A DNA stretch of 64,000 nt from Sinomonas notoginsengisoli (GTDB lineage Bacteria; Actinomycetota; Actinomycetes; Actinomycetales; Micrococcaceae), in NCBI RefSeq assembly GCF_021554725.1, contig NZ_JAIZDP010000010.1:1-64000 (forward strand). The letters run 5' to 3'. This document shows, in pieces, positions 1 through 64,000 of this stretch (its first letter is position 1; each line of letters starts with the position of its first letter). Position numbers and translations under genes: made by a program. The notes below the pieces were generated by a model. That model saw nothing but the letters and a program-made list of their open reading frames with translations, did no database searches and was not told the origin of the DNA.

Positions 1-526
1 TGTCCTTGACGAAGACCGCTGACGCTGGTGTTTGGAACGCTGGGAACCCCAGGTTCGCCAACCCCTCGATCGGTGTCGCCGCAACCGGGTTCCGCTGCAG
101 ATCCTGAAAAAACGCGTGTGCAGCGCCCGGGTCCGAGGCTTCCTTGACCGAGAGCACGAGCGCACCGCCCGGCAGAGCATAGGTGCAGGTATACAGCTTG
201 TCTGCCCAAGTCGCCGCGGTGCCCGGAACAGACGGAAGGGCCAGGATCTGCACGATCTTCTCCTGGATCTCCTTGCTGCACACCATCAACGCCGCCGCCG
301 AGGGCCCACCGGCCGCGGCAACGGGAACATCAGCCAGCGGCGACGCTGATGGGGAAACGGCACCCGGGTCAACACTGGGGGAGGCGGACACCGAAACGCT
401 GGGCCCGGACACAGTGGCGCCGGGACCAGTGCCGCATCCGGCCAGAACCAGCACCGATAACCCCACAAGAGCCGGCGCCAGCACCCGATGCGCACGCCGG
501 CCTCCTGACCATCTGACTCGCGCCAC
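1..526 (-). CDS. Putative lipoprotein, C-terminus cut off by window edge
   Basis: A minus-strand frame opens with a GTG and runs off the left edge, giving about 175 residues. The N-terminus has arginines, a hydrophobic stretch and a lipobox (LVLAGC), so it is probably exported and lipid-anchored. A Ser/Pro/Ala/Val-rich linker follows, then a globular part with CSKEIQEKIVQ and TWADKLYTCTYALPGG; the two cysteines could pair. I chose the GTG at 526 because GGAAAG lies nine bases upstream; a GTG at 532 is in the same frame but too close to that site. Many actinobacterial lipoproteins of unknown role look like this, and I do not recognise the family. Confidence 0.6.
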   Translation of the reverse strand, partial: MARVRWSGGRRAHRVLAPALVGLSVLVLAGCGTGPGATVSGPSVSVSASPSVDPGAVSPSASPLADVPVAAAGGPSAAALMVCSKEIQEKIVQILALPSVPGTAATWADKLYTCTYALPGGALVLSVKEASDPGAAHAFFQDLQRNPVAATPIEGLANLGFPAFQTPASAVFVKD

Positions 527-532
527 GAGCAC

Positions 533-1071
533 CCACTTTCCACAGGTCTTCCCGGCCTACACTTTATCGCCCCTCCACCGGTTATCGGTTACCGGAGCGG
601 CCCCGGACGGCCTTGCAACAAGTCCTGCGTCCCGGGTCCTTGCATGTCGGGACCGTGACGCGGGCAGAGGGCTTTGGGCGCGACGCGCCCGTGAACCCGC
701 TGCATAACATGATCGACCTGGCCACTGGAGCGGCAATGTTGCTGGCGGGTCTGAAGTCCGTACCCGCGGCCCGCTCCGGTCGGGCATGTAACCCGCCACC
801 GGGGCCGGCTCCTGGCCGAAGCTCACGGCCGCAAGCCACTGGACAATGACCGGAGCCGTCGGTGCCGGCCTTTGGGGGCTTGGCACTCACAGTGTGGGCG
901 GTACGGAGGCTGCGCACCGGTACCCTAGTGTGGATCCGCGCGGTGCGAGTGGCCACCTGCCGGGGTGTCCTCCTAGTCCTCGTTCCTGGTGCTCCTGGCC
1001 AAGGGCCGCGGGACCAACGCCGCATGAGCCCACACTGCCTGCCACGCCCCGATCTCCGAAAGGCCCTCCCC
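533..1071. other. Long intergenic region, possible degraded ORF
   Basis: About 540 bases separate the lipoprotein from the lldD-like gene. Frames are open on both strands but none has a clear ribosome site. A plus-strand frame at 613-849 encodes PVNPLHNMIDLATGAAMLLAG, which looks like a real membrane-protein segment, but the rest of the frame (Pro/Arg/Gly-rich) does not; it may be the remnant of a small membrane protein. GTCCCGGG and CGGGAC at 629-655 form a loose inverted repeat. The lldD promoter should lie in the last 200 bases, but I cannot place it. Confidence 0.35.
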
Positions 1072-2292
1072 ATGAAGCGCCGCTTCCCGCACGTGAGCGA
1101 ACTCCGCCCGCTGCTGCAGTTCGAGCTGCCCACTCTCGACCGCCGCGCCGCGCGGCTCGCCCACGCCGCGGACGTGTGGGACCTGAGGGCCATCGCGAAG
1201 CGGCGCACCCCCAGGCCCGCCTTCGACTACGTGGATGGCGCGGCCCAGCGGGAGCTCACGGTGCGCCGGACGCGCGAGGCGTTCGACGCCGTCGAGCTTC
1301 TCCCCCGCATCCTGCACGGGACCGAGAAGGTGGACCTCTCGACCACGATCGCCAGTGGGACCTCGGCGCTGCCGTTTGGCATCGCCCCCACCGGGTTCAC
1401 CCGGTTCATGCATGCCGAGGGCGAGGACGGCGGCGCGGCCGCGGCCGCAGCGGCTGGCATCCCGTTCTCGCTGTCCACGATGGGCACGCGGTCGCTCGAG
1501 CACGTGGCCGCCGTCTCGGGCAGCGTCTCGCCGGGCGCGCGGCGCTGGTTCCAGCTGTACCTGTGGAAGGACCGGCAGAAGTCGCTGGACCTGCTCGAGC
1601 GCGCGGCGGCGAGTGGCTACGACACCCTGCTCGTCACCGTTGACACGCCGGTGGCAGGGCAGCGGCTCCGCGACGCACGCAACGGCATGGTCATCCCGCC
1701 CAAGCTCACGCTCAAGACCGTGCTCGATGCCTCCTACCGGCCCGAGTGGTGGTTCAACTTCCTCACCACCGACCCGCTCACGTTCGCCTCGCTCTCGGGG
1801 ACGAGCCAGAACATCCCCACGCTCATCAACTCGATGTTCGACCCGACGCTGTCCATCGCCGATCTGGAGTGGATCCGGTCCGTTTGGCCCGAGAAGCTCT
1901 TCGTCAAGGGGATCCTCACGGCTGAGGACACCCGCCGGGCCCTCGGCGCCGGGGCTGATGGGCTCGTGGTGTCCAACCACGGTGGCCGGCAGCTCGACCG
2001 GGCGCCCGTCTCGCTCCGCGCCCTGCCCGAAGTGCGCGCCGCTGCCGGAGACGACGTGGAGATCATCCTCGACTCCGGCATCATGTCCGGGGCGGACATC
2101 GTCGCGGCCCTGTGCGCTGGGGCAGACTTCACACTCATCGGCCGCGCATACCTGTACGGGCTCATGGCCGGCGGCCGCGAGGGCGTGGCCCGCGTCATCG
2201 AGCTGCTCGCGAAGGAGATCGAGGTGACGATGCAGCTCGTCGGCGCCGCGACGGTCAAGGACCTGGGTCCGCACCTGCTGCGCCAGGCCTAG
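1072..2292 (+). CDS. lldD: FMN-dependent L-lactate dehydrogenase / alpha-hydroxy-acid dehydrogenase
   Basis: A 406-residue member of the FMN-dependent alpha-hydroxy-acid dehydrogenase family (LldD, glycolate oxidase), which oxidises L-lactate to pyruvate using flavin. The TIM barrel carries FDYVDGAA near residue 51, the FMN-binding lysine in LFVKG (K279), and the catalytic block SNHGGRQLDR with base H303 and substrate-binding R306, followed by the phosphate-binding LDSG and IGRAYLYG segments. The ATG is preceded by GAAAGG eight bases upstream. Length fits quinone-linked LldD. It is followed after nine bases by a second enzyme of the same superfamily, so the pair is probably co-transcribed. 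Lactate is the likeliest substrate but other 2-hydroxy acids are possible. Confidence 0.88.
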   Translation: MKRRFPHVSELRPLLQFELPTLDRRAARLAHAADVWDLRAIAKRRTPRPAFDYVDGAAQRELTVRRTREAFDAVELLPRILHGTEKVDLSTTIASGTSALPFGIAPTGFTRFMHAEGEDGGAAAAAAAGIPFSLSTMGTRSLEHVAAVSGSVSPGARRWFQLYLWKDRQKSLDLLERAAASGYDTLLVTVDTPVAGQRLRDARNGMVIPPKLTLKTVLDASYRPEWWFNFLTTDPLTFASLSGTSQNIPTLINSMFDPTLSIADLEWIRSVWPEKLFVKGILTAEDTRRALGAGADGLVVSNHGGRQLDRAPVSLRALPEVRAAAGDDVEIILDSGIMSGADIVAALCAGADFTLIGRAYLYGLMAGGREGVARVIELLAKEIEVTMQLVGAATVKDLGPHLLRQA

Positions 2293-2301
2293 ACTCGCCA
2301 T

Positions 2302-3588
2302 GTGAGCGAGTCCTTCGGCCGGCAGGTCCAGTCGCGGATCTACCGCAATGGCGTGTTCGGGCACCGGCCCGCGGTGCCCACGAATCCCGCCGAGCTCGAG
2401 CGCCGCGCCCTCGCCCGGATGGGCCGCGACGCCCGCGGCTACGTGGCCACCGGGGCGGGGATGGGCTCGACGATGGCGGCGAACCGCGCGGCGTTCGACC
2501 GCTGGTGCCTCGTCCCGCGCCTGGCGCGGGACGTCTCCGCGCGGGACACGTCCGTCGAGCTGTTCGGCCGCCGCCACGCCTCCCCCTTCCTCGCGGCCCC
2601 AATCGGCGTCCTCGAGCTCGCGCACCCCGACGGGGACCTCGCCGTCGCCCGCGCCGCCCGAACCACCGGGGTGCCGATGATCATCTCGTCCCAGGCCTCG
2701 CACCCGATGGAGGCGATCGCGGCCGAGCTCGGCGACGCCGAGCGCTGGTTCCAGCTGTACTGGAGCAGCGAGGATGCGGTGGTCGAGTCGTTCGTGCGGC
2801 GGGCCGAGCGCATCGGCTGCGGCGCCGTCGTCGTCACCCTCGACACGATGGTGCTCTCGTGGCGCACGTTGGACCTCGACAACGCGTTCCTGCCTTTCGC
2901 GCGCGGGATGGGCATCGCGCAGTACACGTCCGACCCGGCGTTCCGCGCGCTCGTCGAGGAGCGGGTCGCCCACGGCAGTTCGGGGTCCGGGGAGCGTACG
3001 ACGGCGCGCCCAACCCCCGCGGCGCTGCGCTCGCTCGTGCAAATGGCCCGCAACCACCCGGGCAGGCTCAGGGAGAACCTCGCCTCACCGGCGCCAAGGG
3101 CGAGCGTAGAGACGTTTCTGGATGTGTTCTCGCGGACCACGCTCACGTGGTCTGACCTCGCATGGCTGCGCGATCGGACCAAACTGCCGATCTTGGTCAA
3201 GGGGCTCCAGCACCCCGACGACGCGCGGGCCGCGCTCGAGCACGGCGCGGACGGGATCATTGTGTCGAACCACGGCGGGCGACAGCTGGACGGGTCGATC
3301 GGGTCGCTGGACGCGCTGCCCGGGATCGTCGAGGCCGTGGGCGGGCGTGTGCCGGTGCTGTTCGACTCCGGTGTGAGGTGCGCAGCGGACGCGTTCAAGG
3401 CGCTGGCCCTCGGGGCCTCGGCGGTGTGCATTGGGCGGCCGTACATGTACGGGCTCGCCCTTGCCGGCGAGGACGGGGCGCGCGAGGTGTTCGAAGGCTT
3501 CCGCGCGGAGTTCGACCTCACCATGGCGGTGGCTGGGGTGACGAGCGTTGACGAGATCCGGCGAGAGGGGGTGCTCCGATGGAGCTGA
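2302..3588 (+). CDS. Lactate 2-monooxygenase-like FMN enzyme
   Basis: A 428-residue FMN alpha-hydroxy-acid oxidase that resembles actinobacterial lactate 2-monooxygenase (lactate to acetate, CO2 and water) more than LldD: the N-terminal IYRNGVFGHRPAVPT block, GYVATGAGMGST and RDTSVELFGR are typical of that branch. The active-site block SNHGGRQLDG holds H324 and R327, and VKGLQHPDDA carries the FMN lysine. Residues about 205-275 form a long insertion before the catalytic segment, as in the monooxygenase. The start is GTG with no strong ribosome site, nine bases after the preceding stop, so coupling is likely. Whether it is an oxidase or monooxygenase cannot be settled from sequence. Confidence 0.8.
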   Translation: MSESFGRQVQSRIYRNGVFGHRPAVPTNPAELERRALARMGRDARGYVATGAGMGSTMAANRAAFDRWCLVPRLARDVSARDTSVELFGRRHASPFLAAPIGVLELAHPDGDLAVARAARTTGVPMIISSQASHPMEAIAAELGDAERWFQLYWSSEDAVVESFVRRAERIGCGAVVVTLDTMVLSWRTLDLDNAFLPFARGMGIAQYTSDPAFRALVEERVAHGSSGSGERTTARPTPAALRSLVQMARNHPGRLRENLASPAPRASVETFLDVFSRTTLTWSDLAWLRDRTKLPILVKGLQHPDDARAALEHGADGIIVSNHGGRQLDGSIGSLDALPGIVEAVGGRVPVLFDSGVRCAADAFKALALGASAVCIGRPYMYGLALAGEDGAREVFEGFRAEFDLTMAVAGVTSVDEIRREGVLRWS

Positions 3589-3866
3589 CGTTCCACGGCG
3601 ACGTGATCGAGTGGCATGGGCCGGCGCCGTTCGTGTTCGTCCGGGTGCCGGCCGAGGACTCGGAGGAAATCCACGCCGTCTCCAGCGAGCTCACGTACGG
3701 CTGGGGCTGCATCCCGGTATCCGTGCGCCTCGGCGGCTCAGAGGGGATTACGGCCCTCATGCCCAAGGACGGCCGCTACCTCGTCCCGCTGCGGAAGGTA
3801 TTCCGCGAGGCAGAGGGAATCGAGGTCGACGACGTCGTGCCGGTCACCCTGACGTTCGCAGTGTGA
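3579..3866 (+). CDS. DUF1905 domain protein
   Basis: A 95-residue protein whose whole length matches the DUF1905 fold: WHGPAPFVFVRVP near the start, YGWGCIPVSVRLGG in the middle and the basic strand GRYLVPLRKVFREAEGI, ending in DVVPVTLTFAV. The family forms small beta-barrels of unknown biochemical role, sometimes fused to a YdeI-like domain. The ATG overlaps the end of the lactate monooxygenase gene by ten bases, and GAGAGGGGG lies just upstream, so it is the third gene of the lactate operon. No link between DUF1905 and lactate metabolism is known to me. Confidence 0.82.
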   Translation: MELTFHGDVIEWHGPAPFVFVRVPAEDSEEIHAVSSELTYGWGCIPVSVRLGGSEGITALMPKDGRYLVPLRKVFREAEGIEVDDVVPVTLTFAV

Positions 3867-3937
3867 ATAATGAACCCGTGGAACTCTGGCAGAAGCTGCA
3901 GATAAGGCCCGCAGGTCTCGCTCGATGAGACGTGGTC

Positions 3938-3972
3938 GGCGCTGCGGTTCCGACCCGCGTTCCGCAGCGCCT
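3938..3972. terminator. Candidate bidirectional terminator stem-loop
   Basis: GGCGCTGCGG (3938-3947) pairs perfectly with CCGCAGCGCC (3963-3972) around a 15-base loop. It lies between the converging DUF1905 and HAD genes and touches the HAD stop codon. There is no T-run, as is common in high-GC actinobacteria. Confidence 0.5.
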
Positions 3973-4639
3973 AGCCGATCACGCCCGCGAGCTGGTCCAG
4001 GGACGTGACCGTCAGCTCCGGCCCGGCAAAGTAGCTCGGGTACGTCGCGCCGTCGCGGTTCACCCACGCCGTTCGCAAGCCCGCACGGGACGCGCCGTGG
4101 ATGTCCCACGGGTGAACGGCAACGAGGAGCATCTCCTCCGGGGCGGTCCCACAAGCCTGAGCCGCGTACGCGTAGGACGACGAGTGCGGCTTCCAGGCGG
4201 GCGCGTCCTCGACGGAGAGGAGCTTCTCGAACTCGTCCAGGATGCCCGCAGCCGTGAAGAGCTTCTCGGCAACCTTCGCCGAGCCGTTGGTGAGGGTCAC
4301 AAGACGGCATCCCGCCGCGTGCAGGGAGCGGACGCCATTGACCACGTCTGGGTGAAGGGGAAGGTCAGAGACGGACAAGGCGATGCGCTGCGCGGCTTCC
4401 CCCGGCTGGGCGACGCCGGCCGCAGCGAGCAGCGGCGTGAGGAGCTCGACACCGACGGCCGCGAAGCCGGCGGAATCACTCGTGGCGGCGAGGGCGAACC
4501 CGTCCCGGAGCAGCGTTGCGAACCACTGCTTTGCGAGAAGGGCCGGCGCCCCGGCTTCGGCGAAGCGCTCCCCCATCGGAGACATGTCGGACAGGGTCTC
4601 GTTGACGTCGAAGACGATGACGCTGGGCGTGCTGGGCAT
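3971..4639 (-). CDS. HAD-superfamily hydrolase, haloacid dehalogenase type II-like
   Basis: A 222-residue protein with the HAD core in order: motif I VFDVNETL with nucleophile D11, motif II LVTLTNGS, the lysine of AWKPHSSSYAYAAQ, and motif IV VAVHPWDIHGASRAGLRTAWVNR. The wording of these motifs is that of type II (S)-2-haloacid dehalogenases, which hydrolyse 2-halo acids to 2-hydroxy acids; many genomic copies have other or unknown substrates. The ATG at 4639 is chosen because GAGAGGAC sits directly upstream and the protein then begins just before motif I. It stands alone between a converging operon and the TrmH gene. A 2-hydroxy acid product would suit the neighbouring lactate oxidases, but that is inference. 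Confidence 0.82.
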   Translation of the reverse strand: MPSTPSVIVFDVNETLSDMSPMGERFAEAGAPALLAKQWFATLLRDGFALAATSDSAGFAAVGVELLTPLLAAAGVAQPGEAAQRIALSVSDLPLHPDVVNGVRSLHAAGCRLVTLTNGSAKVAEKLFTAAGILDEFEKLLSVEDAPAWKPHSSSYAYAAQACGTAPEEMLLVAVHPWDIHGASRAGLRTAWVNRDGATYPSYFAGPELTVTSLDQLAGVIG

Positions 4640-4740
4640 GGTGTCCTCTCGAAGGATTGGGGCCTTGTGCCAGCCTCTGCCAGCACCGTGCCTGTGCGCA
4701 ACCCCTTGGGAAGAGCAGTCCCTCGACAAGAGCGGTATGG

Positions 4741-5442
4741 TCAGAAGCCGGCGCGGGCCACCTGCCCGAAGGCCCACCGCCGCACCCACGCGTGCATCGC
4801 GATCGCAGCAGCCGACGCCGCGTTGATGGACCGCGTCGATCCGAACTGCTCGATCGAGAGCGTCGCCTGGGCTGCTGCGTGCACCTCAGGGGTGAGCCCG
4901 GGCCCCTCCTGCCCGAACACGAGCACGCAGCGCTGCGGCAGCTCGTAGGTCTCGAGCGGCACCGAGTCGGGGAAGATGTCCACGCCCAGGATCGGCAGGT
5001 CCTCGGCTCGCGCCCACTCGACGAAGTCCTCCACGGATGCGTGGTGCCGGATGTGCTGGTAGCGGTCGGTGACCATCGCCCCGCGACGGTTCCAGCGCCG
5101 TCGTCCGATGATGTGCACCTCCTTGGCGAGGAAGGCGTTCGCGGTGCGGACCACGGTGCCGATGTTGAGGTCGTGCTGCCAGTTCTCGATCGCCACGTGG
5201 AACTCGTGCCGGCGCGTGTCCAGCTCGGCGACGATCGCCTCATGTGTCCAGTACCGGTACTTGTCCAGGACGTTGCGGCGGTCGCCGTGCGCGAGCAGCT
5301 CGGGGTCCCAGTGGTCGCCCTCGGGCCACATGCCCTCCCACGGCCCCACTCCTACCTCGTGCACTGATTGGTGCGCCCCAGCGGGCGTGGGACTGTGCTT
5401 GTGGCGCACGACGCCGCCCCCCTCCTCGCGCTGTTCAGTCAC
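4741..5442 (-). CDS. TrmH/SpoU-family RNA 2'-O-methyltransferase
   Basis: A 233-residue SpoU/TrmH-type methyltransferase that transfers a methyl group from S-adenosylmethionine to a ribose 2'-OH in rRNA or tRNA. All three family motifs are present: motif 1 NIGTVVRTANAF near residue 93, motif 2 VLVFGQEGPGL near 175, and motif 3 FGSTRSINAASAAAIAMHAW near 202, which together form the deep trefoil knot. The basic segment GRRRWNRRGAMVTDRYQH lies between. The N-terminal 40 residues are variable, so the start is uncertain. The RNA target cannot be read from sequence. It is 22 bases downstream of mltG, with which it probably shares transcription. Confidence 0.85.
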   Translation of the reverse strand: MTEQREEGGGVVRHKHSPTPAGAHQSVHEVGVGPWEGMWPEGDHWDPELLAHGDRRNVLDKYRYWTHEAIVAELDTRRHEFHVAIENWQHDLNIGTVVRTANAFLAKEVHIIGRRRWNRRGAMVTDRYQHIRHHASVEDFVEWARAEDLPILGVDIFPDSVPLETYELPQRCVLVFGQEGPGLTPEVHAAAQATLSIEQFGSTRSINAASAAAIAMHAWVRRWAFGQVARAGF

Positions 5443-5465
5443 CCCGCCAGCCTAGCGGCGACTGG

Positions 5466-6659
5466 CTAGGAGCACTTCCCAGGGTTGGCGGTGCACCACT
5501 GCTGGTACTGGGCAACGTTCGCCTTGTGCTCGGCGTAGGTCTTGGCGAACTTGGTCTCACCCGTGTCGAGGTTGACCGTCACCCAGTACAGGTAGTCGTT
5601 GGCAGTCGGGTGCGCCGCCGCCGCGATTGCCTTCGACCCCGGCGAATCGATCGGCCCCGGCGGGAGCCCGGGATGCGCATAAGTGTTGTACGGGTTGTTG
5701 GCGTCCTGCTTCTGCACGTCCGTGAGCTGGACGGTTCGGGTGCCGAGTCCGTAGGTGACGCTCGCATCGGACTGGAGGAGGCCGCCAGTCTGGTCGTTCG
5801 GCTTGAGCCGGTTGTTGATGGCTCCGGCCACAGTGCCGTAGTCGGCACGTCCGCCCTCGGCCTGGACAATGCTCGCCACCGTCAGCACCTGGTACTGCTG
5901 GGCGGGATCGGTGATGCCGTCCTGCTTGAGTTCATCCACAGTGGTGGCGACGAGCTTGGCAACGATGTCCTTCGACGAGGTCCCGACCGGGAACCTGTAC
6001 TCCCCCGGTGCTAGATAGCCCTCCAGGGTCTTCGCCCCGGCCGGCAGGCCGAAGTCGCCTGGCCTGCTGTTGAGCGCGTCGAGGTCCTTTCGGTCGGCCG
6101 ATGACGCCTTCGCGATCGCGTCGAGGGACTCGTTAATCCGCATCCCAGCGCTCAGTGCGAAGTAGACGATCTTGTCGCTCGAGTTTCCCGCGAGGATCTG
6201 CGCGGCGTCGGACGCCTTCATCTCCTTCTTGAAGGTGAAGTCACCCGGGCTGACCTTTCCGCCGGTCTCGGCGAAGGCCCGGAGGAAGGCATCGGCGTCA
6301 GCCACGACGCCTTCCTGCTCAAGTTCCTTCGCCACCGCCAACGGGCCAGTTCCCTTCTGCACACTGACGTGGACCTCCCCAGTGCCCGGACCCGGGTAGT
6401 CGGTCACCCGATCCATCTTCAGGGCGGACCGCAGTACCAGCGCGACCACGACCGATGCGGCGATGGTGAGCACGATGAGGACTCCGAGGGCGGTTACGGC
6501 GATGCGGAACCTACGCCGGCGGCGGTGGCCGGGATTGCCCTCCGGGACTGGTTCGCCGATCGGCTTCTCCGAGGGGTCCTGGCCGGGCAAGATGCCTTCG
6601 AGGCCGTCGACCGGGTGGTGGCCAGCGGCAGCAGGCGTGTCTTGTGGCCCGGTGATCAC
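5466..6659 (-). CDS. mltG: Endolytic murein transglycosylase MltG
   Basis: A 397-residue YceG/MltG protein, the membrane-anchored lytic transglycosylase thought to cut nascent glycan strands and end peptidoglycan polymerisation. After a polar cytoplasmic tail it has one membrane segment (ALGVLIVLTIAASVVVALVL), a LysM-like part (VQKGTGPLAVAKELEQEGV), then the YceG domain with the catalytic glutamate in VASIVQAEGG and the conserved GLPPGPIDSPG and YLYWV blocks near the C-terminus. I chose the GTG at 6659 because AGGAG lies ten bases upstream; a GTG at 6698 is in frame but has no ribosome site. In many actinobacteria mltG precedes aroE and ruvX homologues; here a TrmH-type gene follows instead. 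Confidence 0.9.
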   Translation of the reverse strand: MITGPQDTPAAAGHHPVDGLEGILPGQDPSEKPIGEPVPEGNPGHRRRRRFRIAVTALGVLIVLTIAASVVVALVLRSALKMDRVTDYPGPGTGEVHVSVQKGTGPLAVAKELEQEGVVADADAFLRAFAETGGKVSPGDFTFKKEMKASDAAQILAGNSSDKIVYFALSAGMRINESLDAIAKASSADRKDLDALNSRPGDFGLPAGAKTLEGYLAPGEYRFPVGTSSKDIVAKLVATTVDELKQDGITDPAQQYQVLTVASIVQAEGGRADYGTVAGAINNRLKPNDQTGGLLQSDASVTYGLGTRTVQLTDVQKQDANNPYNTYAHPGLPPGPIDSPGSKAIAAAAHPTANDYLYWVTVNLDTGETKFAKTYAEHKANVAQYQQWCTANPGKCS

Positions 6660-6771
6660 CGTGTCAGTGCTCCTGTCGTGTACTGCGCCACACCTCACCG
6701 GGTTGGGGTGCCCGGCCGCGCAGACTTGAAGATTACCCGCACTCTGAGTGGGTGAAACGAGCGGACTCCCC

Positions 6772-7869
6772 TCAGGCCACGTAGACGGTCACCGCGGCAG
6801 CCTTCGCCACGAGCACGACGGCGGCCCCCGGGCCCAGGTCGAGGTCGGCGGCGGCGGCCGGGGTCAGATCCGCGACGACCGCATGCGCGCTGGCGGCGGT
6901 CCCTGCCTCACAGTGCACCCGCACCTGGGCGCCACGCGGCTCGAGTTCGCGCACGATCCCGCGCCAGGCGTTCCGGGGCGAGCCGTGAGGCGCCTCATCC
7001 GGCCGGAACACCGACACGTCCGCGGGACGGAACACCGCGATCGCCTCCTCGCCCGGCTCTGGCGCGTCCACGCCGCTCGGCACTGTCCCCAGCACCTGGC
7101 CGAGCCCGTCGACGGTGAGGTGCCCGGGCGGCGTCGTCCGCGCAGGGACCCGCCCCCGCAGGAAGTTGAGCCCCGCGAGGCCAGCGGCGAAACGGCTGCG
7201 GGGCCGTTCGAGGAGCTCGTCCGTGCGGCCGGATTCAGCCACGCGGCCGCCCTCGAGCACCACGACGCGGTGGGCGAGGAGGTGCGCGTCGAGCGGTTCG
7301 TGCGTCACGACGAGCGCGGTGCGCTCCGCGAGGACGCGCCGCAGGAGGCGGCGGAGCGCCGGGGCTGCGGCGACGTCAAGGGCCGCAAAGGGCTCGTCGA
7401 GCAGGAGGACTTGCGGCTCGGCCGCAAGCGCCCTGGCGATGGCGACACGCTGGGCTTGGCCGCCCGAGAGCTGGGAGGGGCGCCGGGAGGCGAGTTCGGC
7501 GGCGTCGACCTCCTCGAGCCAGCGCTCCGCGGCCGCTCGGGCGGCCGTCCGCGTCGTCCCGACGGCTCGGGGTGCGAACGCGACGTTCTCGAGCACGCTC
7601 AGGTGCGGGAAGAGCAGCGGCTCCTGCGCGAGCAGCGCGATCCCGCGCCGGTGCGGGGGAACCCATGCGCCGCCGGCATCGGCCAAGACCCGGCCTCTCA
7701 GCACGACCCGGCCGGTATCGGGCCGCAGCAGTCCCGCGCACAGGCCGAACAGGGTGGACTTCCCGGCGCCGTTCGGCCCCATCACGGCCACCGTCTCGCC
7801 GTCCTCGACGCCGAGGGTGAGCTGCACGCCGCGCGCGGTCACGGCGGCATCGACGGCCAGGAGACTCAT
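6772..7869 (-). CDS. modC: Molybdate ABC transporter, ATP-binding protein
   Basis: A 365-residue ATPase of the molybdate importer, acting at the inner face of the membrane. Walker A is GPNGAGKST (31-39), the Q-loop lies in LAQEPLLFP, the signature LSGGQ is at 134-138, and Walker B VLLLDEP at 154-160 is followed by the D-loop. The C-terminal 140 residues hold a TOBE/Mop-like regulatory region ([20 protein letters not shown] and the final [14 protein letters not shown]), as in ModC. The ATG overlaps the modB stop by four bases. It is the last gene of the mop-modA-modB-modC operon. ModC homologues can carry tungstate too. Confidence 0.9.
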
Positions 7870-8675
7870 CGCGCTCCTCCGGTACGCCGCCCATACGCGA
7901 GCCCGACCACAGCCGCCGCGACCGCCACCAGCACGAGCGCGAGGGCGACAGCCGCGTCAGGATCTGTTTCACGCTGGAGGTAGACCTCGAGCGGGAGGGT
8001 GCGCGTCACTCCTTGAAGACTTCCCGCGAACGTGAGCGTGGCCCCGAATTCGCCCAGCGAGCGAGCGAAGGCGAGCACGAGGCCGGATGCGAGCCCGGGC
8101 AGCACCAGCGGGAGGGTGACGCGGCGGAACGCGTGGGTCGGGGACGCGCCGAGGGTTGCTGCCACCGCCTCGTACCGTCCGCCGGCGGTGCGCAGCGCGC
8201 CCTCGAGGCTGACCACGAGGAACGGGAGCGAGACGAACGCCTGCGCCATGACCACGGCCGTGGTGGTGAACGCGATCTGCACGCCCACAACGTCGAGCCA
8301 GCGGCCCACGAGACCAAGCCTGCCGAAGGTGTACAGGAGCGCGAGGCCGCCCACCACGGGCGGCAGCACGAGCGGCAGGAGCACCAGGGCGCGCAGCCAC
8401 CGCAGCCCCGGCACGCTGCCCCGAGCGAGTGCCATGGCCATCGGCACGCCGAGCACGAGCACCACCGCGGTGCTCGCCAGCGCCGTCTCGAGGCTCAGGC
8501 GGAGCGCGGCGAGGGACGAGCCCGAGGTGATGAGCGGGACGAAGTGCGCCCAGTCCACCCGGGCGAGGATGCCCACGAGGGGCACGACGACGAACAGCGC
8601 AGCCACGCCAGCTGGCACCCAGATCCAGCCCGGGAGGCCCGTGAATCGCCGGTCAGGGCGCGCCGAATCCTGCAT
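7866..8675 (-). CDS. modB: Molybdate ABC transporter, permease
   Basis: A 269-residue membrane protein with about six hydrophobic segments, matching the ModB permease. The cytoplasmic coupling (EAA) loop reads [20 protein letters not shown] near residue 175, where the ATPase docks. The start at 8675 lies inside the last codons of modA, so translation is coupled, and GGAAGG is upstream within modA. The polar N-terminus ([17 protein letters not shown]) precedes the first membrane span. Its only plausible partners are the adjacent ModA and ModC. Confidence 0.9.
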
Positions 8676-9453
8676 CCCCCAACACCTTCCGCCCCTCCGG
8701 CCCGGCCACGAAGTCCGCGAACTCGCGGGCAAGCGCCGCCTCCTTCGACCCGCGCAACGCTGCGATGGGATACCGGTTCACTGCGGCCGAGGACTCGGGG
8801 AATGCGACGGCGTCCACCTTGCCCGCCGCTCCTTTGACGTCGGTGGTGTACACGAGCCCGGCGTCCGCCTCCCCGGCAATGACCTTGCCCAGCACGTCCG
8901 TGACGCTGGACTCTTCAGACACGGGCTTCAGGGCCACCCCCGCAGCCTTCTCCGCTGACCGGGCGGCCGAGCCACACGGCACCTGGGGCGCGCAGGCAAC
9001 GAACTTCAGGCCCGGCTTCGCGAGGTCAGCGAGGCCCGTGATCCCTGACGGATTCCCTGGGCGCACGGCGATCGTGAGCACGTTGGTCGCGAACACCTTG
9101 GCGGACCCATCCGATAGGCGCGGCCCGGTGACCTTGTCCATAGTCGCCTGATCCGCCGAGGCGAACACGTCCGCCGGCGCCCCCTGCGCAATCTGGGCCG
9201 CCAAATCAGAGGACCCCGCGAAGCTGAACGCCACCGAGGTCCCCGGGTGCGCCGCCTGGAACTGCTGCCCCAGGGCAGTGAACGTCTGCTTGAGCGAGGC
9301 CGCGGCGAAGACCCTGATACTGTGCTGCCCCGCACCGCCGGTTGCGGACGACGCCGCTGGCCCGCCCGCCGTCGTCATCCCGCCGCACGCGGCGAGCAGC
9401 CCGGCGAGCAGTGCCGCGAGGAGCGCCACGAAGCCGGCAGGTGCGGCCCTCAT
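8653..9453 (-). CDS. modA: Molybdate-binding lipoprotein
   Basis: A 266-residue periplasmic-type binding protein for molybdate or tungstate. The lipoprotein signal is [15 protein letters not shown], with lipidation at the cysteine near residue 23. The mature protein carries ModA hallmarks: [41 protein letters not shown] (with the oxyanion-binding serines), [12 protein letters not shown] and DAGLVYTTD. The start overlaps the stop of the upstream regulator gene by four bases. It would deliver oxyanion to ModB/ModC. Confidence 0.92.
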
Positions 9454-9857
9454 GGGGCGCGGCCCGCGGGGGTCTCGACGATCACGGTGGTCGCCTTGAC
9501 CACGGCGGTGGCCACAGATCCGGGTTCGAGGCCCAGTTCCCGCACCGCTTCAGAACTCATGAGGGACACGACGCGGTGGGGACCGCACTGGAGCTCCACC
9601 TGCGCCATGACCCCGTCCACCGTCACCCCGGTTACGAGTCCCACGAACTGGTTGCGCGCGGATCTGCCCACGCCTGACGGGTCCGCGGGCGCCGCCGAGA
9701 TGCCGCGCGCGTGTGCCGCGAGCTCCGCGCCGTCAACTGCGGCGCGGCCCGAATCGTCCTTGTGGGCAGTGAGCGTGCCGGCGTCCACCCATCGGCGCAC
9801 AGTGTCGTCGGAGACGCCGGTGAGGCGTGCGGCGTCGGCGATGCGGATGAGTGCCAT
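9450..9857 (-). CDS. Helix-turn-helix/Mop (TOBE) molybdate-responsive regulator
   Basis: A 135-residue protein in two parts. Residues 1-50 form a MerR/excisionase-like helix-turn-helix (MALIRIADAARLTGVSDDTVRRWVDAGTLTAH). Residues 65-135 form a Mop/TOBE domain (ARNQFVGLVTGVTVDGVMAQVEL through VSLMSSEAVRELGLEPGSVATAVVKATTVIVE), the fold that binds molybdate. It is first in the operon with modABC and overlaps modA by four bases. The likely role is a molybdate-sensing DNA-binding regulator of the operon. Two matching palindromes sit just upstream of its start and are the probable operators. It differs from E. coli ModE in having a MerR-like rather than winged LysR-like DNA-binding domain. Confidence 0.85.
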   Translation of the reverse strand: MALIRIADAARLTGVSDDTVRRWVDAGTLTAHKDDSGRAAVDGAELAAHARGISAAPADPSGVGRSARNQFVGLVTGVTVDGVMAQVELQCGPHRVVSLMSSEAVRELGLEPGSVATAVVKATTVIVETPAGRAP

Positions 9858-9870
9858 GCGCCGAGTCTAG

Positions 9871-9917
9871 TTCCGCGCATGCGGAAGCCAAGCTCGTTTT
9901 GCTCCGCAAATGCGGTA
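9871..9917. promoter_or_regulatory. Tandem palindromic operators for the molybdate operon
   Basis: TTCCGCGCATGCGGAA (9871-9886) has 6-base arms around a 4-base spacer. CTCCGCAAATGCGGTA (9902-9917) repeats the core CCGC-N4-GCGG. Their centres are 31 bases apart, about three helical turns, which would put bound dimers on one DNA face. They lie 14-60 bases upstream of the regulator's ATG and also between the molybdate operon and the divergent phosphatase gene. Binding by the Mop-type regulator is inferred. Confidence 0.6.
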
Positions 9918-10009
9918 TCGATCTGAGAATGAGGAGGACATGGAAGAATTGGGGGTGCGTCCACCGCCGCACGCGTGCCCTCCACCCCCCACCAAGCGAG
10001 GAGCCGTCC

Positions 10010-10870
10010 ATGAGCGAGTCCGCCCCGCACGAGCCCGAAGAGCACAACCGCCTCCAGCCCGACCCCACGAATCCAGCCGGGCCAGTCGTCTACCGCAGCG
10101 GCCAGGAAATCGAGTGCTGGCTCACCGATATGGACGGGGTGCTCGTCCACGAGAACCACCCCATCCCCGGTGCCTCGGAACTGATCCAGCGGTGGGTGGA
10201 CACGTCCCGCCGCTTCCTCGTGCTCACCAACAACTCGATCTACACCCCGCGCGACCTCACCGCGCGGCTGGCCACCTCCGGCCTGAACGTGCCGGAGGAG
10301 AACATCTGGACCTCCGCACTCGCCACCGCGGGGTTCCTCAAGGACCAGATGCCCGGGGCGCGCTGCTATGTCATCGGCGAGGCGGGCCTCACGACGGCGC
10401 TCCACGAGGCCGGAATGATCCTCACCGACCAGGATCCGGACTATGTGGTGCTCGGCGAGACCCGCACCTACTCGTTCAACGCGATCACCATGGCGATCCG
10501 CCTCATCGTCGAAGGTGCCCGCTTCATCGCCACCAACCCGGATGCCACCGGCCCTTCGCGGGAGGGGATCCTCCCCGCCACCGGCTCCATCGCCGCCCTC
10601 ATCACCAAGGCGACCGGCCGCGAGCCCTACACGATCGGCAAGCCGAACCCCATGATGTTCCGCTCGGCCATGAACCAGATCGACGCCCACTCCGAGACCA
10701 CGGCGATGATCGGCGACCGCATGGACACCGACATCATCGCGGGCATGGAGGCCGGGCTGCACACGGTCCTCGTCCTCTCGGGGATCACCCAGCGGGAGGA
10801 CATCTCGGCGTACCCGTTCCGGCCCAACCAGGTGCTCCCCTCGGTCAAGGACCTACTGCAGCAGCTCTAG
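10010..10870 (+). CDS. NagD-like HAD-IIA sugar phosphatase
   Basis: A 286-residue HAD hydrolase of the NagD/AraL subfamily (IIA), which usually dephosphorylates small sugar or nucleotide phosphates. Motif I is CWLTDMDGVLVHENHPIPGA with D40 and D42; motif II is FLVLTNNS; the C2-type cap lies between residues about 80 and 190; the lysine is in TIGKPNPMMF and motif IV is MIGDRMDTDIIAGMEAG. The ATG is preceded by GCGAGGAG at six bases. The first 30 residues are an extra polar tail. It points away from the molybdate operon and appears monocistronic. The substrate is not predictable. Confidence 0.85.
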   Translation: MSESAPHEPEEHNRLQPDPTNPAGPVVYRSGQEIECWLTDMDGVLVHENHPIPGASELIQRWVDTSRRFLVLTNNSIYTPRDLTARLATSGLNVPEENIWTSALATAGFLKDQMPGARCYVIGEAGLTTALHEAGMILTDQDPDYVVLGETRTYSFNAITMAIRLIVEGARFIATNPDATGPSREGILPATGSIAALITKATGREPYTIGKPNPMMFRSAMNQIDAHSETTAMIGDRMDTDIIAGMEAGLHTVLVLSGITQREDISAYPFRPNQVLPSVKDLLQQL

Positions 10871-10986
10871 GTGTCTGCCGCGTCACTCGGGGGTGTCGGC
10901 AACGAGACGCCGAGGCGCGAAATACCACCGTTCCTTCCGACGCTTACGTGAATAGTTCCCCGATAGCGGAGCAGAAGGAGATCGAC

Positions 10987-11745
10987 ATGGCACAGTTCAC
11001 CGGCAGGGTAGCCCTCGTCACGGGGGGCGGTTCGGGCCTCGGAGAGGCGATCGGCAAGGAGCTCGCGGCGAAGGGCGCAAGCGTGGTCCTCACGGACATC
11101 AACCTCGAGGCGGCCCAGCACGTGGCGCAGGAGATCACGGACGCGGGTGGGACGGCGTCGGCCTTCCAGCAGGACACGGCAAAGAAGCAGGACTCCGAGA
11201 GGGCGGTCCAGTTCGCCGTGGAGACGTACGGAAAGCTCAACTACGCCGTCAACAACGCCGGAATCGGCGGGAAGAACGCCCCGACAGGCGAACTCGACCT
11301 CGATGATTGGGACAAGGTCATCGACATCAACCTGAACGGTGTCCTCTACGGGATGCGCTACCAGATCCCGGAGATGCTCAAGGCTGGGGCCAAGGACAGC
11401 GCGATCGTGAACATGGCCTCGATCCACGGCGCAGTCGCGGCGCTGGGCAACAGTGCCTACACGGCAGCCAAGCACGGCGTGGTGGGCGTGACGAAGAACG
11501 CCGCCGCCGAGTACGGCCCGCAGGGGCTGCGCATCAACGCGGTCGGCCCGGGATACATCCAGACCCCACTGTTGGAGAACAGCCTCTCCGCGGAGGTCAT
11601 GGAGGCCCTCAAGGCCAAGCATGTCCTGGGGCGCCTCGGCCGGCCGGAGGAGGTTGCCCACGTCGTGACGTTCCTGCTGTCCGACGACGCCTCGTTCGTC
11701 ACGGGCGGCTACTACCTGATCGACGGCGGCTACACGACCGTCTGA
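10987..11745 (+). CDS. Short-chain dehydrogenase/reductase (SDR)
   Basis: A 252-residue classical SDR. The NAD(P)-binding glycine motif is TGGGSGLG (12-19), with D37 at the end of the second strand (VVLTDIN), which favours NAD over NADP. NNAG is at 89-92, and the catalytic S145 (MASIHG), Y158 and K162 (YTAAK) are all present. The C-terminal substrate region ends FVTGGYYLIDGGYTTV. AGGAGAT lies just before the ATG. Neighbours give no clue to the substrate; 3-oxoacyl, sugar and polyol substrates are all common for this shape. Confidence 0.88.
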   Translation: MAQFTGRVALVTGGGSGLGEAIGKELAAKGASVVLTDINLEAAQHVAQEITDAGGTASAFQQDTAKKQDSERAVQFAVETYGKLNYAVNNAGIGGKNAPTGELDLDDWDKVIDINLNGVLYGMRYQIPEMLKAGAKDSAIVNMASIHGAVAALGNSAYTAAKHGVVGVTKNAAAEYGPQGLRINAVGPGYIQTPLLENSLSAEVMEALKAKHVLGRLGRPEEVAHVVTFLLSDDASFVTGGYYLIDGGYTTV

Positions 11746-11778
11746 CCCAGCCGCACCACGGCTGAAACGAACGACGCC

Positions 11779-11810
11779 GGCCGGTCACCTCCCGCGCGAG
11801 GTGACCGGCC
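11779..11810. terminator. Strong bidirectional stem-loop terminator
   Basis: GGCCGGTCACCTC (11779-11791) pairs without mismatch with GAGGTGACCGGCC (11798-11810) around the loop CCGCGC. It lies between the converging SDR and hydrolase genes. No T-run follows on either strand. Confidence 0.7.
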
Positions 11811-11840
11811 CGCGTCGTCGTGCGCACTTCAGGTCCAGGC

Positions 11841-12872
11841 CTAGCCCGGACCGCCTCCCCCGCCGCCGATGCGGCGCGGCAGCGGCAGGAGCTGCGGGAG
11901 GATCTGGCTGAGCAGCCTGTTGTAGACGATGCCGCTCCACTGCGGGCTCGCGTGCGCCGGGAAGGCGCCGACGGTCTGGAGGTCCGAGCTCACGAGGTTC
12001 GGCGCGAAGAGCCGTTCCCAGCGGGAGCGTGCGGAGGCGTAGGCAACCGTCTGGTCGCCGGGGTTCCCAAAGAACGCCATCTGCGCGGTACCGAGGGCGC
12101 CCCCGAACCGGGTCGCGTCCCAGTCGTAGATGTACTGCGACTCGGTTTGGATGAGCACGCTCGAGGGAGCGAGCGGCGAGAGCTGCTCAAGAGTCTGGTT
12201 CAGGATCTGGGTCCACGTGCGCTCGTTCTTGTGGATCGCCCGTTCGCCGAACTCGTACCCGCCACGCACCACCGAGGGAATGCGGATCCCGATGTCGTAC
12301 AGGTACACGACCGAGTCGAACCAGGTCTGGTCGAGGACGTCGAACTTCGAGGCCGGCGTCGAATCGAGCAGGATCACCTGGACCTGCAGCCCGTCCTCAG
12401 CGAGCAGCCGGGACGCGGCCTCGACCGCGACCATGCCTCCGAAAGAGTGGCCATAGAAGTACAGCGTCCGCAGGCGCTTCTGGCGGACGTACACCCGCAG
12501 CGTGTCCAGGACCTCGTCGATATCGAGGCCCGTGTTCGAGTAGCCCACAGCTGCGAGCTGCCCTCGCTCTGCAAGGGACGAATGCAGCGAGGCGAGAATG
12601 ATCCTCGCCTCCTCCCAGCTCGTCTTGTAGCCGGGGAACAGGATCCAGGAGGTGCCGGGGAAGCGCTGCCGAGCGTCGTCGTCCGCCACCTCGAGGAGCA
12701 CGGTCTGCCGGCGCCGGCTCTGCACCTCGCGGGTGACGAACGTGTCCGCCGCGAGCAGCGCCGAGGCCGTTGCACCTCCCAGAAAGGCCCGGCGGGAGAA
12801 CGATCTGACCCGCCGCGCGGAACGCAGCAGGGACAGGTCAATCCCCGGCGGGCCCTCGGGTGGTCCTGGCAC
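11841..12872 (-). CDS. Tat-exported alpha/beta hydrolase
   Basis: A protein of about 343 residues. The N-terminal part has a twin-arginine signal, SRRAFLGGATASALLAA, so it is probably exported folded by the Tat system. The body is an alpha/beta hydrolase: the nucleophile elbow is YFYGHSFGGMVAVEA, with the serine in GHSFGG; a strand WILFPGYKTSW precedes it. The acid and histidine are not certain, though HASPQWSGIVYNRLL near the end may supply the histidine. The GTG at 12872, 22 bases after the pyrE stop, is the best start but its ribosome site (GGCGGAG) is close. It is probably co-transcribed with pyrE. Lipase/esterase activity is plausible; the substrate is unknown. Confidence 0.7.
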   Translation of the reverse strand: MPGPPEGPPGIDLSLLRSARRVRSFSRRAFLGGATASALLAADTFVTREVQSRRRQTVLLEVADDDARQRFPGTSWILFPGYKTSWEEARIILASLHSSLAERGQLAAVGYSNTGLDIDEVLDTLRVYVRQKRLRTLYFYGHSFGGMVAVEAASRLLAEDGLQVQVILLDSTPASKFDVLDQTWFDSVVYLYDIGIRIPSVVRGGYEFGERAIHKNERTWTQILNQTLEQLSPLAPSSVLIQTESQYIYDWDATRFGGALGTAQMAFFGNPGDQTVAYASARSRWERLFAPNLVSSDLQTVGAFPAHASPQWSGIVYNRLLSQILPQLLPLPRRIGGGGGGPG

Positions 12873-12894
12873 GTCTCCGCCCGGGCTAGGCCCC

Positions 12895-13473
12895 TCAGTC
12901 GAGGCCGAGCTCGTCCTTCCCGAACGCGAAGAGGTACGGCACGCCGGCCTCGGCCTCGATCCGCTCCTTTGCGCCCGTGGCTCGGTCCACGATGACGGCG
13001 ACGGCGGCAACCTCACCGCCCGCGGTGCGCACGCCCTCGACGGCGGCAAGCGCCGACCCTCCCGTCGTCGAGGTGTCCTCGAGCACCACCACCTTGCGGC
13101 CTTCGACTCCAGGCCCCTCGACCTGCCGGCCCATGCCGTAGGACTTCTGCGCCTTGCGCACCACGAACGCGTCAACTGCGCGACCGGCCTCGCGTGCCGC
13201 GTGCATGACGGCTGTCCCCACCGGGTCGGCCCCCATCGTGAGGCCGCCTGCGGCGTCGACCTCGACGCCTGCTGAGTCGATGAGGTCCAGCATGACCTGG
13301 CCCACGAGTTGGCTCGCCTCATGGTGCAGCGTGATGCGGCGCAGGTCCACGTAGTAGTCGGCCTCCTTGCCGCTTGAGAGGATCACCTTGCCCCGCACCA
13401 CGGCCAGCTCCTTGATCAGCTCGAGGAGGCGGGCGCGGGCGGCGGCGATGTCAACGGGGGCGGCGTCAGTCAT
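12895..13473 (-). CDS. pyrE: Orotate phosphoribosyltransferase
   Basis: A 192-residue PyrE, which joins orotate to PRPP to give orotidine 5'-phosphate in pyrimidine synthesis. The PRPP-binding loop VVVLEDTSTTGGSALA is at 128-143, the flexible-loop region is FVVRKAQKSYGMGRQVEG, and LSSGKEADYYVDLR near residue 32 and LTMGADPVG near 78 are conserved family blocks. Length is normal. The ATG at 13473 gives the usual N-terminus. It precedes the Tat-exported hydrolase and is divergent from the stealth gene. Confidence 0.93.
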   Translation of the reverse strand: MTDAAPVDIAAARARLLELIKELAVVRGKVILSSGKEADYYVDLRRITLHHEASQLVGQVMLDLIDSAGVEVDAAGGLTMGADPVGTAVMHAAREAGRAVDAFVVRKAQKSYGMGRQVEGPGVEGRKVVVLEDTSTTGGSALAAVEGVRTAGGEVAAVAVIVDRATGAKERIEAEAGVPYLFAFGKDELGLD

Positions 13474-13570
13474 GCTTGCGATTCTAGTAGCGACGACATC
13501 GGTGAGTGGCGGCGTCGTGCGCCTATCATGTGCCTTGAGTGAGCCACCCCAATGCGCCCTGAGGAGGCCA

Positions 13571-15175
13571 GTGAATACATCCCTCACCCCTGCCGAGGTC
13601 TACCATGCCACGCCTGACCCCGAAGAGGCCGCGCCTCCCGTGCTCGAGGTCACCTCGGCCGCCGCCGGGCGCCGGCTCTCGGACCGGGACGATCTGGTGC
13701 GCTTCAAGAAGCGCGGCTACGCACTGGTCAACACCACCCGGACACCCCACGAGGCAATGGTCGAGGACCTGCTGTTCGTGCGCGATGTCCTGGACCGCGC
13801 GGACATCCCGTACCTTCTGGTCCGCGGCAACGATGCCCGGCCCGTCATCGCGGTCGATTGGACCACCCGCAAGGACCTTCGCCGTGCCCTCGTCGAAGCA
13901 TGCCAGGACGAGCCGTTCTACTCCCTGACGGTGGATACGCGGAAGGACAGGGCGCTGCTCGTCGCTGACGGCAGGCTCGCCGAGTCCGGACAGGCACGCA
14001 TGTTCCGTCTCTACCGGCCCCGCATCGAGCCGAAGGGCGGGCTGCGGTACGGCCAGGAGACCGGCGTCCAGATCGAGCTGTGGAAGTGGGAGGGCGAGGA
14101 CCTGCACCTCCCGATCGAGAACTCCCTCACCCGCCGCACCCTGCCGCGAAACGAGGCTGTGCGCGGGACGGTCGAGCGCTTCGGCCGGACCTGGCCCACC
14201 ATCGAGAACATGTTCGCCGACCATGCCACGGACATCGACTTCCAGATCGACATCGTCTTCTCGTGGGTGGACGGTGCGGACGCCGAGTTCCGCAAGTATC
14301 GCGCCTCATTCCTGCCGGGTGTGGTGCTCGGTGAGGGCGACGACGCCGAAGCCCGCCACCGGCAGATCGACGAGCTCAAGTACGCCCTGCGCAGCGTCCA
14401 CATGTTCGCGCCGTGGATCAACCGAATCTTCATCTGCACCGACTCCAAGCCGCCGGAATGGCTCGATCCGTCCAATGAACGGATCACCATCGTCCCGGCG
14501 GCTGACCACTTCAAGGACCCGTCGGTGCTGCCCGTGTTCAACTCGCAGGCCATCGAGTCGCAGCTCCAGCACATCAAGGGGCTCTCGGAGTACTTCCTGT
14601 ACTCGAACGACGACATGTTCCTCGGCCGGCCCCTCGGCCCGGACATGTTCTTCTCCCCGGGTGGGATCACCAAGTTCATCGAGGCCCCGACCCGGATCGG
14701 GCTCGGGGACAATCACCTCGACCGCTCGGGCCACGAGAACGCTGCCCGTGTGAACCGGCGCCTCCTCTACGAGCGGTTTGGCCGGATCACCACGCGGCAC
14801 CTCGAGCACACGGCCGCCCCGCTGCGAAAGTCGGTGCTGCTCGAGATGGAGCGCGAGTTCCCCGCGGAGTTCGCCAGGACGGCCGCCGCGCGCTTCCGCA
14901 CGTGGGACAGCATCTCGGTGACGAACTCCTTCTACCACTACTACGCGCTCCTGACGGGGCGGGCCGTGACGAACATCACGGCGAAGGTCCAGTACGTCGA
15001 CACGACCGTGCCGTCAGGGCTGGACCTCCTGGACCGGCTCCTCAAGAAGCGCAACCAGGACTTCTTCTGCCTCAACGACGGGTCCTTCCCCGAGGTCTCC
15101 CCTCAGGAGCGCCAGGAGCGCGTGACGGACTTCCTCGAGAAGTACTTCCCCATCCCGGCACCGTGGGAGCGCTGA
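13571..15175 (+). CDS. Stealth-family sugar-phosphate transferase
   Basis: A 534-residue protein of the stealth family, D-hexose-1-phosphoryl transferases that make phosphodiester-linked cell-wall or capsule glycans and are related to GlcNAc-1-phosphotransferase. Conserved region 1 is IDIVFSWVDGADAEF near residue 219; region 2 runs from DELKYALRSVHMFAPW to IFICTDSKPPEWL; region 3 includes YFLYSNDDMFLGRPL; region 4 lies near LLKKRNQDFFCLNDG. The first 200 residues form a separate N-terminal part (RFKKRGYALVNTTR, IPYLLVRGNDARPVIAVDW) found with stealth domains in actinobacteria. Start is GTG with GAGGAGG three bases upstream. No other glycan genes are adjacent. Confidence 0.88.
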   Translation: MNTSLTPAEVYHATPDPEEAAPPVLEVTSAAAGRRLSDRDDLVRFKKRGYALVNTTRTPHEAMVEDLLFVRDVLDRADIPYLLVRGNDARPVIAVDWTTRKDLRRALVEACQDEPFYSLTVDTRKDRALLVADGRLAESGQARMFRLYRPRIEPKGGLRYGQETGVQIELWKWEGEDLHLPIENSLTRRTLPRNEAVRGTVERFGRTWPTIENMFADHATDIDFQIDIVFSWVDGADAEFRKYRASFLPGVVLGEGDDAEARHRQIDELKYALRSVHMFAPWINRIFICTDSKPPEWLDPSNERITIVPAADHFKDPSVLPVFNSQAIESQLQHIKGLSEYFLYSNDDMFLGRPLGPDMFFSPGGITKFIEAPTRIGLGDNHLDRSGHENAARVNRRLLYERFGRITTRHLEHTAAPLRKSVLLEMEREFPAEFARTAAARFRTWDSISVTNSFYHYYALLTGRAVTNITAKVQYVDTTVPSGLDLLDRLLKKRNQDFFCLNDGSFPEVSPQERQERVTDFLEKYFPIPAPWER

Positions 15176-15215
15176 GCGACCGCCCAGAGGCCCAGAGGCT
15201 CAGGGGCTCAGGGGC

Positions 15216-16187
15216 TTAGACCACGGGGAGCATGCCCGTTGACGGGCCTACGCCCTCGCGAGTGCCCCTGCGGACCGGCCGCGCGCCGTCGTCCGCGGGG
15301 AAGCTGACGCCCGCTTCGGCGAGAAGACGGGCGACGTCGGCCCCGCCCACCTCACGTCCCACCGTGCCGCCGCCCGCCGCGGGCACCACCGAATGCAGCA
15401 CCGTGTCGGCGTACACGTGCACGAGGTTGTACGCCTGGGCTGCGTCACGCCCGCGCGTCTCGCGGAAGCCTGAGACGCGGTCCACTCCGCCGGCGAGGTC
15501 CTGGGTGTAGCACGTCGCGGAGGCCACGGAGACGGGGATCCCGGCGAACGTCCCGGACGTCGAGTAGTGCAGATGGCCGGCGAGGATCGCCCGCACGTCC
15601 GACCCGCGGAGCACGTCAGCGAGCGCGGCCTGCCCGCGCAGCTCCACGAGCACCGCGAGCTCCTGAACGGACGGCACGGGTGGGTGGTGCATCGCAAGGA
15701 TCGTGCCATCCGGCGCGGGGAAGGTCAGCTCCTCCGCCAGCCACTCGAGCTGGGCGGACGAGAGCTCACCGTGGTGGAAGCCAGGCACGCTCGAGTCGAG
15801 CACGATGATCCGGAGCCCCTTCACCCAGTGGACCCGGTCGAGCGGCTCCGAGGAGGGGTCCTCGCCGAGCAGGTGCGTGCGGAGCGCGGAACGCGAGTCA
15901 TGGTTCCCCATCGCCCAGATCAGGCGGGCACCGAGAGCCTCGGCTGCGGGCTCGGCGATGCCCCTCAGGCGCACATAGGCCTCGGGCTCTCCCCGGTCCG
16001 CGAGATCCCCGGTGACGACGATAGCCTCGGGCGAGCCGCCGGCGTCGTGCATCTGCTCGAACACGCGCCGCACGCGGGCCTCGGCGTCGAGAGACCCCGC
16101 GAGGAGGCCGTCGCCGAGCAGGTGCGTATCGCTGACGTGGAGGAGGAAGTGGCGCGGCCGCGGATGCTCGGCCTGAATGGTGCCCAT
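15216..16187 (-). CDS. Metallophosphoesterase, CpdA-like cyclic nucleotide phosphodiesterase
   Basis: A 323-residue calcineurin-like phosphoesterase of the class III cyclic nucleotide phosphodiesterase type (CpdA, Rv0805). The metal-binding motifs occur in order: HVSDTH (D20, H22), [32 protein letters not shown] and AGHLHYS. The GNHD and GHLH spacing is that of CpdA. The C-terminal 60 residues beyond the domain are low in conserved features. Likely role is hydrolysis of cAMP or another phosphodiester in the cytoplasm. It converges with the stealth gene and has its own promoter region. Confidence 0.85.
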
Positions 16188-16301
16188 CGGGACCCTTCTA
16201 TCGTCTCGGAGTCAGTTTCCCCAGTGCACACATCCAAAACATCGGCACGGTGAATGTCCAGTGAACGCGCTGCAAACCACGCAACTTGAAGGAAACGCAG
16301 G

Positions 16302-16341
16302 GGCGGACGACGGCGGGAGCCTCCTCCCGCCGTCGTCCGCC
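16302..16341. terminator. Long perfect hairpin terminator
   Basis: GGCGGACGACGGCGGGAG (16302-16319) pairs over all 18 bases with 16324-16341 around the loop CCTC. It lies 18 bases beyond the stop of the minus-strand symporter gene, so it most likely ends the uidA-uidB transcript. It has no T-run. Confidence 0.75.
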
Positions 16342-16359
16342 TCTGGGCATCGGGTTGGC

Positions 16360-17787
16360 TCAGGCCTCCGGCTCGGAGTGCTTCGCCACGGTGTTCGCGT
16401 CGGCTCCGATCCCCGCACCTGCCTGCATGTGCCGTTCGCGGATCTCGGCGACGATCTTCGCGTGGCGATCGTCCGTGAGGTCGTAGAAGAACATGATCAC
16501 GCCTGCGGCGATCGCGAGGACGGCGGGGATGAGGCCTGCCGCGATCTGGATCCCGAGCACCGCCTGCGAGGTCTGCTGGGCCGCGTGGCCGTCGTAGCCG
16601 CCCCACGCGATCGCGTAGCCGGCAAGGGCGCCGCCGACCGCCTGGCCCGTTTTACGGGTGAACGAGAAGAGGGAGTAGATGATGCCCTCCGAGCGCACGC
16701 CCGTCTTCCACTCGCCGTACTCGACCGTGTCCGCCTCGAGGGCCCACACCACGATGTTGACGCCCACCACGCCGGCCATCGCGATCACGAAGCCCAGGAA
16801 GCCGAACCATGCGAGGGAGGCGGGGGAAAGGAGCACGATCACGCCGCCCACCACGAGGACGCCGACGAACGTGATGTAGACGGCGCGCTTGCTTGTCCGG
16901 GCGACGAGGGCGGGAATGACTGCGCCGAGGGCGAGGGTCACGACGAGCTGGACGATCGAGAGCACCGGGATGAGGCCCAGATTGTGGAGCACGTCGCGGA
17001 AGTAGTAGACCTGCACGGTGGTCAGCGAGAGGTAGCCGGAGAGGAAGAGCACCGAGGAGAGGCACAGCATCAGCAGGGGCTTGTTCCCCTTGAGGGTGCG
17101 CATGCTCTGCTTGAACGAGACCTTCGGGACGTCGCGGACCACCTTCTCGCGGGTGGTGAAGAACGTGAACAGGTACAGGGCCACGCCGATGACCATGAAG
17201 ATGATCGTCACGGTGGTGAAGATCGGCTGGAGGTCTGCTCCGGCCTTGAGCAGCGGCGCCACGAAGATGCCGAGGGCGGAGCCGACGAGCAGTGCACCGA
17301 TAGTCCGCGAGGAGGCCAGCTTGGCGCGCTCCTTGGGCCGCGGGGTCATGGCACCGGCCATCGAGCCGTAGGGGATGTTGACCAGCGAATAGGCCAGGCC
17401 GAGCGCCGCGTACACGATGTAGGCGTAGACGAGCTTGCCGCCCTCGCCGATCTGGGGGATGTGGAAGTTCAGGAACGTGAGCACCATGAGCGGCAGCGCG
17501 CCGAACAGGATGAACGGGCGGAACTTGCCCCAGCGCTTCGTGTAGGTGCGGTCCACGAGCCGCCCGGCCAGGAGGTCGGAGAACGCGTCGAAGATCCGCA
17601 CCACCAGGAACAGCGTTCCCGCAGCGGCCGCGGAGATCCCGGCCACGTCTGTGTAGTAGACGAGCAGGAACATCGTGGTGGTGGTGAAGGCGAGGTTGTT
17701 CGCGGCGTCGCCCGCCCCGTAGCCGATGATGCTCTTCAGGCTGAGCTTGCCGGCCTTCGACGGGGCGCTGGTGGGTGAAGACGTCAT
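16360..17787 (-). CDS. uidB: Glycoside/hexuronide:cation symporter (GPH family)
   Basis: A 475-residue, 12-span membrane transporter of the GPH (glycoside-pentoside-hexuronide) family, related to UidB and MelB. GYGAGDAANNLAFTTTT near the start, RIFDAFSDLLAGRLVDRT with the conserved cation-site aspartates, GKFRPFILFGALP in the first intracellular loop, and EYGEWKTGVRSEG before span 11 are family signatures. It lies 31 bases after uidA, so glucuronide uptake coupled to Na+ or H+ is the best reading. Two ATG codons (17793 and 17787) are possible; AAGGA spacing favours 17787. Confidence 0.87.
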   Translation of the reverse strand: MTSSPTSAPSKAGKLSLKSIIGYGAGDAANNLAFTTTTMFLLVYYTDVAGISAAAAGTLFLVVRIFDAFSDLLAGRLVDRTYTKRWGKFRPFILFGALPLMVLTFLNFHIPQIGEGGKLVYAYIVYAALGLAYSLVNIPYGSMAGAMTPRPKERAKLASSRTIGALLVGSALGIFVAPLLKAGADLQPIFTTVTIIFMVIGVALYLFTFFTTREKVVRDVPKVSFKQSMRTLKGNKPLLMLCLSSVLFLSGYLSLTTVQVYYFRDVLHNLGLIPVLSIVQLVVTLALGAVIPALVARTSKRAVYITFVGVLVVGGVIVLLSPASLAWFGFLGFVIAMAGVVGVNIVVWALEADTVEYGEWKTGVRSEGIIYSLFSFTRKTGQAVGGALAGYAIAWGGYDGHAAQQTSQAVLGIQIAAGLIPAVLAIAAGVIMFFYDLTDDRHAKIVAEIRERHMQAGAGIGADANTVAKHSEPEA

Positions 17788-17818
17788 TGTCATGGTCCTT
17801 GGTCCTGGTCTTGCAGCC

Positions 17819-19714
<1,896 letters not shown>

Positions 19715-19735
19715 CTAAGAACGTATGGAAACGTG

Positions 19736-19760
19736 TGGCAATCGTTTGCCATAAATTGCC
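19736..19760. promoter_or_regulatory. LacI-family operator with third half-site (uidA)
   Basis: TGGCAATCGTTTGCCA (19736-19751) has 6-base arms around TCGT, the usual LacI-family shape. A further TTGCC (19756-19760) follows the first TTGCC at exactly ten bases. The site is upstream of uidA. Four other clear copies occur in the next 14 kb. Confidence 0.75.
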
Positions 19761-19787
19761 AAACCGCGGTGCATGCGCCGCGGTCGT

Positions 19788-20300
19788 TCAGCTTCGGAGC
19801 CACTCCGCGGCCTCGTGGGCAATCTGCAGAGGCGTCTCGGCGATGTCGAACACCCTCCCGCGCTCGTCCTCCTGGAGGGGCTCGAGCGTTGCCAGCTGCG
19901 AATCGAGCAGGGATACGGGCATGAAGTGCCCGGGCCGGGCCGCCATCCGGGCGGCGAGAAGCTCCCGCGTGCCGTGCAGGTGCACGAACACCGTGTCCGG
20001 CGCCGCCGCCCGGATGATGTCGCGGTACGCGCGCTTGAGTGCGCTGCAGCCGATCACCATCGTCCCCGATGCCGCCGCCATCTTCTCCCCGATCAGCCGC
20101 AGCCATGGCTCGCGGTCGGCGTCGTCGAGCGGGATGCCCGCCGCCATCTTGGCGACGTTCGCCGCCGGGTGGAGGTCATCGCCGTCGAGGAATTCCCCGC
20201 CCAACTCCTGGGCGAGGAACCGGCCCACGGTGCTCTTGCCGCACCCCGAGACCCCCATGGCAATGACGTGGAACACCCCGCTCTCCGCTGCCGTCGTCAC
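19788..20300 (-). CDS. gntK: Gluconokinase
   Basis: A 170-residue P-loop kinase that phosphorylates D-gluconate to 6-phosphogluconate. The ATP site GVSGCGKST is at 16-24, [23 protein letters not shown] carries the substrate-binding residues typical of GntK, and [13 protein letters not shown] and [18 protein letters not shown] are conserved further on. Length is that of the family. The ATG overlaps the stop of the mannonate dehydratase gene by four bases, so it is in the LacI-controlled operon. A gluconate step is not needed for glucuronate breakdown, so it may serve a side branch or incoming gluconate. Confidence 0.9.
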
Positions 20301-21526
20301 CAGTCGTGGACCGTGCCGTCAATGAGGCGGTTGTACGGCAGGTACGCCTGCTGGTACGGGAACGAGTTCGCGGCCTCGTCATTGAACTCGACGCCGAGGC
20401 CCGGCTTGTCGCCGGGGTGGAGGTAGCCGTCCTTGAAGGTCATGGACTGCTCGAACACTGTGTTCGTCTTGTCGGAGTGCTGCATGTACTCCTGGATCCC
20501 GTAGTTGTGGATCGCCAGGCCCACGTGCAACTGGGCGGCGAACCCGATCGGCGAGATGTCGGTGGGTCCGTGGAAGCCGGACTTGATCTGGTACTGGGCC
20601 GCGTAGTCCATGACCTTCTTCAGCGGTGAGATCCCGCCGAAGTGGGTCGAGGCCGCGCGGACGTAGTCGATCAGCTGCTCTTTGATGAGCGTCTGGAAGT
20701 CGTACACGGTGTTGAAGACCTCCCCGATGGCCAGCGGGGTCGTGGTGTGCTGGCGGACCAGCCGCAGCGCCTCCTGGTTCTCGGCGGGTGTGCAGTCCTC
20801 GAGCCAGAACAGGTCGTAGGGCTCGAGGGCCTTGCCGAGCTTGGCGGCCTGGAGCGGCGTCATGCGGTGGTGGCCGTCATGCAGGAGGGGCAGCTCGGGG
20901 CCGAACTCGTTGCGCACTGCCTCGAAGACGGTCGGGATGTGGCGCAGGTAGGCGCGGGTGTCCCAGTCCTCCTCCTGGGGGAACGCGCCACGACCGGCCG
21001 GCTCGTAGTCATACCGCTCCCCCGAGGCCTGGGTCTGCGCGGCGACGCCGTAGACAGCCTTGATCCCGGGAATCGCGCTCTGGACGCGGATGGACTTGTA
21101 GCCCTTCTCGAGGTGCTCGCGGATCGAGTCGAAGAGCGAGGGGAGATCCGTGCCCGAGGCGTGGCCGTAGGCGCGCAGGCCCCGGCGCGACGCACCGCCC
21201 AGGAGCTGGTACACCGGCAGGCCCGCAACCTTGCCCTTGATGTCCCACAGCGCCATGTCCACGGCGGCGATCGAGGCCATCGTGACGGGGCCGCGGCGCC
21301 AGTATCCCGAGCGGTAGAGGAACTGCCACGTGTCCTCGATCCGGTGCGGGTCGCGGCCGATCAGGAGCTGGGCCACGTGCTCCTTGAGGTAGGCGGCGAC
21401 GGCGAGCTCCCGGCCGTTGAGCGTCGCGTCGCCGATGCCGACGATTCCCTCGTCGGTCGTGACCTTGAGGGTCACGAAGTTGCGGGTCGGGCTCGTCACG
21501 AAGACTTCAGCGGAGACGATCTTCAT
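20297..21526 (-). CDS. manD: D-mannonate dehydratase, enolase superfamily (ManD/RspA type)
   Basis: A 409-residue enolase-superfamily dehydratase. Metal ligands are D217 (LLHDGHHR), E243 (FWLEDCTP) and E269 (AIGEVFN); H219 or H220 can act as base. The close fit to mannonate dehydratases of the RspA group ([50 protein letters not shown]) and the setting beside uxuB and uxaC support D-mannonate to 2-keto-3-deoxygluconate. Some RspA relatives act poorly on several acids, so activity is inferred. It takes the place of UxuA, which is absent from the window. The LacI-type operator is 92-107 bases upstream. Confidence 0.85.
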
Positions 21527-21617
21527 CGTCGCTTCCTTTCATGCGGGACGCCGCCAGCCAACTGGAGGGGCTGAGGGGCGGAGGGATGAGTTCCAGCCTA
21601 CGGGGGCAGCCCGGGGA

Positions 21618-21642
21618 TGGCAACCGATTGCCAATATTTGCC
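21618..21642. promoter_or_regulatory. LacI-family operator with third half-site (manD)
   Basis: TGGCAACCGATTGCCA (21618-21633) has perfect 6-base arms, and TTGCC at 21638-21642 repeats the half-site ten bases on. It lies upstream of manD-gntK. Confidence 0.75.
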
Positions 21643-21684
21643 TTCATGGTGCCACCCCTGCCGTCGCCGGCGGGTGGACCCGCG

Positions 21685-23028
21685 TCATTCCACGCCGAGC
21701 GTACCTCGGAGCGAGTCGATGCGGGAGACGACGATGGGATCACTCGCGAGCTGGGGAGAGACGAGTTCAGTGAGCGCCTGGGTGCGCTCCCGCCCCTCGA
21801 GGCCCGCGGCAGCCACGACGTCGTCCTTCTGCGGATCCTGGAAGTCGTCGCCGCGAGCCACGGCCACCGAGACGAAGTCGATCCACGCGGCGATCATCCG
21901 CGCGGCAGCCACGCCGCTGCGGCCCGCGGCGAGCTCGGCCGTGAAGACCGGGACCGCGCGCATACGCAGTTTCGTGGTTCCGTCCGCGGCGATCTGTGCG
22001 AGGTGATGCGCGATCCGCGGGTTTGAGAACCGCTCGAGGAGGGCTTCGCGGTACGCGGGCACGTCCAGCTCCGGCAGGGTCAGATGCCTTGCAGCCTCCT
22101 CCCAGTAGGCCTCCACAGCGTCGCGGCACGCCGGATCGTCGACCGCCTCCGCCACCGTCTCGTGGCCACGGAGCTGGCCCGCGTAGGCCATGATCGAATG
22201 CGCACCGTTGAGGAGCCACAGCTTCCGGTTCTCGAACGGCTCAATCTCGTCGACGAACTGGGCGCCGGCATCCTCCCACCGGGGACGCCCGGCGGGGAAG
22301 CTGCCCGAGAGGATCCAGTTCGCGAAGGGCTCCGCCACCACGGGCGAATCGTCCCGGTACCCGCACTTTGCAGCGACCTCCGCGATGTCCTCGGCCGTGG
22401 TGCGCGGAGTGATCCGGTCCACCGACGTTCCCACGAAGCTCACGTTCGCGCGGATCCACTCAGCGAGGCCCGCACGGTCACCGGGCCCGCCATCGTGCTC
22501 TTCGGCGATCGCCAGAACGGCCCGCCGCGCCACCTCGCCGTTGCCGGCCACGTTGTCGCAGCTCACCACGGCAAGGGGTCCTGTCCCGGCGTCCCGGCGC
22601 GCCGCGAGGCCGCGGACGAGCCGCGCGAGAGGAGAGTCGGCCTCGCGCTTCTCGTAGACGGCCTCGGTGACCGTCAGCGTGACGATCGCGGTACTCGGCG
22701 CGGCGAGGAGCTCGTTCAGGCGGTCGGTGTCGGCGCCGTCCACGGCCTCGGTGATCGCGCCGATCACCTCGAATCGGTCGCCCTCGGGGCCCCGCTCGAC
22801 GAGGGTGAAGAGACCGTCCTGCGCCGCGAGGGTCAGGGCGGCGTCGGGCCGGCGCCCGGTGAACGAGGCGATGCCCCACTCGGGGGCGTCGCCCGCATGC
22901 TCGGTATACCAAACCTGGTGCGAGCGGTGGAAGGCGCCGAGGCCGAGGTGGACGATCCGCGCCGGCGGTCCCGGGGTTCCCTTGCGGGTGAGGAGGGGGA
23001 TATCGGTGGTCGTGGGTGATGTGGTCAC
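21685..23028 (-). CDS. uxuB: Fructuronate reductase (mannitol dehydrogenase family)
   Basis: A 447-residue polyol-type NAD-dependent dehydrogenase. The N-terminal nucleotide-binding part opens with RIVHLGLGAFHRSHQVWYTE, the family hallmark; VVSCDNVAGNG, FVGTSVDRITP, EPFANWILSGSF and KLWLLNGAHSIMAYAG (with the catalytic lysine) follow in order. Between a glucuronate isomerase and a mannonate dehydratase, the likely reaction is D-fructuronate to D-mannonate. The start is GTG with AGGAGAGG upstream and begins 11 bases after the uxaC stop. Mannitol 2-dehydrogenase is the main alternative. Confidence 0.87.
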   Translation of the reverse strand: MTTSPTTTDIPLLTRKGTPGPPARIVHLGLGAFHRSHQVWYTEHAGDAPEWGIASFTGRRPDAALTLAAQDGLFTLVERGPEGDRFEVIGAITEAVDGADTDRLNELLAAPSTAIVTLTVTEAVYEKREADSPLARLVRGLAARRDAGTGPLAVVSCDNVAGNGEVARRAVLAIAEEHDGGPGDRAGLAEWIRANVSFVGTSVDRITPRTTAEDIAEVAAKCGYRDDSPVVAEPFANWILSGSFPAGRPRWEDAGAQFVDEIEPFENRKLWLLNGAHSIMAYAGQLRGHETVAEAVDDPACRDAVEAYWEEAARHLTLPELDVPAYREALLERFSNPRIAHHLAQIAADGTTKLRMRAVPVFTAELAAGRSGVAAARMIAAWIDFVSVAVARGDDFQDPQKDDVVAAAGLEGRERTQALTELVSPQLASDPIVVSRIDSLRGTLGVE

Positions 23029-23039
23029 GAAGGCCTCTC

Positions 23040-24461
23040 CTAGAGCTTGAAGACTCGGCGCGGGGAACCGTCGACCAGGTCCACGATGATCTCGTGCGCG
23101 CGGGCCTCGGGCACGCGGTGCTCGGCGACGAGGCGGGCCAGGAAGCTCGCCTCGACCCGGCGGGACGCATCGTGGCGCGCGGGGATCGAACAGAACGCGC
23201 GCGTGTCGTCGATGAAGCCGGAGGTGCGGGTGAAGCCCGTCGTCTCGGTGACGGCGGAACGGAACCGCATCATGGCGTCGGGCGCGTCGAGGAACCACCA
23301 CGGAGCACCGATGTACACCGACGGGTAGAAGCCGGCGAGGGGAGCAAGTTCGCGGGAGAACACGGTCTCGTCGAGCGTGAACAGGACCAGGTGGAAGTCC
23401 TGCGCCGTGCCGAAGTCCTCGAGCAGGGGCCGGATGCCAACCGTGTAGTCGATCGCGAACGGGATGTCGTGGCCCGTGTCCGGCCCGTACTTCTCGAACG
23501 TGGGCCAGTGGTGGTTGCGGAACGAGCCGGGGTGAATCGTCATGACGAGGCCATCCTCGGCGGACAGGCGCGCCATCTCGTACATCATGTGCGCCTCGAA
23601 GGCGTCCCGGTCGGACGTGGTGGCCTCTCCGCGGCGCGCCTTGGCGAACAGGGCCTCGGCCTCCGGCGCGCTCAGCTTGAGGGTGAGCGGTGTCCGCACG
23701 CCGTGGTCGGCCGAGACGGCGCCGTGCTCCACAAAGTAGCGGCGGCGGTTCGCCAGCGCCCGGAGGTAGCCCGCGTAGCCGCCGACGCCGTCACCTGCTT
23801 CCGCCGTGAGTCTGTCCACCCGCTCGGCCCACTCGGGGTGGGCCACGTTGATGTAGGGGTCGGGGCGGAACGTCGGCAGGACGCGGCCGGTGAACGCCTC
23901 GTCCGCTGCGATCCGTGCGTGCGCCTCGAGGGTGTCGAGCGGATCGTCGGTCGTGGCCAGGACCTCAATGCCGAAGTCGGTGAACAGCTCGCGCGGCCGG
24001 AAGCCCGGCTCGGCGAGCTTGGCAGCGATGGCGTCGTAGACGGCGTCCGCGTTGTCCGCGCCGAGGCCGTCCACCACATCGCCCGGCAGCCCGAAGACGT
24101 GCTGGAACGAGCTCCGCAGCCAGTACCCCGATGCCGTGCCGTCGAAGAGCGGCCACGCCTCGGCGAAGTGCCGCCACGCGGTGCGCGAGTCCACGCTGTA
24201 CGGACCGGGCCCCACCCGGAGTTGCTCGAGCGGCACGCCGCTGGCGTGGATGAGGCGGGTCACGTAGTGGTCCGGGCTCACGATGAGCGCTGTCGGGTCG
24301 GGGAACGGGGCGTTGTCCGCGATCCAGTCCGCGGGCACGTGGCCGTGCGGGGAGATGATCGGCAGGTGCTCGACCTCGGCGAGCAGCTCGCGCGCGATCT
24401 GGCGCGTTCCCGGATCGGCGGGCAGGAGGCGGTCGGCGTTGGCCCCGATGGAATTAGTCAC
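23040..24461 (-). CDS. uxaC: Glucuronate isomerase
   Basis: A 473-residue UxaC, which turns D-glucuronate into D-fructuronate in the amidohydrolase-type barrel. The N-terminal HLPIISPHGHVPADW supplies the metal-site histidines; PFPDPTALIVSPDHYVTRLIHASG, FGIEVLATTDDPLDTLEAH and MTIHPGSFRNHHWPTF follow, and the C-terminal SRRVEASFLARLVAEHRV matches the family end. Start is a GTG. It lies between a TIM-barrel isomerase gene and uxuB in one minus-strand run fed by the importer genes upstream. Confidence 0.92.
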   Translation of the reverse strand: MTNSIGANADRLLPADPGTRQIARELLAEVEHLPIISPHGHVPADWIADNAPFPDPTALIVSPDHYVTRLIHASGVPLEQLRVGPGPYSVDSRTAWRHFAEAWPLFDGTASGYWLRSSFQHVFGLPGDVVDGLGADNADAVYDAIAAKLAEPGFRPRELFTDFGIEVLATTDDPLDTLEAHARIAADEAFTGRVLPTFRPDPYINVAHPEWAERVDRLTAEAGDGVGGYAGYLRALANRRRYFVEHGAVSADHGVRTPLTLKLSAPEAEALFAKARRGEATTSDRDAFEAHMMYEMARLSAEDGLVMTIHPGSFRNHHWPTFEKYGPDTGHDIPFAIDYTVGIRPLLEDFGTAQDFHLVLFTLDETVFSRELAPLAGFYPSVYIGAPWWFLDAPDAMMRFRSAVTETTGFTRTSGFIDDTRAFCSIPARHDASRRVEASFLARLVAEHRVPEARAHEIIVDLVDGSPRRVFKL

Positions 24462-24543
24462 GGATAGGTCTCTTCTCTTGTCTCTGCTCGTCTTGGGTCT
24501 CTGCTCGGCGCTTCTGGCGCCCGCACGGCGGCGCGGGGGCAGC

Positions 24544-25380
24544 TCAGCCGGCCTCGACGCCTGCCGCCTCGAGCACCTTCGCGAACGCGCGGGCGGCCAC
24601 GCCGAACGCGTACGGCCCGCTGAAGCCGCCGAGCTCGAACGCGTCGGCGAGATGCGGCTCAAGGGAGACGAAGCCCGAGTAGCCGCTGTCACGGAAGCCC
24701 TCCACGGTGGCGAGCAGCTCGCCGTCGCCCTCGCCAGAGGGAACCACCGTGCCGGAGGCCGCGAGCGCGTCCTTGACCTGGACGTACACGGTATGGGGGC
24801 GGAGCAGCTCGAAGGCCTCGGTGAACGGCTTGACGCCCACCTGGACGAAGTTGGCGTTGTCCCACGCGAGCTTGAGCGCGGGCGAGTCCACGGATTCGAC
24901 GATGTCCAGCACACGCACTGGGATGTCCCCGTAGATGCCCTTCTCGTTCTCGTGGACCAGCACGACGCCGGTCCCCTCCGAGCGCTTCGCAAGCGCCGTC
25001 ATGCGCTCGATCACGGGCTCGCGGGCCTCCTCGGGGGTCTTTCCCTCGTAGTAGAAGGAGAAGATCCGGATGTAGCCGGCACCGAGCACGCCGGCGGCGC
25101 GCAGGGCGCGCCCGAGCCGCTCCACCTCATGCTCGACGGGAAGGGAGACGTCCACCTTGCCGATCGGCGAGGCGATCGCGGAGGTCTTCAGCCCGGCCTC
25201 GTCGAGGATCGCCTTCAGCTCGGCGAGCTGATCCTCGGACAGGTCCACGACGTTGGTGCCCCACGCACTGCGGACCTCGATGTAGCTTGCTCCGAGCGCG
25301 CGCATCACCGCCGCCTGGATGCGGGGGTCGGCGTCGATCTCGTCGCCGAATCCGGAAAGGTCCCAGCTGGTCTCTGACAC
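24544..25380 (-). CDS. Sugar phosphate isomerase/epimerase-like TIM-barrel protein
   Basis: A 278-residue AP endonuclease 2-type TIM barrel (xylose isomerase-like). GFGDEIDADPRIQAAVMRALGASYIEVRS at the start and the metal-site glutamates in VVLVHENEKGIYGD, LAWDNANFVQVG and FVSLEPHL fit the fold. Substrate cannot be assigned. It starts with GTG three bases after a permease stop and precedes uxaC, so it belongs to the glucuronate operon and might isomerise or epimerise a related hexuronate. A second, distinct member lies at 31.2-32.1 kb. Confidence 0.78.
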   Translation of the reverse strand: MSETSWDLSGFGDEIDADPRIQAAVMRALGASYIEVRSAWGTNVVDLSEDQLAELKAILDEAGLKTSAIASPIGKVDVSLPVEHEVERLGRALRAAGVLGAGYIRIFSFYYEGKTPEEAREPVIERMTALAKRSEGTGVVLVHENEKGIYGDIPVRVLDIVESVDSPALKLAWDNANFVQVGVKPFTEAFELLRPHTVYVQVKDALAASGTVVPSGEGDGELLATVEGFRDSGYSGFVSLEPHLADAFELGGFSGPYAFGVAARAFAKVLEAAGVEAG

Positions 25381-25383
25381 GGC

Positions 25384-26307
25384 CTACTTCACTCCTCCGG
25401 CGGTCAAGCCGCCCACTAGATACTTCTGGAAGAACAGGTACAGGATGACCACGGGCGCTGCACACACAAGGGAGGCCGCCATCATCTGGCCGTAGAACGG
25501 GATGGCCCCGCCCTCGGTCCCGCTCGCGAAGATCTGCAGCGCGACGGCGGCCGTCTGTGTGCCCGGGCGCGTCATGACGGACGCGAACAGCACGTCGTTC
25601 CAGCCGAGCAGGAACGCGAAGATGCCGGAGACGATGATTCCCGGCCAGCTCAGCGGCAGGATGATCCTCGTCAGGATGCCCATATTAGAGGCGCCGTCGA
25701 TCCTCGCGGCCTCCTCGAGCTCCTTCGGCAGGCCGCGCAGGTAGGTGACCATGACCCACGTGGAGAACGGGAGTGCGAACGTCAAGTACGTGAGGATCAG
25801 TCCCCACTGTGTCCCGATCACGGTGACCCCGAGGTACGTCGCCGCCGAGGAGAACAGCACGAACACCGGCAGCACGAGCAGGGTGCCAGGCACGGACTGG
25901 AGGCCCAGGAGGCCGCGCAGGATCGTGAGCCTGCCGAAGAACTGGTAGCGGACCAGGACATATGCCGTGCCGATGGACAGCACGGCGGAGATGACCGCGG
26001 TCGTGCCGGCCGCGATGATCGAGTTCGTGAGCGCGTTGGCGAGGCCCACGCTCGACCAGATCGTGGAGTAGTTCCCGAGGGTGAACTCGGCGGGCCAGAA
26101 GTCCCCGCGGGCCACGGAGATGTCCGAGTTGATGCTCGCGAGGAAGATGTACGCGATCGGGGCGAGGACGAAGACAGCCAGGGCCGCGATGACCAGCCCC
26201 AGGAGCCATGTCGGCAGAAGGCGCGTGACCTCGCTCTGCTGGCGGGAGCCGGGCCGGTCGACGAGGGGGTTGAGTGCGGCCTGGGATGCCGACTGGGAGA
26301 GGGTCAC
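25384..26307 (-). CDS. Carbohydrate ABC transporter permease (MalG type)
   Basis: A 307-residue inner-membrane permease with about six spans. The coupling loop EEAARIDGASNMGILTRI near residue 200 and the C-terminal KYLVGGLTAGGVK are typical of MalG-type (CUT1) subunits. The GTG overlaps the stop of the other permease by four bases. It works with the upstream permease and the binding protein. No ATPase gene is in the cluster. Glucuronide or glucuronate is the inferred cargo. Confidence 0.88.
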   Translation of the reverse strand: MTLSQSASQAALNPLVDRPGSRQQSEVTRLLPTWLLGLVIAALAVFVLAPIAYIFLASINSDISVARGDFWPAEFTLGNYSTIWSSVGLANALTNSIIAAGTTAVISAVLSIGTAYVLVRYQFFGRLTILRGLLGLQSVPGTLLVLPVFVLFSSAATYLGVTVIGTQWGLILTYLTFALPFSTWVMVTYLRGLPKELEEAARIDGASNMGILTRIILPLSWPGIIVSGIFAFLLGWNDVLFASVMTRPGTQTAAVALQIFASGTEGGAIPFYGQMMAASLVCAAPVVILYLFFQKYLVGGLTAGGVK

Positions 26308-27332
26308 TTGCGGCCTCCTCGGGGTTCGACGTCGTCGAGCTTCACAGCGCGGAGATAGACGAAGAGCGGGATGAGAATGAGGATGAGCGAGACCACGGCC
26401 ATGGCCGCGCTGAGCCCGAACCGGAAGCTCTGGAAGCTCGTCACGTACGTCAGCACGGGCAGGAGTTCTACATCGTGCGGGGCCGGGATGCCGAACAGGA
26501 CGAACGGCAGGGTGAAGTTGTTGATGTGGTTCAGCATGCCGATGATGAAGGCCAGCGAGACCGGTCCCTTGAGGTACGGGAACACCACGTAGCGCAGTTT
26601 GGTCCACCACAGCGCGCCGTCGAGCGCTGCGGCCTCGTGCACCTCGTGGTCCACGGACTGGAGGCCCGCGAGCGCGAGCAGGTACACGAAGGGCCAGGAG
26701 GCCCACAGCTGCACGAAGACGAGGGCCGGATACGTGTTGGGACCGTTGAGCCACAGCCCCGGGTCGATCCCGAACAGGTTGAACGCGTGATCCACCACGC
26801 CCCGCGGTTGGAACATCGTGCGCCACACGGTCGCGACGACGAACGAGGGCAGGACGTACGGGATCAGGAAGACGGAGCGGATGACGGCGCGGCCCTTGAA
26901 CGCGTTCTGCGTCGCCACCGCGGCGGCTATCCCGATCGGCAGGGCGAGGACCGTGGCGATGAAGGAGTAGGAGACGCTGAGCCACACCGCGTGGAACAGC
27001 GAGCTCTGGGTGACGGCCTCGATGTAGTTCGTGAACCCCACGAAGGGCGCGGAGACCCACTTGCGCAGGGTGTACTGGTCGAGGTCCAGAAGCGACATGA
27101 AGATGCCCAGGATCAGCGGGACCACGATGACGATCGTCATGAGGAGCCCGCCGGGCAGGAGCAGCCAGAGGGGACGGTTCCGCTCGGAGAGGCCCTTGCG
27201 GGGCTTCCCGGAAGGGGGTCCTGGCACGGTGCCGTGGGTGCCAGTGGTGCTGGGCCGGGAGCCCCGGCCCACCGCGTGCGCGGCGGGCCGGGTCTCTGGC
27301 TTCGGGGTGCTTGCAGTGCTCATGTCAGTCAC
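26304..27332 (-). CDS. Carbohydrate ABC transporter permease (MalF type)
   Basis: A 342-residue CUT1 permease with a 55-residue polar N-terminus rich in Thr, Pro and Gly, then six membrane spans. The coupling loop is HEVHEAAALDGALWWTKLR. Both GTG (27332) and ATG (27323) are possible starts and neither has a clear ribosome site; translation may be coupled to the binding-protein gene that ends 20 bases upstream. Its partner permease follows with overlap. Confidence 0.86.
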   Translation of the reverse strand: MTDMSTASTPKPETRPAAHAVGRGSRPSTTGTHGTVPGPPSGKPRKGLSERNRPLWLLLPGGLLMTIVIVVPLILGIFMSLLDLDQYTLRKWVSAPFVGFTNYIEAVTQSSLFHAVWLSVSYSFIATVLALPIGIAAAVATQNAFKGRAVIRSVFLIPYVLPSFVVATVWRTMFQPRGVVDHAFNLFGIDPGLWLNGPNTYPALVFVQLWASWPFVYLLALAGLQSVDHEVHEAAALDGALWWTKLRYVVFPYLKGPVSLAFIIGMLNHINNFTLPFVLFGIPAPHDVELLPVLTYVTSFQSFRFGLSAAMAVVSLILILIPLFVYLRAVKLDDVEPRGGRK

Positions 27333-27351
27333 GCGGAGCCGGGTCCGCTGC

Positions 27352-28719
27352 TCACTTGGCCCTGTCGAGGGACTGCTGGGACTTGCCCTGAGCGTCCTTG
27401 ATCCGCTGGCTCAGGGCAGCGTCCGGGACGCCGCCCGATGACAGGTCCGGGAGGGACTGGACCGTGACGTTGAGCAGCGCGAGCTGGATGTCGCCCCAGG
27501 CTCCCGTGAACGGCGTGGCCTTGGATTCCTTCGCCGATTCGGCAATCGCTCCCATGTGAGGCGCAGAGCTCAGGGACGCGAGGCCATCGGCGTTCGCGGG
27601 GAGGTCACCGAAGATCTTCTGGTAGTTCAGCTGCTCGTCCTTGCTCGTGACCAGGTTGACGTACGCATAGGCGAGGTCCTTGTTCTTCGAGTAGTCAGCC
27701 ACCACGAGGTTGTCGCCGGAGAGGATCGACGCCGCCTTGGAGTCTCCAGACTTCGAGGACGTCTCGCCCGGTGCCACGGTCGGCATGAGCGCGTACTCGT
27801 ACTGGTCCTTGATGGCGGACTTGTCCAGGGTGGGGATCGAGTTCGAGGTCGTCATGAGGAAGAACGCAGATTTCCCGGAGGCGAAGTCGGCGAGGGCCTG
27901 GCTGTTGCTCCAGCCGACAGCCGCGGGGTTGACCACCTTGTCCTTGGTGACCCAGCCGTAGAACGTCTCGTAGGCCTTCTTCACGGCCGGGTCATCGAGC
28001 TTGGCTGTCTTGCCGTCCACGAGCTGGTTGCCGGCCTGCACTGACATCGCCCAGATGTACTTCCACGGGTCGAAGTTGTCCTTATAGGCGACCGCCATGC
28101 CGTACTGCCCCTTGGCGGGGTCGGTGAGCTTCTTGGCCTGGTCGAGCAGCCCGTCCCACGTGGTGGCGGGCTTGTCGATCCCGGCAGCCTTGAGAAGGTC
28201 CTTGTTGTAGGCCATGACGAACGGACGGCTCACGAACGGGATGCCGGCCAGGTGGTCCTTGTCCGGGCCGGAGATGCCGAGGGCGGCCTGGTTGAAGCGG
28301 TCCTTGCCGCCCACCTTCTTCCAGTCGTCGTCGGAGAGCGTGACGAAGGCTTTGGTCGCGTAGGCGGTGGGCGTGAAGGTGGTGCCGAGCGAGTACACGT
28401 CCGGGCCCTGGCCTGCTACCACGGAGGTCTGGATCTTGGTCAGCTCGTCGTTCGCGGACGTGAACGTCTCGAACTTGAGGTCGGCGCCGGTCTGGTCCTT
28501 GAACTTCTTGGCCGTGTCCGTGAACCACTGCTTCTGCTGCTCGGGATACTGCGTGTTGACATTCACCAGGACATCGAGGGTCTTGCCCGCGCCGTTGACG
28601 GCGCCACCCGACGAGCCCCCCGACGAGCCCCCCGACGAACCGCCTGATCCGCAGGCAGTGAGGGCAAGTGCCGTTGCCGCCGCGACCGCGGCCAGCTTGG
28701 CGGAAGTGCGCATCCGCAT
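27352..28719 (-). CDS. Sugar-binding lipoprotein of the glucuronate-cluster ABC importer
   Basis: A 455-residue CUT1 solute-binding protein. The signal ends in a lipobox (ALALTACGS), followed by a low-complexity Gly/Ser linker made of GGSSGGSSGGSSGG. The mature part has ANDELTKIQTSVVAGQGPDVYSLG and VMAYNKDLLKAAGID, as in MalE-like proteins. GAGGAGA lies five to six bases before the ATG at 28719. It leads a long minus-strand run (binding protein, two permeases, TIM-barrel, uxaC, uxuB) and is divergent from the LacI gene, with an operator in the shared promoter region. Cargo is probably a glucuronide or oligosaccharide. Confidence 0.88.
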   Translation of the reverse strand: MRMRTSAKLAAVAAATALALTACGSGGSSGGSSGGSSGGAVNGAGKTLDVLVNVNTQYPEQQKQWFTDTAKKFKDQTGADLKFETFTSANDELTKIQTSVVAGQGPDVYSLGTTFTPTAYATKAFVTLSDDDWKKVGGKDRFNQAALGISGPDKDHLAGIPFVSRPFVMAYNKDLLKAAGIDKPATTWDGLLDQAKKLTDPAKGQYGMAVAYKDNFDPWKYIWAMSVQAGNQLVDGKTAKLDDPAVKKAYETFYGWVTKDKVVNPAAVGWSNSQALADFASGKSAFFLMTTSNSIPTLDKSAIKDQYEYALMPTVAPGETSSKSGDSKAASILSGDNLVVADYSKNKDLAYAYVNLVTSKDEQLNYQKIFGDLPANADGLASLSSAPHMGAIAESAKESKATPFTGAWGDIQLALLNVTVQSLPDLSSGGVPDAALSQRIKDAQGKSQQSLDRAK

Positions 28720-28813
28720 GGTGTCTCCTCTTTGAGTACTCATGGAGCGGAACATGTGACCCCGCTCACAGGGGTGAGCTGTACTTGCGAGTCTAGGAAG
28801 AGCAAAACATTGC

Positions 28814-28837
28814 GGCAAGCGATTGCCAAAATTTGCC
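28814..28837. promoter_or_regulatory. LacI-family operator with third half-site (importer/lacI)
   Basis: GGCAAGCGATTGCC (28814-28827) with a further TTGCC at 28833-28837, ten bases after the first. It lies between the divergent importer operon and the lacI gene, only 22 bases before the lacI ATG, so the regulator probably also represses itself. Confidence 0.75.
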
Positions 28838-28858
28838 AGGCCTGCTTTAATTGATTTC

Positions 28859-29902
28859 ATGACAAAGTCCCCGGGGGCCGCCGACGCTCCCGAGCGGATG
28901 CCGACCATCCGCGATATCGCGGACCGGGCCGGCGTCGCGACGTCGACCGTCTCGCGTGCCCTCTCCAACCCGCAGCGCGTCAACGCCCGCACGCGGGAGC
29001 GGATCGAGAAGATCGCGGCGGAGCTGCACTACGTGCCGAGCTCCCAGGCACGCGGCCTGAGCTCCGGCCGCACCGGTGCCATCGCGGTCCTGGTCCCGGA
29101 CGTGACGAACCCGTTCTATTTCGACATCATCCGGGGCACCCAGAACCAGCTCAAGGCGGCCGGGTACACGCAGCTTCTCGTCGACACCGAGGAGGCCACC
29201 GACGTCGAACTCGATGCCCTGCGCAAGCTACGCCGCACTGCGGACGGCATTATCCTCGCGGCCTCACGCCTCACGGATGTCCAGCTCGCGGAGGCCGCAC
29301 GCCTCCAGCCTCTCGTCACGATCAACCGCGCCACCGCGGATGCACCAACCGTGCTCATCGACACTCCCGGCGCCATGGTGCAGGCCCTCGAGCACCTCGC
29401 CTCGCTCGGCCACAGGACGGTGACCTACGTGGGCGGTCCCACGAGCTCGTGGTCGACCCACCGCCGGTGGAAGGCGATTGAGGAGGCCGCCGCCCGGCGG
29501 GGAATGGACGCCGTCCGGGTCGGGCCCTACTCCCCCAAGACCTCGTCCGGGGCCGCCGCTGCCGACGCCGCACTGGGCACCGGGGCGTCGGCGGTCATCG
29601 CATTCAATGACCTCATCGCCATCGGCATGCTCCAGCGATTCCGCGAGCGCGGCGTGCGGGTCCCCGAGGACGTGAGCATCGTCGGCTGCGACAACATCTT
29701 CGGCGCCGACTTCTGCAATCCACCCCTGACCACCATCGCCTCGCCCATCGAGCAGGCGGGCCGCACGGCGGTCTCGATGCTCCTCGCCCAGCTCGACCCG
29801 CTGCGCACGGCGTCGGCGCGCCGGCTCGCGGTCATGCCCACCCACCTCGAGGTCAGGTCCTCGACTGGCGCCGCGCCGGCCGCGGAGCGGCACGCGGGCT
29901 GA
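28859..29902 (+). CDS. LacI-family regulator of the hexuronate cluster
   Basis: A 347-residue LacI-type repressor. The N-terminal helix-turn-helix is TIRDIADRAGVATSTVSRAL, followed by the hinge helix region VPSSQARGLSSGRT, then a periplasmic-binding-protein-like core beginning GAIAVLVPDVTNPFYFDIIRG and ending VRVPEDVSIVGCDNIFGADF. I use the ATG at 28859; it has no ribosome site, so a start at 28898 (MPTIRDIA) remains possible. Its position amid five matching palindromes makes it the likely controller of uidA-uidB, manD-gntK, the importer-uxaC-uxuB run and the oxidoreductase genes. The effector is unknown; an intermediate such as fructuronate or mannonate is plausible. Confidence 0.88.
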   Translation: MTKSPGAADAPERMPTIRDIADRAGVATSTVSRALSNPQRVNARTRERIEKIAAELHYVPSSQARGLSSGRTGAIAVLVPDVTNPFYFDIIRGTQNQLKAAGYTQLLVDTEEATDVELDALRKLRRTADGIILAASRLTDVQLAEAARLQPLVTINRATADAPTVLIDTPGAMVQALEHLASLGHRTVTYVGGPTSSWSTHRRWKAIEEAAARRGMDAVRVGPYSPKTSSGAAAADAALGTGASAVIAFNDLIAIGMLQRFRERGVRVPEDVSIVGCDNIFGADFCNPPLTTIASPIEQAGRTAVSMLLAQLDPLRTASARRLAVMPTHLEVRSSTGAAPAAERHAG

Positions 29903-29917
29903 GTGGCCCCGAGCGAG

Positions 29918-29939
29918 CCGCGGTCGTGGAACACCGCGG
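29918..29939. terminator. Possible stem-loop between converging genes
   Basis: CCGCGGT (29918-29924) pairs with ACCGCGG (29933-29939) around an 8-base loop, just past the lacI stop. GTGGAACACCG also occurs twice in a row here (29926-29950). Weak evidence for termination. Confidence 0.35.
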
Positions 29940-30010
29940 TGTGGAACACCGTCGCGAAGCCCGTACGACGGCGGCGCAGGGGCCTCGTCAGCCAGCTCGG
30001 CCCGGCGCGG

Positions 30011-31177
30011 CTACGAGCGCTCGGCGAACTTCCCCTCGGCGGCGATGCGCTTGTTGAGCTCGGCGAGGAACTCGTTCTCGTCGAAGTCGATCGGCACTTC
30101 CCTGCCCGTCCAGCTTGAGAGGTGGATGGCGTTGGCCAGCCGCACGCCGAGAATGCCGTCGGTGCCCGGTGCGAGCAGCGGGGTGCCGTCGAGGATGTTC
30201 GCGGCGAAGTTCTCCAGGACCCCCGAGTGCTGCGAGCCCCAGGCGGACTCGAACTCGATGGTCTCCTGGGTGTAGTAGTCCCCGGGGTTGAAGTCGCCCC
30301 TGAACATCTTCCGGACGTCCTCGATGCCCATGCCCTCGCTGATCTCGCGCTCGGGCTTGCTCAGCCGCGTCACGACGGCGGTCTTGGAGTCCTCGACGAC
30401 GATCTTGCCCCGGTCGCCGAGGATTTCGAAGCGGTCGGTGCCGGTGATGTCGTGGGTCGCGGTGACCAAGACGCCGGTGGCGCCGCCGCCGTAGTCGACC
30501 ACCGCGGTGACCTCGTCCTCGACGGCGATGTTGCGGCGGAAGCCGTAGGCAACCTTCGAGAACACCTTCTCGGGCACCCCGCAGATCCACTGCCACAGGT
30601 CCAGCTGGTGGGGAGCCTGGTTGACGAGCACACCGCCGCCCTCGCCGCCCCAGGTGGCGCGCCACTCGGACTGGTCGTAGTAGCCCTGCGGGCGCCACCA
30701 CGTGGTGATGATCCAGTTGGTGCGCTTGATCGTGCCGATCTCACCGGCGTCGACGATCTCCTTGAGCCTGCGGTAGAGCGGGTTGTTGCGCTGGTTGAAC
30801 ATGATGGCAAAGGTGAGCTCGGGCTTGGTTGCCGCGAACTCGTTGAGCGCCTTGACCTGCTTCGTGTAGACGCCGGCGGGCTTCTCGATGAGCACGTGGA
30901 TGCCGCGCTCGAGTGCCTGGATGCCCATCTGCGGGTGGAGGTAGTGCGGCACGGTCGTGACCACGGCCTCGACCGCTCCGGACTCGAGCATCGTCACGTA
31001 GTCGTCGAAGACCTGCACCTCGGGATACAGCTCGGCGATCTTCTCGCGCTTGGCCGGGTCGGTGTCGGCGATGGCCGCGACGTCGATGTTCGGCACGAGT
31101 CCGTCCGCGATGAACTTCGCGTACGAGCTGCCCTGTGCGCCGAAGCCGACGATGCCGAGACGGACTTTCCTGCTCAT
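30011..31177 (-). CDS. Gfo/Idh/MocA-family oxidoreductase
   Basis: A 388-residue NAD(P)-dependent oxidoreductase. The Rossmann part opens with RLGIVGFGAQGSSYAKF; the conserved lysine is in HVLIEKPAGVYT (the EKP motif); the C-terminal half carries VNQAPHQLDLWQW, where the histidine may be catalytic. Such enzymes oxidise or reduce sugars, sugar acids or inositols. The gene starts 27 bases after a TIM-barrel isomerase gene, a pairing common in pathways for inositol and keto-sugars. Substrate is not known; control by the LacI operator upstream of its partner is likely. Confidence 0.85.
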   Translation of the reverse strand: MSRKVRLGIVGFGAQGSSYAKFIADGLVPNIDVAAIADTDPAKREKIAELYPEVQVFDDYVTMLESGAVEAVVTTVPHYLHPQMGIQALERGIHVLIEKPAGVYTKQVKALNEFAATKPELTFAIMFNQRNNPLYRRLKEIVDAGEIGTIKRTNWIITTWWRPQGYYDQSEWRATWGGEGGGVLVNQAPHQLDLWQWICGVPEKVFSKVAYGFRRNIAVEDEVTAVVDYGGGATGVLVTATHDITGTDRFEILGDRGKIVVEDSKTAVVTRLSKPEREISEGMGIEDVRKMFRGDFNPGDYYTQETIEFESAWGSQHSGVLENFAANILDGTPLLAPGTDGILGVRLANAIHLSSWTGREVPIDFDENEFLAELNKRIAAEGKFAERS

Positions 31178-31203
31178 GGATGGTGCCTTCCGTTCTTTTA
31201 GGT

Positions 31204-32064
31204 CTAGAAGAGGTTCTTGAAGCCGAGGCTCACGAGGTTGTCGTAGGAGGTCTGCAGGGCCTCAAACACGGTGCGCCCGTAGAGCTGGTCCTGCTCGACC
31301 AGGAGGTACTCGGCGCCGGATTCGATGGCGGCGGGCACAATCGAGGCGAAGTCGAGGTTGCCCTCACCGACCTCGGCGAACTGGACCACGTCCTTGAAGT
31401 GGCCCATGAAGCCCGCCACGTCGCCTGCCTCGTAGGCCGTGATGGCCTCCTCCGGGAGCGCGCCGATGCGGTAGTCCTTCAGGTGGACCATCGCGGTCCG
31501 GCCAGCGTACTTCGTCAGGGTCCGCACGGGGTCGAGGCCGCCGCGGGCCACCCAGTGGACGTCGATCTCGAGCCCCATCGCGGGAGCCGAGTCGGCCAGG
31601 ACGTCGAGGATGTGGCGCCCACCGATCTTCGCGAACTCGACGTGGTGGTTGTGGTAGTACAGTGCAATGCCGTGCTCGGCGAGGGCCTCGGCGGTCTCGT
31701 TGGCGCGCTTCGCGTAGTCGAGGATCCGCTGTTCGGAGCGGAGCTCGGACATGGGCAGCATGCCGATGCGGAGCATCTTCGTCCCGAGGGTCTGGCAATC
31801 GGCCACGGTGCGGTCCAGATCGTTGAGCACCGCGTACGGGGTCTGGTCCTTCTCGCCGTCCACTTGGGCCGAGAGGGCTGCGAACTCGATGCCGAGTTCG
31901 GTACGCGCACGGTCCAGCTCGGCGACGTTCTGCGCGTCCATCGGGATCTGGGAGACTTCGACGGCCCGGTAGCCAATCTCGGCCACCTTGCGGAGTGTCT
32001 CGAAGGGGCCGATCTCCGCGAAGCTGTCCTTGAGCATCATCGCTTGGACGCCGATCGTGGCCAT
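31204..32064 (-). CDS. Sugar phosphate isomerase/epimerase-like TIM-barrel protein
   Basis: A 286-residue xylose isomerase-like TIM barrel. ATIGVQAMMLKDSF at the start, YYHNHHVEFAK near residue 140, EIDVHWVARGGLDP, VHLKDYR and the glutamate in YLLVEQDQLYG give the metal site. The HNHH wording resembles inosose dehydratase/IolE-like and keto-sugar proteins. AGGAG precedes the ATG at 32064. Followed by a Gfo/Idh gene; together they could handle a keto-sugar branch of glycoside breakdown. One perfect LacI-type palindrome lies 168-181 bases upstream. Confidence 0.82.
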   Translation of the reverse strand: MATIGVQAMMLKDSFAEIGPFETLRKVAEIGYRAVEVSQIPMDAQNVAELDRARTELGIEFAALSAQVDGEKDQTPYAVLNDLDRTVADCQTLGTKMLRIGMLPMSELRSEQRILDYAKRANETAEALAEHGIALYYHNHHVEFAKIGGRHILDVLADSAPAMGLEIDVHWVARGGLDPVRTLTKYAGRTAMVHLKDYRIGALPEEAITAYEAGDVAGFMGHFKDVVQFAEVGEGNLDFASIVPAAIESGAEYLLVEQDQLYGRTVFEALQTSYDNLVSLGFKNLF

Positions 32065-32171
32065 GGTTCTCCTAGTCTCGTGCTGCCTGGTTCTGGCGGA
32101 CTCGTTTCCGCGGTGCACCGCCTCACACGCTTCATTCCACCGTAGCGACCATGGCACGGGACAGAAACCGT

Positions 32172-32245
32172 TTGCCGTTTCCGTTGCCACTGCGGCTCCG
32201 CGCGCACTTCAGCCAACGGGCAGCACCTATGGGCAATCGATTGCC
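32172..32245. promoter_or_regulatory. LacI-type operator and extra half-sites (TIM-barrel/Gfo-Idh operon)
   Basis: GGCAATCGATTGCC (32232-32245) is a perfect 14-base palindrome and the best copy of the cluster motif. Closer to the gene, two TTGCC half-sites occur at 32172-32176 and 32184-32188 with a degenerate left arm (AGAAACCG). The third half-site seen elsewhere is not clear after the perfect palindrome. Confidence 0.7.
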
Positions 32246-32268
32246 ACGGGGTTTGGCATCGACGAGGG

Positions 32269-33339
32269 TCAGCGCCACATGTCCGGCGCGTACGAGCGCG
32301 CGTACACGTCCTTGATGAGCCGCAGCGTCTGAGCGCCCTCCTCCGCCCCGATCCAGAACCGCTCGCGGGCACGGAGGCAGCGGTAGAAGTCGGCGATGAG
32401 CAGCTGATGGGACGCGCCCCAGTATGAGCGCTCCCCCACCAGCACGCCGGCCTCCTCGACGACCTCCACGCGTCCGTCCCCGTGCCGCACCGTCAGGGCT
32501 CCCCGCAGACTCAGCTCCCCGGCCTCGGTCTGGATGTCGAGCGTCACGGGCGCGTTGACGCCGTTGGCGTTCGTGGCAAAGAAGACGCTACGCTGACCGC
32601 CAGCGTGCTCGAGGACCATGTCCGCCGTGTCCTCGACCTCGATCACATTCCCGAGGGCGCGTGCGGACGCGCGCCCATCCACGAGGCGCGCAGGGCCCAC
32701 GAGCCACTGCAGGAGATCGAGCGTGTGGATCGCCTGGTTCATGAGCAGTCCGCCGCCGCTGCCCGCCCAGGTCCCGCGCCACGGGCGGGCCGCGTAGTAG
32801 GCGGCCGGGCGGTGCCACATGACCGTTGCCTCCGCGCCTGTCACCGCGCCCAGAGTCCCGCCCTCGAGCAGGTCGCGCATCGCCACGACGGGGGCGTTGT
32901 AGCGGTTCTGGAAGCAGACACCGAGCTGCGTCCCGGAAGCCAGCCACGCGGCGTCGGCCGCCTCGGTGAGGCGCTCAGCATCGGCGAGGGTGTGCGCTAG
33001 CGGCTTCTCCGTCAGCACGTGCACGCCTGCCTCGAGCGCCTCGAGCGCCGCCGGAGCGTGCTCGCTGTGCGGAGTGCACAGATGCACGACGTCGACCCCT
33101 CCTCGCGCCAGCAGCTCGCCGACGCTCGCGTAACCCGGCGCGTGATGTGCCTCGGCCGCCGCCTCGCGGCGCCTTGGATCGGGGTCGACGACGCCCACGA
33201 GCCGCACTGCTCCCAGCGCCGCGAGCGACCCGATCGCCGCAAGGTGCTGCGCCGAGATGTCGCCGCAGCCGACAACCGCGGCGCGGGGAACTGACGGCTG
33301 AGCGGATTCGGGAGACGATGAGAGCACACCGGTGGGCAT
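32269..33339 (-). CDS. Gfo/Idh/MocA-family oxidoreductase (second copy)
   Basis: A 356-residue oxidoreductase, distinct from the one at 30.0-31.2 kb. RAAVVGCGDISAQHLAAI is the Rossmann glycine motif, HVLTEKPLAHTLADAERL holds the EKP lysine, and LLMNQAIHTLDLLQWLVGPA supplies the second-domain histidine. The ATG at 33339 is 30-45 bases from a LacI-type operator, so it is a separate transcription unit in the same regulon. Substrate unknown; the loop FQNRYNAPVVAMRDLL is typical of sugar-acting members. Confidence 0.84.
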   Translation of the reverse strand: MPTGVLSSSPESAQPSVPRAAVVGCGDISAQHLAAIGSLAALGAVRLVGVVDPDPRRREAAAEAHHAPGYASVGELLARGGVDVVHLCTPHSEHAPAALEALEAGVHVLTEKPLAHTLADAERLTEAADAAWLASGTQLGVCFQNRYNAPVVAMRDLLEGGTLGAVTGAEATVMWHRPAAYYAARPWRGTWAGSGGGLLMNQAIHTLDLLQWLVGPARLVDGRASARALGNVIEVEDTADMVLEHAGGQRSVFFATNANGVNAPVTLDIQTEAGELSLRGALTVRHGDGRVEVVEEAGVLVGERSYWGASHQLLIADFYRCLRARERFWIGAEEGAQTLRLIKDVYARSYAPDMWR

Positions 33340-33368
33340 TCCCCCACGCTAGTGAACGGGCTGCCGTA

Positions 33369-33393
33369 CCGCAATCGGTTGCCACCCGGTGCC
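33369..33393. promoter_or_regulatory. LacI-family operator (second Gfo/Idh gene)
   Basis: CCGCAATCGGTTGCCA (33369-33384) matches the cluster palindrome with one changed base in the left arm. GTGCC at 33389-33393 stands where the third half-site falls in other copies, ten bases after TTGCC. Confidence 0.65.
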
Positions 33394-33423
33394 GTCGGCA
33401 CCTCCCCCCTGCGGCCGCCAGCC

Positions 33424-34377
33424 CTACCGGTGGGTCTCGCCGCCGCCCAGATCCAGGAGCGCGAGCTCATCCCGGCGCGGCAGCCCCTCCCAGTCGCCGA
33501 GGTGGCCCACGGCGAAGGCCCCCAGAAGGCAGCCGCGGCGCAGGCGCCCGGGCACATCCTCGCCGTCGAGCCTCGCCGAGAGGTACCCCGCCGTGAACGC
33601 ATCGCCGGCTCCTACAGTGTCCACCGCCCTGACGGCCACCGCGGGCGCGTGGAGGACGGCGTGAGGCGTGAAGGCCTGCGCACCGTCGGCGCCGAGCTTC
33701 GCCACGACCTCGCCGACGCCGGTGCCGAGCAGTTCCTCGGCGGCGGCCTCGAGCGTTGTCCCCTCCGGTGCGGCCAACGCCAGCTCCGCGGGCGAGCCGA
33801 TGACCACCTCCGCGCCCTCGATGAGCCACGGCAGCACCTCGGCGGCCTCGTCGGGACTCCACAGCTTGGCGCGGAAGTTCACGTCGACGGAGAACGGCAC
33901 CGCCCGGCGGCGGCAGACCTGCGCGGCGTGGAGTACCGCTGCGCGAGCGACCTCCGAGAGCGCGGGCGTGATGCCGGTGAGGTGCAGCCAGCCGAGGTCG
34001 CGGTCCAGCAGGCGGTCGACGTCGTGCGGCGAGAGACGCGCCCCCGCGGAACCGCTCCGATTGTAGAAGATCCGGGAGACCTCGGGGGTTCGCGCCTCGA
34101 GGAACATGATGCCCGTGGGCCTCGAGTCCCTCCGTACGTGGGACACGTCGACCCGTTCGGCGGCGAGGCTGCGGAGGATGAACTCGCCGAGCTCGTCGTT
34201 ACCGAGCACGCCGCCCCACGACGATGGATGGCCGAGCCTCGCGAGCGCAACAGCAACGTTCAGCTCGGCCCCCGCGGCGTGCATGGTCAGGGGTCCGCCG
34301 ATCGCGAGCGGGCCCACCGACCGAAGCGAGACGAGGGCCTCGCCGAGGGTGACAACCGGGGCGCCGGCTCCGGTCAC
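33424..34377 (-). CDS. kdgK: PfkB-family 2-keto-3-deoxy-sugar-acid kinase
   Basis: A 317-residue ribokinase-fold kinase. VVTLGEALVSLRS opens the fold, AGAELNVAVALARLGHPSSWGGVLGNDELGEF is the substrate-side PfkB signature, and DTVGAGDAFTAGYLSARL near residue 250 holds the catalytic aspartate and anion hole. The best match is 2-keto-3-deoxygluconate kinase. Its GTG overlaps the aldolase stop by four bases, placing it at the end of the galactonate operon, so it may phosphorylate KDGal as well as the KDG made by ManD. This is the only KDG-type kinase in the window. Confidence 0.83.
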   Translation of the reverse strand: MTGAGAPVVTLGEALVSLRSVGPLAIGGPLTMHAAGAELNVAVALARLGHPSSWGGVLGNDELGEFILRSLAAERVDVSHVRRDSRPTGIMFLEARTPEVSRIFYNRSGSAGARLSPHDVDRLLDRDLGWLHLTGITPALSEVARAAVLHAAQVCRRRAVPFSVDVNFRAKLWSPDEAAEVLPWLIEGAEVVIGSPAELALAAPEGTTLEAAAEELLGTGVGEVVAKLGADGAQAFTPHAVLHAPAVAVRAVDTVGAGDAFTAGYLSARLDGEDVPGRLRRGCLLGAFAVGHLGDWEGLPRRDELALLDLGGGETHR

Positions 34378-35027
34378 TCGGCGTCCTCGAGCTCTCGGGC
34401 GGCCGAGACGAAGGCCCGGGCGCGTTCGGCGAGCGCCTCGGTACTGCCGCCACGGGCGCCGTCGCCCACGAGAGGACCCCCCGCGCCGATGCCGAGCGCG
34501 CCGGCCGCGATGTACTCCGGAAGCTGCTGGAGCCCCATGCCACCCACGGCCAGGAAGGGGATCTGGGGGAACGGCTCGGTGAGCGCCCGGAGGTAGCCGG
34601 GCCCTACGGCTGAGGCGGGGAAGAGCTTGACGGCGGCGGCACCATGGCGCCACGCCTCATACGCCTCGGTGGGAGTGAACGCCCCCGCCAGGACCGGGAT
34701 GCCCTGCCCGGCCGCGTACGGCACGGACTCGCTCACGGAGGGAGTCACCACGAACGTCGCACCGGCGGCCACGACGGAGTCGACGTCCTCGAGCGTGCAC
34801 ACCGTCCCGGCGCCGAGGTACGAACCTTCGGGGACGTCGGCGGCGAGGGACGCGATCGCGCCCAGCGTGCCCGGGGTAGTCAGGGCGATCTCGACGAGCC
34901 GGATGCCCTCGCGGAAGAGGACGCGTGCGGCGTCGGCGGCGTGCTCGGCCGAGTCGCCGCGGATGACGGCGACCACGCGGCTCGCGCGGACAACCTCGAG
35001 GAGGGTGCGGTTGTCGAGAGTGCTCAT
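34374..35027 (-). CDS. eda: KDPG/KDPGal-type aldolase
   Basis: A 217-residue class I aldolase that splits 2-keto-3-deoxy-6-phospho-sugar acids into pyruvate and glyceraldehyde 3-phosphate. E46 in LVEIALTTPG and the Schiff-base lysine K134 in AAVKLFPASAVGPGY match E. coli Eda (E45, K133). LGAGTVCTLEDVD and PFLAVGGMG are also conserved. Its place after dgoD suggests action on the galactonate product (DgoA role), while Eda-type enzymes also serve glucuronate. Both uses are likely here because no other aldolase is in the window. Confidence 0.88.
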   Translation of the reverse strand: MSTLDNRTLLEVVRASRVVAVIRGDSAEHAADAARVLFREGIRLVEIALTTPGTLGAIASLAADVPEGSYLGAGTVCTLEDVDSVVAAGATFVVTPSVSESVPYAAGQGIPVLAGAFTPTEAYEAWRHGAAAVKLFPASAVGPGYLRALTEPFPQIPFLAVGGMGLQQLPEYIAAGALGIGAGGPLVGDGARGGSTEALAERARAFVSAARELEDAE

Positions 35028-35076
35028 GACTGCCTTTCCTTCACTGGCGATCGGCCATCACCTACGTCTGGCTCGA

Positions 35077-36222
35077 TCACCATTCCGCGAACGATCCGTC
35101 GGCGTGGCGCCACACCGGCCCGCGCCAGGCGTGGCCGCGGAGGTCCGCGTCGCGGACGGCCGCCTCGTCGACCTCGATGCCGAGGCCCGGCCCGGTGAGC
35201 CGCTCAATGCAGCCGTCCACGAACGCCAGCGGCTCGCTGTCCACCACATAGTCCAGCACTTCGGCGCCCTGGTTGTAATGGATGCCGATGCTCTGTTCCT
35301 GGATGAGGTAGTTGGGGGTCGAGAAGCCCACCTGCAGGCAAGCCGCGAGCGCAATGGGTCCGAGGGGGCAATGCGGGGCAAGCTGTACGTCGAACGTCTC
35401 GGCGAGCGCTGCGATCTTGCGGACCTCGGTGATGCCGCCCGCGTGGCTGAGGTCCGGCTGCGCGACGGCGATGCCGGCCCCGAGCACGGGCAGGAACTCC
35501 TGGCGCGAGAAGAGCCGCTCGCCCGTGGCGATCGGGATGGTGGTCGACTCCACCATGCGCCCGATCAGGTGCGAGTTCTCCGGCACCACTGGCTCCTCGA
35601 GGAAGAGGGGGTGCAGGTCCGCGAGGAGCGAGGCGGCACGCCGGGCGGTCGCCAGTGTGAAGCGGCCGTGGAAGTCGACCGCCACATCGCGGTCCGGGCC
35701 GAGGACCTCACGGGCCGCGGCGACTCGCCGGACGACGCCGTCGAGCTCGGCCGCGCTGCCCGCCGCCGACATGCGGCCGGAAGCGTTCATCTTCACTGCC
35801 GTGAGCCCCGCCTCGACCTGCGCCGTGATGGCTTCGGCCACCTCGTTCGGCTCGTCCCCGCCGACCCACCCGTAGACCCTGATGCGGTCCCGCACCGGGC
35901 CGCCGAGGAGCTGGTGGACGGGCGCGCCGAAGTACCTGCCCGCGATGTCCCAGAGGGCTTGGTCGAGTCCGGCCACTGCACTGGCGAGGATCGGTCCGCC
36001 GCGGTAGAAGGAGCCCTTGGTCAGTACCTGCCAGTGGTCCTCGATGTGCAGCGGGTCGCGCCCGAGCAGGAGCTCGGAGAGCTGGTCCACCGCCGTGCGG
36101 ACTGTCTCGGAGCGGCCCTCGCAGGTCGCCTCGCCCCAGCCCACAACACCAGTGTCCGTCTCGACCCGGACGAACAGCCAACGCGGAGGGACCAGGAAAG
36201 TCTCGACTCTGGCAATCTTCAT
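35077..36222 (-). CDS. dgoD: D-galactonate dehydratase
   Basis: A 381-residue enolase-superfamily enzyme that dehydrates D-galactonate to 2-keto-3-deoxygalactonate. Metal ligands D183, E209 and E235 and the acid/base H185 (VDFHGRF) fall at the same numbers as in E. coli DgoD; H284 (LAPHCPLGPIALAACL) is the second catalytic histidine. QPDLSHAGGITEVRKIA and EQSIGIHYNQGAEVLDYV are further DgoD marks. It follows its importer genes with a 3-base gap and precedes the aldolase and kinase genes. Confidence 0.93.
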   Translation of the reverse strand: MKIARVETFLVPPRWLFVRVETDTGVVGWGEATCEGRSETVRTAVDQLSELLLGRDPLHIEDHWQVLTKGSFYRGGPILASAVAGLDQALWDIAGRYFGAPVHQLLGGPVRDRIRVYGWVGGDEPNEVAEAITAQVEAGLTAVKMNASGRMSAAGSAAELDGVVRRVAAAREVLGPDRDVAVDFHGRFTLATARRAASLLADLHPLFLEEPVVPENSHLIGRMVESTTIPIATGERLFSRQEFLPVLGAGIAVAQPDLSHAGGITEVRKIAALAETFDVQLAPHCPLGPIALAACLQVGFSTPNYLIQEQSIGIHYNQGAEVLDYVVDSEPLAFVDGCIERLTGPGLGIEVDEAAVRDADLRGHAWRGPVWRHADGSFAEW

Positions 36223-36225
36223 GCC

Positions 36226-37098
36226 TCAGCCCTTCGTTGCGCCCGCAGTGAGGCCCGAGACAATGTACCGCTGGGCGAAGAGCGCAATCACCATGATCGG
36301 CAGCGTCACCACTGTCGCTGCCGCCATAAGGCCGCCCCAGTCGATGCTCGCGTAGGAGACGAAGTCGAAGATGGCCACAGGCAGCGTCTTGGTCTTCGAG
36401 CCTGAGAGCACCAGGGCGAACATGAAGTTGTTCCACGAGAAGATGAAGGCCAGGATCCCCGCCGTCGCCATGCCCGCCACGGAGAGCGGCAGGGTGATCC
36501 TCCGGAAGGCCCCGATGGGCGTGAGCCCGTCCACCTGGGCGGACTCCTCCAGCTCGAGCGGCATGGAGTCGAAGTAGCCCATCATGATGTACACGATCAG
36601 CGGCAGGGCCACGAACATATGGCTCAGGATGAGCACCTCGAACCCGCCGACCATGCGCAGGTTCGAGAACACGTAGTACCACGGCACGAGGAGCGAGACC
36701 CCCGGGATCACGCGCGCCATGAGCACCACTAGGGCTGAGCGGTGCATCGTGAAGCGGCTCATCGAGTACGCCGCGGGGACACCGAGGACGAGGGAGAGCA
36801 CGGTCGAGACGAACGCGACCCAGAAGCTGTTCGCGACGAACACGAAGTAGTTGTTGCGCGTGAGCACGTTGACGTAGTTCTCGAGCGTGGGCTGGAACAG
36901 GACCGACTTGGACAGGTCGTAGATGTCCACGTTGGTCTTGAGCGAGGCGAGGACCATCCACACGAGGGGAAGGAGGAGCGCGACCACCGTCGCGATGAGC
37001 GCCACGACCCTAAACGTCGGGTAAACACGGGTCGAGGCCGGCCTGCGGCGGCGGGCAGGCGTCGCGCGCGAGGCGGGCAGCGCCGTCGTGCGTGCCAT
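36226..37098 (-). CDS. ABC transporter permease of the galactonate operon (MalG type)
   Basis: A 290-residue CUT1 permease with an Arg-rich N-terminus and about six spans. The coupling loop is EESAQVDGLTPIGAFRR and the end reads RYIVSGLTAGATKG. It sits directly before dgoD and one base after the partner permease ends, so it is in the galactonate operon. Cargo is inferred to be galactonate or a galactonate-yielding sugar. Confidence 0.86.
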   Translation of the reverse strand: MARTTALPASRATPARRRRPASTRVYPTFRVVALIATVVALLLPLVWMVLASLKTNVDIYDLSKSVLFQPTLENYVNVLTRNNYFVFVANSFWVAFVSTVLSLVLGVPAAYSMSRFTMHRSALVVLMARVIPGVSLLVPWYYVFSNLRMVGGFEVLILSHMFVALPLIVYIMMGYFDSMPLELEESAQVDGLTPIGAFRRITLPLSVAGMATAGILAFIFSWNNFMFALVLSGSKTKTLPVAIFDFVSYASIDWGGLMAAATVVTLPIMVIALFAQRYIVSGLTAGATKG

Positions 37099-37099
37099 C

Positions 37100-38044
37100 T
37101 CAGATCTCCTTCTTGCGGACGGTGAGGGCCCACATGATGCCGATGATGAGCAGGAAGAACAGGATCAGCACGGTCGAGGAGACACCGTACTGGTTGTAGT
37201 CGAACGAGAGGCCGTAAGCGTAGACGTTGAGGGTCTCGACCTCGTTGAACGAGCCGCCGCCCTTGCCCTTGGTCGCGTAGAGGATGTCGAACGTCTTGAG
37301 CGCGTCGATGCCCCGCAAGAGGATCGCGACGACCACCGTGGGCATCATGAGCGGGAGCGTGACGAACCAGAAGCGCTGCCACGTGCTCGCGCCGTCGATC
37401 TTCGCGGCCTCCTGCGGCTCCTCGGAGAGCGAGGTGAGGCCGGCGAGGAGGATGAGCGCGACCATCGGGGTCCATTGCCAGATGTCGATGACCATCGTGG
37501 TCCACAGGGCCGTCTCCTGACCCGCGAGCCACGGCTGAGGCGGGATACCGACCCAGCCGAGCGCCTGGTTGGCGAAGCCGATGTTCGGGTCGAAGATGAG
37601 CCGCCACATCATGCCGACGGCCACGGGGGTCGCGACGAGCGGGAGCAGGACGGCGACGCGGACCCAGCGTTCGCCGCGGAAGGGCCGCCACAGCAGGAGG
37701 GCGATGCACATGCCGAGCACCACCTCGAACACGAGTACGACGGCCGTAAACAGCACCGTACGGCCAACCGCAGGCCAGAAACGTGCCGTGTCGGTCAGGA
37801 CGGTGGCGTAGTTCTGCAGGCCGGTGAAGCTGCTGGCGGCGCGCACCGACCCGTGGGCGTCGGTCAGCGACAGGTAGGCGGTCCAGACGAGCGGGATCAC
37901 GATGAGGATGGCCACGAAGGCCATGGCGGGGGCGGCGAAGAGCCACTTGCGGTGGCGGTTGGCCCACGTGGAGAAGGCCGAGGTGGGCTTGGGCCGCAGG
38001 GGCGGGGCCTTGGTGAGGTCAGAGTCGATGGTGGTGGAAGACAT
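37100..38044 (-). CDS. ABC transporter permease of the galactonate operon (MalF type)
   Basis: A 314-residue CUT1 permease. After a short polar N-terminus it has six spans; the coupling loop reads EEPQEAAKIDGASTWQRFWF near residue 210. It pairs with the following permease gene. The 89-base gap after the binding-protein gene contains GC-rich inverted sequence but no clear terminator. Confidence 0.86.
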   Translation of the reverse strand: MSSTTIDSDLTKAPPLRPKPTSAFSTWANRHRKWLFAAPAMAFVAILIVIPLVWTAYLSLTDAHGSVRAASSFTGLQNYATVLTDTARFWPAVGRTVLFTAVVLVFEVVLGMCIALLLWRPFRGERWVRVAVLLPLVATPVAVGMMWRLIFDPNIGFANQALGWVGIPPQPWLAGQETALWTTMVIDIWQWTPMVALILLAGLTSLSEEPQEAAKIDGASTWQRFWFVTLPLMMPTVVVAILLRGIDALKTFDILYATKGKGGGSFNEVETLNVYAYGLSFDYNQYGVSSTVLILFFLLIIGIMWALTVRKKEI

Positions 38045-38133
38045 GGGTTACCTTGCCAGGGGATCGGGCCGATCAGGCCGGGACGCACGACGGCGGTCGC
38101 GCGCCCCGGCCTTTTGCCGGCGGATCGGTGCGG

Positions 38134-39429
38134 CTACTTGTCCGACTCGAGGAACTTCGAGAAGTCGGACTGTGCCTGGTCGGCGGCCTTCGCGGAGTCG
38201 GCGCCGGTGATCGAGGCGACGATGGGGGCGCCGACGATCTCGCGGGCCTTGCTCACCGATACGACCTCGGGCCGGTCATGGCCCACGCCGTTCTTGGCGC
38301 TGACGGTGATCGCGTCGGCGAGGTCCTTCGGGTAGGTCGAGATGCCGTCCGGGCTGGACCACACCGACGTGCGGGCGCCCGGAACGCCTGCCTTCTGCGT
38401 GGCGAGCGTGCGCTCCTTGGACGTAGCCCATTGCACGAACTTCCATGCATTTCCCTTGTGCTTGGACGCGTCATTGATGCCGAGCGCCCAGGACGGGATG
38501 TTGTACGGCTTGGCGCCTGCGGGGCCGGCAGGGAGTGGCGCGAAGCCGACCTTGTCCGCGACCTTGGACTTTGCTGGGTCGGTGGCGTTCTTGTAGAGCG
38601 AGTCGGCCTCCGTGTAGAACGCAGCCTTGCCCTGTGTGAAGATCGCCATCGCCTCGGGCCAGCTCATGTCGGTGGAGACGTTTGCCGGGCCGGAGTCCTT
38701 GATGAGGCCACCGTAGAAGGCGTAGGCCTTCTTGGCCTCGTCCGTGTTGACCGAGGCCTTGCCGTCCTTCTTGAAGTCGCCGCCGAAGCTGTACAGGAAG
38801 CTCGAGAACTGGGTCACCGCGGTGGACTTGCCCGTGCGGGCCACGAAGCCGGCCGTGTCAGGGTTGGAGGCCTTGATCTTGGCTGCGGCATCCTTGAGCT
38901 CGTCCATGCTCTTCGGCACGCTGATGCCCGCGGCCGTCAGGAGGTCCTTGCGGTAGTAGAGGACCTCGCGTTCGGTGATGATCGGCACGCCGACCACCTT
39001 GCCATCAGCGGTCGTCGCCGCCACGGTGTTCTGTTGGAAGTCGTTCCAGTCCCAGGACGAGTCCTTCTTGACGTTGTCCGAGAGGTCTGCGAGGTACTTG
39101 TTCTTCGCGAAGAGCTTTCCCTCCTGGAGGGGCCGGTACATCATCACGTCGATGTCCTCGCTGCCCGCGTTGAGCTTGACATTGTACTGGTCCGAGAGCT
39201 GGTCCTCGCCGAGCTGGGTGAGCTCGATCTTGACGCCGGTCTCCTTCTCGAACTCCGGGATGGCTGCCTTGATCTGCTCTGTCCACACGTGGTTGGCCAG
39301 AGTGACGCGCAGCGGGCCGGCAGCATCGCTGCTCCCGCCCCCACCGTTGTCTCCCGAACCGCAGGCCGCGAGCCCGAGACTCGCGATGGCGGCGACCGCC
39401 GCCGCCCGCATGAATGACTGAACCTTCAC
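38134..39429 (-). CDS. Substrate-binding lipoprotein of the galactonate operon
   Basis: A 431-residue CUT1 solute-binding protein. The lipobox is LGLAACGS, then a Gly/Ser linker. VTLANHVWTEQIKAAIPEFEKETG, DVMMYRPLQEGKLF and EREVLYYRKDLLTAAGISVPKS are typical of the family. Start is GTG with GGAG seven bases upstream. It leads the operon binding protein, two permeases, dgoD, aldolase, kinase and is divergent from the GntR gene. Cargo is inferred from dgoD. Confidence 0.86.
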   Translation of the reverse strand: MKVQSFMRAAAVAAIASLGLAACGSGDNGGGGSSDAAGPLRVTLANHVWTEQIKAAIPEFEKETGVKIELTQLGEDQLSDQYNVKLNAGSEDIDVMMYRPLQEGKLFAKNKYLADLSDNVKKDSSWDWNDFQQNTVAATTADGKVVGVPIITEREVLYYRKDLLTAAGISVPKSMDELKDAAAKIKASNPDTAGFVARTGKSTAVTQFSSFLYSFGGDFKKDGKASVNTDEAKKAYAFYGGLIKDSGPANVSTDMSWPEAMAIFTQGKAAFYTEADSLYKNATDPAKSKVADKVGFAPLPAGPAGAKPYNIPSWALGINDASKHKGNAWKFVQWATSKERTLATQKAGVPGARTSVWSSPDGISTYPKDLADAITVSAKNGVGHDRPEVVSVSKAREIVGAPIVASITGADSAKAADQAQSDFSKFLESDK

Positions 39430-39514
39430 CGTTGAACTCCAATCTCCCGGATCGCCTCGACGACCCGCGCCTGACGCCCCTTTACGTCAGATCTCAGCAT
39501 GGAGACTAAGCCAC

Positions 39515-39529
39515 AAGTACTACGTATTC
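39515..39529. promoter_or_regulatory. Possible GntR/FadR-type operator
   Basis: AAGTACTACGTATTC in the 121-base region between the divergent galactonate operon and the gntR gene contains overlapping palindromes AGTACT and TACGTA and roughly fits the loose FadR-type pattern with GT and AC cores. It is a weak candidate, named mainly by position. Confidence 0.25.
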
Positions 39530-39550
39530 AAGAGTTGCGCAGTTCACAGT

Positions 39551-40351
39551 ATGATCTCTTCCATGGCGCATGCGACGGGGCTGCACACTGCCACCGCGGA
39601 CGACGGCGAGCGGCCGAGTCTTGCGGCAGGCCCCCTTGCCGTCGTGGGCGTCAAGGCGTCCCGGCGCCACACCCAGATCCTCGACGCCCTCGGCGCGGGA
39701 ATCTGCTCCGGCGAGCTCCCGCCGTCGTTTGTTCTGAACTCCGACGAGCTCGAGGCGCAGTACGGAATTTCGCGCACGCTCGTGCGCGAGGTGCTCCGCG
39801 TGCTTGCCTCTCTGGGCCTCGTCGAGGCAAGGCGCCGCGTGGGCACCGTAGTGCTGCCCGAGGAGTCATGGGATGCCTTCAACCCGCAGGTGATCCGGTG
39901 GAAGCTGGTCTCGCCCGCCCGGCTCGCGCAGCTGCGCGAGCTGACCGAGCTGCGCAGCGCCGTCGAGCCCCTCGCCGCGCTGCTGGCCGCCGAGCGCGCC
40001 GGCGACGCCGAGCGGGAGGAGATTGTCCGGCTCGCGGCCGCCATGTGGGCGGCGGGGAAGACGGGGCGGCAGCAGACGTTCCTGGAGCTCGATGTGTCCT
40101 TCCATCACAGGGTGCTCGCCGCCAGCGGCAACCGGATGATCGGCAAGCTCCACCTCCTCACCCAGGAGGTCCTCGAAGGGCGGGTCCAGTACGGGCTCAT
40201 GCCGCAGCTGCCGGACCATGCAGCGCTGGAATGGCACATGGACGTGGCCGCGGCGATCCAACGCGGCGACGGAACCGCGGCGCGTGCTGGGATGGAGAAG
40301 ATCGTGGAGCAGTCGCTCGTGGAGATGGCCCACATGTGGGAGGCGACCTGA
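39551..40351 (+). CDS. FadR-type GntR regulator of the galactonate operon
   Basis: A 266-residue GntR protein. The winged helix-turn-helix contains LNSDELEAQYGISRTLVREVLRVLASLGLVEARRRVGT (residues about 57-95). The C-terminal FCD domain is all-helical, with the metal-site residues expected from TELRSAVEPLAALLAAERAG, LDVSFHHRVLAASGN and AALEWHMDVAAAIQRGD. This is the DgoR-like arrangement. It is divergent from the galactonate operon, which it probably represses until a galactonate-related ligand binds. A second ATG at 39563 is possible. Confidence 0.86.
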   Translation: MISSMAHATGLHTATADDGERPSLAAGPLAVVGVKASRRHTQILDALGAGICSGELPPSFVLNSDELEAQYGISRTLVREVLRVLASLGLVEARRRVGTVVLPEESWDAFNPQVIRWKLVSPARLAQLRELTELRSAVEPLAALLAAERAGDAEREEIVRLAAAMWAAGKTGRQQTFLELDVSFHHRVLAASGNRMIGKLHLLTQEVLEGRVQYGLMPQLPDHAALEWHMDVAAAIQRGDGTAARAGMEKIVEQSLVEMAHMWEAT

Positions 40352-40401
40352 CCTCGTCGCGCCACCGTGTCGCGGCCCGACGGCTGGTCTAGGCTAGGCC
40401 C

Positions 40402-41247
40402 ATGCGCGAACTCCAGGCGAAGATCATCGAGGAGATGGGCGTCAAGCCCGAGATCGACCCCGCGGCGGAGGTCGAGGCCCGCGTCGCGTTCCTCAAGGAC
40501 TACCTCCGGGCGACCGGCTCCAAGGGCTTCGTCCTCGGCGTCAGTGGAGGGCTCGACTCCTCGCTCGCGGGCCGGCTCGCGCAGCTCGCCGTCGAGTCGC
40601 TTGCCGACGACGGCGTCGAGGCGGACTTCGTGGCTGTCCGCCTTCCCCACGGGGCCCAGCACGACGAGGAGGACGCCCAGGCAGCCCTCCGCTTCATCCA
40701 GCCGAAGTCCACCCGGACGTTCAACGTCAAGGCCGCCGTGGACGGGTTCGAGTCCGAGTACGAGCGCTCGTGCGACGACGAGCTGAGTGACTTCGTCCGC
40801 GGCAACACCAAGGCCCGCGCCCGCATGGTAGCCCAGTACATGATCGCCGGCGAACGGAACCTCCTCGTGGTCGGCACAGACCACGGCGCCGAGTCCGTGA
40901 CGGGCTTCTTCACGAAGTACGGCGACGGCGGTGCCGACATCCTTCCGCTCTTCGGGCTCGACAAGCGCCAGAACCGGGCGCTGCTCCAGCATCTGGGCGC
41001 CCCGGAGCAAGTGTGGCAGAAGATCCCGACGGCGGATCTCCTCGACCTCCAGCCGGGACGCACGGATGAGCACGAGCTCGGGATCACCTACAACGACATC
41101 GACGACTACCTCGAGGGACGCGCCGTCTCGGACGAGGTCGCGGAGTCCATCGAGTACCGGTACCTGATCACCCGCCACAAGCGCGCCACTCCGGTGACCC
41201 TCTTCGACACGTGGTGGCGTGAACAGGCCACGAGCTGGTCGAAGTAG
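40402..41247 (+). CDS. nadE: Ammonia-dependent NAD synthetase
   Basis: A 281-residue NadE, which amidates nicotinic acid adenine dinucleotide to NAD using ammonia and ATP. The ATP-pyrophosphatase loop SGGLDSS is at 48-54; [47 protein letters not shown] and the late [16 protein letters not shown] are family blocks. It lacks the glutaminase domain of the long form (about 680 residues) found in many actinobacteria, so ammonia must be the donor. Monocistronic, closed by a strong hairpin. Confidence 0.93.
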
Positions 41248-41270
41248 CGATCCCGCACCCTCACATCGCA

Positions 41271-41300
41271 GCGAGTAGGCACCGCACGGTGCCTACTCGC
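41271..41300. terminator. Strong hairpin terminator after nadE
   Basis: GCGAGTAGGCACC (41271-41283) pairs perfectly with GGTGCCTACTCGC (41288-41300) around GCAC. It lies 24 bases past the nadE stop and only 24 bases before the next start, so it could also sit in the leader of that gene if transcription begins upstream. Confidence 0.7.
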
Positions 41301-41324
41301 TGTGCGGTTGATAGCGTGGGCGGC

Positions 41325-42137
41325 GTGAAGCTTGCTACCTGGAACGTCAACTCCCTCCGTGCCCGCGCCGACCGCGTTGAGAACTGGCTCCTGCGCAGTG
41401 AGGTGGACGTGCTCGCAATCCAGGAGACCAAGTGCAAGGACGAGAACTTCCCGTGGGAACTGTTTGAGCGCAACGGCTATGAGGTGGCACATTTCGGCGT
41501 GAGCCAGTGGAACGGCGTCGCGATCGTCTCGCGCGTTGGGCTCGACCAGGTCGAGCGGACCTTTCCGGACCAGCCCTCGTTCGGGAAGAACGGCGAGAAC
41601 CTGGCTCAGGAGGCACGGGCGATCGCCGCCACCTGCGGTGGCGTACGCGTGTGGAGCCTCTACGTCCCGAACGGCCGCGCGCTCGATGACGAGCACATGC
41701 CGTACAAGCTCGAGTGGCTCAAGATCCTCAATGGCCACGCGGCCGAATGGCTCGCGCAGGATCCGGGCGCCGAGATCGCGCTCGTCGGGGACTGGAACAT
41801 CGCCCCGAAGGACGAGGATGTCTGGGACATCGAGCTCTTCCGCACTGGAGGGTTCACGCACGTGAGCGAGCCCGAACGGGAGGCCTTCCGGGCGTTCGAG
41901 GCCTCGGGCTATACGGACGTGGTCCGGCCCTACACGCCAGGCCCGGGCGTCTACACCTACTGGGACTACACGCAGCTGCGGTTCCCGAAAAAGGAGGGTA
42001 TGCGCATCGACTTCGTACTCGGCTCGCCAGCTCTCGCCTCGCGTGTCACGGGCGCGATGATCGACCGTGAGGAGCGCAAGGGCAAGGGCGCTTCGGACCA
42101 CGCGCCCGTGGTCGTGGACCTGATGGACGCTTGGTGA
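41325..42137 (+). CDS. xth: Exodeoxyribonuclease III
   Basis: A 270-residue AP endonuclease/exonuclease III of the EEP fold, for base-excision repair. KLATWNVNSLRAR carries N7, AIQETKCKDENFP the metal-ligand E34, IALVGDWNIAPKDEDVWD the catalytic Asp/Asn, TYWDYTQLRFPKKEGMRIDFVL the substrate loop, and GASDHAPVVVDL the final Asp-His. The start is a GTG, only weakly supported upstream (GGGCGG); transcription may begin close to it after the terminator hairpin. Length is normal. Confidence 0.92.
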   Translation: MKLATWNVNSLRARADRVENWLLRSEVDVLAIQETKCKDENFPWELFERNGYEVAHFGVSQWNGVAIVSRVGLDQVERTFPDQPSFGKNGENLAQEARAIAATCGGVRVWSLYVPNGRALDDEHMPYKLEWLKILNGHAAEWLAQDPGAEIALVGDWNIAPKDEDVWDIELFRTGGFTHVSEPEREAFRAFEASGYTDVVRPYTPGPGVYTYWDYTQLRFPKKEGMRIDFVLGSPALASRVTGAMIDREERKGKGASDHAPVVVDLMDAW

Positions 42138-42177
42138 TCCGCGGGCGGCGTACGGCCTCCTCGGGGAGCGGGCCGGG

Positions 42178-43011
42178 ATGAGCGCGGGGCACGGCCGTGC
42201 GGGGCGTCCCCTCACGTCGCAGCTGCGAGTCTACGAGCCGCTCTCGGCCTTCACGTCCGAGGAAAGGGAGCGGATCGAACGGGGGCTGTCCGGCGACGGG
42301 CGTGCGGCGCTCGACAAGGCCGAGGCCGAGGACGCCCTGCTGCGGATCGTCCGGCCCTCCGGCGACCCCTTCCCGGACGGCCGCGACGAGTTCACCCGGA
42401 CTCTCACTGTAGAGGGCCGCACGCTCTATTGCCCGTCGCAGCTCATACTGCGCTCGGGCCTGGCCGCGGAGTCGGTACTCACGACGGCGCCGGCTCCCCT
42501 CGCATCCGTCCTGTTGCCGGAGAGCGCACGGGCCCGCCATCAGGAGCGGGTGGACCGGCTCGCCGAGGAGTCGGGCACGCCCCGGATCAGCACGCGCGAA
42601 TCACTGTGGGGTATCCCCTTCAGCTGGTTCGTGCTGTTCCATGAGGGCGATCCGACCGAGGTGGTCGAAGAGAACGACCACCTCGTGACCGTCCGGATGA
42701 CCGTTACGTGGGCCAAGGCCATCAGCCGGGCGCGCTTCGCGGTGGCCAACCTCGCCCTCGCGGCCCCCGAGATGAACCTCCTCGACGAGCTCACGTCCCT
42801 CACTGAATGGCTCGAGGAGTTCAATCCGGACTCGGTTGTTGAACTGGACTACGGCAGCGTTGCTGACCGCGTCTTCCCCGACGAGTCGCCCACCGATGTG
42901 CTGCTCGGCATCGAGTGCCTCGCAGAAGGGGACATGACGGGCGCGGCGGCCGCGTATCGCAGGCTCGCGTCACGCTGGATCCCCATCCGTCAGCTGGCCC
43001 GAGCTTCTTGA
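42178..43011 (+). CDS. Conserved-looking protein of unknown function
   Basis: A 277-residue soluble, acidic protein I do not recognise. It has no signal peptide or membrane span. Visible parts: VEGRTLYCPSQLILRSGLAAESVLTTAPAPLASVLLP, then SRESLWGIPFSWFVLFHEGDPTEVVEENDHLVTVRMTVTWAKAISRARFAV shortened by me here to its key words WGIPFSWF and VRMTVTWAKA, and a helical C-terminus ending in a TPR-like turn (GDMTGAAAAYRRLASRW). Codon use matches the neighbours, so it is probably a real gene. It begins 40 bases after xth. Confidence 0.65.
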   Translation: MSAGHGRAGRPLTSQLRVYEPLSAFTSEERERIERGLSGDGRAALDKAEAEDALLRIVRPSGDPFPDGRDEFTRTLTVEGRTLYCPSQLILRSGLAAESVLTTAPAPLASVLLPESARARHQERVDRLAEESGTPRISTRESLWGIPFSWFVLFHEGDPTEVVEENDHLVTVRMTVTWAKAISRARFAVANLALAAPEMNLLDELTSLTEWLEEFNPDSVVELDYGSVADRVFPDESPTDVLLGIECLAEGDMTGAAAAYRRLASRWIPIRQLARAS

Positions 43012-43035
43012 CCCAGCTGGCAGACGGAGCAGTGA

Positions 43036-43611
43036 TCAGCTTTCGCTGACGTTCCGCTTCGCTTCCTGCACACGGTCCTGAACCGATGAGCTCTGGTTCT
43101 GGGCCTCGCCCTTGACCGACTCCACTCCCTCTGTGGCCGTCTGCTTCACGGACTCCACGGCCTCCCGGGCCGGCTCCTTGAGCTGGGATGCCACGTGCGA
43201 GGCGGCCGCGGAGAGCTCCTCCTTGAGAGGCTCGGCCTTCTCCTGGAGCGTCTGGGCGAGCTCCTGTTCCTTCTCGCTCGGCGGGAAGAGTGAGGCGACG
43301 AGGAGCCCGGTGCCGAACGCGACCAGCCCTGCTGCGAGCGGGTTGCCCTGCGTTTTCCGGACCACACGACGCTGCGTATTGTCCACTGCATCTCCGACCC
43401 TGTGGGTAGCTGATTCCATGGAACCAGCGGCGTCATCGGCCGAGCCCATGACCTTCTCCTTCATGTCGGACACTGCACCTTTGATCCTCTCGCCCTGCCG
43501 GTGGGCAATGTGCGAGGGACTGACCTTGTCCGCGACGGCGTCGACGTCGTAGCCCAGTCGCTCACGGGTGCGTTCAATGTCGGATCGGATGGCGTCGGGG
43601 TTCTGGCTCAT
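43036..43611 (-). CDS. DUF3618 membrane-anchored protein
   Basis: A 191-residue protein. The DUF3618 signature is at the start: DAIRSDIERTRERLGYDVDAVADKVSPSHIA. A single hydrophobic span follows (NPLAAGLVAFGTGLLVASLF near residue 90-110), then a long charged helical tail rich in E, K and S (EELSAAASHVASQLKEPAREAVESVK) that could form a coiled coil resembling LEA-type repeats. The ATG overlaps the holin-like gene's stop by four bases. DUF3618 proteins usually accompany holin-X proteins in actinobacteria; the joint role, perhaps envelope stress tolerance, is not established. Confidence 0.85.
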   Translation of the reverse strand: MSQNPDAIRSDIERTRERLGYDVDAVADKVSPSHIAHRQGERIKGAVSDMKEKVMGSADDAAGSMESATHRVGDAVDNTQRRVVRKTQGNPLAAGLVAFGTGLLVASLFPPSEKEQELAQTLQEKAEPLKEELSAAASHVASQLKEPAREAVESVKQTATEGVESVKGEAQNQSSSVQDRVQEAKRNVSES

Positions 43612-44156
43612 CGTGGCTCCTCACTAGGTTTAAGGGATTCGGGAATCTTCTTCACGGACTCAGTTGTTCGGGGCAGGCCCTTGGCGGCCTCCAGCTCCTT
43701 CTTCGCCCTCATGGCGAGGACGGCTGCGATGATGCCCCAGATAACGGCGACGATCACGGCGGACCAGCCAAGTCCCACAAGGTAGAAGCCCAAGGCCCAC
43801 CAGAGCGCCAGCGAGAGGAACAGGAGGACGAAGTGACCGGCAACGCCTGCCCCTCCATACATCCCGGCCCCCTTGCCCACGCGGGAGCCTGTCTCTCGCA
43901 GCTCCGCCTTCGCGAGCTCGAGCTCCTGGCGCATCAGGGTCGAGAGGTCGGCCGCCACATCGCCCACAAGGTTGCCCAAGGACGTATTGGTGGCCTTCTC
44001 CTCGGCTGGCGGCACCCCGGTCGCGGGCGGCGCTACCCCAGCGGCGGCTGCGCGCGCATAGCCGTCCTCTCCTTGATAGGCGCCGGGCCCGGACGCGTGG
44101 CCGGGCAAAGTACCCGGTTGGGGCTCGGGGGCGCCGTAGCCCGGAGTGTGGCTCAT
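43608..44156 (-). CDS. Actinobacterial phage holin-X-like membrane protein
   Basis: A 182-residue protein with a Pro/Gly-rich N-terminus, the helical segment SLGNLVGDVAADLSTLMRQELELAKAELRE, and two membrane spans (HFVLLFLSLALWWALGFYLV and AVIVAVIWGIIAAVLA), followed by a basic tail. This is the holin-X/DUF1469 pattern; despite the name it is chromosomal and not linked to phage here. I use ATG 44156, with GGGAGGG upstream, rather than an ATG at 44171. It overlaps both neighbours by four bases. Confidence 0.83.
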   Translation of the reverse strand: MSHTPGYGAPEPQPGTLPGHASGPGAYQGEDGYARAAAAGVAPPATGVPPAEEKATNTSLGNLVGDVAADLSTLMRQELELAKAELRETGSRVGKGAGMYGGAGVAGHFVLLFLSLALWWALGFYLVGLGWSAVIVAVIWGIIAAVLAMRAKKELEAAKGLPRTTESVKKIPESLKPSEEPR

Positions 44157-45046
44157 CGCCGGCCCTCCCATTTCTCATCCAGGGGTGGTACAGCGCTCTG
44201 GCCCGTCAGGCCCGACTCATCCTCCCTCACGTGGCTAGGGCGGGAACCGTCGGCGCCCAAGATCCCCTCGAGATCCGTGTTCTCTACCGCCGGCCTGCTC
44301 TCGTGAGTACCGCCGGTGCCGACCGTGCCAGCAGTGCCGCCCGGTCCGGCGAAGCCAGCACCAGCTGTGCCGCCGGGAACGGTGCCAGGAGGAACGGTGC
44401 CAGCCGCGGGATTTGCCTGCGGTACGCCAGTTCCGAGCCGCTCACTCGCGTCGGCGGAGTACCCGGCGCCCGCGGTGTACGGGGTGGGAGTTGACGACGG
44501 CTCATTGGCCGGCCGCGGCGGGATCGCGCCCTGCGTGCGGTCATCCTGCCCGGCAGCGAGCGATCGACTCAGGCGTCCGGCAAGAAGTCCCGCACCGGCC
44601 GCGATTGCCAAGAACATCCCCGGCCTGCGCCTTGCGTACGACTTCACTTCCTGGAGGACCGAACCGGGGTCGCGCTGGTCGAGCCATTCCGCGAAGGCCC
44701 CGGTACGGCTGGCGGCCCGCCTGACCAGGTCCGTGCCTACTCCCTGTTCCTCGCTGTTCGAAGCCATCGAGTGGAGCTGGCGGTGAATGGCGCGCAGGCC
44801 TTCCGCTGCCCGGGCCTGCTGATGCGCGGCCTGATCCTTCACCTCGTCCCGGCTTTGGGCCATCAGATCGCTGATCTGCGACTTGGTCTCGCCGGCGACA
44901 TTGGCCGCCTCGTCCTTGGCGACGCCGCCGACCGCCTGGGCCGAACTGGCCGCATCGCCGGCGACGCCGCGTGCCTCGTCCTTCACTGTTGCCGACGTTC
45001 CGGACTGCTGCGGCTGGCTGGTGCCGCGGGGCAGAAATTCGCTCAT
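44153..45046 (-). CDS. Membrane-associated protein of unknown function, repeat-rich tail
   Basis: A 297-residue protein. Residues 20-90 are a charged helix (ATVKDEARGVAGDAASS, DLMAQSRDEVKDQAAHQQARAAEGLRAI), followed by a globular part with FAEWLDQRDPGSVLQEVKSYARRRPG and one short hydrophobic span (MFLAIAAGAGLLAGRL). The rest is disordered and built from Gly/Thr/Pro repeats such as GTVPPGTVPGGTAGAG. The final 45 residues become acidic. First gene of the cluster with holin-X and DUF3618. Similar upstream partners are common in actinobacterial holin-X clusters, but the function is unknown. Confidence 0.72.
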   Translation of the reverse strand: MSEFLPRGTSQPQQSGTSATVKDEARGVAGDAASSAQAVGGVAKDEAANVAGETKSQISDLMAQSRDEVKDQAAHQQARAAEGLRAIHRQLHSMASNSEEQGVGTDLVRRAASRTGAFAEWLDQRDPGSVLQEVKSYARRRPGMFLAIAAGAGLLAGRLSRSLAAGQDDRTQGAIPPRPANEPSSTPTPYTAGAGYSADASERLGTGVPQANPAAGTVPPGTVPGGTAGAGFAGPGGTAGTVGTGGTHESRPAVENTDLEGILGADGSRPSHVREDESGLTGQSAVPPLDEKWEGRR

Positions 45047-45097
45047 CGTGTATTCCTTTCGCGCTTGTCACTCGGTCCAGCTGCTGACTGTGGACCG

Positions 45098-45122
45098 TTA
45101 CCCACGAGCGCGTGTATTACAC
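45098..45122 (-). promoter_or_regulatory. Possible stress-sigma-factor promoter for the DUF3618/holin-X cluster
   Basis: Reading the minus strand, GTGT (45122-45119), a 15-base spacer and GGGTAA (45103-45098) resemble actinobacterial SigB/SigF promoters (GTTT, 14-17 bases, GGGTA). The -35 part sits in the palindrome GTGTATTACAC (45112-45122). The start codon lies 52 bases downstream. Candidate only. Confidence 0.4.
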
Positions 45123-45184
45123 GAAACGGCGGCAAATGGATGCCCGAGCCCGCTCGAGCGCCACGCGAGTGCTCGAGAACGCGG

Positions 45185-46198
45185 CTAGAACGCGGCGGGC
45201 GGGGCGGTGGTCTCCCGGACGACGAGCCTCTGTTCGGCCACTTCGCTGTGCACCGCGCCTACCTCGCCGCCGAGCTCCGCCAGGAGCATTTGAGTCCCGC
45301 GGCGTGCCTGGCCCGTTGGGTCCTGCCACACGGTGGTGAGACCGGCGCATGCGCCCATCTCGTGGCCGTCAATCCCCACGATCGAAAGGTCTTCGGGCAC
45401 GCGGAGTCCATGCCGGCGGGCCTCGAAGAGGACTCCGAGGGCCATCTCGTCCGATGCGCACACCATGGCCGTGGGCCTCGGCTCGGGGAGCGTCAGGAAG
45501 CGGCGCAGAGCCTCAGCCCCGCTGGCCACCGTGAAGTTGCCGAAGAAGACCGCGTCGGGGTCAATCTCCAGGTCCGCGGCGTGCACCGCGTCGTGGAATC
45601 CCTCCACTCGGATCTTCGGAACGGAGAAGTTCAGCTCAAGGTCGTCGCTGCCGTGCAGGAGTGCGATGTGCCGGTGGCCGAGGCCGATCAGGTGCTCCGT
45701 GATAGTCCGCGCAGCCTGGTAGTCATCGATCCCGACGGTCGCGATGCCCGCCACCGGACCTCCCACCACCACGAGGGGCATGTCGATCTCATGCAGGTCT
45801 TCGACTTCCTCGGGATAAAGGTACATGCACAGCAGCAGGAGCGCGTCGATCTGCTTGTGTACCATGGAGCGGCTGAACAGCCGTTCCCGGGGCGCGGACC
45901 GGCCGCCGAGATTGAACAGGGAGAGGTTGTAGCCGCGCCCGTGCAGTTCACGGTCGACGCCGGCGATCGCCTTTCCGAAGAACCACCGGTCCACGTACGG
46001 GGCAAGGACGCCGACCGTGCGCGTCTTGCCGGTAGCAAGACGGGACGCGGCGGAGGACGGCACGTACCCCAGTTCCTCGGCCTTGGCGAGGATTCTTGCC
46101 CGCGTAGCCGGGGAGACGCGTGGGAGGCCGCGAATGGCCCGCGATACTGTGGCCGTCGAGACGCCCGCGGCCGCCGCGACCTCCTCGATCCCTACCAT
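45185..46198 (-). CDS. LacI-family regulator of the trehalose-type operon
   Basis: A 337-residue LacI-type repressor. The helix-turn-helix GIEEVAAAAGVSTATVSRAI begins at residue 3; the hinge is VPSSAASRLATGKT; the ligand-binding core runs from GVLAPYVDRWFFGKAIAGVD to VPEDLSIVGIDGHEMG. It lies 43 bases after the small membrane-protein gene, in line with the importer operon. An operator-like TGCAAGCGCTTACG upstream of the binding-protein gene is the likely target. Confidence 0.86.
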   Translation of the reverse strand: MVGIEEVAAAAGVSTATVSRAIRGLPRVSPATRARILAKAEELGYVPSSAASRLATGKTRTVGVLAPYVDRWFFGKAIAGVDRELHGRGYNLSLFNLGGRSAPRERLFSRSMVHKQIDALLLLCMYLYPEEVEDLHEIDMPLVVVGGPVAGIATVGIDDYQAARTITEHLIGLGHRHIALLHGSDDLELNFSVPKIRVEGFHDAVHAADLEIDPDAVFFGNFTVASGAEALRRFLTLPEPRPTAMVCASDEMALGVLFEARRHGLRVPEDLSIVGIDGHEMGACAGLTTVWQDPTGQARRGTQMLLAELGGEVGAVHSEVAEQRLVVRETTAPPAAF

Positions 46199-46241
46199 GG
46201 CCTCCCCTAATGGACCGTCTCCTTCGGCGGCCCGGGCCTTC

Positions 46242-46517
46242 TCAGTCTTTGTTCTCGTCCCGTTCCCCGCGCAGCACCTTAAGTCTCAACGCCCATATCC
46301 CCACCATTGCGAGCACCACTGCGAGCAGGCCGAGCGCCCATCCGAGCGCGAATTGTCCGGTGACCTCGAGCCAGACTGTGAGGCCCAGAAGGATGAGACC
46401 CCAGAAGGCCAAGAAGCCCATGAAGATCTCGAACTGCTCGACTACCGCCTTCCGATGCCGGGAGGAGCGGCGGTAGGCCGCCCCTCCCACGGACATCGGA
46501 TCCTTCGGATTGATCAT
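46242..46517 (-). CDS. Small two-span membrane protein in the importer operon
   Basis: A 91-residue protein that overlaps the upstream permease stop by four bases (ATGA). After a basic start (INPKDPMSVGGAAYRRSSRHRK) it has two hydrophobic spans, IFMGFLAFWGLILLGLTVWL and ALGWALGLLAVVLAMVGIWAL, then a charged end. I do not know the family. Tight coupling to the importer suggests an accessory role, for instance in assembly or stability of the permease. Confidence 0.72.
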   Translation of the reverse strand: MINPKDPMSVGGAAYRRSSRHRKAVVEQFEIFMGFLAFWGLILLGLTVWLEVTGQFALGWALGLLAVVLAMVGIWALRLKVLRGERDENKD

Positions 46518-47395
46518 TTGACCGCGCCGGCGGTGAGGCCCGCGACGATCTTGCGCTGGAACACCAGGACGAGGATCACCAACGGGACGGTGACGATCGT
46601 TCCGGCTGCCATGACGGCGGTGTACGGCTCCTGGTGCGGCTGGGCGCCCGCGAAGAACGCGATCGCCACGGTCACCGTACGCGTCGCGTCCGAGGACAGC
46701 TGGCTCGCGATCAGGAACTCGTTCCAGGCCGAGATGAAGGCGAGGATCGCCGTCGTGAACGTGGCCGGTGCGGCGAGCGGGAGGATCACCTTCCGGAACG
46801 CCTGGCCCTGGGTGCAGCCGTCGATGCGCGCGGATTCCTCGAGCTCCCACGGCATCTCGCGGAAGAAGGAGGTCAGGGTGTACACCGTCAGCGGAAGCAC
46901 GAACGAGATGTTCGGGATGATGAGCGCCTGGTAGCTGCCCATCCAGCCGATGTTCGTGAACAGCTGGAACAGCGGCGTCACGATCGCGACGCCCGGGAAC
47001 ATCGAGGCGCCGAGGATGAAGCCCATGACCGCGAACTTGAACCGGAAGTTCAGCCGCGCGAGCGCGTAGGCGGCGAAGACGCCGACCACGAGGGCGACAA
47101 TCGTGGTCACGCCCGCGACGAGCAGGCTGTTGAGGAGGTTCCGGCCGAAGTGGTTGCCGCGGTTCTCATCGAACACCGTCGCGAAGTTGTCCCATGTGAC
47201 ATGCGTGGGCCAGAACGACGGGTCGAACGTGAAGGCGGTGTCCCGGAAGGCCGTGACGATCATCCAGTAGGCCGGCAGGAGGCACCAGACGAGGATGATC
47301 GCCGCGGAGATATAGGTGCGGACCTGCCCCCAGTCAAACTTGCGACGGCGCTCGGACACTGTCGCCGTGCGCGGGAGTGTGGCGGTGGCGGCCAT
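46514..47395 (-). CDS. Trehalose-type ABC transporter permease (SugB/MalG-like)
   Basis: A 293-residue CUT1 permease with six spans. The coupling loop is EESARIDGCTQGQAFRK and the end reads RKIVAGLTAGAVK. It works with the following MalF-type protein; the pair resembles SugA-SugB of the LpqY importer. The start lies one base after the partner's stop. Confidence 0.86.
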   Translation of the reverse strand: MAATATLPRTATVSERRRKFDWGQVRTYISAAIILVWCLLPAYWMIVTAFRDTAFTFDPSFWPTHVTWDNFATVFDENRGNHFGRNLLNSLLVAGVTTIVALVVGVFAAYALARLNFRFKFAVMGFILGASMFPGVAIVTPLFQLFTNIGWMGSYQALIIPNISFVLPLTVYTLTSFFREMPWELEESARIDGCTQGQAFRKVILPLAAPATFTTAILAFISAWNEFLIASQLSSDATRTVTVAIAFFAGAQPHQEPYTAVMAAGTIVTVPLVILVLVFQRKIVAGLTAGAVK

Positions 47396-47396
47396 G

Positions 47397-48404
47397 TCAC
47401 TTCCTTCCCGACGAGGTGGCTGCCACGGCGTTCGCGCCGAGGAAGCGGACGAAGATGAACGCCACGATGAAGATCACGATGAAGGTGATCGTCGAGAGCG
47501 CGGCGGCGCTGTTGAAGCCTTGGCGGATCTGGTCGACCACGAGGATCGAGAGTGTCGAGGTGTTGTTGGCGCCCTGCGTCATGATGTACGGCAGGTCGAA
47601 CATGCGCAGCGCGTCGAGGGCGCGGAACAGGATCGCCACCATGAGTGCCGGCTTGACCAGCGGGAGCGTGATCTGCGTGAATCGCTGCCACGCATTGGCA
47701 CCGTCCACCTTCGCGGCCTCATAGACCTCGTCCGGGATGAGCTGCAGACCCGCGAGGATCAGGAGGGCCATGAACGGCGTGGTCTTCCAGACGTCCGAGA
47801 TGATGATCGCCCACTTGGCTGGCCATTCAGAACCGGTCCAGAGGATCTGGGTGCCGAAGACCTTGTTGGCGATGCCGTCGAAGGCGAAGATGAAGAACCA
47901 CAGCTTCGCTGTCACTGCAGTCGGGATGGCCCACGGCACGAGGACGGCGGCGCGGACCGCACTACGCCCGCGGAAGGAGCGCGCCATGATGACGGCCATC
48001 CAGAATCCGATCACGGTCTCGAGGACCACGGTGACGATCGCGAAGAAGAAGGTCGTGCTCATCGAGTTCCAGAACTGGGCGCCGAGAGTTCCCGCTGGGC
48101 AGGCCTGGCCGCCGCACTGCTGGAGGAGCCAATTGGTGTAGTTGTCGACACCGGCGGGACCGCCGGCCTCGAAGAGTCCTGTGCTCGCGTTGAGGGTCTC
48201 GTCCTTCTGGAAGGACATGATGATGGCGTTGACCACCGGGTAGATGATCACAATCGCCAGGAGGATAAGCGTCGGCAGCAGGAGCGTATAGGCCCAGCGC
48301 CCCTGCGTGACCAGCTTGCGGTCGGCGCTCTCCCGCTTGGGCATGTGGTGCACCGTCGTCGGTGCGGTCTGCTCTGTGGAGCGTGAAGGGACCTCAGTGG
48401 ACAT
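47397..48404 (-). CDS. Trehalose-type ABC transporter permease (SugA/MalF-like)
   Basis: A 335-residue CUT1 permease with an extracellular loop after span 1 containing two cysteines (LQQCGGQACPAGTLG). The coupling loop is DEVYEAAKVDGANAWQRF, and ALDALRMFDLPYIMTQGANNTST is close to SugA-like trehalose permeases. It follows the binding-protein gene after a 96-base gap with a strong stem-loop. Confidence 0.86.
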   Translation of the reverse strand: MSTEVPSRSTEQTAPTTVHHMPKRESADRKLVTQGRWAYTLLLPTLILLAIVIIYPVVNAIIMSFQKDETLNASTGLFEAGGPAGVDNYTNWLLQQCGGQACPAGTLGAQFWNSMSTTFFFAIVTVVLETVIGFWMAVIMARSFRGRSAVRAAVLVPWAIPTAVTAKLWFFIFAFDGIANKVFGTQILWTGSEWPAKWAIIISDVWKTTPFMALLILAGLQLIPDEVYEAAKVDGANAWQRFTQITLPLVKPALMVAILFRALDALRMFDLPYIMTQGANNTSTLSILVVDQIRQGFNSAAALSTITFIVIFIVAFIFVRFLGANAVAATSSGRK

Positions 48405-48458
48405 GATGACTCCTGTTCTCCCCTGTCCGGAGGGATTTCTCCCCTATGGGGAGGGAAG

Positions 48459-48495
48459 GGGATGGCCCGGCGCCGCGGGGACGCCAGGCCATCCC
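48459..48495 (-). terminator. Intercistronic stem-loop between binding protein and permeases
   Basis: GGGATGGCC (48459-48467) pairs with GGCCATCCC (48487-48495), enclosing further G:C-rich self-pairing. It starts six bases after the binding-protein stop. Such hairpins usually stabilise the upstream message or partly terminate, giving more binding protein than permease. CTCCCCTATGGGGAG (48439-48453) forms a second small hairpin. Confidence 0.55.
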
Positions 48496-48500
48496 GAGGG

Positions 48501-49796
48501 CTACTTGGCCGCGGAGATGGCCGACTGCATGTCGCTCAGGGCCTGGTCCACGGACTTCTCGCCCTTGAGGGCCGAGTAGGAGTTGTCCTGGATGGCCTTC
48601 GTGACAGCCGGGTAGAACGGGCTGACCGGGCGCGGGACCGCGTTCTGGATCGACGTCAGCAGGGTCGGCAGGTATGGGAGCTTGCTCGTGAGCGCTGAAT
48701 CCGAGTAGAGGTTCGAGAGCACCGGAGCCAGCGAGCCCTGGAGCGCGAACGCCTTCTGCTGCTCAGCGCTGGTCATGAACTTCAGGAAGTCCAAGGCCGT
48801 CGCCTTGTTCTTGGAGTAGACGCTCACGGCGGCGTTGTGGCCACCGAGCGACGAGGCACCGGGGCCGTCCTTGCCCGGAAGCGGGGCGACGCCGAACTTG
48901 TCCGCAACCTTGGACGAGCCATCAGTCTTGGACGCGATGTTGTACACGTAGGGCCAGTTGCGGAGGAAGAGGAGCTTGCCGTCCTGGAAGGCGGTACGGC
49001 TGTCTTCTTCCTTGTAGGTGATAGCCTCCGGCGCGATATTGCCGCTCTTGAAGGCCTCCACGAGCTTGTTCAGGCCCGCCTTGGACTCGGGCGAGTTCAC
49101 GGTGGCCTTGCCCGAATCATCGACGACCTTGCCGCCCCACGTGTTGATGGCCTCAGAGGCGTTGACCGTCAGGCCCTCGTACTTCTGGAACTGGCCTGCG
49201 TAGCAGCCCATATTGTTCTTCTTCGCGGTCGAGCACATGCCCATCATCTCGTCCCACGTCTTGGGCGGAGTGGGCACCAGATCCTTGCGGTAGTAAAGCA
49301 GACCACCGTCAGAGGACTGGGGGGCTGCGTAGAGCGTGCCACCGTAGGTGGCAGTCTTGACCGTCGCGGGCAGCATCCCGTTCGTGTCGATGGTCATCTT
49401 GTCCTTGAGGGGCTGAAGCCAGCCCTTGGCCGCGAACTCGGCCGTCCAGACGACGTCGACGTCGACCACGTCGTAGTTAGCGTCCTTCGCCTGGAAGTGC
49501 TGGACGAGGTCGTCGTGCTGCTGGTCGGCGGAGTCCGACTGCTCCTTGAACGTGACCTTCTCATTCGGATGGGAGGAGTTCCACTTGTCGACCATCGGCT
49601 GGACGACGTTGGAGTTGTCCTTGCCCTGAACGTAGGTGATCGGTCCGCGGCCGTCGACGTTGCTGCCCGCGTCCCCTCCGCCAGCGCTTCCCCCGCCCCC
49701 TCCACTGGACCCGCCGCTGCAGGCCGAGAGTGCCAGGGCTAGGACGCTAGCCACCGCGAGAGGAGAGGAATACCTGGAGAACTTGCGGTTTCTCAT
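48501..49796 (-). CDS. LpqY/ThuE-like sugar-binding lipoprotein
   Basis: A 431-residue CUT1 binding protein. The lipobox is LALSACSG, followed by a long Gly/Ser linker. GKDNSNVVQPMVDKWN, DANYDVVDVDVVWTAEFAAKGWLQPL and APQSSDGGLLYYRKDLV are close to trehalose-binding LpqY/ThuE proteins. It leads the operon and is the first gene after a LacI-type operator. Trehalose is the most likely sugar, but maltose-like oligosaccharides are possible. Confidence 0.85.
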   Translation of the reverse strand: MRNRKFSRYSSPLAVASVLALALSACSGGSSGGGGGSAGGGDAGSNVDGRGPITYVQGKDNSNVVQPMVDKWNSSHPNEKVTFKEQSDSADQQHDDLVQHFQAKDANYDVVDVDVVWTAEFAAKGWLQPLKDKMTIDTNGMLPATVKTATYGGTLYAAPQSSDGGLLYYRKDLVPTPPKTWDEMMGMCSTAKKNNMGCYAGQFQKYEGLTVNASEAINTWGGKVVDDSGKATVNSPESKAGLNKLVEAFKSGNIAPEAITYKEEDSRTAFQDGKLLFLRNWPYVYNIASKTDGSSKVADKFGVAPLPGKDGPGASSLGGHNAAVSVYSKNKATALDFLKFMTSAEQQKAFALQGSLAPVLSNLYSDSALTSKLPYLPTLLTSIQNAVPRPVSPFYPAVTKAIQDNSYSALKGEKSVDQALSDMQSAISAAK

Positions 49797-49908
49797 GCTC
49801 GACTCCTGTATCGGTCGAGGAGGCATGCTCGGCCGGATCCACCCGGTGCCGCATTGCCGCCCCAATGTTGTGTGGTGGACCTCACACTAGGTGCGGGGTT
49901 GCTCGGAG

Positions 49909-49922
49909 TGCAAGCGCTTACG
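49909..49922. promoter_or_regulatory. Candidate LacI operator of the trehalose-type operon
   Basis: TGCAAGCGCTTACG (49909-49922) centres on the palindrome AAGCGCTT, the classic LacI/CcpA shape with central CG. It is 113-126 bases upstream of the binding-protein start and differs clearly from the glucuronate-cluster palindrome, in line with a separate LacI regulator. Confidence 0.6.
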
Positions 49923-50042
49923 CAGATCGTTTCCTCCCCGTGACCTTCTCCCCAGCACCCGGTACCAGGGCACCAGAATCCACGTGCAGGGCACCCCCCA
50001 AGAGGAGCACCCTGCAGCATGCTCTGAGCCGAGACAGACCGA

Positions 50043-50299
50043 CTACTCCGGCTTGTCCCCCGTGAAGATCTCGGTGATCTTGCCGCCGAGGCCCTTGACG
50101 TTCTCGGTCACGTCCTCGACGAGGTCCTTAGCGTGCTGGCCGACGTCACCCGAGAAGAACTCCTTGACGTTCTCGGCAGCACCCGAGGCGAAGTCCTTAC
50201 GTTCTCGGCAGCCTCCGCTGCGAACTCCTTGCCCTTGTCCATCGCGGCGCCGAAGCCGTCCTTCGCACCGTCGGCGGCGCCGTTGTTGCCCTCGCTCAT
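50043..50299 (-). pseudogene. Small helical repeat protein gene with single-base frameshift
   Basis: The frame starts MSEGNNGAADGAKDGFGAAM with a short AENV repeat, then shifts. Reading on with one added base at 50198/50199 gives KDFASGAAENVKEFFSGDVGQHAKDL and an ordered end GKITEIFTGDKPE, total 85 residues. The shift site reads TCCTTACGTTCTCGGC on the plus strand, whereas the second copy of the same repeat (50161-50176) reads TCCTTGACGTTCTCGGC, so exactly one base is missing. Without correction the product ends after 63 residues with an odd Ser/Arg tail. It may be a recent mutation, a phase-variable site or a sequence error. The product resembles small stress-induced helical proteins; family not identified. 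Confidence 0.65.
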
Positions 50300-50405
50300 T
50301 CCTCTACCTCCTGTCCTGGCCGGTCAGGGCCGCACTGGGGTGGGCGAGAATGCTCCCCATGCACTCAACGTAGGCGGCTGCCCAGGTTGGTTCAAGGTGG
50401 CCGAG

Positions 50406-51050
50406 TCAGCGGACGCGCTCGGCCCGGCTGAACCTTGCACGTGCACCCGAGGTGATGTGCACAAGCACGGGTGCCGAGAAGCCCATGACGAGTTCAAGTC
50501 CGCTGACTATCCGCTCGACGTCCGCGGCGATGGCGCCGGGATCGGCGCCCTGACGCGCCACCAGCCTCACCCGCAGGGACGTCCGTCCCTCGAAATCCAG
50601 CGCGACAACGCTGCTGCCGAGCACGTCCTTGCGTGGCGCGAGAGCCGTTCGGACAGCCTGTTCGACTGCTGCAGCGGCGATGCTCACCCGCCCCGGCGCC
50701 TCGCCGAGGGTGAACTCCCCGCCCGGCCCGGCACCGCCGTCCGGACCGGTCGAGGCTACGAGGTCCCGGCGGCCTTTCCCCTGCTGCGCGACCCACCAGA
50801 CCATGAGGAGCTCGATGACGATGGCGGCGAGCGTCAGGAGCAGCCACAGCCAGGACACCCTCGTTCCGGCAACCCGGGACCCCTCGAACACCGTGCCCAC
50901 CGCTTCCGCGGCGGAGGGCGCCCATCCATGCCACCACACGGCGATGAAGGGGATGGTTGCCAGCAGTACGAGCAGGGCGCCCGCCATCAGGACGGCGAGC
51001 CCGAAAAGGAAGATGAGAACTCGGTTGAGCGCCCGCGGGGTGCCATTCAC
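50406..51050 (-). CDS. amaP: AmaP-like alkaline shock membrane anchor protein
   Basis: A 214-residue protein with two N-terminal spans (RVLIFLFGLAVLMAGALLVLL and WLWLLLTLAAIVIELLMVWWV) separated by a 45-residue loop with HGWAPSAAEAVGTVFEGSR, then a cytoplasmic domain (RVSIAAAAVEQAVRTAL, SLRVRLVARQGADPGAIAADVERIV). This is the AmaP arrangement, which in Gram-positives anchors Asp23 to the membrane. GTG start, four-base overlap with the preceding gene. Last gene of the five-gene operon. Confidence 0.82.
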   Translation of the reverse strand: MNGTPRALNRVLIFLFGLAVLMAGALLVLLATIPFIAVWWHGWAPSAAEAVGTVFEGSRVAGTRVSWLWLLLTLAAIVIELLMVWWVAQQGKGRRDLVASTGPDGGAGPGGEFTLGEAPGRVSIAAAAVEQAVRTALAPRKDVLGSSVVALDFEGRTSLRVRLVARQGADPGAIAADVERIVSGLELVMGFSAPVLVHITSGARARFSRAERVR

Positions 51051-51673
51051 GCCCCGACCACCCCCGCTCCCTCGACACGCACGCGCAGCTGCGGATACGG
51101 CGCCGGTCGCAGCCGCATGAGTTCGTCCTCGGTGGCCGTCAGCACATCCTCGGCCCGGACGGGGATGCCCGACGTGGGCCGGACAATGACGATCGCCTCG
51201 CGCTCGGTGATCACCACGGTGACCTGCTCCGGGCGCACGAGTGCCGCTGCGCGCGCCCGGCGGGCGAGCGTGGAGGCGAGCACCTCGTCGTCGACCACGA
51301 CGGCGATCCGACGGCCGGGCAGCGATCGCCTCCCCCGCCGTCCTGGTGTGAGCGCAAGGACGACCAGGAAGAGGCCCACCATGGCGATCACGCCGCCGAT
51401 GAGCCCAAGCAGACCGCGGTTGACTCCCTCGGGCAGGCCCGCCACTCTTCGGGCGGCGGTTTCGGGGTCGACGAGCCACGCTGGCTGGCCGAACGCCTGG
51501 AGCGTGGATTCCAGGAGCACGTACGCACATCCGATGGCCACGGCAAGGGCGACGAGACCCGCCACGTAGGCACGCGAGGAACTCGTCTCGCGGCGCACGG
51601 CAGATTCGAGTCCGTGCTCGGATGCGCCCGGCCTGATGGCACCTGGGACCTGGGTTGCGGACCTCTCAGCCAC
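51047..51673 (-). CDS. DUF6286-type membrane protein
   Basis: A 208-residue protein with two spans (AYVAGLVALAVAIGCAYVLL and GLLGLIGGVIAMVGLFLVVLAL) separated by a short loop with ESTLQAFGQPAWLVDPETAARRVA, then a cytoplasmic region including SLPGRRIAVVVDDEVLAST and VTVVITEREAIVIVRP. This is the DUF6286 pattern that accompanies Asp23 and AmaP in actinobacteria. GTG start with GGGGGAG seven bases upstream, although it overlaps the previous gene by eight bases. Likely a membrane partner in the envelope-stress complex. Confidence 0.75.
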   Translation of the reverse strand: MAERSATQVPGAIRPGASEHGLESAVRRETSSSRAYVAGLVALAVAIGCAYVLLESTLQAFGQPAWLVDPETAARRVAGLPEGVNRGLLGLIGGVIAMVGLFLVVLALTPGRRGRRSLPGRRIAVVVDDEVLASTLARRARAAALVRPEQVTVVITEREAIVIVRPTSGIPVRAEDVLTATEDELMRLRPAPYPQLRVRVEGAGVVGA

Positions 51674-52115
51674 GGCCTGGCTCCCCCGCCGGTGCGAACG
51701 CCGCGATGGGGCGTCCGACCCGAACCCCGGAGATACGGAGGTCCACTCGCGAGAGCGTCGCCCCACTGAGTCTCGAGACGGACTCGAGGATGCGCCCTTT
51801 GGCTGACGCCGAGCGTTCCCACACGCTCCCACCCCACACGTGGAGATCGTCGGGCCCCACCACATCTGCCAGCGGCGGAATGGCAACGGGCGCCGTGAGG
51901 CGGAGGGCGAGCAGGCCGGCGTCGTCCGTCCAGTCCGCCCGAACGTCCGAGGGCCGGACGCCCAACTCAACCGCGGCAGCAACCTTGGCGAGGATGGTCA
52001 GCGCCTCCGTGCTCACGCGGTTGAGCCCCGCGTGCATTCGCTCTGCTCGAGGCTCGTGCGACGGCGGTGGGGGAACCGAGTGCGGGTCGCCTTCGGGGCC
52101 GGGGAGCGAGTTCAC
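51666..52115 (-). CDS. Asp23-like domain protein, unassigned
   Basis: A 149-residue soluble protein in the middle of the operon. After a Pro-rich N-terminus it has helix-rich ALTILAKVAAAVELGVRPSDV, then alternating strands (AGLLALRLTAPVAIP, LSRVDLRISGVRV) that suggest an Asp23/Gls24-like fold. I cannot name the family with confidence. GTG start overlaps the small membrane gene's stop by four bases and no ribosome site is present, so translation is coupled. Confidence 0.65.
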   Translation of the reverse strand: MNSLPGPEGDPHSVPPPPSHEPRAERMHAGLNRVSTEALTILAKVAAAVELGVRPSDVRADWTDDAGLLALRLTAPVAIPPLADVVGPDDLHVWGGSVWERSASAKGRILESVSRLSGATLSRVDLRISGVRVGRPIAAFAPAGEPGRG

Positions 52116-52303
52116 GAGGAGGATCGCCGCCCGAGCAGAGCCTCCCAGACGCTCCGTAGATCGAGGCGCCCCTCGGCGGCACGGCCGAGGACTGCGCCGA
52201 CAAACATGAACACGAGGGACCCAAGGAAGCCCCACACACCGAACTGGAAGGACATGAACGCGAGGAACGCCCCCACACCGATGCCTACGACGACCAGATT
52301 CAC
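52112..52303 (-). CDS. Small membrane protein of the Asp23 operon
   Basis: A 63-residue protein with two spans, NLVVVGIGVGAFLAFMSFQF and GFLGSLVFMFVGAVLG, and a short charged cytoplasmic end (RAAEGRLDLRSVWEALLGRR). It overlaps both neighbours by four bases (GTG start). Actinobacterial Asp23 operons often contain a small membrane protein of this size; its role is not known. Confidence 0.75.
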   Translation of the reverse strand: MNLVVVGIGVGAFLAFMSFQFGVWGFLGSLVFMFVGAVLGRAAEGRLDLRSVWEALLGRRSSS

Positions 52304-52770
52304 TGCACCTCGATTCCGGGCTGCCTGACGCCCTGACGTGCCTCCCCGATGAAGACATCGGTGATCTCGACGTTGACTTCGATGACCGTCAGCCCGGTCA
52401 GCCCCTCGACCGCACGGTACACCGCCGCCCGGACTGCATCTGCCAGCTGCTGCAGTGGAACGCCGTACTCCGCCACGAGCGTGATGTCGACGGCGGCCTG
52501 CTCCTGCCCGACTTCTGCACGGACACCGGCGGCGTGGTCGCTCGGCGTCTGGACTACGGCATCGCGGATGGCCCCGAGCGCGCGGGACGGTGCCGTGCCG
52601 AGCGAGTGCACGCCGGGCACCTCGCGGGCTGCTGCGGCAGCGACCTTGGCAACGGCGGCCTCATGGACGACCGTCCGCCCGGTCGCCGCGGGATTCTCGG
52701 TGCCGCGCACTTGGGGGTATCCGGCGGCGTGCGCGGGCCCCTCCCCCATGGCGCCTGGTTGTTGGGTCAC
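52300..52770 (-). CDS. Asp23/Gls24 family envelope stress protein
   Basis: A 156-residue protein. The Asp23/Gls24 domain runs from TVVHEAAVAKVAAAAAREVPGVHSLG to AVYRAVEGLTGLTVIEVNVEITDVFI. In Gram-positive bacteria Asp23 gathers at the membrane, bound by AmaP, and mutants show cell-wall stress. The GTG at 52770 is chosen for its GGAAGGGG site; a GTG at 52797 is in frame but weaker. First gene of the operon, behind a tandem 15-base repeat. Confidence 0.85.
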   Translation of the reverse strand: MTQQPGAMGEGPAHAAGYPQVRGTENPAATGRTVVHEAAVAKVAAAAAREVPGVHSLGTAPSRALGAIRDAVVQTPSDHAAGVRAEVGQEQAAVDITLVAEYGVPLQQLADAVRAAVYRAVEGLTGLTVIEVNVEITDVFIGEARQGVRQPGIEVQ

Positions 52771-52801
52771 CGTGCCGTCCCCTTCCGCCTGCTGCACCTA
52801 C

Positions 52802-52832
52802 GGGCACCACATTAGTTGGGCACCACCTTAGT
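52802..52832. repeat. Tandem 15-base repeat upstream of the Asp23 operon
   Basis: GGGCACCACATTAGT (52802-52816) and GGGCACCACCTTAGT (52818-52832) differ at one base and are 16 bases apart. They lie 32-62 bases before the Asp23 start codon, in the promoter region, and may be binding sites for an activator. On the minus strand TAATGT could serve as a -10. Confidence 0.6.
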
Positions 52833-52941
52833 ACGGCCAACCGGCACTGGCCCGGCACGCGCGCCTGTGACAGCATGGCACACAAGAACTCTCACGGATG
52901 GGCCTGGCTGGGGAGCCTCGCACACAGTGAAGGGGAACATC

Positions 52942-53304
52942 GTGACCGTTCCAGCAGGTCCCATGGGAGAGGCATCCGCCGGAGGCGGTTGGCACGTCGG
53001 CCCGCTGCCGCCCGAGCCCGTCCCGCCCGAGGTCCTCGAACTCTTCGACGGGGAGCAGCTCCGTCTGCTCGAGGGATTCGTCCTCACCGCGCCGCTCGAC
53101 CGTCGCCCGGGAACCGTCAACGTGCTGCTCCGGAAGCCCCCGGCGCGTGGCCGTGAGGTGCTCGTGCTGTTGCGCGAGGCCAAAACGCCCGATCTGGTCG
53201 ATCCGGTCGACGCCGGCGGAGCGCTCCTCTTCAGCTTCGAAGCCGGAGCGCACGACGACGGCGCTCGCCTCCTGCTGCTGACCCTGCGGTCATGGTCTGC
53301 GTGA
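52942..53304 (+). CDS. Small protein of unknown function
   Basis: A 120-residue protein with GTG start and GAAGGGGA six bases upstream. The sequence (VPPEVLELFDGEQLRLLEGFVLTAP, VNVLLRKPPARGREVLVLLRE, ALLFSFEAGAHDDGARLLLL) looks like a compact alpha/beta domain without signals. I do not recognise it. It is divergent from the Asp23 operon, so it may be a stress-related neighbour, but that is only positional. Confidence 0.55.
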   Translation: MTVPAGPMGEASAGGGWHVGPLPPEPVPPEVLELFDGEQLRLLEGFVLTAPLDRRPGTVNVLLRKPPARGREVLVLLREAKTPDLVDPVDAGGALLFSFEAGAHDDGARLLLLTLRSWSA

Positions 53305-53373
53305 CGGACGAGCTCGAGCGGGAGGTTGGTTCACCGATCCTCGGGCTGCTCGCCGTCGCCGAGTCGGGCCGGC

Positions 53374-53850
53374 TCAACCCATCGAGAAGAGGTGAATGAC
53401 GACCCGGTCGGGGTACCGCTCGCCCCTGCCGACGAACAGGGTGCGGTTGACCCAATCCCAGGCCGGCGAGGAGGTCCGCAGGCGCACGGCGCAGCGGAAG
53501 TAGATCTCGGAAGGCGCCACTTCCTCGCCACGGACAAGGCGGGCCATGGCCTCAGGGCTCCCTGAGCGGAGGGCGGCGTTGTCCACCGAGATGATAGCGC
53601 CGTCCTCCGTCTCGATCGCATAGCGCGCCTCAAGTTAGCTGAGCTCGGGCGAGTGGAGGGTCTGGAAGTCCGCCCCGCCCGCCAGGATGCGGCCCGTGAG
53701 GCGCGGGCCGGTGACGGTTCCGCCTGTGATCCCGATGATCCGGCGGTGGCCTTCCGGAGTGGGCCCAACGTCGATCGGCTCCGCGATGAGCACCGAGAGG
53801 GTTCCGACGTATTCGAGGGCAGGCGCCTGTGGGACCGGATTCGAGGTCAT
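53374..53850 (-). pseudogene. DUF3237 family protein interrupted by in-frame stop
   Basis: A DUF3237/UPF0311 gene of 158 codons. The first part MTSNPVPQAPALEYVGTLSV to GGADFQTLHSPELS ends at a TAA (53634-53636), and the same frame continues without a break as LEARYAIETEDGAIISVDN to the true end PDRVVIHLFSMG at 53374. Both halves match the family in order, with normal spacing, so a single substitution seems to have created the stop. DUF3237 proteins are small beta-barrels of unknown function. The gene overlaps the hydrolase stop by four bases and is last in its operon. Confidence 0.75.
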
Positions 53851-55592
53851 GCCCAGGACAGTACCCCAAGGGTGATGCGGCTCGGCGCGCCTCCACCGAA
53901 GTGCACCTGCTGATGTGCCACCAGGGTGTCCGACGAGTCGAGCGCCTTGGCACCCGTGTTGAGGCTTCGGTCCCAGCGCGGGTGGCAGCTCGATGTCACC
54001 TGGACGCGGATGCGGTCGCCGGGCTTGAAGGTGCACGCTGTGGACCAGAGGCTGATGGTGAATTCCTCAACCTGGCCGGGCGTGAGCGGGCGCCGCGGCG
54101 CGCCGGCGCGGAAGACGCCGTCGCCTGCGCACGCGTCGCGCCAGGACGCGCGCACGATTCCGTCGGTGAGCCCCATCGAACGGCCGTCTGGGCTCACCCT
54201 GCAGAGCCGGATCACGAAGTCGGTGTCAACGGCCGATGACGCCGCGAACAGCGTCGCAGTCACGTCGCCGAAGACGGTGAGCGGCTCGGTCAACGGCTCG
54301 GTCGTGAAGACGAGCACGTCATCGCGGGCCTCGACCCCCGACTGCTCGGCAGGCCCGGAGTAGTCGGGACCGAGGTGCATGGTGTTGCCTCCGGCGGTGG
54401 GCACCGGGTCGAGCGGGTCGTAGTCGTAGTCGACCGATCCTTCAGCGCCGCCCTCCCGGCCGAGGGAACCGTCCGCACCGAGGTACAGCTCCACGCGCCG
54501 GCCCGGATCGGGCAGTTCGTCGAAGCCCCGCCAGCGGTTCTCGCCCATGACGTACACGAGGACCTGCGGGAACGTGGGCTCGGGACCGTCGTGCAGGACG
54601 TGGCTGAACCACTCGGCGTGAAGGAATGAGAGGTCCCCGTACGGTCCAACGGCTGCAGCGGACCCACCGGGGAACACCGAGTCGGGGAAGGTGCCCGTGT
54701 AGTTGGTGTGGCTCCATGGCCCGAGGATGAGGCGGGGCTGCGGGACGGAGGGATCCCGACGCGACGCCTCGACCTGAACCCGGTACTGGCCCAGCGTATT
54801 CGGCAGGAAGATGTCGAACCATCCCCCGATGTTCAGGGTGGGCAGCGCGACGGGCTTGGAGCTTGGCCAGTTCCAGGCCTCCGAGATTTCGCCGCCCGGG
54901 TCCTCACCCATGGGGGGGATGACATAGGCCTGCATGAACGTGCTTGCACGGGACTTGAGATCGTTGAGCGGGAGGGTGCCGTAAGCGGAACCGTCGGCGA
55001 ATGAGGCATCGAGTTCCCTCCACGCCTCGAGCTCGCACTGCATCCGGGCAGGATCCGAGGCGAACTCGCGGCGAATCGTCTCGAGCGAGTTCGAGCCGTG
55101 GCCCCAGCCCAGCCTCGAGCCGAGCTCGAATGCCCCTCCTCGGAAGAGGGCACCGTTGTCCGCGTTGCCGGCGGCACAGACCCCTGGGGCCAACGCATGC
55201 AGGCCGCGCGGACTGCGACGTGCGGCACGCCACTGGGTCTCCCCGAAATAGGAGCGGCCCCACATCCCCACCTTCCCGGTGGAGTACGGAAGGCTCGCCG
55301 CCCACTCCACGGCCTCGGCGCCGTCGTCCGCTTCCTGCTCGCTCGGGCTGAACACGCCGTCGGAGCCGAAGCGTCCGCGCACGTCCTGGAGGATGACGAC
55401 GAAGCCGGCAGCTGCGACCGTGGCGGGGTTGAAGTAGGCCGAGTTGACGGAGAGGTCGCGGCCGTACGGGGTGCGGGTCATGAGAACCGGGAAGCGCTCG
55501 CCTTCGGCGGAGGGCCGGTACACCGTCGAACGAAGGATGGTGCCGTCGCTGAGCGGCGTCTCAACGTCGTTTTCAATCAGGACGTTGTGCAT
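53847..55592 (-). CDS. CocE/NonD-family alpha/beta hydrolase
   Basis: A 581-residue hydrolase of the CocE/NonD (S15 X-Pro dipeptidyl-peptidase) superfamily. The nucleophile elbow is GMWGRSYFGETQW; RFPVLMTRTPYGRD opens the barrel, VVILQDVRGRFGSDG carries the oxyanion tyrosine/arginine region, and a C-terminal jelly-roll begins at EPLTEPLTVFGDVTATLF. Such enzymes cleave esters or amides of small acids and amines. It starts one base inside the transporter stop and is probably co-transcribed with it, so the transporter may bring in the substrate. Confidence 0.87.
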   Translation of the reverse strand: MHNVLIENDVETPLSDGTILRSTVYRPSAEGERFPVLMTRTPYGRDLSVNSAYFNPATVAAAGFVVILQDVRGRFGSDGVFSPSEQEADDGAEAVEWAASLPYSTGKVGMWGRSYFGETQWRAARRSPRGLHALAPGVCAAGNADNGALFRGGAFELGSRLGWGHGSNSLETIRREFASDPARMQCELEAWRELDASFADGSAYGTLPLNDLKSRASTFMQAYVIPPMGEDPGGEISEAWNWPSSKPVALPTLNIGGWFDIFLPNTLGQYRVQVEASRRDPSVPQPRLILGPWSHTNYTGTFPDSVFPGGSAAAVGPYGDLSFLHAEWFSHVLHDGPEPTFPQVLVYVMGENRWRGFDELPDPGRRVELYLGADGSLGREGGAEGSVDYDYDPLDPVPTAGGNTMHLGPDYSGPAEQSGVEARDDVLVFTTEPLTEPLTVFGDVTATLFAASSAVDTDFVIRLCRVSPDGRSMGLTDGIVRASWRDACAGDGVFRAGAPRRPLTPGQVEEFTISLWSTACTFKPGDRIRVQVTSSCHPRWDRSLNTGAKALDSSDTLVAHQQVHFGGGAPSRITLGVLSWA

Positions 55593-56932
55593 CAGCGAAC
55601 AGCCTTCTTGCCAAGCTCATCGGTGTCGATCTTGTAGGTCTCGCGGACCCAGATGAGGGTGACGAGTGCAGAGATACCGCAGCAGATTGCTGTGAAGACC
55701 GCAACCGGAACCCATCCATCTGGGCCCGGACGCACAACGGCGGCGGCGATGGTGGGCGCGAAGCCGGTCACGATGAGCCCGAGCTGGGATGAGATCGCCG
55801 CACCCGAGTAGCGGATGCGGGTCGGGAACATCTCGGCCACGATGGCCGGACCGAGAGGGTTGACCATGCCGTAGCCAGCCACCATGACGAGGATCGAGGT
55901 GAAGAAGACGAGCGGGACGTTCTTCTCCGAGATCGACCAGAAGTAGGCGAAGATGGCCGCGGCGCAGATCACGTTGCCCACGATGAAGACGGGCTTGCGG
56001 CCGATCCGGTCGGCGAGGATGCCGAACAGGGGCTGCGCGATGATGCCGAGGCCCGCTGTGACGATCGTGGTGGCGAGCATGATGCTGCTCGAGACGAGGT
56101 GGCCATTCGTGGCGTACGAGAGGCTGAATGCTGAGACGATCGTGGAGACGACGGCCCAGACACCGAAGAAGATGACCTTGATGATGGTGGGCCAGTAGTC
56201 GCGGAAGACGACCTTGAGCGGAAGTTCGGACTTCGTTTCTCCGATTTCGCGGACTTGCTCGAACACCTCTGCCTCGGGGACGCGGCGGCGGATGACGAAC
56301 CCAGCGGCGGCGACGATGAAGCTCGCGAGGAACGGAATGCGCCAGCCCCACGCGAGCAGGTCGTCCTGTGGCATGAACGAGACCAGCAGGAACGCGATCG
56401 AGGCAAGCATGATGCCGGCCGCAGCGCCGGTGTTGACCCAGCTCGCGAAGAAGGCGCGACGGCGCGAGGGCGCGTGCTCGAGGGAGAGCGTGACGGCACC
56501 GACCGACTCGCCCGCGGCCGAGATGTCCTGGAGCACCCGCAGGAGCACGAGGATCACGGGCGCGGCCGCGCCGATCATGGCCGTCGGCGGCAGGCAGCCG
56601 ATGAGGAACGTCGCCAGACCCATGGAGACCAGCGTGAAGACGAGCATCTGCTTCCGCCCGACGCGGTCGCCGAAGTGGCCGATGAACGCCGCTGCCAATG
56701 GACGCACCACGTAGCCGATCCCGAGCGTCGCCATGGACAGGAACTGTCCAAGGAGCGGGTCGATCCCCGGGAAGAAGATCTTGTTGAAGACTAGCGCCGA
56801 GGCCGATCCGTAGATGAAGAAGTCGTAGTACTCGAGCGTGCTGCCGACGAAACTTGCGACGGCCGCCTTTCGGGCGTGGCGTCCGGGCGGCGCGACGACG
56901 GCAGAGGCCGTCGTGTCGAAACCAGCGGTCAT
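55592..56932 (-). CDS. MFS metabolite:proton symporter (ShiA/aromatic-acid type)
   Basis: A 446-residue transporter with twelve spans. ASFVGSTLEYYDFFIYG near the start, RPLAAAFIGHFGDRVGRKQMLV, LRVLQDISAAGESVGAVTLSLEHAP and the second half repeat ILADRIGRKPVFIVGN are signatures of the metabolite:H+ symporter subfamily used for organic and aromatic acids. AGGAG is seven bases before the ATG. First gene of the operon with the CocE-type hydrolase and DUF3237, divergent from paaX. Confidence 0.86.
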   Translation of the reverse strand: MTAGFDTTASAVVAPPGRHARKAAVASFVGSTLEYYDFFIYGSASALVFNKIFFPGIDPLLGQFLSMATLGIGYVVRPLAAAFIGHFGDRVGRKQMLVFTLVSMGLATFLIGCLPPTAMIGAAAPVILVLLRVLQDISAAGESVGAVTLSLEHAPSRRRAFFASWVNTGAAAGIMLASIAFLLVSFMPQDDLLAWGWRIPFLASFIVAAAGFVIRRRVPEAEVFEQVREIGETKSELPLKVVFRDYWPTIIKVIFFGVWAVVSTIVSAFSLSYATNGHLVSSSIMLATTIVTAGLGIIAQPLFGILADRIGRKPVFIVGNVICAAAIFAYFWSISEKNVPLVFFTSILVMVAGYGMVNPLGPAIVAEMFPTRIRYSGAAISSQLGLIVTGFAPTIAAAVVRPGPDGWVPVAVFTAICCGISALVTLIWVRETYKIDTDELGKKAVR

Positions 56933-57038
56933 TGCGGAACTCCTGGTGTTGGGGCGGGTAGGGCCGAGCGCGCTCCCGTTGACCTCGTCGTCTGTCCATT
57001 CTGTGGCGTGCGCCACTCGGCAGTTCTATGTTTGCGTT

Positions 57039-57052
57039 AAGTACGGCGTACG
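57039..57052. promoter_or_regulatory. Palindromic candidate operator in mfs-paaX divergent region
   Basis: AAGTACGGCGTACG (57039-57052) contains GTAC on each side of GGC, in the short region between the divergent transporter and PaaX genes, next to an AT-rich stretch (AATAAATATGCAAAG). The same 14 bases occur at 60333-60346. PaaX binding is a guess based on position. Confidence 0.35.
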
Positions 57053-57095
57053 TCAATAAATATGCAAAGTTTTTTCGGGCTGAGAAGATGGCCTC

Positions 57096-58001
57096 GTGCG
57101 CTACGACGGAGACGCGCGGGCCGGTGCGGCCGCGGTCGACTTCCCGAGACCCCAGCGAGGGGGCACGAGTCAGCACCTCCTCGTCACGATGCTCGCCGAG
57201 TTCTGGCGGTACACAGACCTATGGCTCCCCACTCGCGCGATCGTCCGCCTCGCGGAAGACATCGGGCTGACCCGGTCTGCGGTCACGACAGCTCTGAGCC
57301 GACTCAGCACACGGGGGGTCCTCGAGAACGACGGCGGCGGAAGGGCTTCGCGCTATCGCTTCACCGCAGCCGCCCGGGCCAGGCTTGTGATCGGCACGGC
57401 TCAGGTTGCCCAGTTCGGCGATCCGAGCGTGGCATGGGACCGGCGCTGGACAGCAGTCGCGTTCTCCATCCCCGAGAAGTCGCGCGACGTCCGCGAGGCC
57501 TTCCGCGCCCGCCTAAAGTGGCTCGGCTTCGCGCCTGTCTACGACGCACTCTGGTTCTCGCCTCGGGAGCGCCGGGAACAGGTTCAGGAAATTGCCGAGG
57601 GCTATGGCGTTGAGGATTTCATGGCCTTCCGGGTCGAGGACGACGCCTTCGAGGGCCGCCGCCCCGCCATTGTCGACATGACGGAGCTGCCGCGGCGCTA
57701 CGAGGAGTTTGCCGACGCAACCGAGGAACGCCTCCGCCATCTCCGCGCGGGAAGGCTTGCGCTGCGGGAAGGTTTCCGGGCCCGGATCGAGGTCCTGGAC
57801 GACTGGCGCGCGTTCCCATGGAACGATCCCGGAATGCCCTACGAACTCCTGCCCGAGGACTGGCCGCTCCTGCGCGCCCGGGAGGCATACGTCGCTGTCT
57901 TCGAGGCAACCGCTCCACTCGCCGAACGCCATGTCCTCGAGGTCCTCGGCGAGCTCGCGCCAGAGGCACGAGCCGGCGTCGTCGTCCCGTCGAAGCCGTG
58001 A
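57096..58001 (+). CDS. PaaX-family transcriptional regulator
   Basis: A 301-residue PaaX-type repressor. The helix-turn-helix lies in IVRLAEDIGLTRSAVTTALSRLSTRGVLEN; the central domain contains DRRWTAVAFSIPEKSRDVREAFRARLKWLGFAPVYDALWFSP, split by me into its key words AVAFSIPE and LKWLGFAPVYDALW; the C-terminal PaaX domain follows (FEATAPLAERHVLEVL near the end). PaaX proteins generally respond to aryl-CoA esters. GTG start, divergent from the transporter operon, which it probably controls. Confidence 0.86.
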   Translation: MRYDGDARAGAAAVDFPRPQRGGTSQHLLVTMLAEFWRYTDLWLPTRAIVRLAEDIGLTRSAVTTALSRLSTRGVLENDGGGRASRYRFTAAARARLVIGTAQVAQFGDPSVAWDRRWTAVAFSIPEKSRDVREAFRARLKWLGFAPVYDALWFSPRERREQVQEIAEGYGVEDFMAFRVEDDAFEGRRPAIVDMTELPRRYEEFADATEERLRHLRAGRLALREGFRARIEVLDDWRAFPWNDPGMPYELLPEDWPLLRAREAYVAVFEATAPLAERHVLEVLGELAPEARAGVVVPSKP

Positions 58002-58694
58002 GCGACACGAAGAGGAACCCGGCACCTCCCGATCCCACGTTCACCCGCTACGCCGCTACACCGCTACATCCCGGTGATCACGCGGAGGACGACGGGAACC
58101 CCCGCCGCTACACAGCCGCTACAGGCGCTCAACGTTATGCACGGCCGTCCGCCGACGCCAAAGGGGCACCCGCGGAGGTCGCCGGCCGATAGGACAGCGA
58201 CCCGTCCGCGACGCCGGCGAATGCAAGGGGCGCCCAATACTCCAGCAGGCTGCTGGACGATTACCCGCTCCATTTCTGGCCACCGCGAGGGACCGATCTG
58301 CCTGGGAGGCGTCACATGACTCTTCTCCCCCAGGGCACCTGATGGCCAGCAGAACTGCCAAGTGATGGCCAATAGATCTGCCCACCACTGCCATGGAGAG
58401 CATGCGGCTGGCGCTCCTGGACAGCTCCGACTAGCACCCCAAGGACCTGAACCCACAAGCGACGGCTGGGACAGGAAAAGGGCCGGGGCGGCCTCGTAGA
58501 ACCTCTCGTGCTCGGCGACTGCCAGCACCTAGCGGAGCCGGCACAGCTGCACGGGCGCCTTTCGAAACTGGTCGTTGACACCTCTTCCGAGCCTATTCTA
58601 CTGTTGCGATCATCTGTTTCGTACGATCCACTCCATACTGCGACCGCACTTTTCGTAACGTACCGCTGAGATTCCGGTTCTAGGAGATGACGCA
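58002..58694. other. Gene-poor region with IS-like repeats
   Basis: About 690 bases without a credible gene. It contains two direct 23-base imperfect repeats (58340-58362 and 58363-58385), both TGATGGCCA, six variable bases, CTGCC, followed by a partial third copy (CACTGCCATGG). This resembles the multiple terminal repeats of IS21-family elements, but no transposase reading frame is left. Three CCGCTACA-type repeats also occur near 58050-58110. The promoter of the sodium:solute symporter should lie in the last 100 bases. Confidence 0.5.
58340..58385. repeat. Tandem 23-base repeats, possible IS21-like end
   Basis: TGATGGCCAGCAGAACTGCC and TGATGGCCAATAGATCTGCC lie head to tail at 23-base spacing. 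Repeated blocks of this kind are typical of IS21-family termini, which carry multiple transposase-binding sites. No intact transposase is adjacent. Confidence 0.5.
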
Positions 58695-60095
58695 ATGAGT
58701 TCTGTGTGGGTGGTGCTGGTGATGGTGGCTGGCTACATGGCTTTGCTGGCAGGGATCAGCTACGTCGTTCGAAGGTCGTCGAAGACTGCCGAGGGCTTCA
58801 CCAACGGCGGGAAGTCCTTCCCCGCCTTCCTCATCGGCTTCCTGCTGATGTCCGAGTTCATCGGCACATCCGCCACCATCGGCACCGCCCAGGCCGCGTA
58901 CAAGGTCGGAATCTCCGCCGCCTGGAACGTTGTCGCACTCGCGATCGGGTTCGTGCTGTTCGGACTGTTCATCGCCAAGCGGTTCAGAAAACTCGGTCAC
59001 AACACCATCTCCGGTGCACTGGCGCACACGTACGGCGACGGCACCAGGCTTGCGACGTCGGTTCTGATGACGGTCGCCCTGCTCATCGTGGCGGTCGCGA
59101 TCTACGCTGCCGGCGGCGCGATCCTGCACGAGCTACTAGACATCAGCCAGAGTTGGGCCACGGTCATCATCGGCGTGCTCGCCACCTTGTACGTGGTCAT
59201 TGGCGGCATGCGTTCAGTCGTGTACACCAACGTCCTCCACGCGCTCCTGAAGCTGGGCACCGTCGCGCTGCTGGTCTTTGTGGGTCTGCACCGTGTCGGG
59301 GGCCTGGACCAGCTCAGCAGGAAACTCCCAGCAACCGCCTTCTCACTCGACGGTGTTGGCTGGGCACAAATCGTCGCCTGGCTGATCGCCGGGATCGGCG
59401 CGATCTTCGCCACGCAGTACGTCGTCCAGGCCGTCGTCAACGTCGACTCACCCCAGCGGGCCCAACAGGCGTCCTTCTACTCCGCGCTGCTGCTGATCCC
59501 GTTCGGCATCCTCGCCGCGGTGGTGGGCATGTGCAGCACGATCCTGTACCCGAAGATCAAATCCATCGACGCCCTGCCGGCGCTTGCCGTGGACATGGAC
59601 CCTGTGGCGACCGGTTTCGTGATGTGCGGCCTCACCGGCGCGATCCTGGGCAGCATCGCGGCGCTGATCCTCGGCACATCGACGCTGATGATGCGTGACT
59701 TCTACCGTCCGTACTTCAACCGCAGCGGTGACGACCGCAAGGACCTCGTCTTCCTTCGGATCGCCACCTTCGCTGCCGGTGTGATCCCCATCCTGCTGGC
59801 GCTCTACGCCAGCGACATCCTGTCGGTCACCTTCCTGGCCAAGTCCCTCCGCGCCTCCTTGGCGGTGCTCGTCGTGCTGATGTTCTTCAAGCCGAGCTAC
59901 GGCAGCAAGAAGGCGGCCATGTGGTCGATCATCCTGGCCGTCCCCGCCACAATCGGCTGGTTTCTGGCCGGTGACCCGTTCGGCGTGGACAACGCCTACA
60001 TCGCTGTCGCCACGCCGCTCGTGGTGATGACCATCGGTCACCTGGTGCGCGGATCGCAGCCCGAGGCAGCAAGGGCTCACGCCACGGAGGCATAG
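58695..60095 (+). CDS. Sodium:solute symporter (SSS family)
   Basis: A 466-residue transporter with 12-13 spans. KTAEGFTNGGKSFPAFLIGFLLMSEFIGTSATIGTAQAAYK, cited here by its key words FTNGGKSFPAF and EFIGTSATIGTA, is the conserved SSS N-terminus with the Na+-site residues; GGMRSVVYTNVLHALLKLGTVALL and QAVVNVDSPQRAQQAS match the second core repeat. Ligand could be a carboxylic acid, proline or urea. AGGAG lies eight bases before the ATG. Stands alone between two gene-poor regions. Confidence 0.88.
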   Translation: MSSVWVVLVMVAGYMALLAGISYVVRRSSKTAEGFTNGGKSFPAFLIGFLLMSEFIGTSATIGTAQAAYKVGISAAWNVVALAIGFVLFGLFIAKRFRKLGHNTISGALAHTYGDGTRLATSVLMTVALLIVAVAIYAAGGAILHELLDISQSWATVIIGVLATLYVVIGGMRSVVYTNVLHALLKLGTVALLVFVGLHRVGGLDQLSRKLPATAFSLDGVGWAQIVAWLIAGIGAIFATQYVVQAVVNVDSPQRAQQASFYSALLLIPFGILAAVVGMCSTILYPKIKSIDALPALAVDMDPVATGFVMCGLTGAILGSIAALILGTSTLMMRDFYRPYFNRSGDDRKDLVFLRIATFAAGVIPILLALYASDILSVTFLAKSLRASLAVLVVLMFFKPSYGSKKAAMWSIILAVPATIGWFLAGDPFGVDNAYIAVATPLVVMTIGHLVRGSQPEAARAHATEA

Positions 60096-60591
60096 GCGAC
60101 CGCCTCGAATGCCAGCTGGCCACGGAGTAGGCCACGCCGCGGCTGCGGAGGGCCTCCCCCGATTGCGGTCGTTCCCCGAGCGGCCCTGAGAACTGCAGCG
60201 AGCGGGATCCGTCGACGGAGGGGAGCCATGAACGTCGCAGCGCCGAGCTTTCAGGACTTCTCGCCGGCCGAGCGGGACCGCAAGTGGGACGACGCCGCGG
60301 AAACGGGTACACGGAGGACGAGCCGAACGAGAAAGTACGGCGTACGCCGATCAGACGTGCCTTCTCCATCTCCGCCGCCGCATCCCTGAACCACACCTCC
60401 GCGGAGCGCGCACATTCAGGGCAAAGGCACGGGCAGACTGTCTTCTCCCTTGCAGGAACCGGCTGCATGATCCTGTTCACCATGCTCCACGCCGCACCTT
60501 CTACCAGTGGCCAACAGCCTCAGCGGCTTGGCCAACACGTGGTGGCGTCTTCTTGGCTAACCAATGATCCAGGCCCGTCTCTTGGCCCGAA
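60096..60591. other. Gene-poor region with truncated reading frame and IS-like repeats
   Basis: About 500 bases with no complete gene. A well-formed start (GGAGGGGAGCC then ATG at 60228) opens a frame reading MNVAAPSFQDFSPAERDRKW, the style of an M24 aminopeptidase or similar enzyme N-terminus, but it ends at 60389 after 53 residues with a Ser/Pro-rich tail; it is probably a gene remnant. TGGCCAACA occurs twice at 21-base spacing (60508 and 60529). AAGTACGGCGTACG at 60333 repeats the paaX-region motif. Confidence 0.5.
60228..60389 (+). pseudogene. Truncated N-terminal gene fragment
   Basis: The frame begins with a strong ribosome site (GGAGGGGAGCC) and a plausible enzyme N-terminus (FSPAERDRKWDDAAE), then degenerates and stops after 53 codons. 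The part after residue 25 does not look like coding sequence of this organism. It is probably the 5' remnant of a gene lost by deletion or insertion. Parent family uncertain; creatinase/aminopeptidase P-like is one guess. Confidence 0.35.
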
Positions 60592-61755
60592 TCAAGGCTC
60601 ACTTCTCATCAGATGACCTGCTGGGACGGCGGGCCTTGGTACGGGAGAGTCTCCGCCTCGGCGTCTGTGGATGGGCGCGGAGAGACTACTCAGCCGCTGA
60701 CCGGTGCCGCCCCAGGTGCAGGCGATGATCTCGGCAGCGATAGAGACGGCGGTCTCCTCCGGGGTGCAGGCCCCCAGGTCGAGGCCGATGGGTGATGAGA
60801 GCCGGCGCAGGTCGGTCTCGCTCGTGCCCAATTCGCGCAGCCGGGCCATTCGGTCTTCATGGGTCCGTCTGCTTCCCATGGCGCCGATGTATGCGGCCTC
60901 GGTTCGAAGAGCTGTCCGGAGCAGTGGGATGTCGAACTTCGGATCATGGGTCAACACGCAGATCGCGGTGCGGGCGTCGACAGGGGTGCTGGAGAGGTAT
61001 TCGTGGGGCCAAGCGACAATTACCTCATCGGCTTCGGGGAAGCGGCTCGAGGTCGCGAACACGGGGCGCGCGTCGCAGAGGGTCACGTCATACCCGAGGA
61101 ACTTGCCGATGCGGACCATCGCACCGGCGAAGTCGATGGCCCCGAAGACGAGCATCCGGGGAGGGGGGGCGAACGAGGCGACAAAGACGGTGAGGTCCTC
61201 GTTCCGGCTCTCACCGTCGCGTCCCAGACGGATCGCCCCTGTTCGGCCGGACTTCAGGAATCCCCGCGCTTGGACCGACACGGCGGCGTTGAGGCGCTCG
61301 GGCCCGAGGGACCCCAGGGCGGATCGGCCGTTCACGACCAGATGGCGCCCTGCCCTTGCATCGCAGCCGACGACAGTCGCCGTGCTAACCGGTTCACGCG
61401 CCTTTATTGCTGATGCGAGCCTGGGGAATTCGGGGAACGTCCGAGGGTCGATGAGCTCGACGAATACCTCGATGGTGCCCCCGCAGGTCAGGCCCACCGC
61501 GAAAGCGCTGTCGTCCTGCACCCCGTAGGTTTCCGTCGCCGGCTCGCCGGTGTCGAGGACCTGGCGGGCCAGCTCGTACACCGCGCCTTCGACACACCCG
61601 CCTGAAACGCTCCCTACCACCTCTCCCGTCGCCGACACGGCCATCGCCGCTCCCGCGGGGCGCGGGGAGGACTGCCAGGTCCTGACCACCGTCGCCAGTG
61701 CGAACGGCTCCCCCTGCCTGAACCAGGAGTCGCACTGCTCGATGACCTCCCTCAT
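60592..61755 (-). CDS. xdhC: XdhC-family molybdenum-enzyme maturation protein
   Basis: A 387-residue protein. The N-terminal XdhC/CoxI domain contains WRFR-style EQCDSWFRQGEPFALATVV, SSPRPAGAAMAVSATGEVVGSVSGGCVEGAVYELA (conserved cysteine in GGCVEG) and TYGVQDDSAFAVGLTCGGTIEVFVE (second cysteine in LTCGG). The Rossmann half has MLVFGAIDFAGAMVRIGKFLGYDVTLCDARPVFA and ends AACTWGG-like. XdhC binds Moco and inserts it into xanthine dehydrogenase-type enzymes, usually after sulfuration. ATG overlaps padR stop by four bases. A target molybdenum hydroxylase is not in the window but should be near. Confidence 0.86.
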   Translation of the reverse strand: MREVIEQCDSWFRQGEPFALATVVRTWQSSPRPAGAAMAVSATGEVVGSVSGGCVEGAVYELARQVLDTGEPATETYGVQDDSAFAVGLTCGGTIEVFVELIDPRTFPEFPRLASAIKAREPVSTATVVGCDARAGRHLVVNGRSALGSLGPERLNAAVSVQARGFLKSGRTGAIRLGRDGESRNEDLTVFVASFAPPPRMLVFGAIDFAGAMVRIGKFLGYDVTLCDARPVFATSSRFPEADEVIVAWPHEYLSSTPVDARTAICVLTHDPKFDIPLLRTALRTEAAYIGAMGSRRTHEDRMARLRELGTSETDLRRLSSPIGLDLGACTPEETAVSIAAEIIACTWGGTGQRLSSLSAPIHRRRGGDSPVPRPAVPAGHLMRSEP

Positions 61756-62336
61756 CGGCCCTTCCTCCCCGTCCTGCTGCCTTCGCCTGCGCTCCCGCCG
61801 GAGGAGGCGGCCGACTGCTCGGCCTCGAAATCCTGCCAGAACAGCAAGGCGGCACGCTCGAGCTCGAGCCCGAGGCGCAGCGGGATCATTCTGGCGGCGA
61901 CATCGGCACGGTCTCCAAACCGGTCCTCCATGTCCTCGTACACGCGGATGCGCTCCCGGTGCTGGACCACTTGGTCCTTGGCCAGCAGCAGTAGGTCAGC
62001 AGGCTGGGCCAACTCGCTGAAAAAGAGCTTGAGCTCGGCGATGTCTCTGACCTGCATCTGCTCTCGGGTCGGCTGAGCGAGCCAGCGTTGGACCTCCCGG
62101 CGGCCCGCTTCCGTGATCGTGTAGGTCTGGCGGCGCCGGCCGTCCTGCTCGATAGTGACGGCAAGAAGCCCGGCCGCCACCAATGACTTGGGCTCGGAAT
62201 ACAGCTGGGCGTGGGGGAAAGGCCAGAAATAGCCAACCGAGTGGCTGATCGCGCGCTTCAGGTCATAGGACGTGCTTGGTCCGCGCATTGCGATCATTCC
62301 TAGGACGACGTAAGAGGTCGGGCTCAGCTTCACCAT
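61752..62336 (-). CDS. PadR-family transcriptional regulator
   Basis: A 194-residue PadR regulator. The winged helix-turn-helix lies in LSPTSYVVLGMIAMRGPSTSYDLKRAI, followed by the wing (AQLYSEPKSLVAAGLLAVTIEQDGRRRQTY) and a helical C-terminal domain with EMQVRDIAELKLFFSEL and a long amphipathic helix. PadR proteins often respond to phenolic acids. I use ATG 62336; GTG 62333 and an ATG at 62357 are in frame, and none has a good ribosome site. Overlaps xdhC by four bases and is divergent from the CoA-ligase gene. Confidence 0.84.
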   Translation of the reverse strand: MVKLSPTSYVVLGMIAMRGPSTSYDLKRAISHSVGYFWPFPHAQLYSEPKSLVAAGLLAVTIEQDGRRRQTYTITEAGRREVQRWLAQPTREQMQVRDIAELKLFFSELAQPADLLLLAKDQVVQHRERIRVYEDMEDRFGDRADVAARMIPLRLGLELERAALLFWQDFEAEQSAASSGGSAGEGSRTGRKGR

Positions 62337-62379
62337 TGACGCAGTATGCAGCATGCCGTAACGTCCCATCCATCCGAAG

Positions 62380-62390
62380 CAGACCGTCTG
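62380..62390. promoter_or_regulatory. Palindrome between padR and the CoA-ligase gene
   Basis: CAGACCGTCTG (62380-62390) is an 11-base inverted repeat in the 109-base divergent promoter region, followed by TTTAGACTGTAG. A PadR operator is plausible by position, but the sequence is not the classic ATGT-N8-ACAT PadR box. Confidence 0.35.
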
Positions 62391-62445
62391 ATTTAGACTG
62401 TAGCGGATTTTCGGCCAAGTGATCAACGTGGATCAGGAGAAGAGC

Positions 62446-63993
62446 GTGGACATCGCCACCACTCTGAGATGGGCTGCAGAACGCTATCCCCGCAGGTGCG
62501 CCGTGGGAGGTGCCCGGCCACTGACCTATTCCGAGTGGGACGTCAGGACCGATGGCCTAGCCTCGTCGCTGATCGCTCTGGGTTGCGTTCCCGGCGATCG
62601 GGTCGTGCTCATGCTGAGCGGGGGGGAGCCGCTGGCATCGCTGCATCTGGCTGCGCAGAAGGCCGGCCTGACGTCTGTGCCCTTGTCGACGCGGTTCTCG
62701 GCCGTCGAGATGGCCTATTGCGTGGCGGACTGTTCCCCGGCGCTAATCATCGCTGACGACGCGACATCGGAGCTGGTCGAGCAGGCGTGCGCCTCGCTTC
62801 CGGGGCCCCCACCCGTCATCGGCATCGATGAGCTTCGGCATGCCGACCCGAAGCGGTTGCCCGACGCTCCTGCCGGATCCGACTACAGCCTCATGCTCTA
62901 CACCTCTGGGACAACCGGCAAGCCGAAAGGGGTTCCGCGGACCCACCGGGCCGAGCACTCGGCCGCCGTGGCACACCTGCTGCAGACGGGACAGCCTCCG
63001 GGGGCGGTGAGCCTCGGGGTGATGCCGTTGTTCCATACGATGGGGATGAGGTCGCTCCTGGCGAGCATCGTATGCGGCGGAACCTGGGTTCCCCAAGCCA
63101 AGTTCGACGCCGAGGAATCAATCGGCCTGATCATCGACCACGGCGTCGACTCTCTCTACCTAGTGCCCACCATCTACTGGTCCCTGCTTCAGACCGGCAG
63201 GCTGGACCAGGCCCGGAGCGTGCGGCGGCTGGCTTACGCGGGGGCCCCCATGAGCCCCACCCTCGCAGGGCAGCTCGTGGAGTCCGTCAGGCCGGAGCGC
63301 TTCATCAACCACTTCGGCAGCACTGAGATCTACACCTTCACCATTGGCCCTGATGGTGCGCGCAAGCCCGGTTGCGCCGGACGAGCGGGTATCTTCTCCA
63401 GGGTCCGTCTCGTGGACCCTACGCCCGGGGCCGATCCGGACGCGCTCGTTGTCCCAGGCGAGCAGGGACAGATTGCCGTCAGCATGGCCAGTCCCGAAGC
63501 TTTCGCCGGCTATTGGAACAGGCCGGACGCCGACGCCAAGTCCATCCGAGACGGCTGGTACTTCCCGGGAGATCTGGCGGTGGAGGATGATGACGGCGAC
63601 CTATGGGTCTCGGGCCGGGTGGACGACATGATCAATTCCGGAGGCGAGAATCTCTTCCCGGAGGACATCGAAAGCGCCCTTGCCGGCTGCCCTTACCTCG
63701 ACCAGGTCATTGTCGCCGGGACGCCGCACGAGAAGTGGGGCTCGGCGGTGACCGCCTTCTTCGTCCCGGCCGACCGGAACGCCCCACGTGAGGCGCTCGC
63801 CCTGGTCCAGTCCTGGGTCAGGCAGGAGTCGGGCCTTGCGCCGCTGAAGCGGCCGAAACGATATGTCGCGGTCGATGCCATCCCAACTTCCGCTGTCGGC
63901 AAGATTCTCCGCCGCCGACTCGTCGGGGGCGACTACCAGATGCTCGCAGACAGCGACGAAGAAAATACCACCTCCCGCAGGAGCACCCGATGA
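62446..63993 (+). CDS. Acyl/aryl-CoA ligase (class I adenylate-forming)
   Basis: A 515-residue AMP-forming ligase. Core motifs: A3 YTSGTTGKPKGVPRTHRA near residue 153, A5 HFGSTEIYTF, A7 GWYFPGDLAV, A8 GRVDDMINSGGENLFPEDIE and A10 PTSAVGKILRRRL with the catalytic lysine. The wording of A8 and the general shape match benzoate/4-chlorobenzoate-type and long-chain ligases. I chose the GTG at 62446 because AGGAG lies six bases upstream; a GTG at 62419 is in frame. First gene of an operon running off the window; substrate unknown, aromatic acid plausible beside PadR and XdhC. Confidence 0.86.
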   Translation: MDIATTLRWAAERYPRRCAVGGARPLTYSEWDVRTDGLASSLIALGCVPGDRVVLMLSGGEPLASLHLAAQKAGLTSVPLSTRFSAVEMAYCVADCSPALIIADDATSELVEQACASLPGPPPVIGIDELRHADPKRLPDAPAGSDYSLMLYTSGTTGKPKGVPRTHRAEHSAAVAHLLQTGQPPGAVSLGVMPLFHTMGMRSLLASIVCGGTWVPQAKFDAEESIGLIIDHGVDSLYLVPTIYWSLLQTGRLDQARSVRRLAYAGAPMSPTLAGQLVESVRPERFINHFGSTEIYTFTIGPDGARKPGCAGRAGIFSRVRLVDPTPGADPDALVVPGEQGQIAVSMASPEAFAGYWNRPDADAKSIRDGWYFPGDLAVEDDDGDLWVSGRVDDMINSGGENLFPEDIESALAGCPYLDQVIVAGTPHEKWGSAVTAFFVPADRNAPREALALVQSWVRQESGLAPLKRPKRYVAVDAIPTSAVGKILRRRLVGGDYQMLADSDEENTTSRRSTR

Positions 63994-64000
63994 CCGATCT
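63990..64000 (+). CDS. Start of next operon gene, cut by window edge
   Basis: ATGACCGATCT overlaps the CoA-ligase stop by four bases (ATGA) and has AGGAG seven bases upstream, so a coupled downstream gene begins here (MTD...). Nothing more can be said. Confidence 0.45.

Follow-up and report, generated by a model that had tools for sequence, protein, structure and literature searches.

The five genes analysed here lie in a stretch of 64,000 nucleotides from Sinomonas notoginsengisoli, which we refer to as the window. They are all on the minus strand, run from 52770 to 50406 and overlap successively by 4, 4, 8 and 4 bases (Table 1). Each starts with GTG and stops with TGA. An alternative start of asp23 at 52797 would yield a protein of 165 residues; the start at 52770 was favoured because a GGAAGGGGA stretch sits just upstream of it. 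The asp23 of the operon is the single match to PF03780 in the whole genome, and the one match to PF19803 (DUF6286) also falls within the operon. The first-pass annotation of this DNA had described five overlapping genes with overlaps of 4-8 bases, and all five frames were found at that place. It had also taken the overlaps to imply a fixed stoichiometry of the products; in our reading they suggest translational coupling instead.

Table 1. Genes of the operon and the conserved upstream element (window coordinates)
Feature	Coordinates	Strand	Evidence
asp23, soluble Asp23/Gls24 protein, 156 aa	52300..52770	-	PF03780, 79 bits (cut-off 28), E 4.3e-22
63-aa two-span protein, DUF2273-like	52112..52303	-	orthologue rows against PF10031; two hydrophobic spans
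149-aa divergent second Asp23 paralogue	51666..52115	-	orthologue rows against PF03780; hhalign; AlphaFold2
DUF6286 protein, two-span membrane part and probable cytosolic Asp23-like domain	51047..51673	-	PF19803, 38.1 bits; AlphaFold2
AmaP-like anchor, two spans and probable Asp23-like domain	50406..51050	-	NF033218; wide hhalign
genus-conserved element CGTACTAAGGTRG, possible promoter core	52823..52835	-	14/15 genus loci

The loci with the CGTACTAAGGTRG element include the window and two that are identical. The pattern occurs once in this genome, as does a backward control pattern. Two direct copies of TAAKGTGGTGCCC (52802-52814 and 52818-52830, minus strand) lie upstream of asp23, the second overlapping the conserved element. 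Directly downstream of the AmaP-like gene (50050-50300, minus strand) there is a small gene with AENVKEF-like repeats, whose frame is interrupted in the window and of which matching pieces were seen in L030, L031, L033, L037 and L041. A DUF3237 match at 53374-54036 (minus strand) spans only the second half of the family; the first half, by eye, is in another frame just upstream, and the gene may be decayed or the assembly in error.

Family assignment of the five proteins

Pfam and NCBIfam scans of the window copies alone left the 63- and the 149-residue proteins without a family, and both assignments came from sets of orthologues. The 63-residue protein has hydrophobic spans at 1-19 and 21-39, in agreement with the two-span protein of the first-pass annotation. 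In its orthologue family 33 of 45 rows match PF10031 (DUF2273) at E<=0.1 (best 1.9e-8). Since the window protein itself falls below the Pfam cut-off (11.8 bits against 25.4, E 0.26), we call it DUF2273-like.

For the 149-residue protein, 30 of the 55 rows of the orthologue family match PF03780 at E<=0.01 (best 3.7e-10); of the same rows four match FeS_assembly_P and three DUF6286. Third-gene matches in sister genera (e.g. G015, G048, G052) exceed the PF03780 cut-off. The window protein alone stays below this cut-off and matched no Pfam family at E<=1, which is why we speak of an Asp23-like paralogue and not of a Pfam member; an initial contig scan with its sequence alone also gave no matches. 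When the asp23 and 149-residue families were compared by hhalign, the whole domain was aligned, with an E-value of 7.2e-6 for narrow profiles and of 1.3e-14 (104 columns) for wide ones, the permuted controls giving 0.12 or more. Judged from these profiles, the 149-residue protein is a divergent Asp23 paralogue. The earlier suggestion that it is possibly Asp23-like was thus borne out, and the companion claim, that this protein and the 63-residue one are unassigned, gave way to the two assignments. According to one paper, no genome with Asp23 proteins has fewer than two of them (PMC5437119; here and below, papers are cited for their available excerpts). If the 149-residue protein is counted as an Asp23, this genome would fit that statement.

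Gene 4 scores above the curated cut-off of PF19803 (35 bits). The window copy of gene 5 aligns to NF033218 (AmaP) over residues 7-198 (model positions 3-165 of 166) with 19.7 bits and an E-value of 5.8e-4. This score is below the equivalog cut-off of 55, hence the label AmaP-like; in the orthologue family all 55 rows match NF033218 at E<=0.01 (best 5.3e-27). The charge flanks of the DUF6286 and AmaP-like hairpin proteins are consistent with cytosolic C-terminal domains. Within this domain the AmaP-like protein also contains a less pronounced hydrophobic stretch (181-199), its third.

Relationship of the Asp23-like domains

The wide profiles contained 38-39 sequences each, defined by gene position. 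The fusion locus L050 was excluded from the narrow asp23 and 149-residue sets and from all wide sets; the wide sets were also without L063, L071 and the loci with a lone asp23, and their 63-residue set contains no row for L067. DUF6286 and AmaP aligned along most of their length (4.8e-11 with wide, 5.1e-5 with narrow profiles). The reversed controls of this pair also scored well (1.6e-4 and 0.0046, respectively), which indicates that the transmembrane composition common to both adds to their score. The wide profiles also linked the 149-residue protein to AmaP (6.4e-7) and DUF6286 (3e-5), and Asp23 to AmaP (1.6e-4) and DUF6286 (9.7e-4), the permuted controls of the wide pairs giving, with one exception, 0.048-0.85. 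With narrow profiles these links were weak or absent: asp23/AmaP 0.0068, 149-residue/AmaP 0.11, 149-residue/DUF6286 0.26 and asp23/DUF6286 0.42, the last pair staying unlinked. As estimated from the alignments, the homology is strong for Asp23 and the 149-residue protein, good for DUF6286 and AmaP, which are homologous two-span proteins, and moderate across the two pairs. The C-terminal domains of the DUF6286 and AmaP-like proteins are probably Asp23-like as well. Iterated searches let the families absorb one another and served solely for locating loci, fusions and additional frames.

The AlphaFold2 model of the 149-residue protein (pLDDT 86) has the predicted order alpha-beta-beta-alpha-beta: helix 36-51, strands 59-65 and 68-79, a short helix 90-93, helix 98-117 and strand 121-133. 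In the DUF6286 model (pLDDT 84) helices 33-60 and 86-108 cover both hydrophobic spans and are followed by two short strands; the last five elements (helix 129-144, strands 151-155 and 159-164, helix 174-188, strand 195-200) come in an order identical to that of the 149-residue model. Foldseek found no match to either model below E 1e-3 in the PDB and none under E 1e-3 in a search of viral models, and the Asp23 profile, run against the sequences of solved structures, gave nothing at E<=1. A second structural aligner matched both models to the C-terminal domain of MamM (149-residue protein: Z 8.2, rmsd 2.9, 79 residues aligned; DUF6286: Z 7.3, 2.7, 72) and to PrgK (Z 6.9, 4.2, 80 and Z 7.6, 3.2, 76, respectively). 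The two models thus appear to fall in the same broad fold class; Z values of this size are common and say nothing of function. Unrelated folds, an outcome considered in the first-pass annotation, appeared neither in the models of the 149-residue and DUF6286 proteins nor in the profiles.

Twenty-five loci contributed their four domains to a tree (96 columns kept), on which the gene labels need three changes, the minimum possible. Asp23, DUF6286 and AmaP are each set apart from all other domains by a single branch (support 98, 82 and 81, respectively); the 149-residue group is not (two changes), and 39 of the 97 inner branches are open. This sorting by gene position agrees with a separation of the four paralogues earlier than that of these lineages.

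Gene order, fusions and distribution

All 14 fetched loci of the genus have the five genes in the same order; L031 and L042, identical over the operon, were both counted. In a family set of 26 loci (window included), chosen for having a match to the 149-residue protein, the order is the same in 25, the remaining locus being the fusion L050. The junctions in this set are mostly 4-base overlaps, a lenient count because the start nearest to -4 was picked. Relatives of the 149-residue protein were found in 26 of 58 genomes, that of the window included (genus 15/15, rest of the family 11/21, rest of the order 0/22), and PF03780 in 32 of the same genomes.

A wider scan with an Asp23 alignment confirmed 583 loci, from which 80 named loci were kept. 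The module is present in 72 of these actinobacterial loci, a figure that is not a population rate because the scan favours loci close to the query. The genera include Arthrobacter, Curtobacterium, Streptomyces, Kitasatospora, Nocardia, Rhodococcus, Lentzea, Corynebacterium and Nocardioides. Among the 72 loci, 60 show the full set of five labels in the usual sequence, with additional or split matches in some of them; in two the third gene scores best as Asp23, eight have the 149-residue and DUF6286 genes in one frame, L086 is without the 63-residue gene and L133 without a recognised DUF6286. Six of the eight loci without the module have a lone asp23 with full flanks and two lie at contig ends (in L151 and L152 the contig stops within about 600 bases of asp23). 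The conserved order in the two sets stands against the other outcome that had been considered beforehand, an order that is not conserved. In the 54 module loci with a clean five-gene read-out (44 of them in the 63-residue set, 25 in the tree) the four junctions are 4-base overlaps in 23, 37, 46 and 42 cases, respectively.

Two of the loci with the module, L092 and L147, are on contigs labelled Vibrio cholerae 35D and Acidobacteria MAG, probably mislabelled or contaminating. Matches split over two frames, perhaps by frameshifts, were seen for DUF6286 in L078 and for AmaP in L092 and L127.

In an even draw of 197 genomes of the class, Asp23 occurred in 70 and DUF6286 over its cut-off in 67, with 65 genomes having both, five only Asp23, two only DUF6286 and 125 neither (Fisher p 2e-43, the draws for the two families being taken as the same draw). 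In 62 of the 65, by our reading, the two genes share a contig and are no more than about 3 kb apart; the others are G219, G238 and G313. In a draw of 119 genomes from the phylum, 44 had Asp23 and 14 had DUF6286 over its cut-off, all 14 together with Asp23. The module is rarer outside the class, and the pairing of Asp23 with DUF6286 is therefore mostly a feature of the class.

The asp23 and 149-residue genes form one frame in L050 only, where the 63-residue gene was not found. The 149-residue and DUF6286 genes are in one frame in nine loci: five of Streptomyces (L101, L104, L107, L129, L143), three of Rhodococcus and Prescottella (L114, L130, L134), these eight being named loci, and L071, whose fusion carries a PF19803 match. 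The fusions probably reflect at least three events. For variant architectures, and for these only, a crude gene finder was also used, which missed or misplaced some genes. Between asp23 and the 63-residue gene some loci contain an additional frame for a soluble Asp23-like protein, about 90-130 residues long (L062, L063 and L065 by iterated profile, L067 by eye), and similar extra matches occur in some of the named loci. Two genomes of the family have two modules each (G032 with L057 and L058, G033 with L059 and L060). Apparently lone asp23 genes also exist (L048, L053, L064, L073), which implies that Asp23 can act without the module.

Proposed role and comparison with known systems

Fused neighbouring genes are classically taken to signal that their products are coupled physically or functionally, without proving it. 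The fusion of neighbouring products in ten loci, together with an order conserved across many genera, suggests physical coupling, and on these two grounds the five proteins may form a single complex. The reading that we favour, with a probability of roughly 0.6, is that the operon encodes an actinobacterial Asp23 envelope module. One alpha-beta-beta-alpha-beta domain would have been duplicated to give Asp23, its 149-residue paralogue, DUF6286 and the AmaP-like protein. The two soluble proteins and the two membrane hairpin proteins would be produced together with the DUF2273-like hairpin, and through like-with-like contacts the four domains could assemble into a mixed polymer or patch on the inner membrane face. 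The role of AmaP in Staphylococcus aureus, where it tethers Asp23, would here fall to DUF6286 and the AmaP-like protein, which would hold the coat through the same domain contacts; the tethered coat may buffer envelope stress. The data themselves give the genes, their conserved order, the homologies at the strengths stated above, the fusions and a predicted common fold; complex formation, assembly, stoichiometry, polymerisation and function are what we infer from them.

In S. aureus, AmaP binds Asp23 to the inner membrane face, Asp23 forms rings without AmaP and filaments in vitro, and cells that lose either protein switch on the wall-stress response (PMC6954212). This species contains Asp23 in very large amounts (PMC5437119); what the protein does at the molecular level is described as not yet clear (PMC6954212). 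Of the Asp23/Gls24 genes of the actinobacterium Curtobacterium aetherium, one is upregulated at each of the four time points of desiccation and another is raised in drier samples (PMC12029717). One Asp23 gene of Streptomyces venezuelae falls on ethanol shock, a result that the authors consider consistent with what was found in S. aureus (PMC9769785); to us this fall counts against a stress coat.

The operon could also be an ordinary Asp23 operon in which the genes are only co-regulated: the products would act at the membrane without forming one complex, and the extra paralogues would have separate jobs, for example the control of lipid synthesis, as for Bacillus subtilis YqhY. Asp23 paralogues can indeed differ in role, YqhY being tied to the control of acetyl-CoA carboxylase and the loss of yloU having no effect (PMC5437119), and the apparently lone asp23 genes point the same way. 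The ten fusions and the order kept across many genera speak for physical coupling, however, and leave co-regulation alone rather unlikely in our estimate. Still less probable is a defined membrane ring, instead of a filament or coat, made by the hairpins and the alpha-beta-beta-alpha-beta domains in the manner of the ring-building domains of PrgK, EscJ and FliF. The DUF6286 model matched FliF (Z 6.7) and EscJ (Z 6.5) besides PrgK, which also matched the 149-residue model, but all these values are in the range that the tool regards as common, and cation-transporter C-terminal domains and OsmC-like chains also match. The rings of Asp23 in the S. aureus amaP mutant (PMC6954212), which could be cited for this arrangement, are cytoplasmic and seen with the anchor absent.

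Within the envelope-module reading we also consider, more tentatively and at somewhat under even odds, that many actinobacteria possess an ancient, unrecognised heteromeric membrane scaffold made of four paralogous alpha-beta-beta-alpha-beta domains, half of them soluble and half anchored, in which the DUF2273-like hairpin serves as membrane filler, and that AmaP is a membrane-bound Asp23. If the last point is true, the anchor would work by copolymerising with the coat that it holds. What surprised us most were the fusions and the probable status of DUF6286 and AmaP as membrane-bound relatives of Asp23. One domain for DUF6286, AmaP and the 149-residue protein would offer a simple, testable idea of how a coat is anchored. 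Two gene products without a family label are now placed, and the natural fusions indicate likely interfaces.

A literature search, which was not exhaustive and in part covered the best 10-25 of many papers, gave no description of the actinobacterial module. The available excerpts of actinobacterial papers mention only single Asp23 genes or annotations; in those of a paper on the sigma-E regulon of Streptomyces coelicolor the term searched for occurs only in a reference. The single paper found to name DUF6286 lists it, in its available part, as a domain of a mercury reductase. In Corynebacterium pseudotuberculosis two hypothetical proteins of the Asp23 family are two locus tags apart (PMC7456259), as genes one and three of the module would be.

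The operon is an enlarged Asp23/AmaP system, kept in order in many actinobacteria. The first-pass annotation had held that the actinobacterial system has extra parts, which agrees with the second soluble Asp23 and DUF6286, and that only Asp23 and AmaP are well described in Firmicutes. If taken to mean that Firmicutes have no more than these two, the latter is not supported: in Staphylococcus xylosus a DUF2273 gene is placed between amaP and asp23 (PMC7698506). The opuD2-amaP-DUF2273-asp23 operon of Staphylococcus thus also encodes Asp23, a small DUF2273 membrane protein and the AmaP anchor together (PMC7698506, PMC6954212). The Sinomonas operon adds the second soluble Asp23 and DUF6286 and has no opuD2 among its five genes, and asp23 is its first gene, whereas it is the last in Staphylococcus. 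Gene 4 is a member of Pfam DUF6286, for which Pfam gives no function; our placement makes it an anchor that resembles AmaP and probably bears an Asp23-like domain. Bacillus subtilis likewise has Asp23-family paralogues in one genome, YqhY and YloU, but their genes adjoin accBC and yloV and not a five-gene arrangement of the kind found in Sinomonas (PMC5437119).
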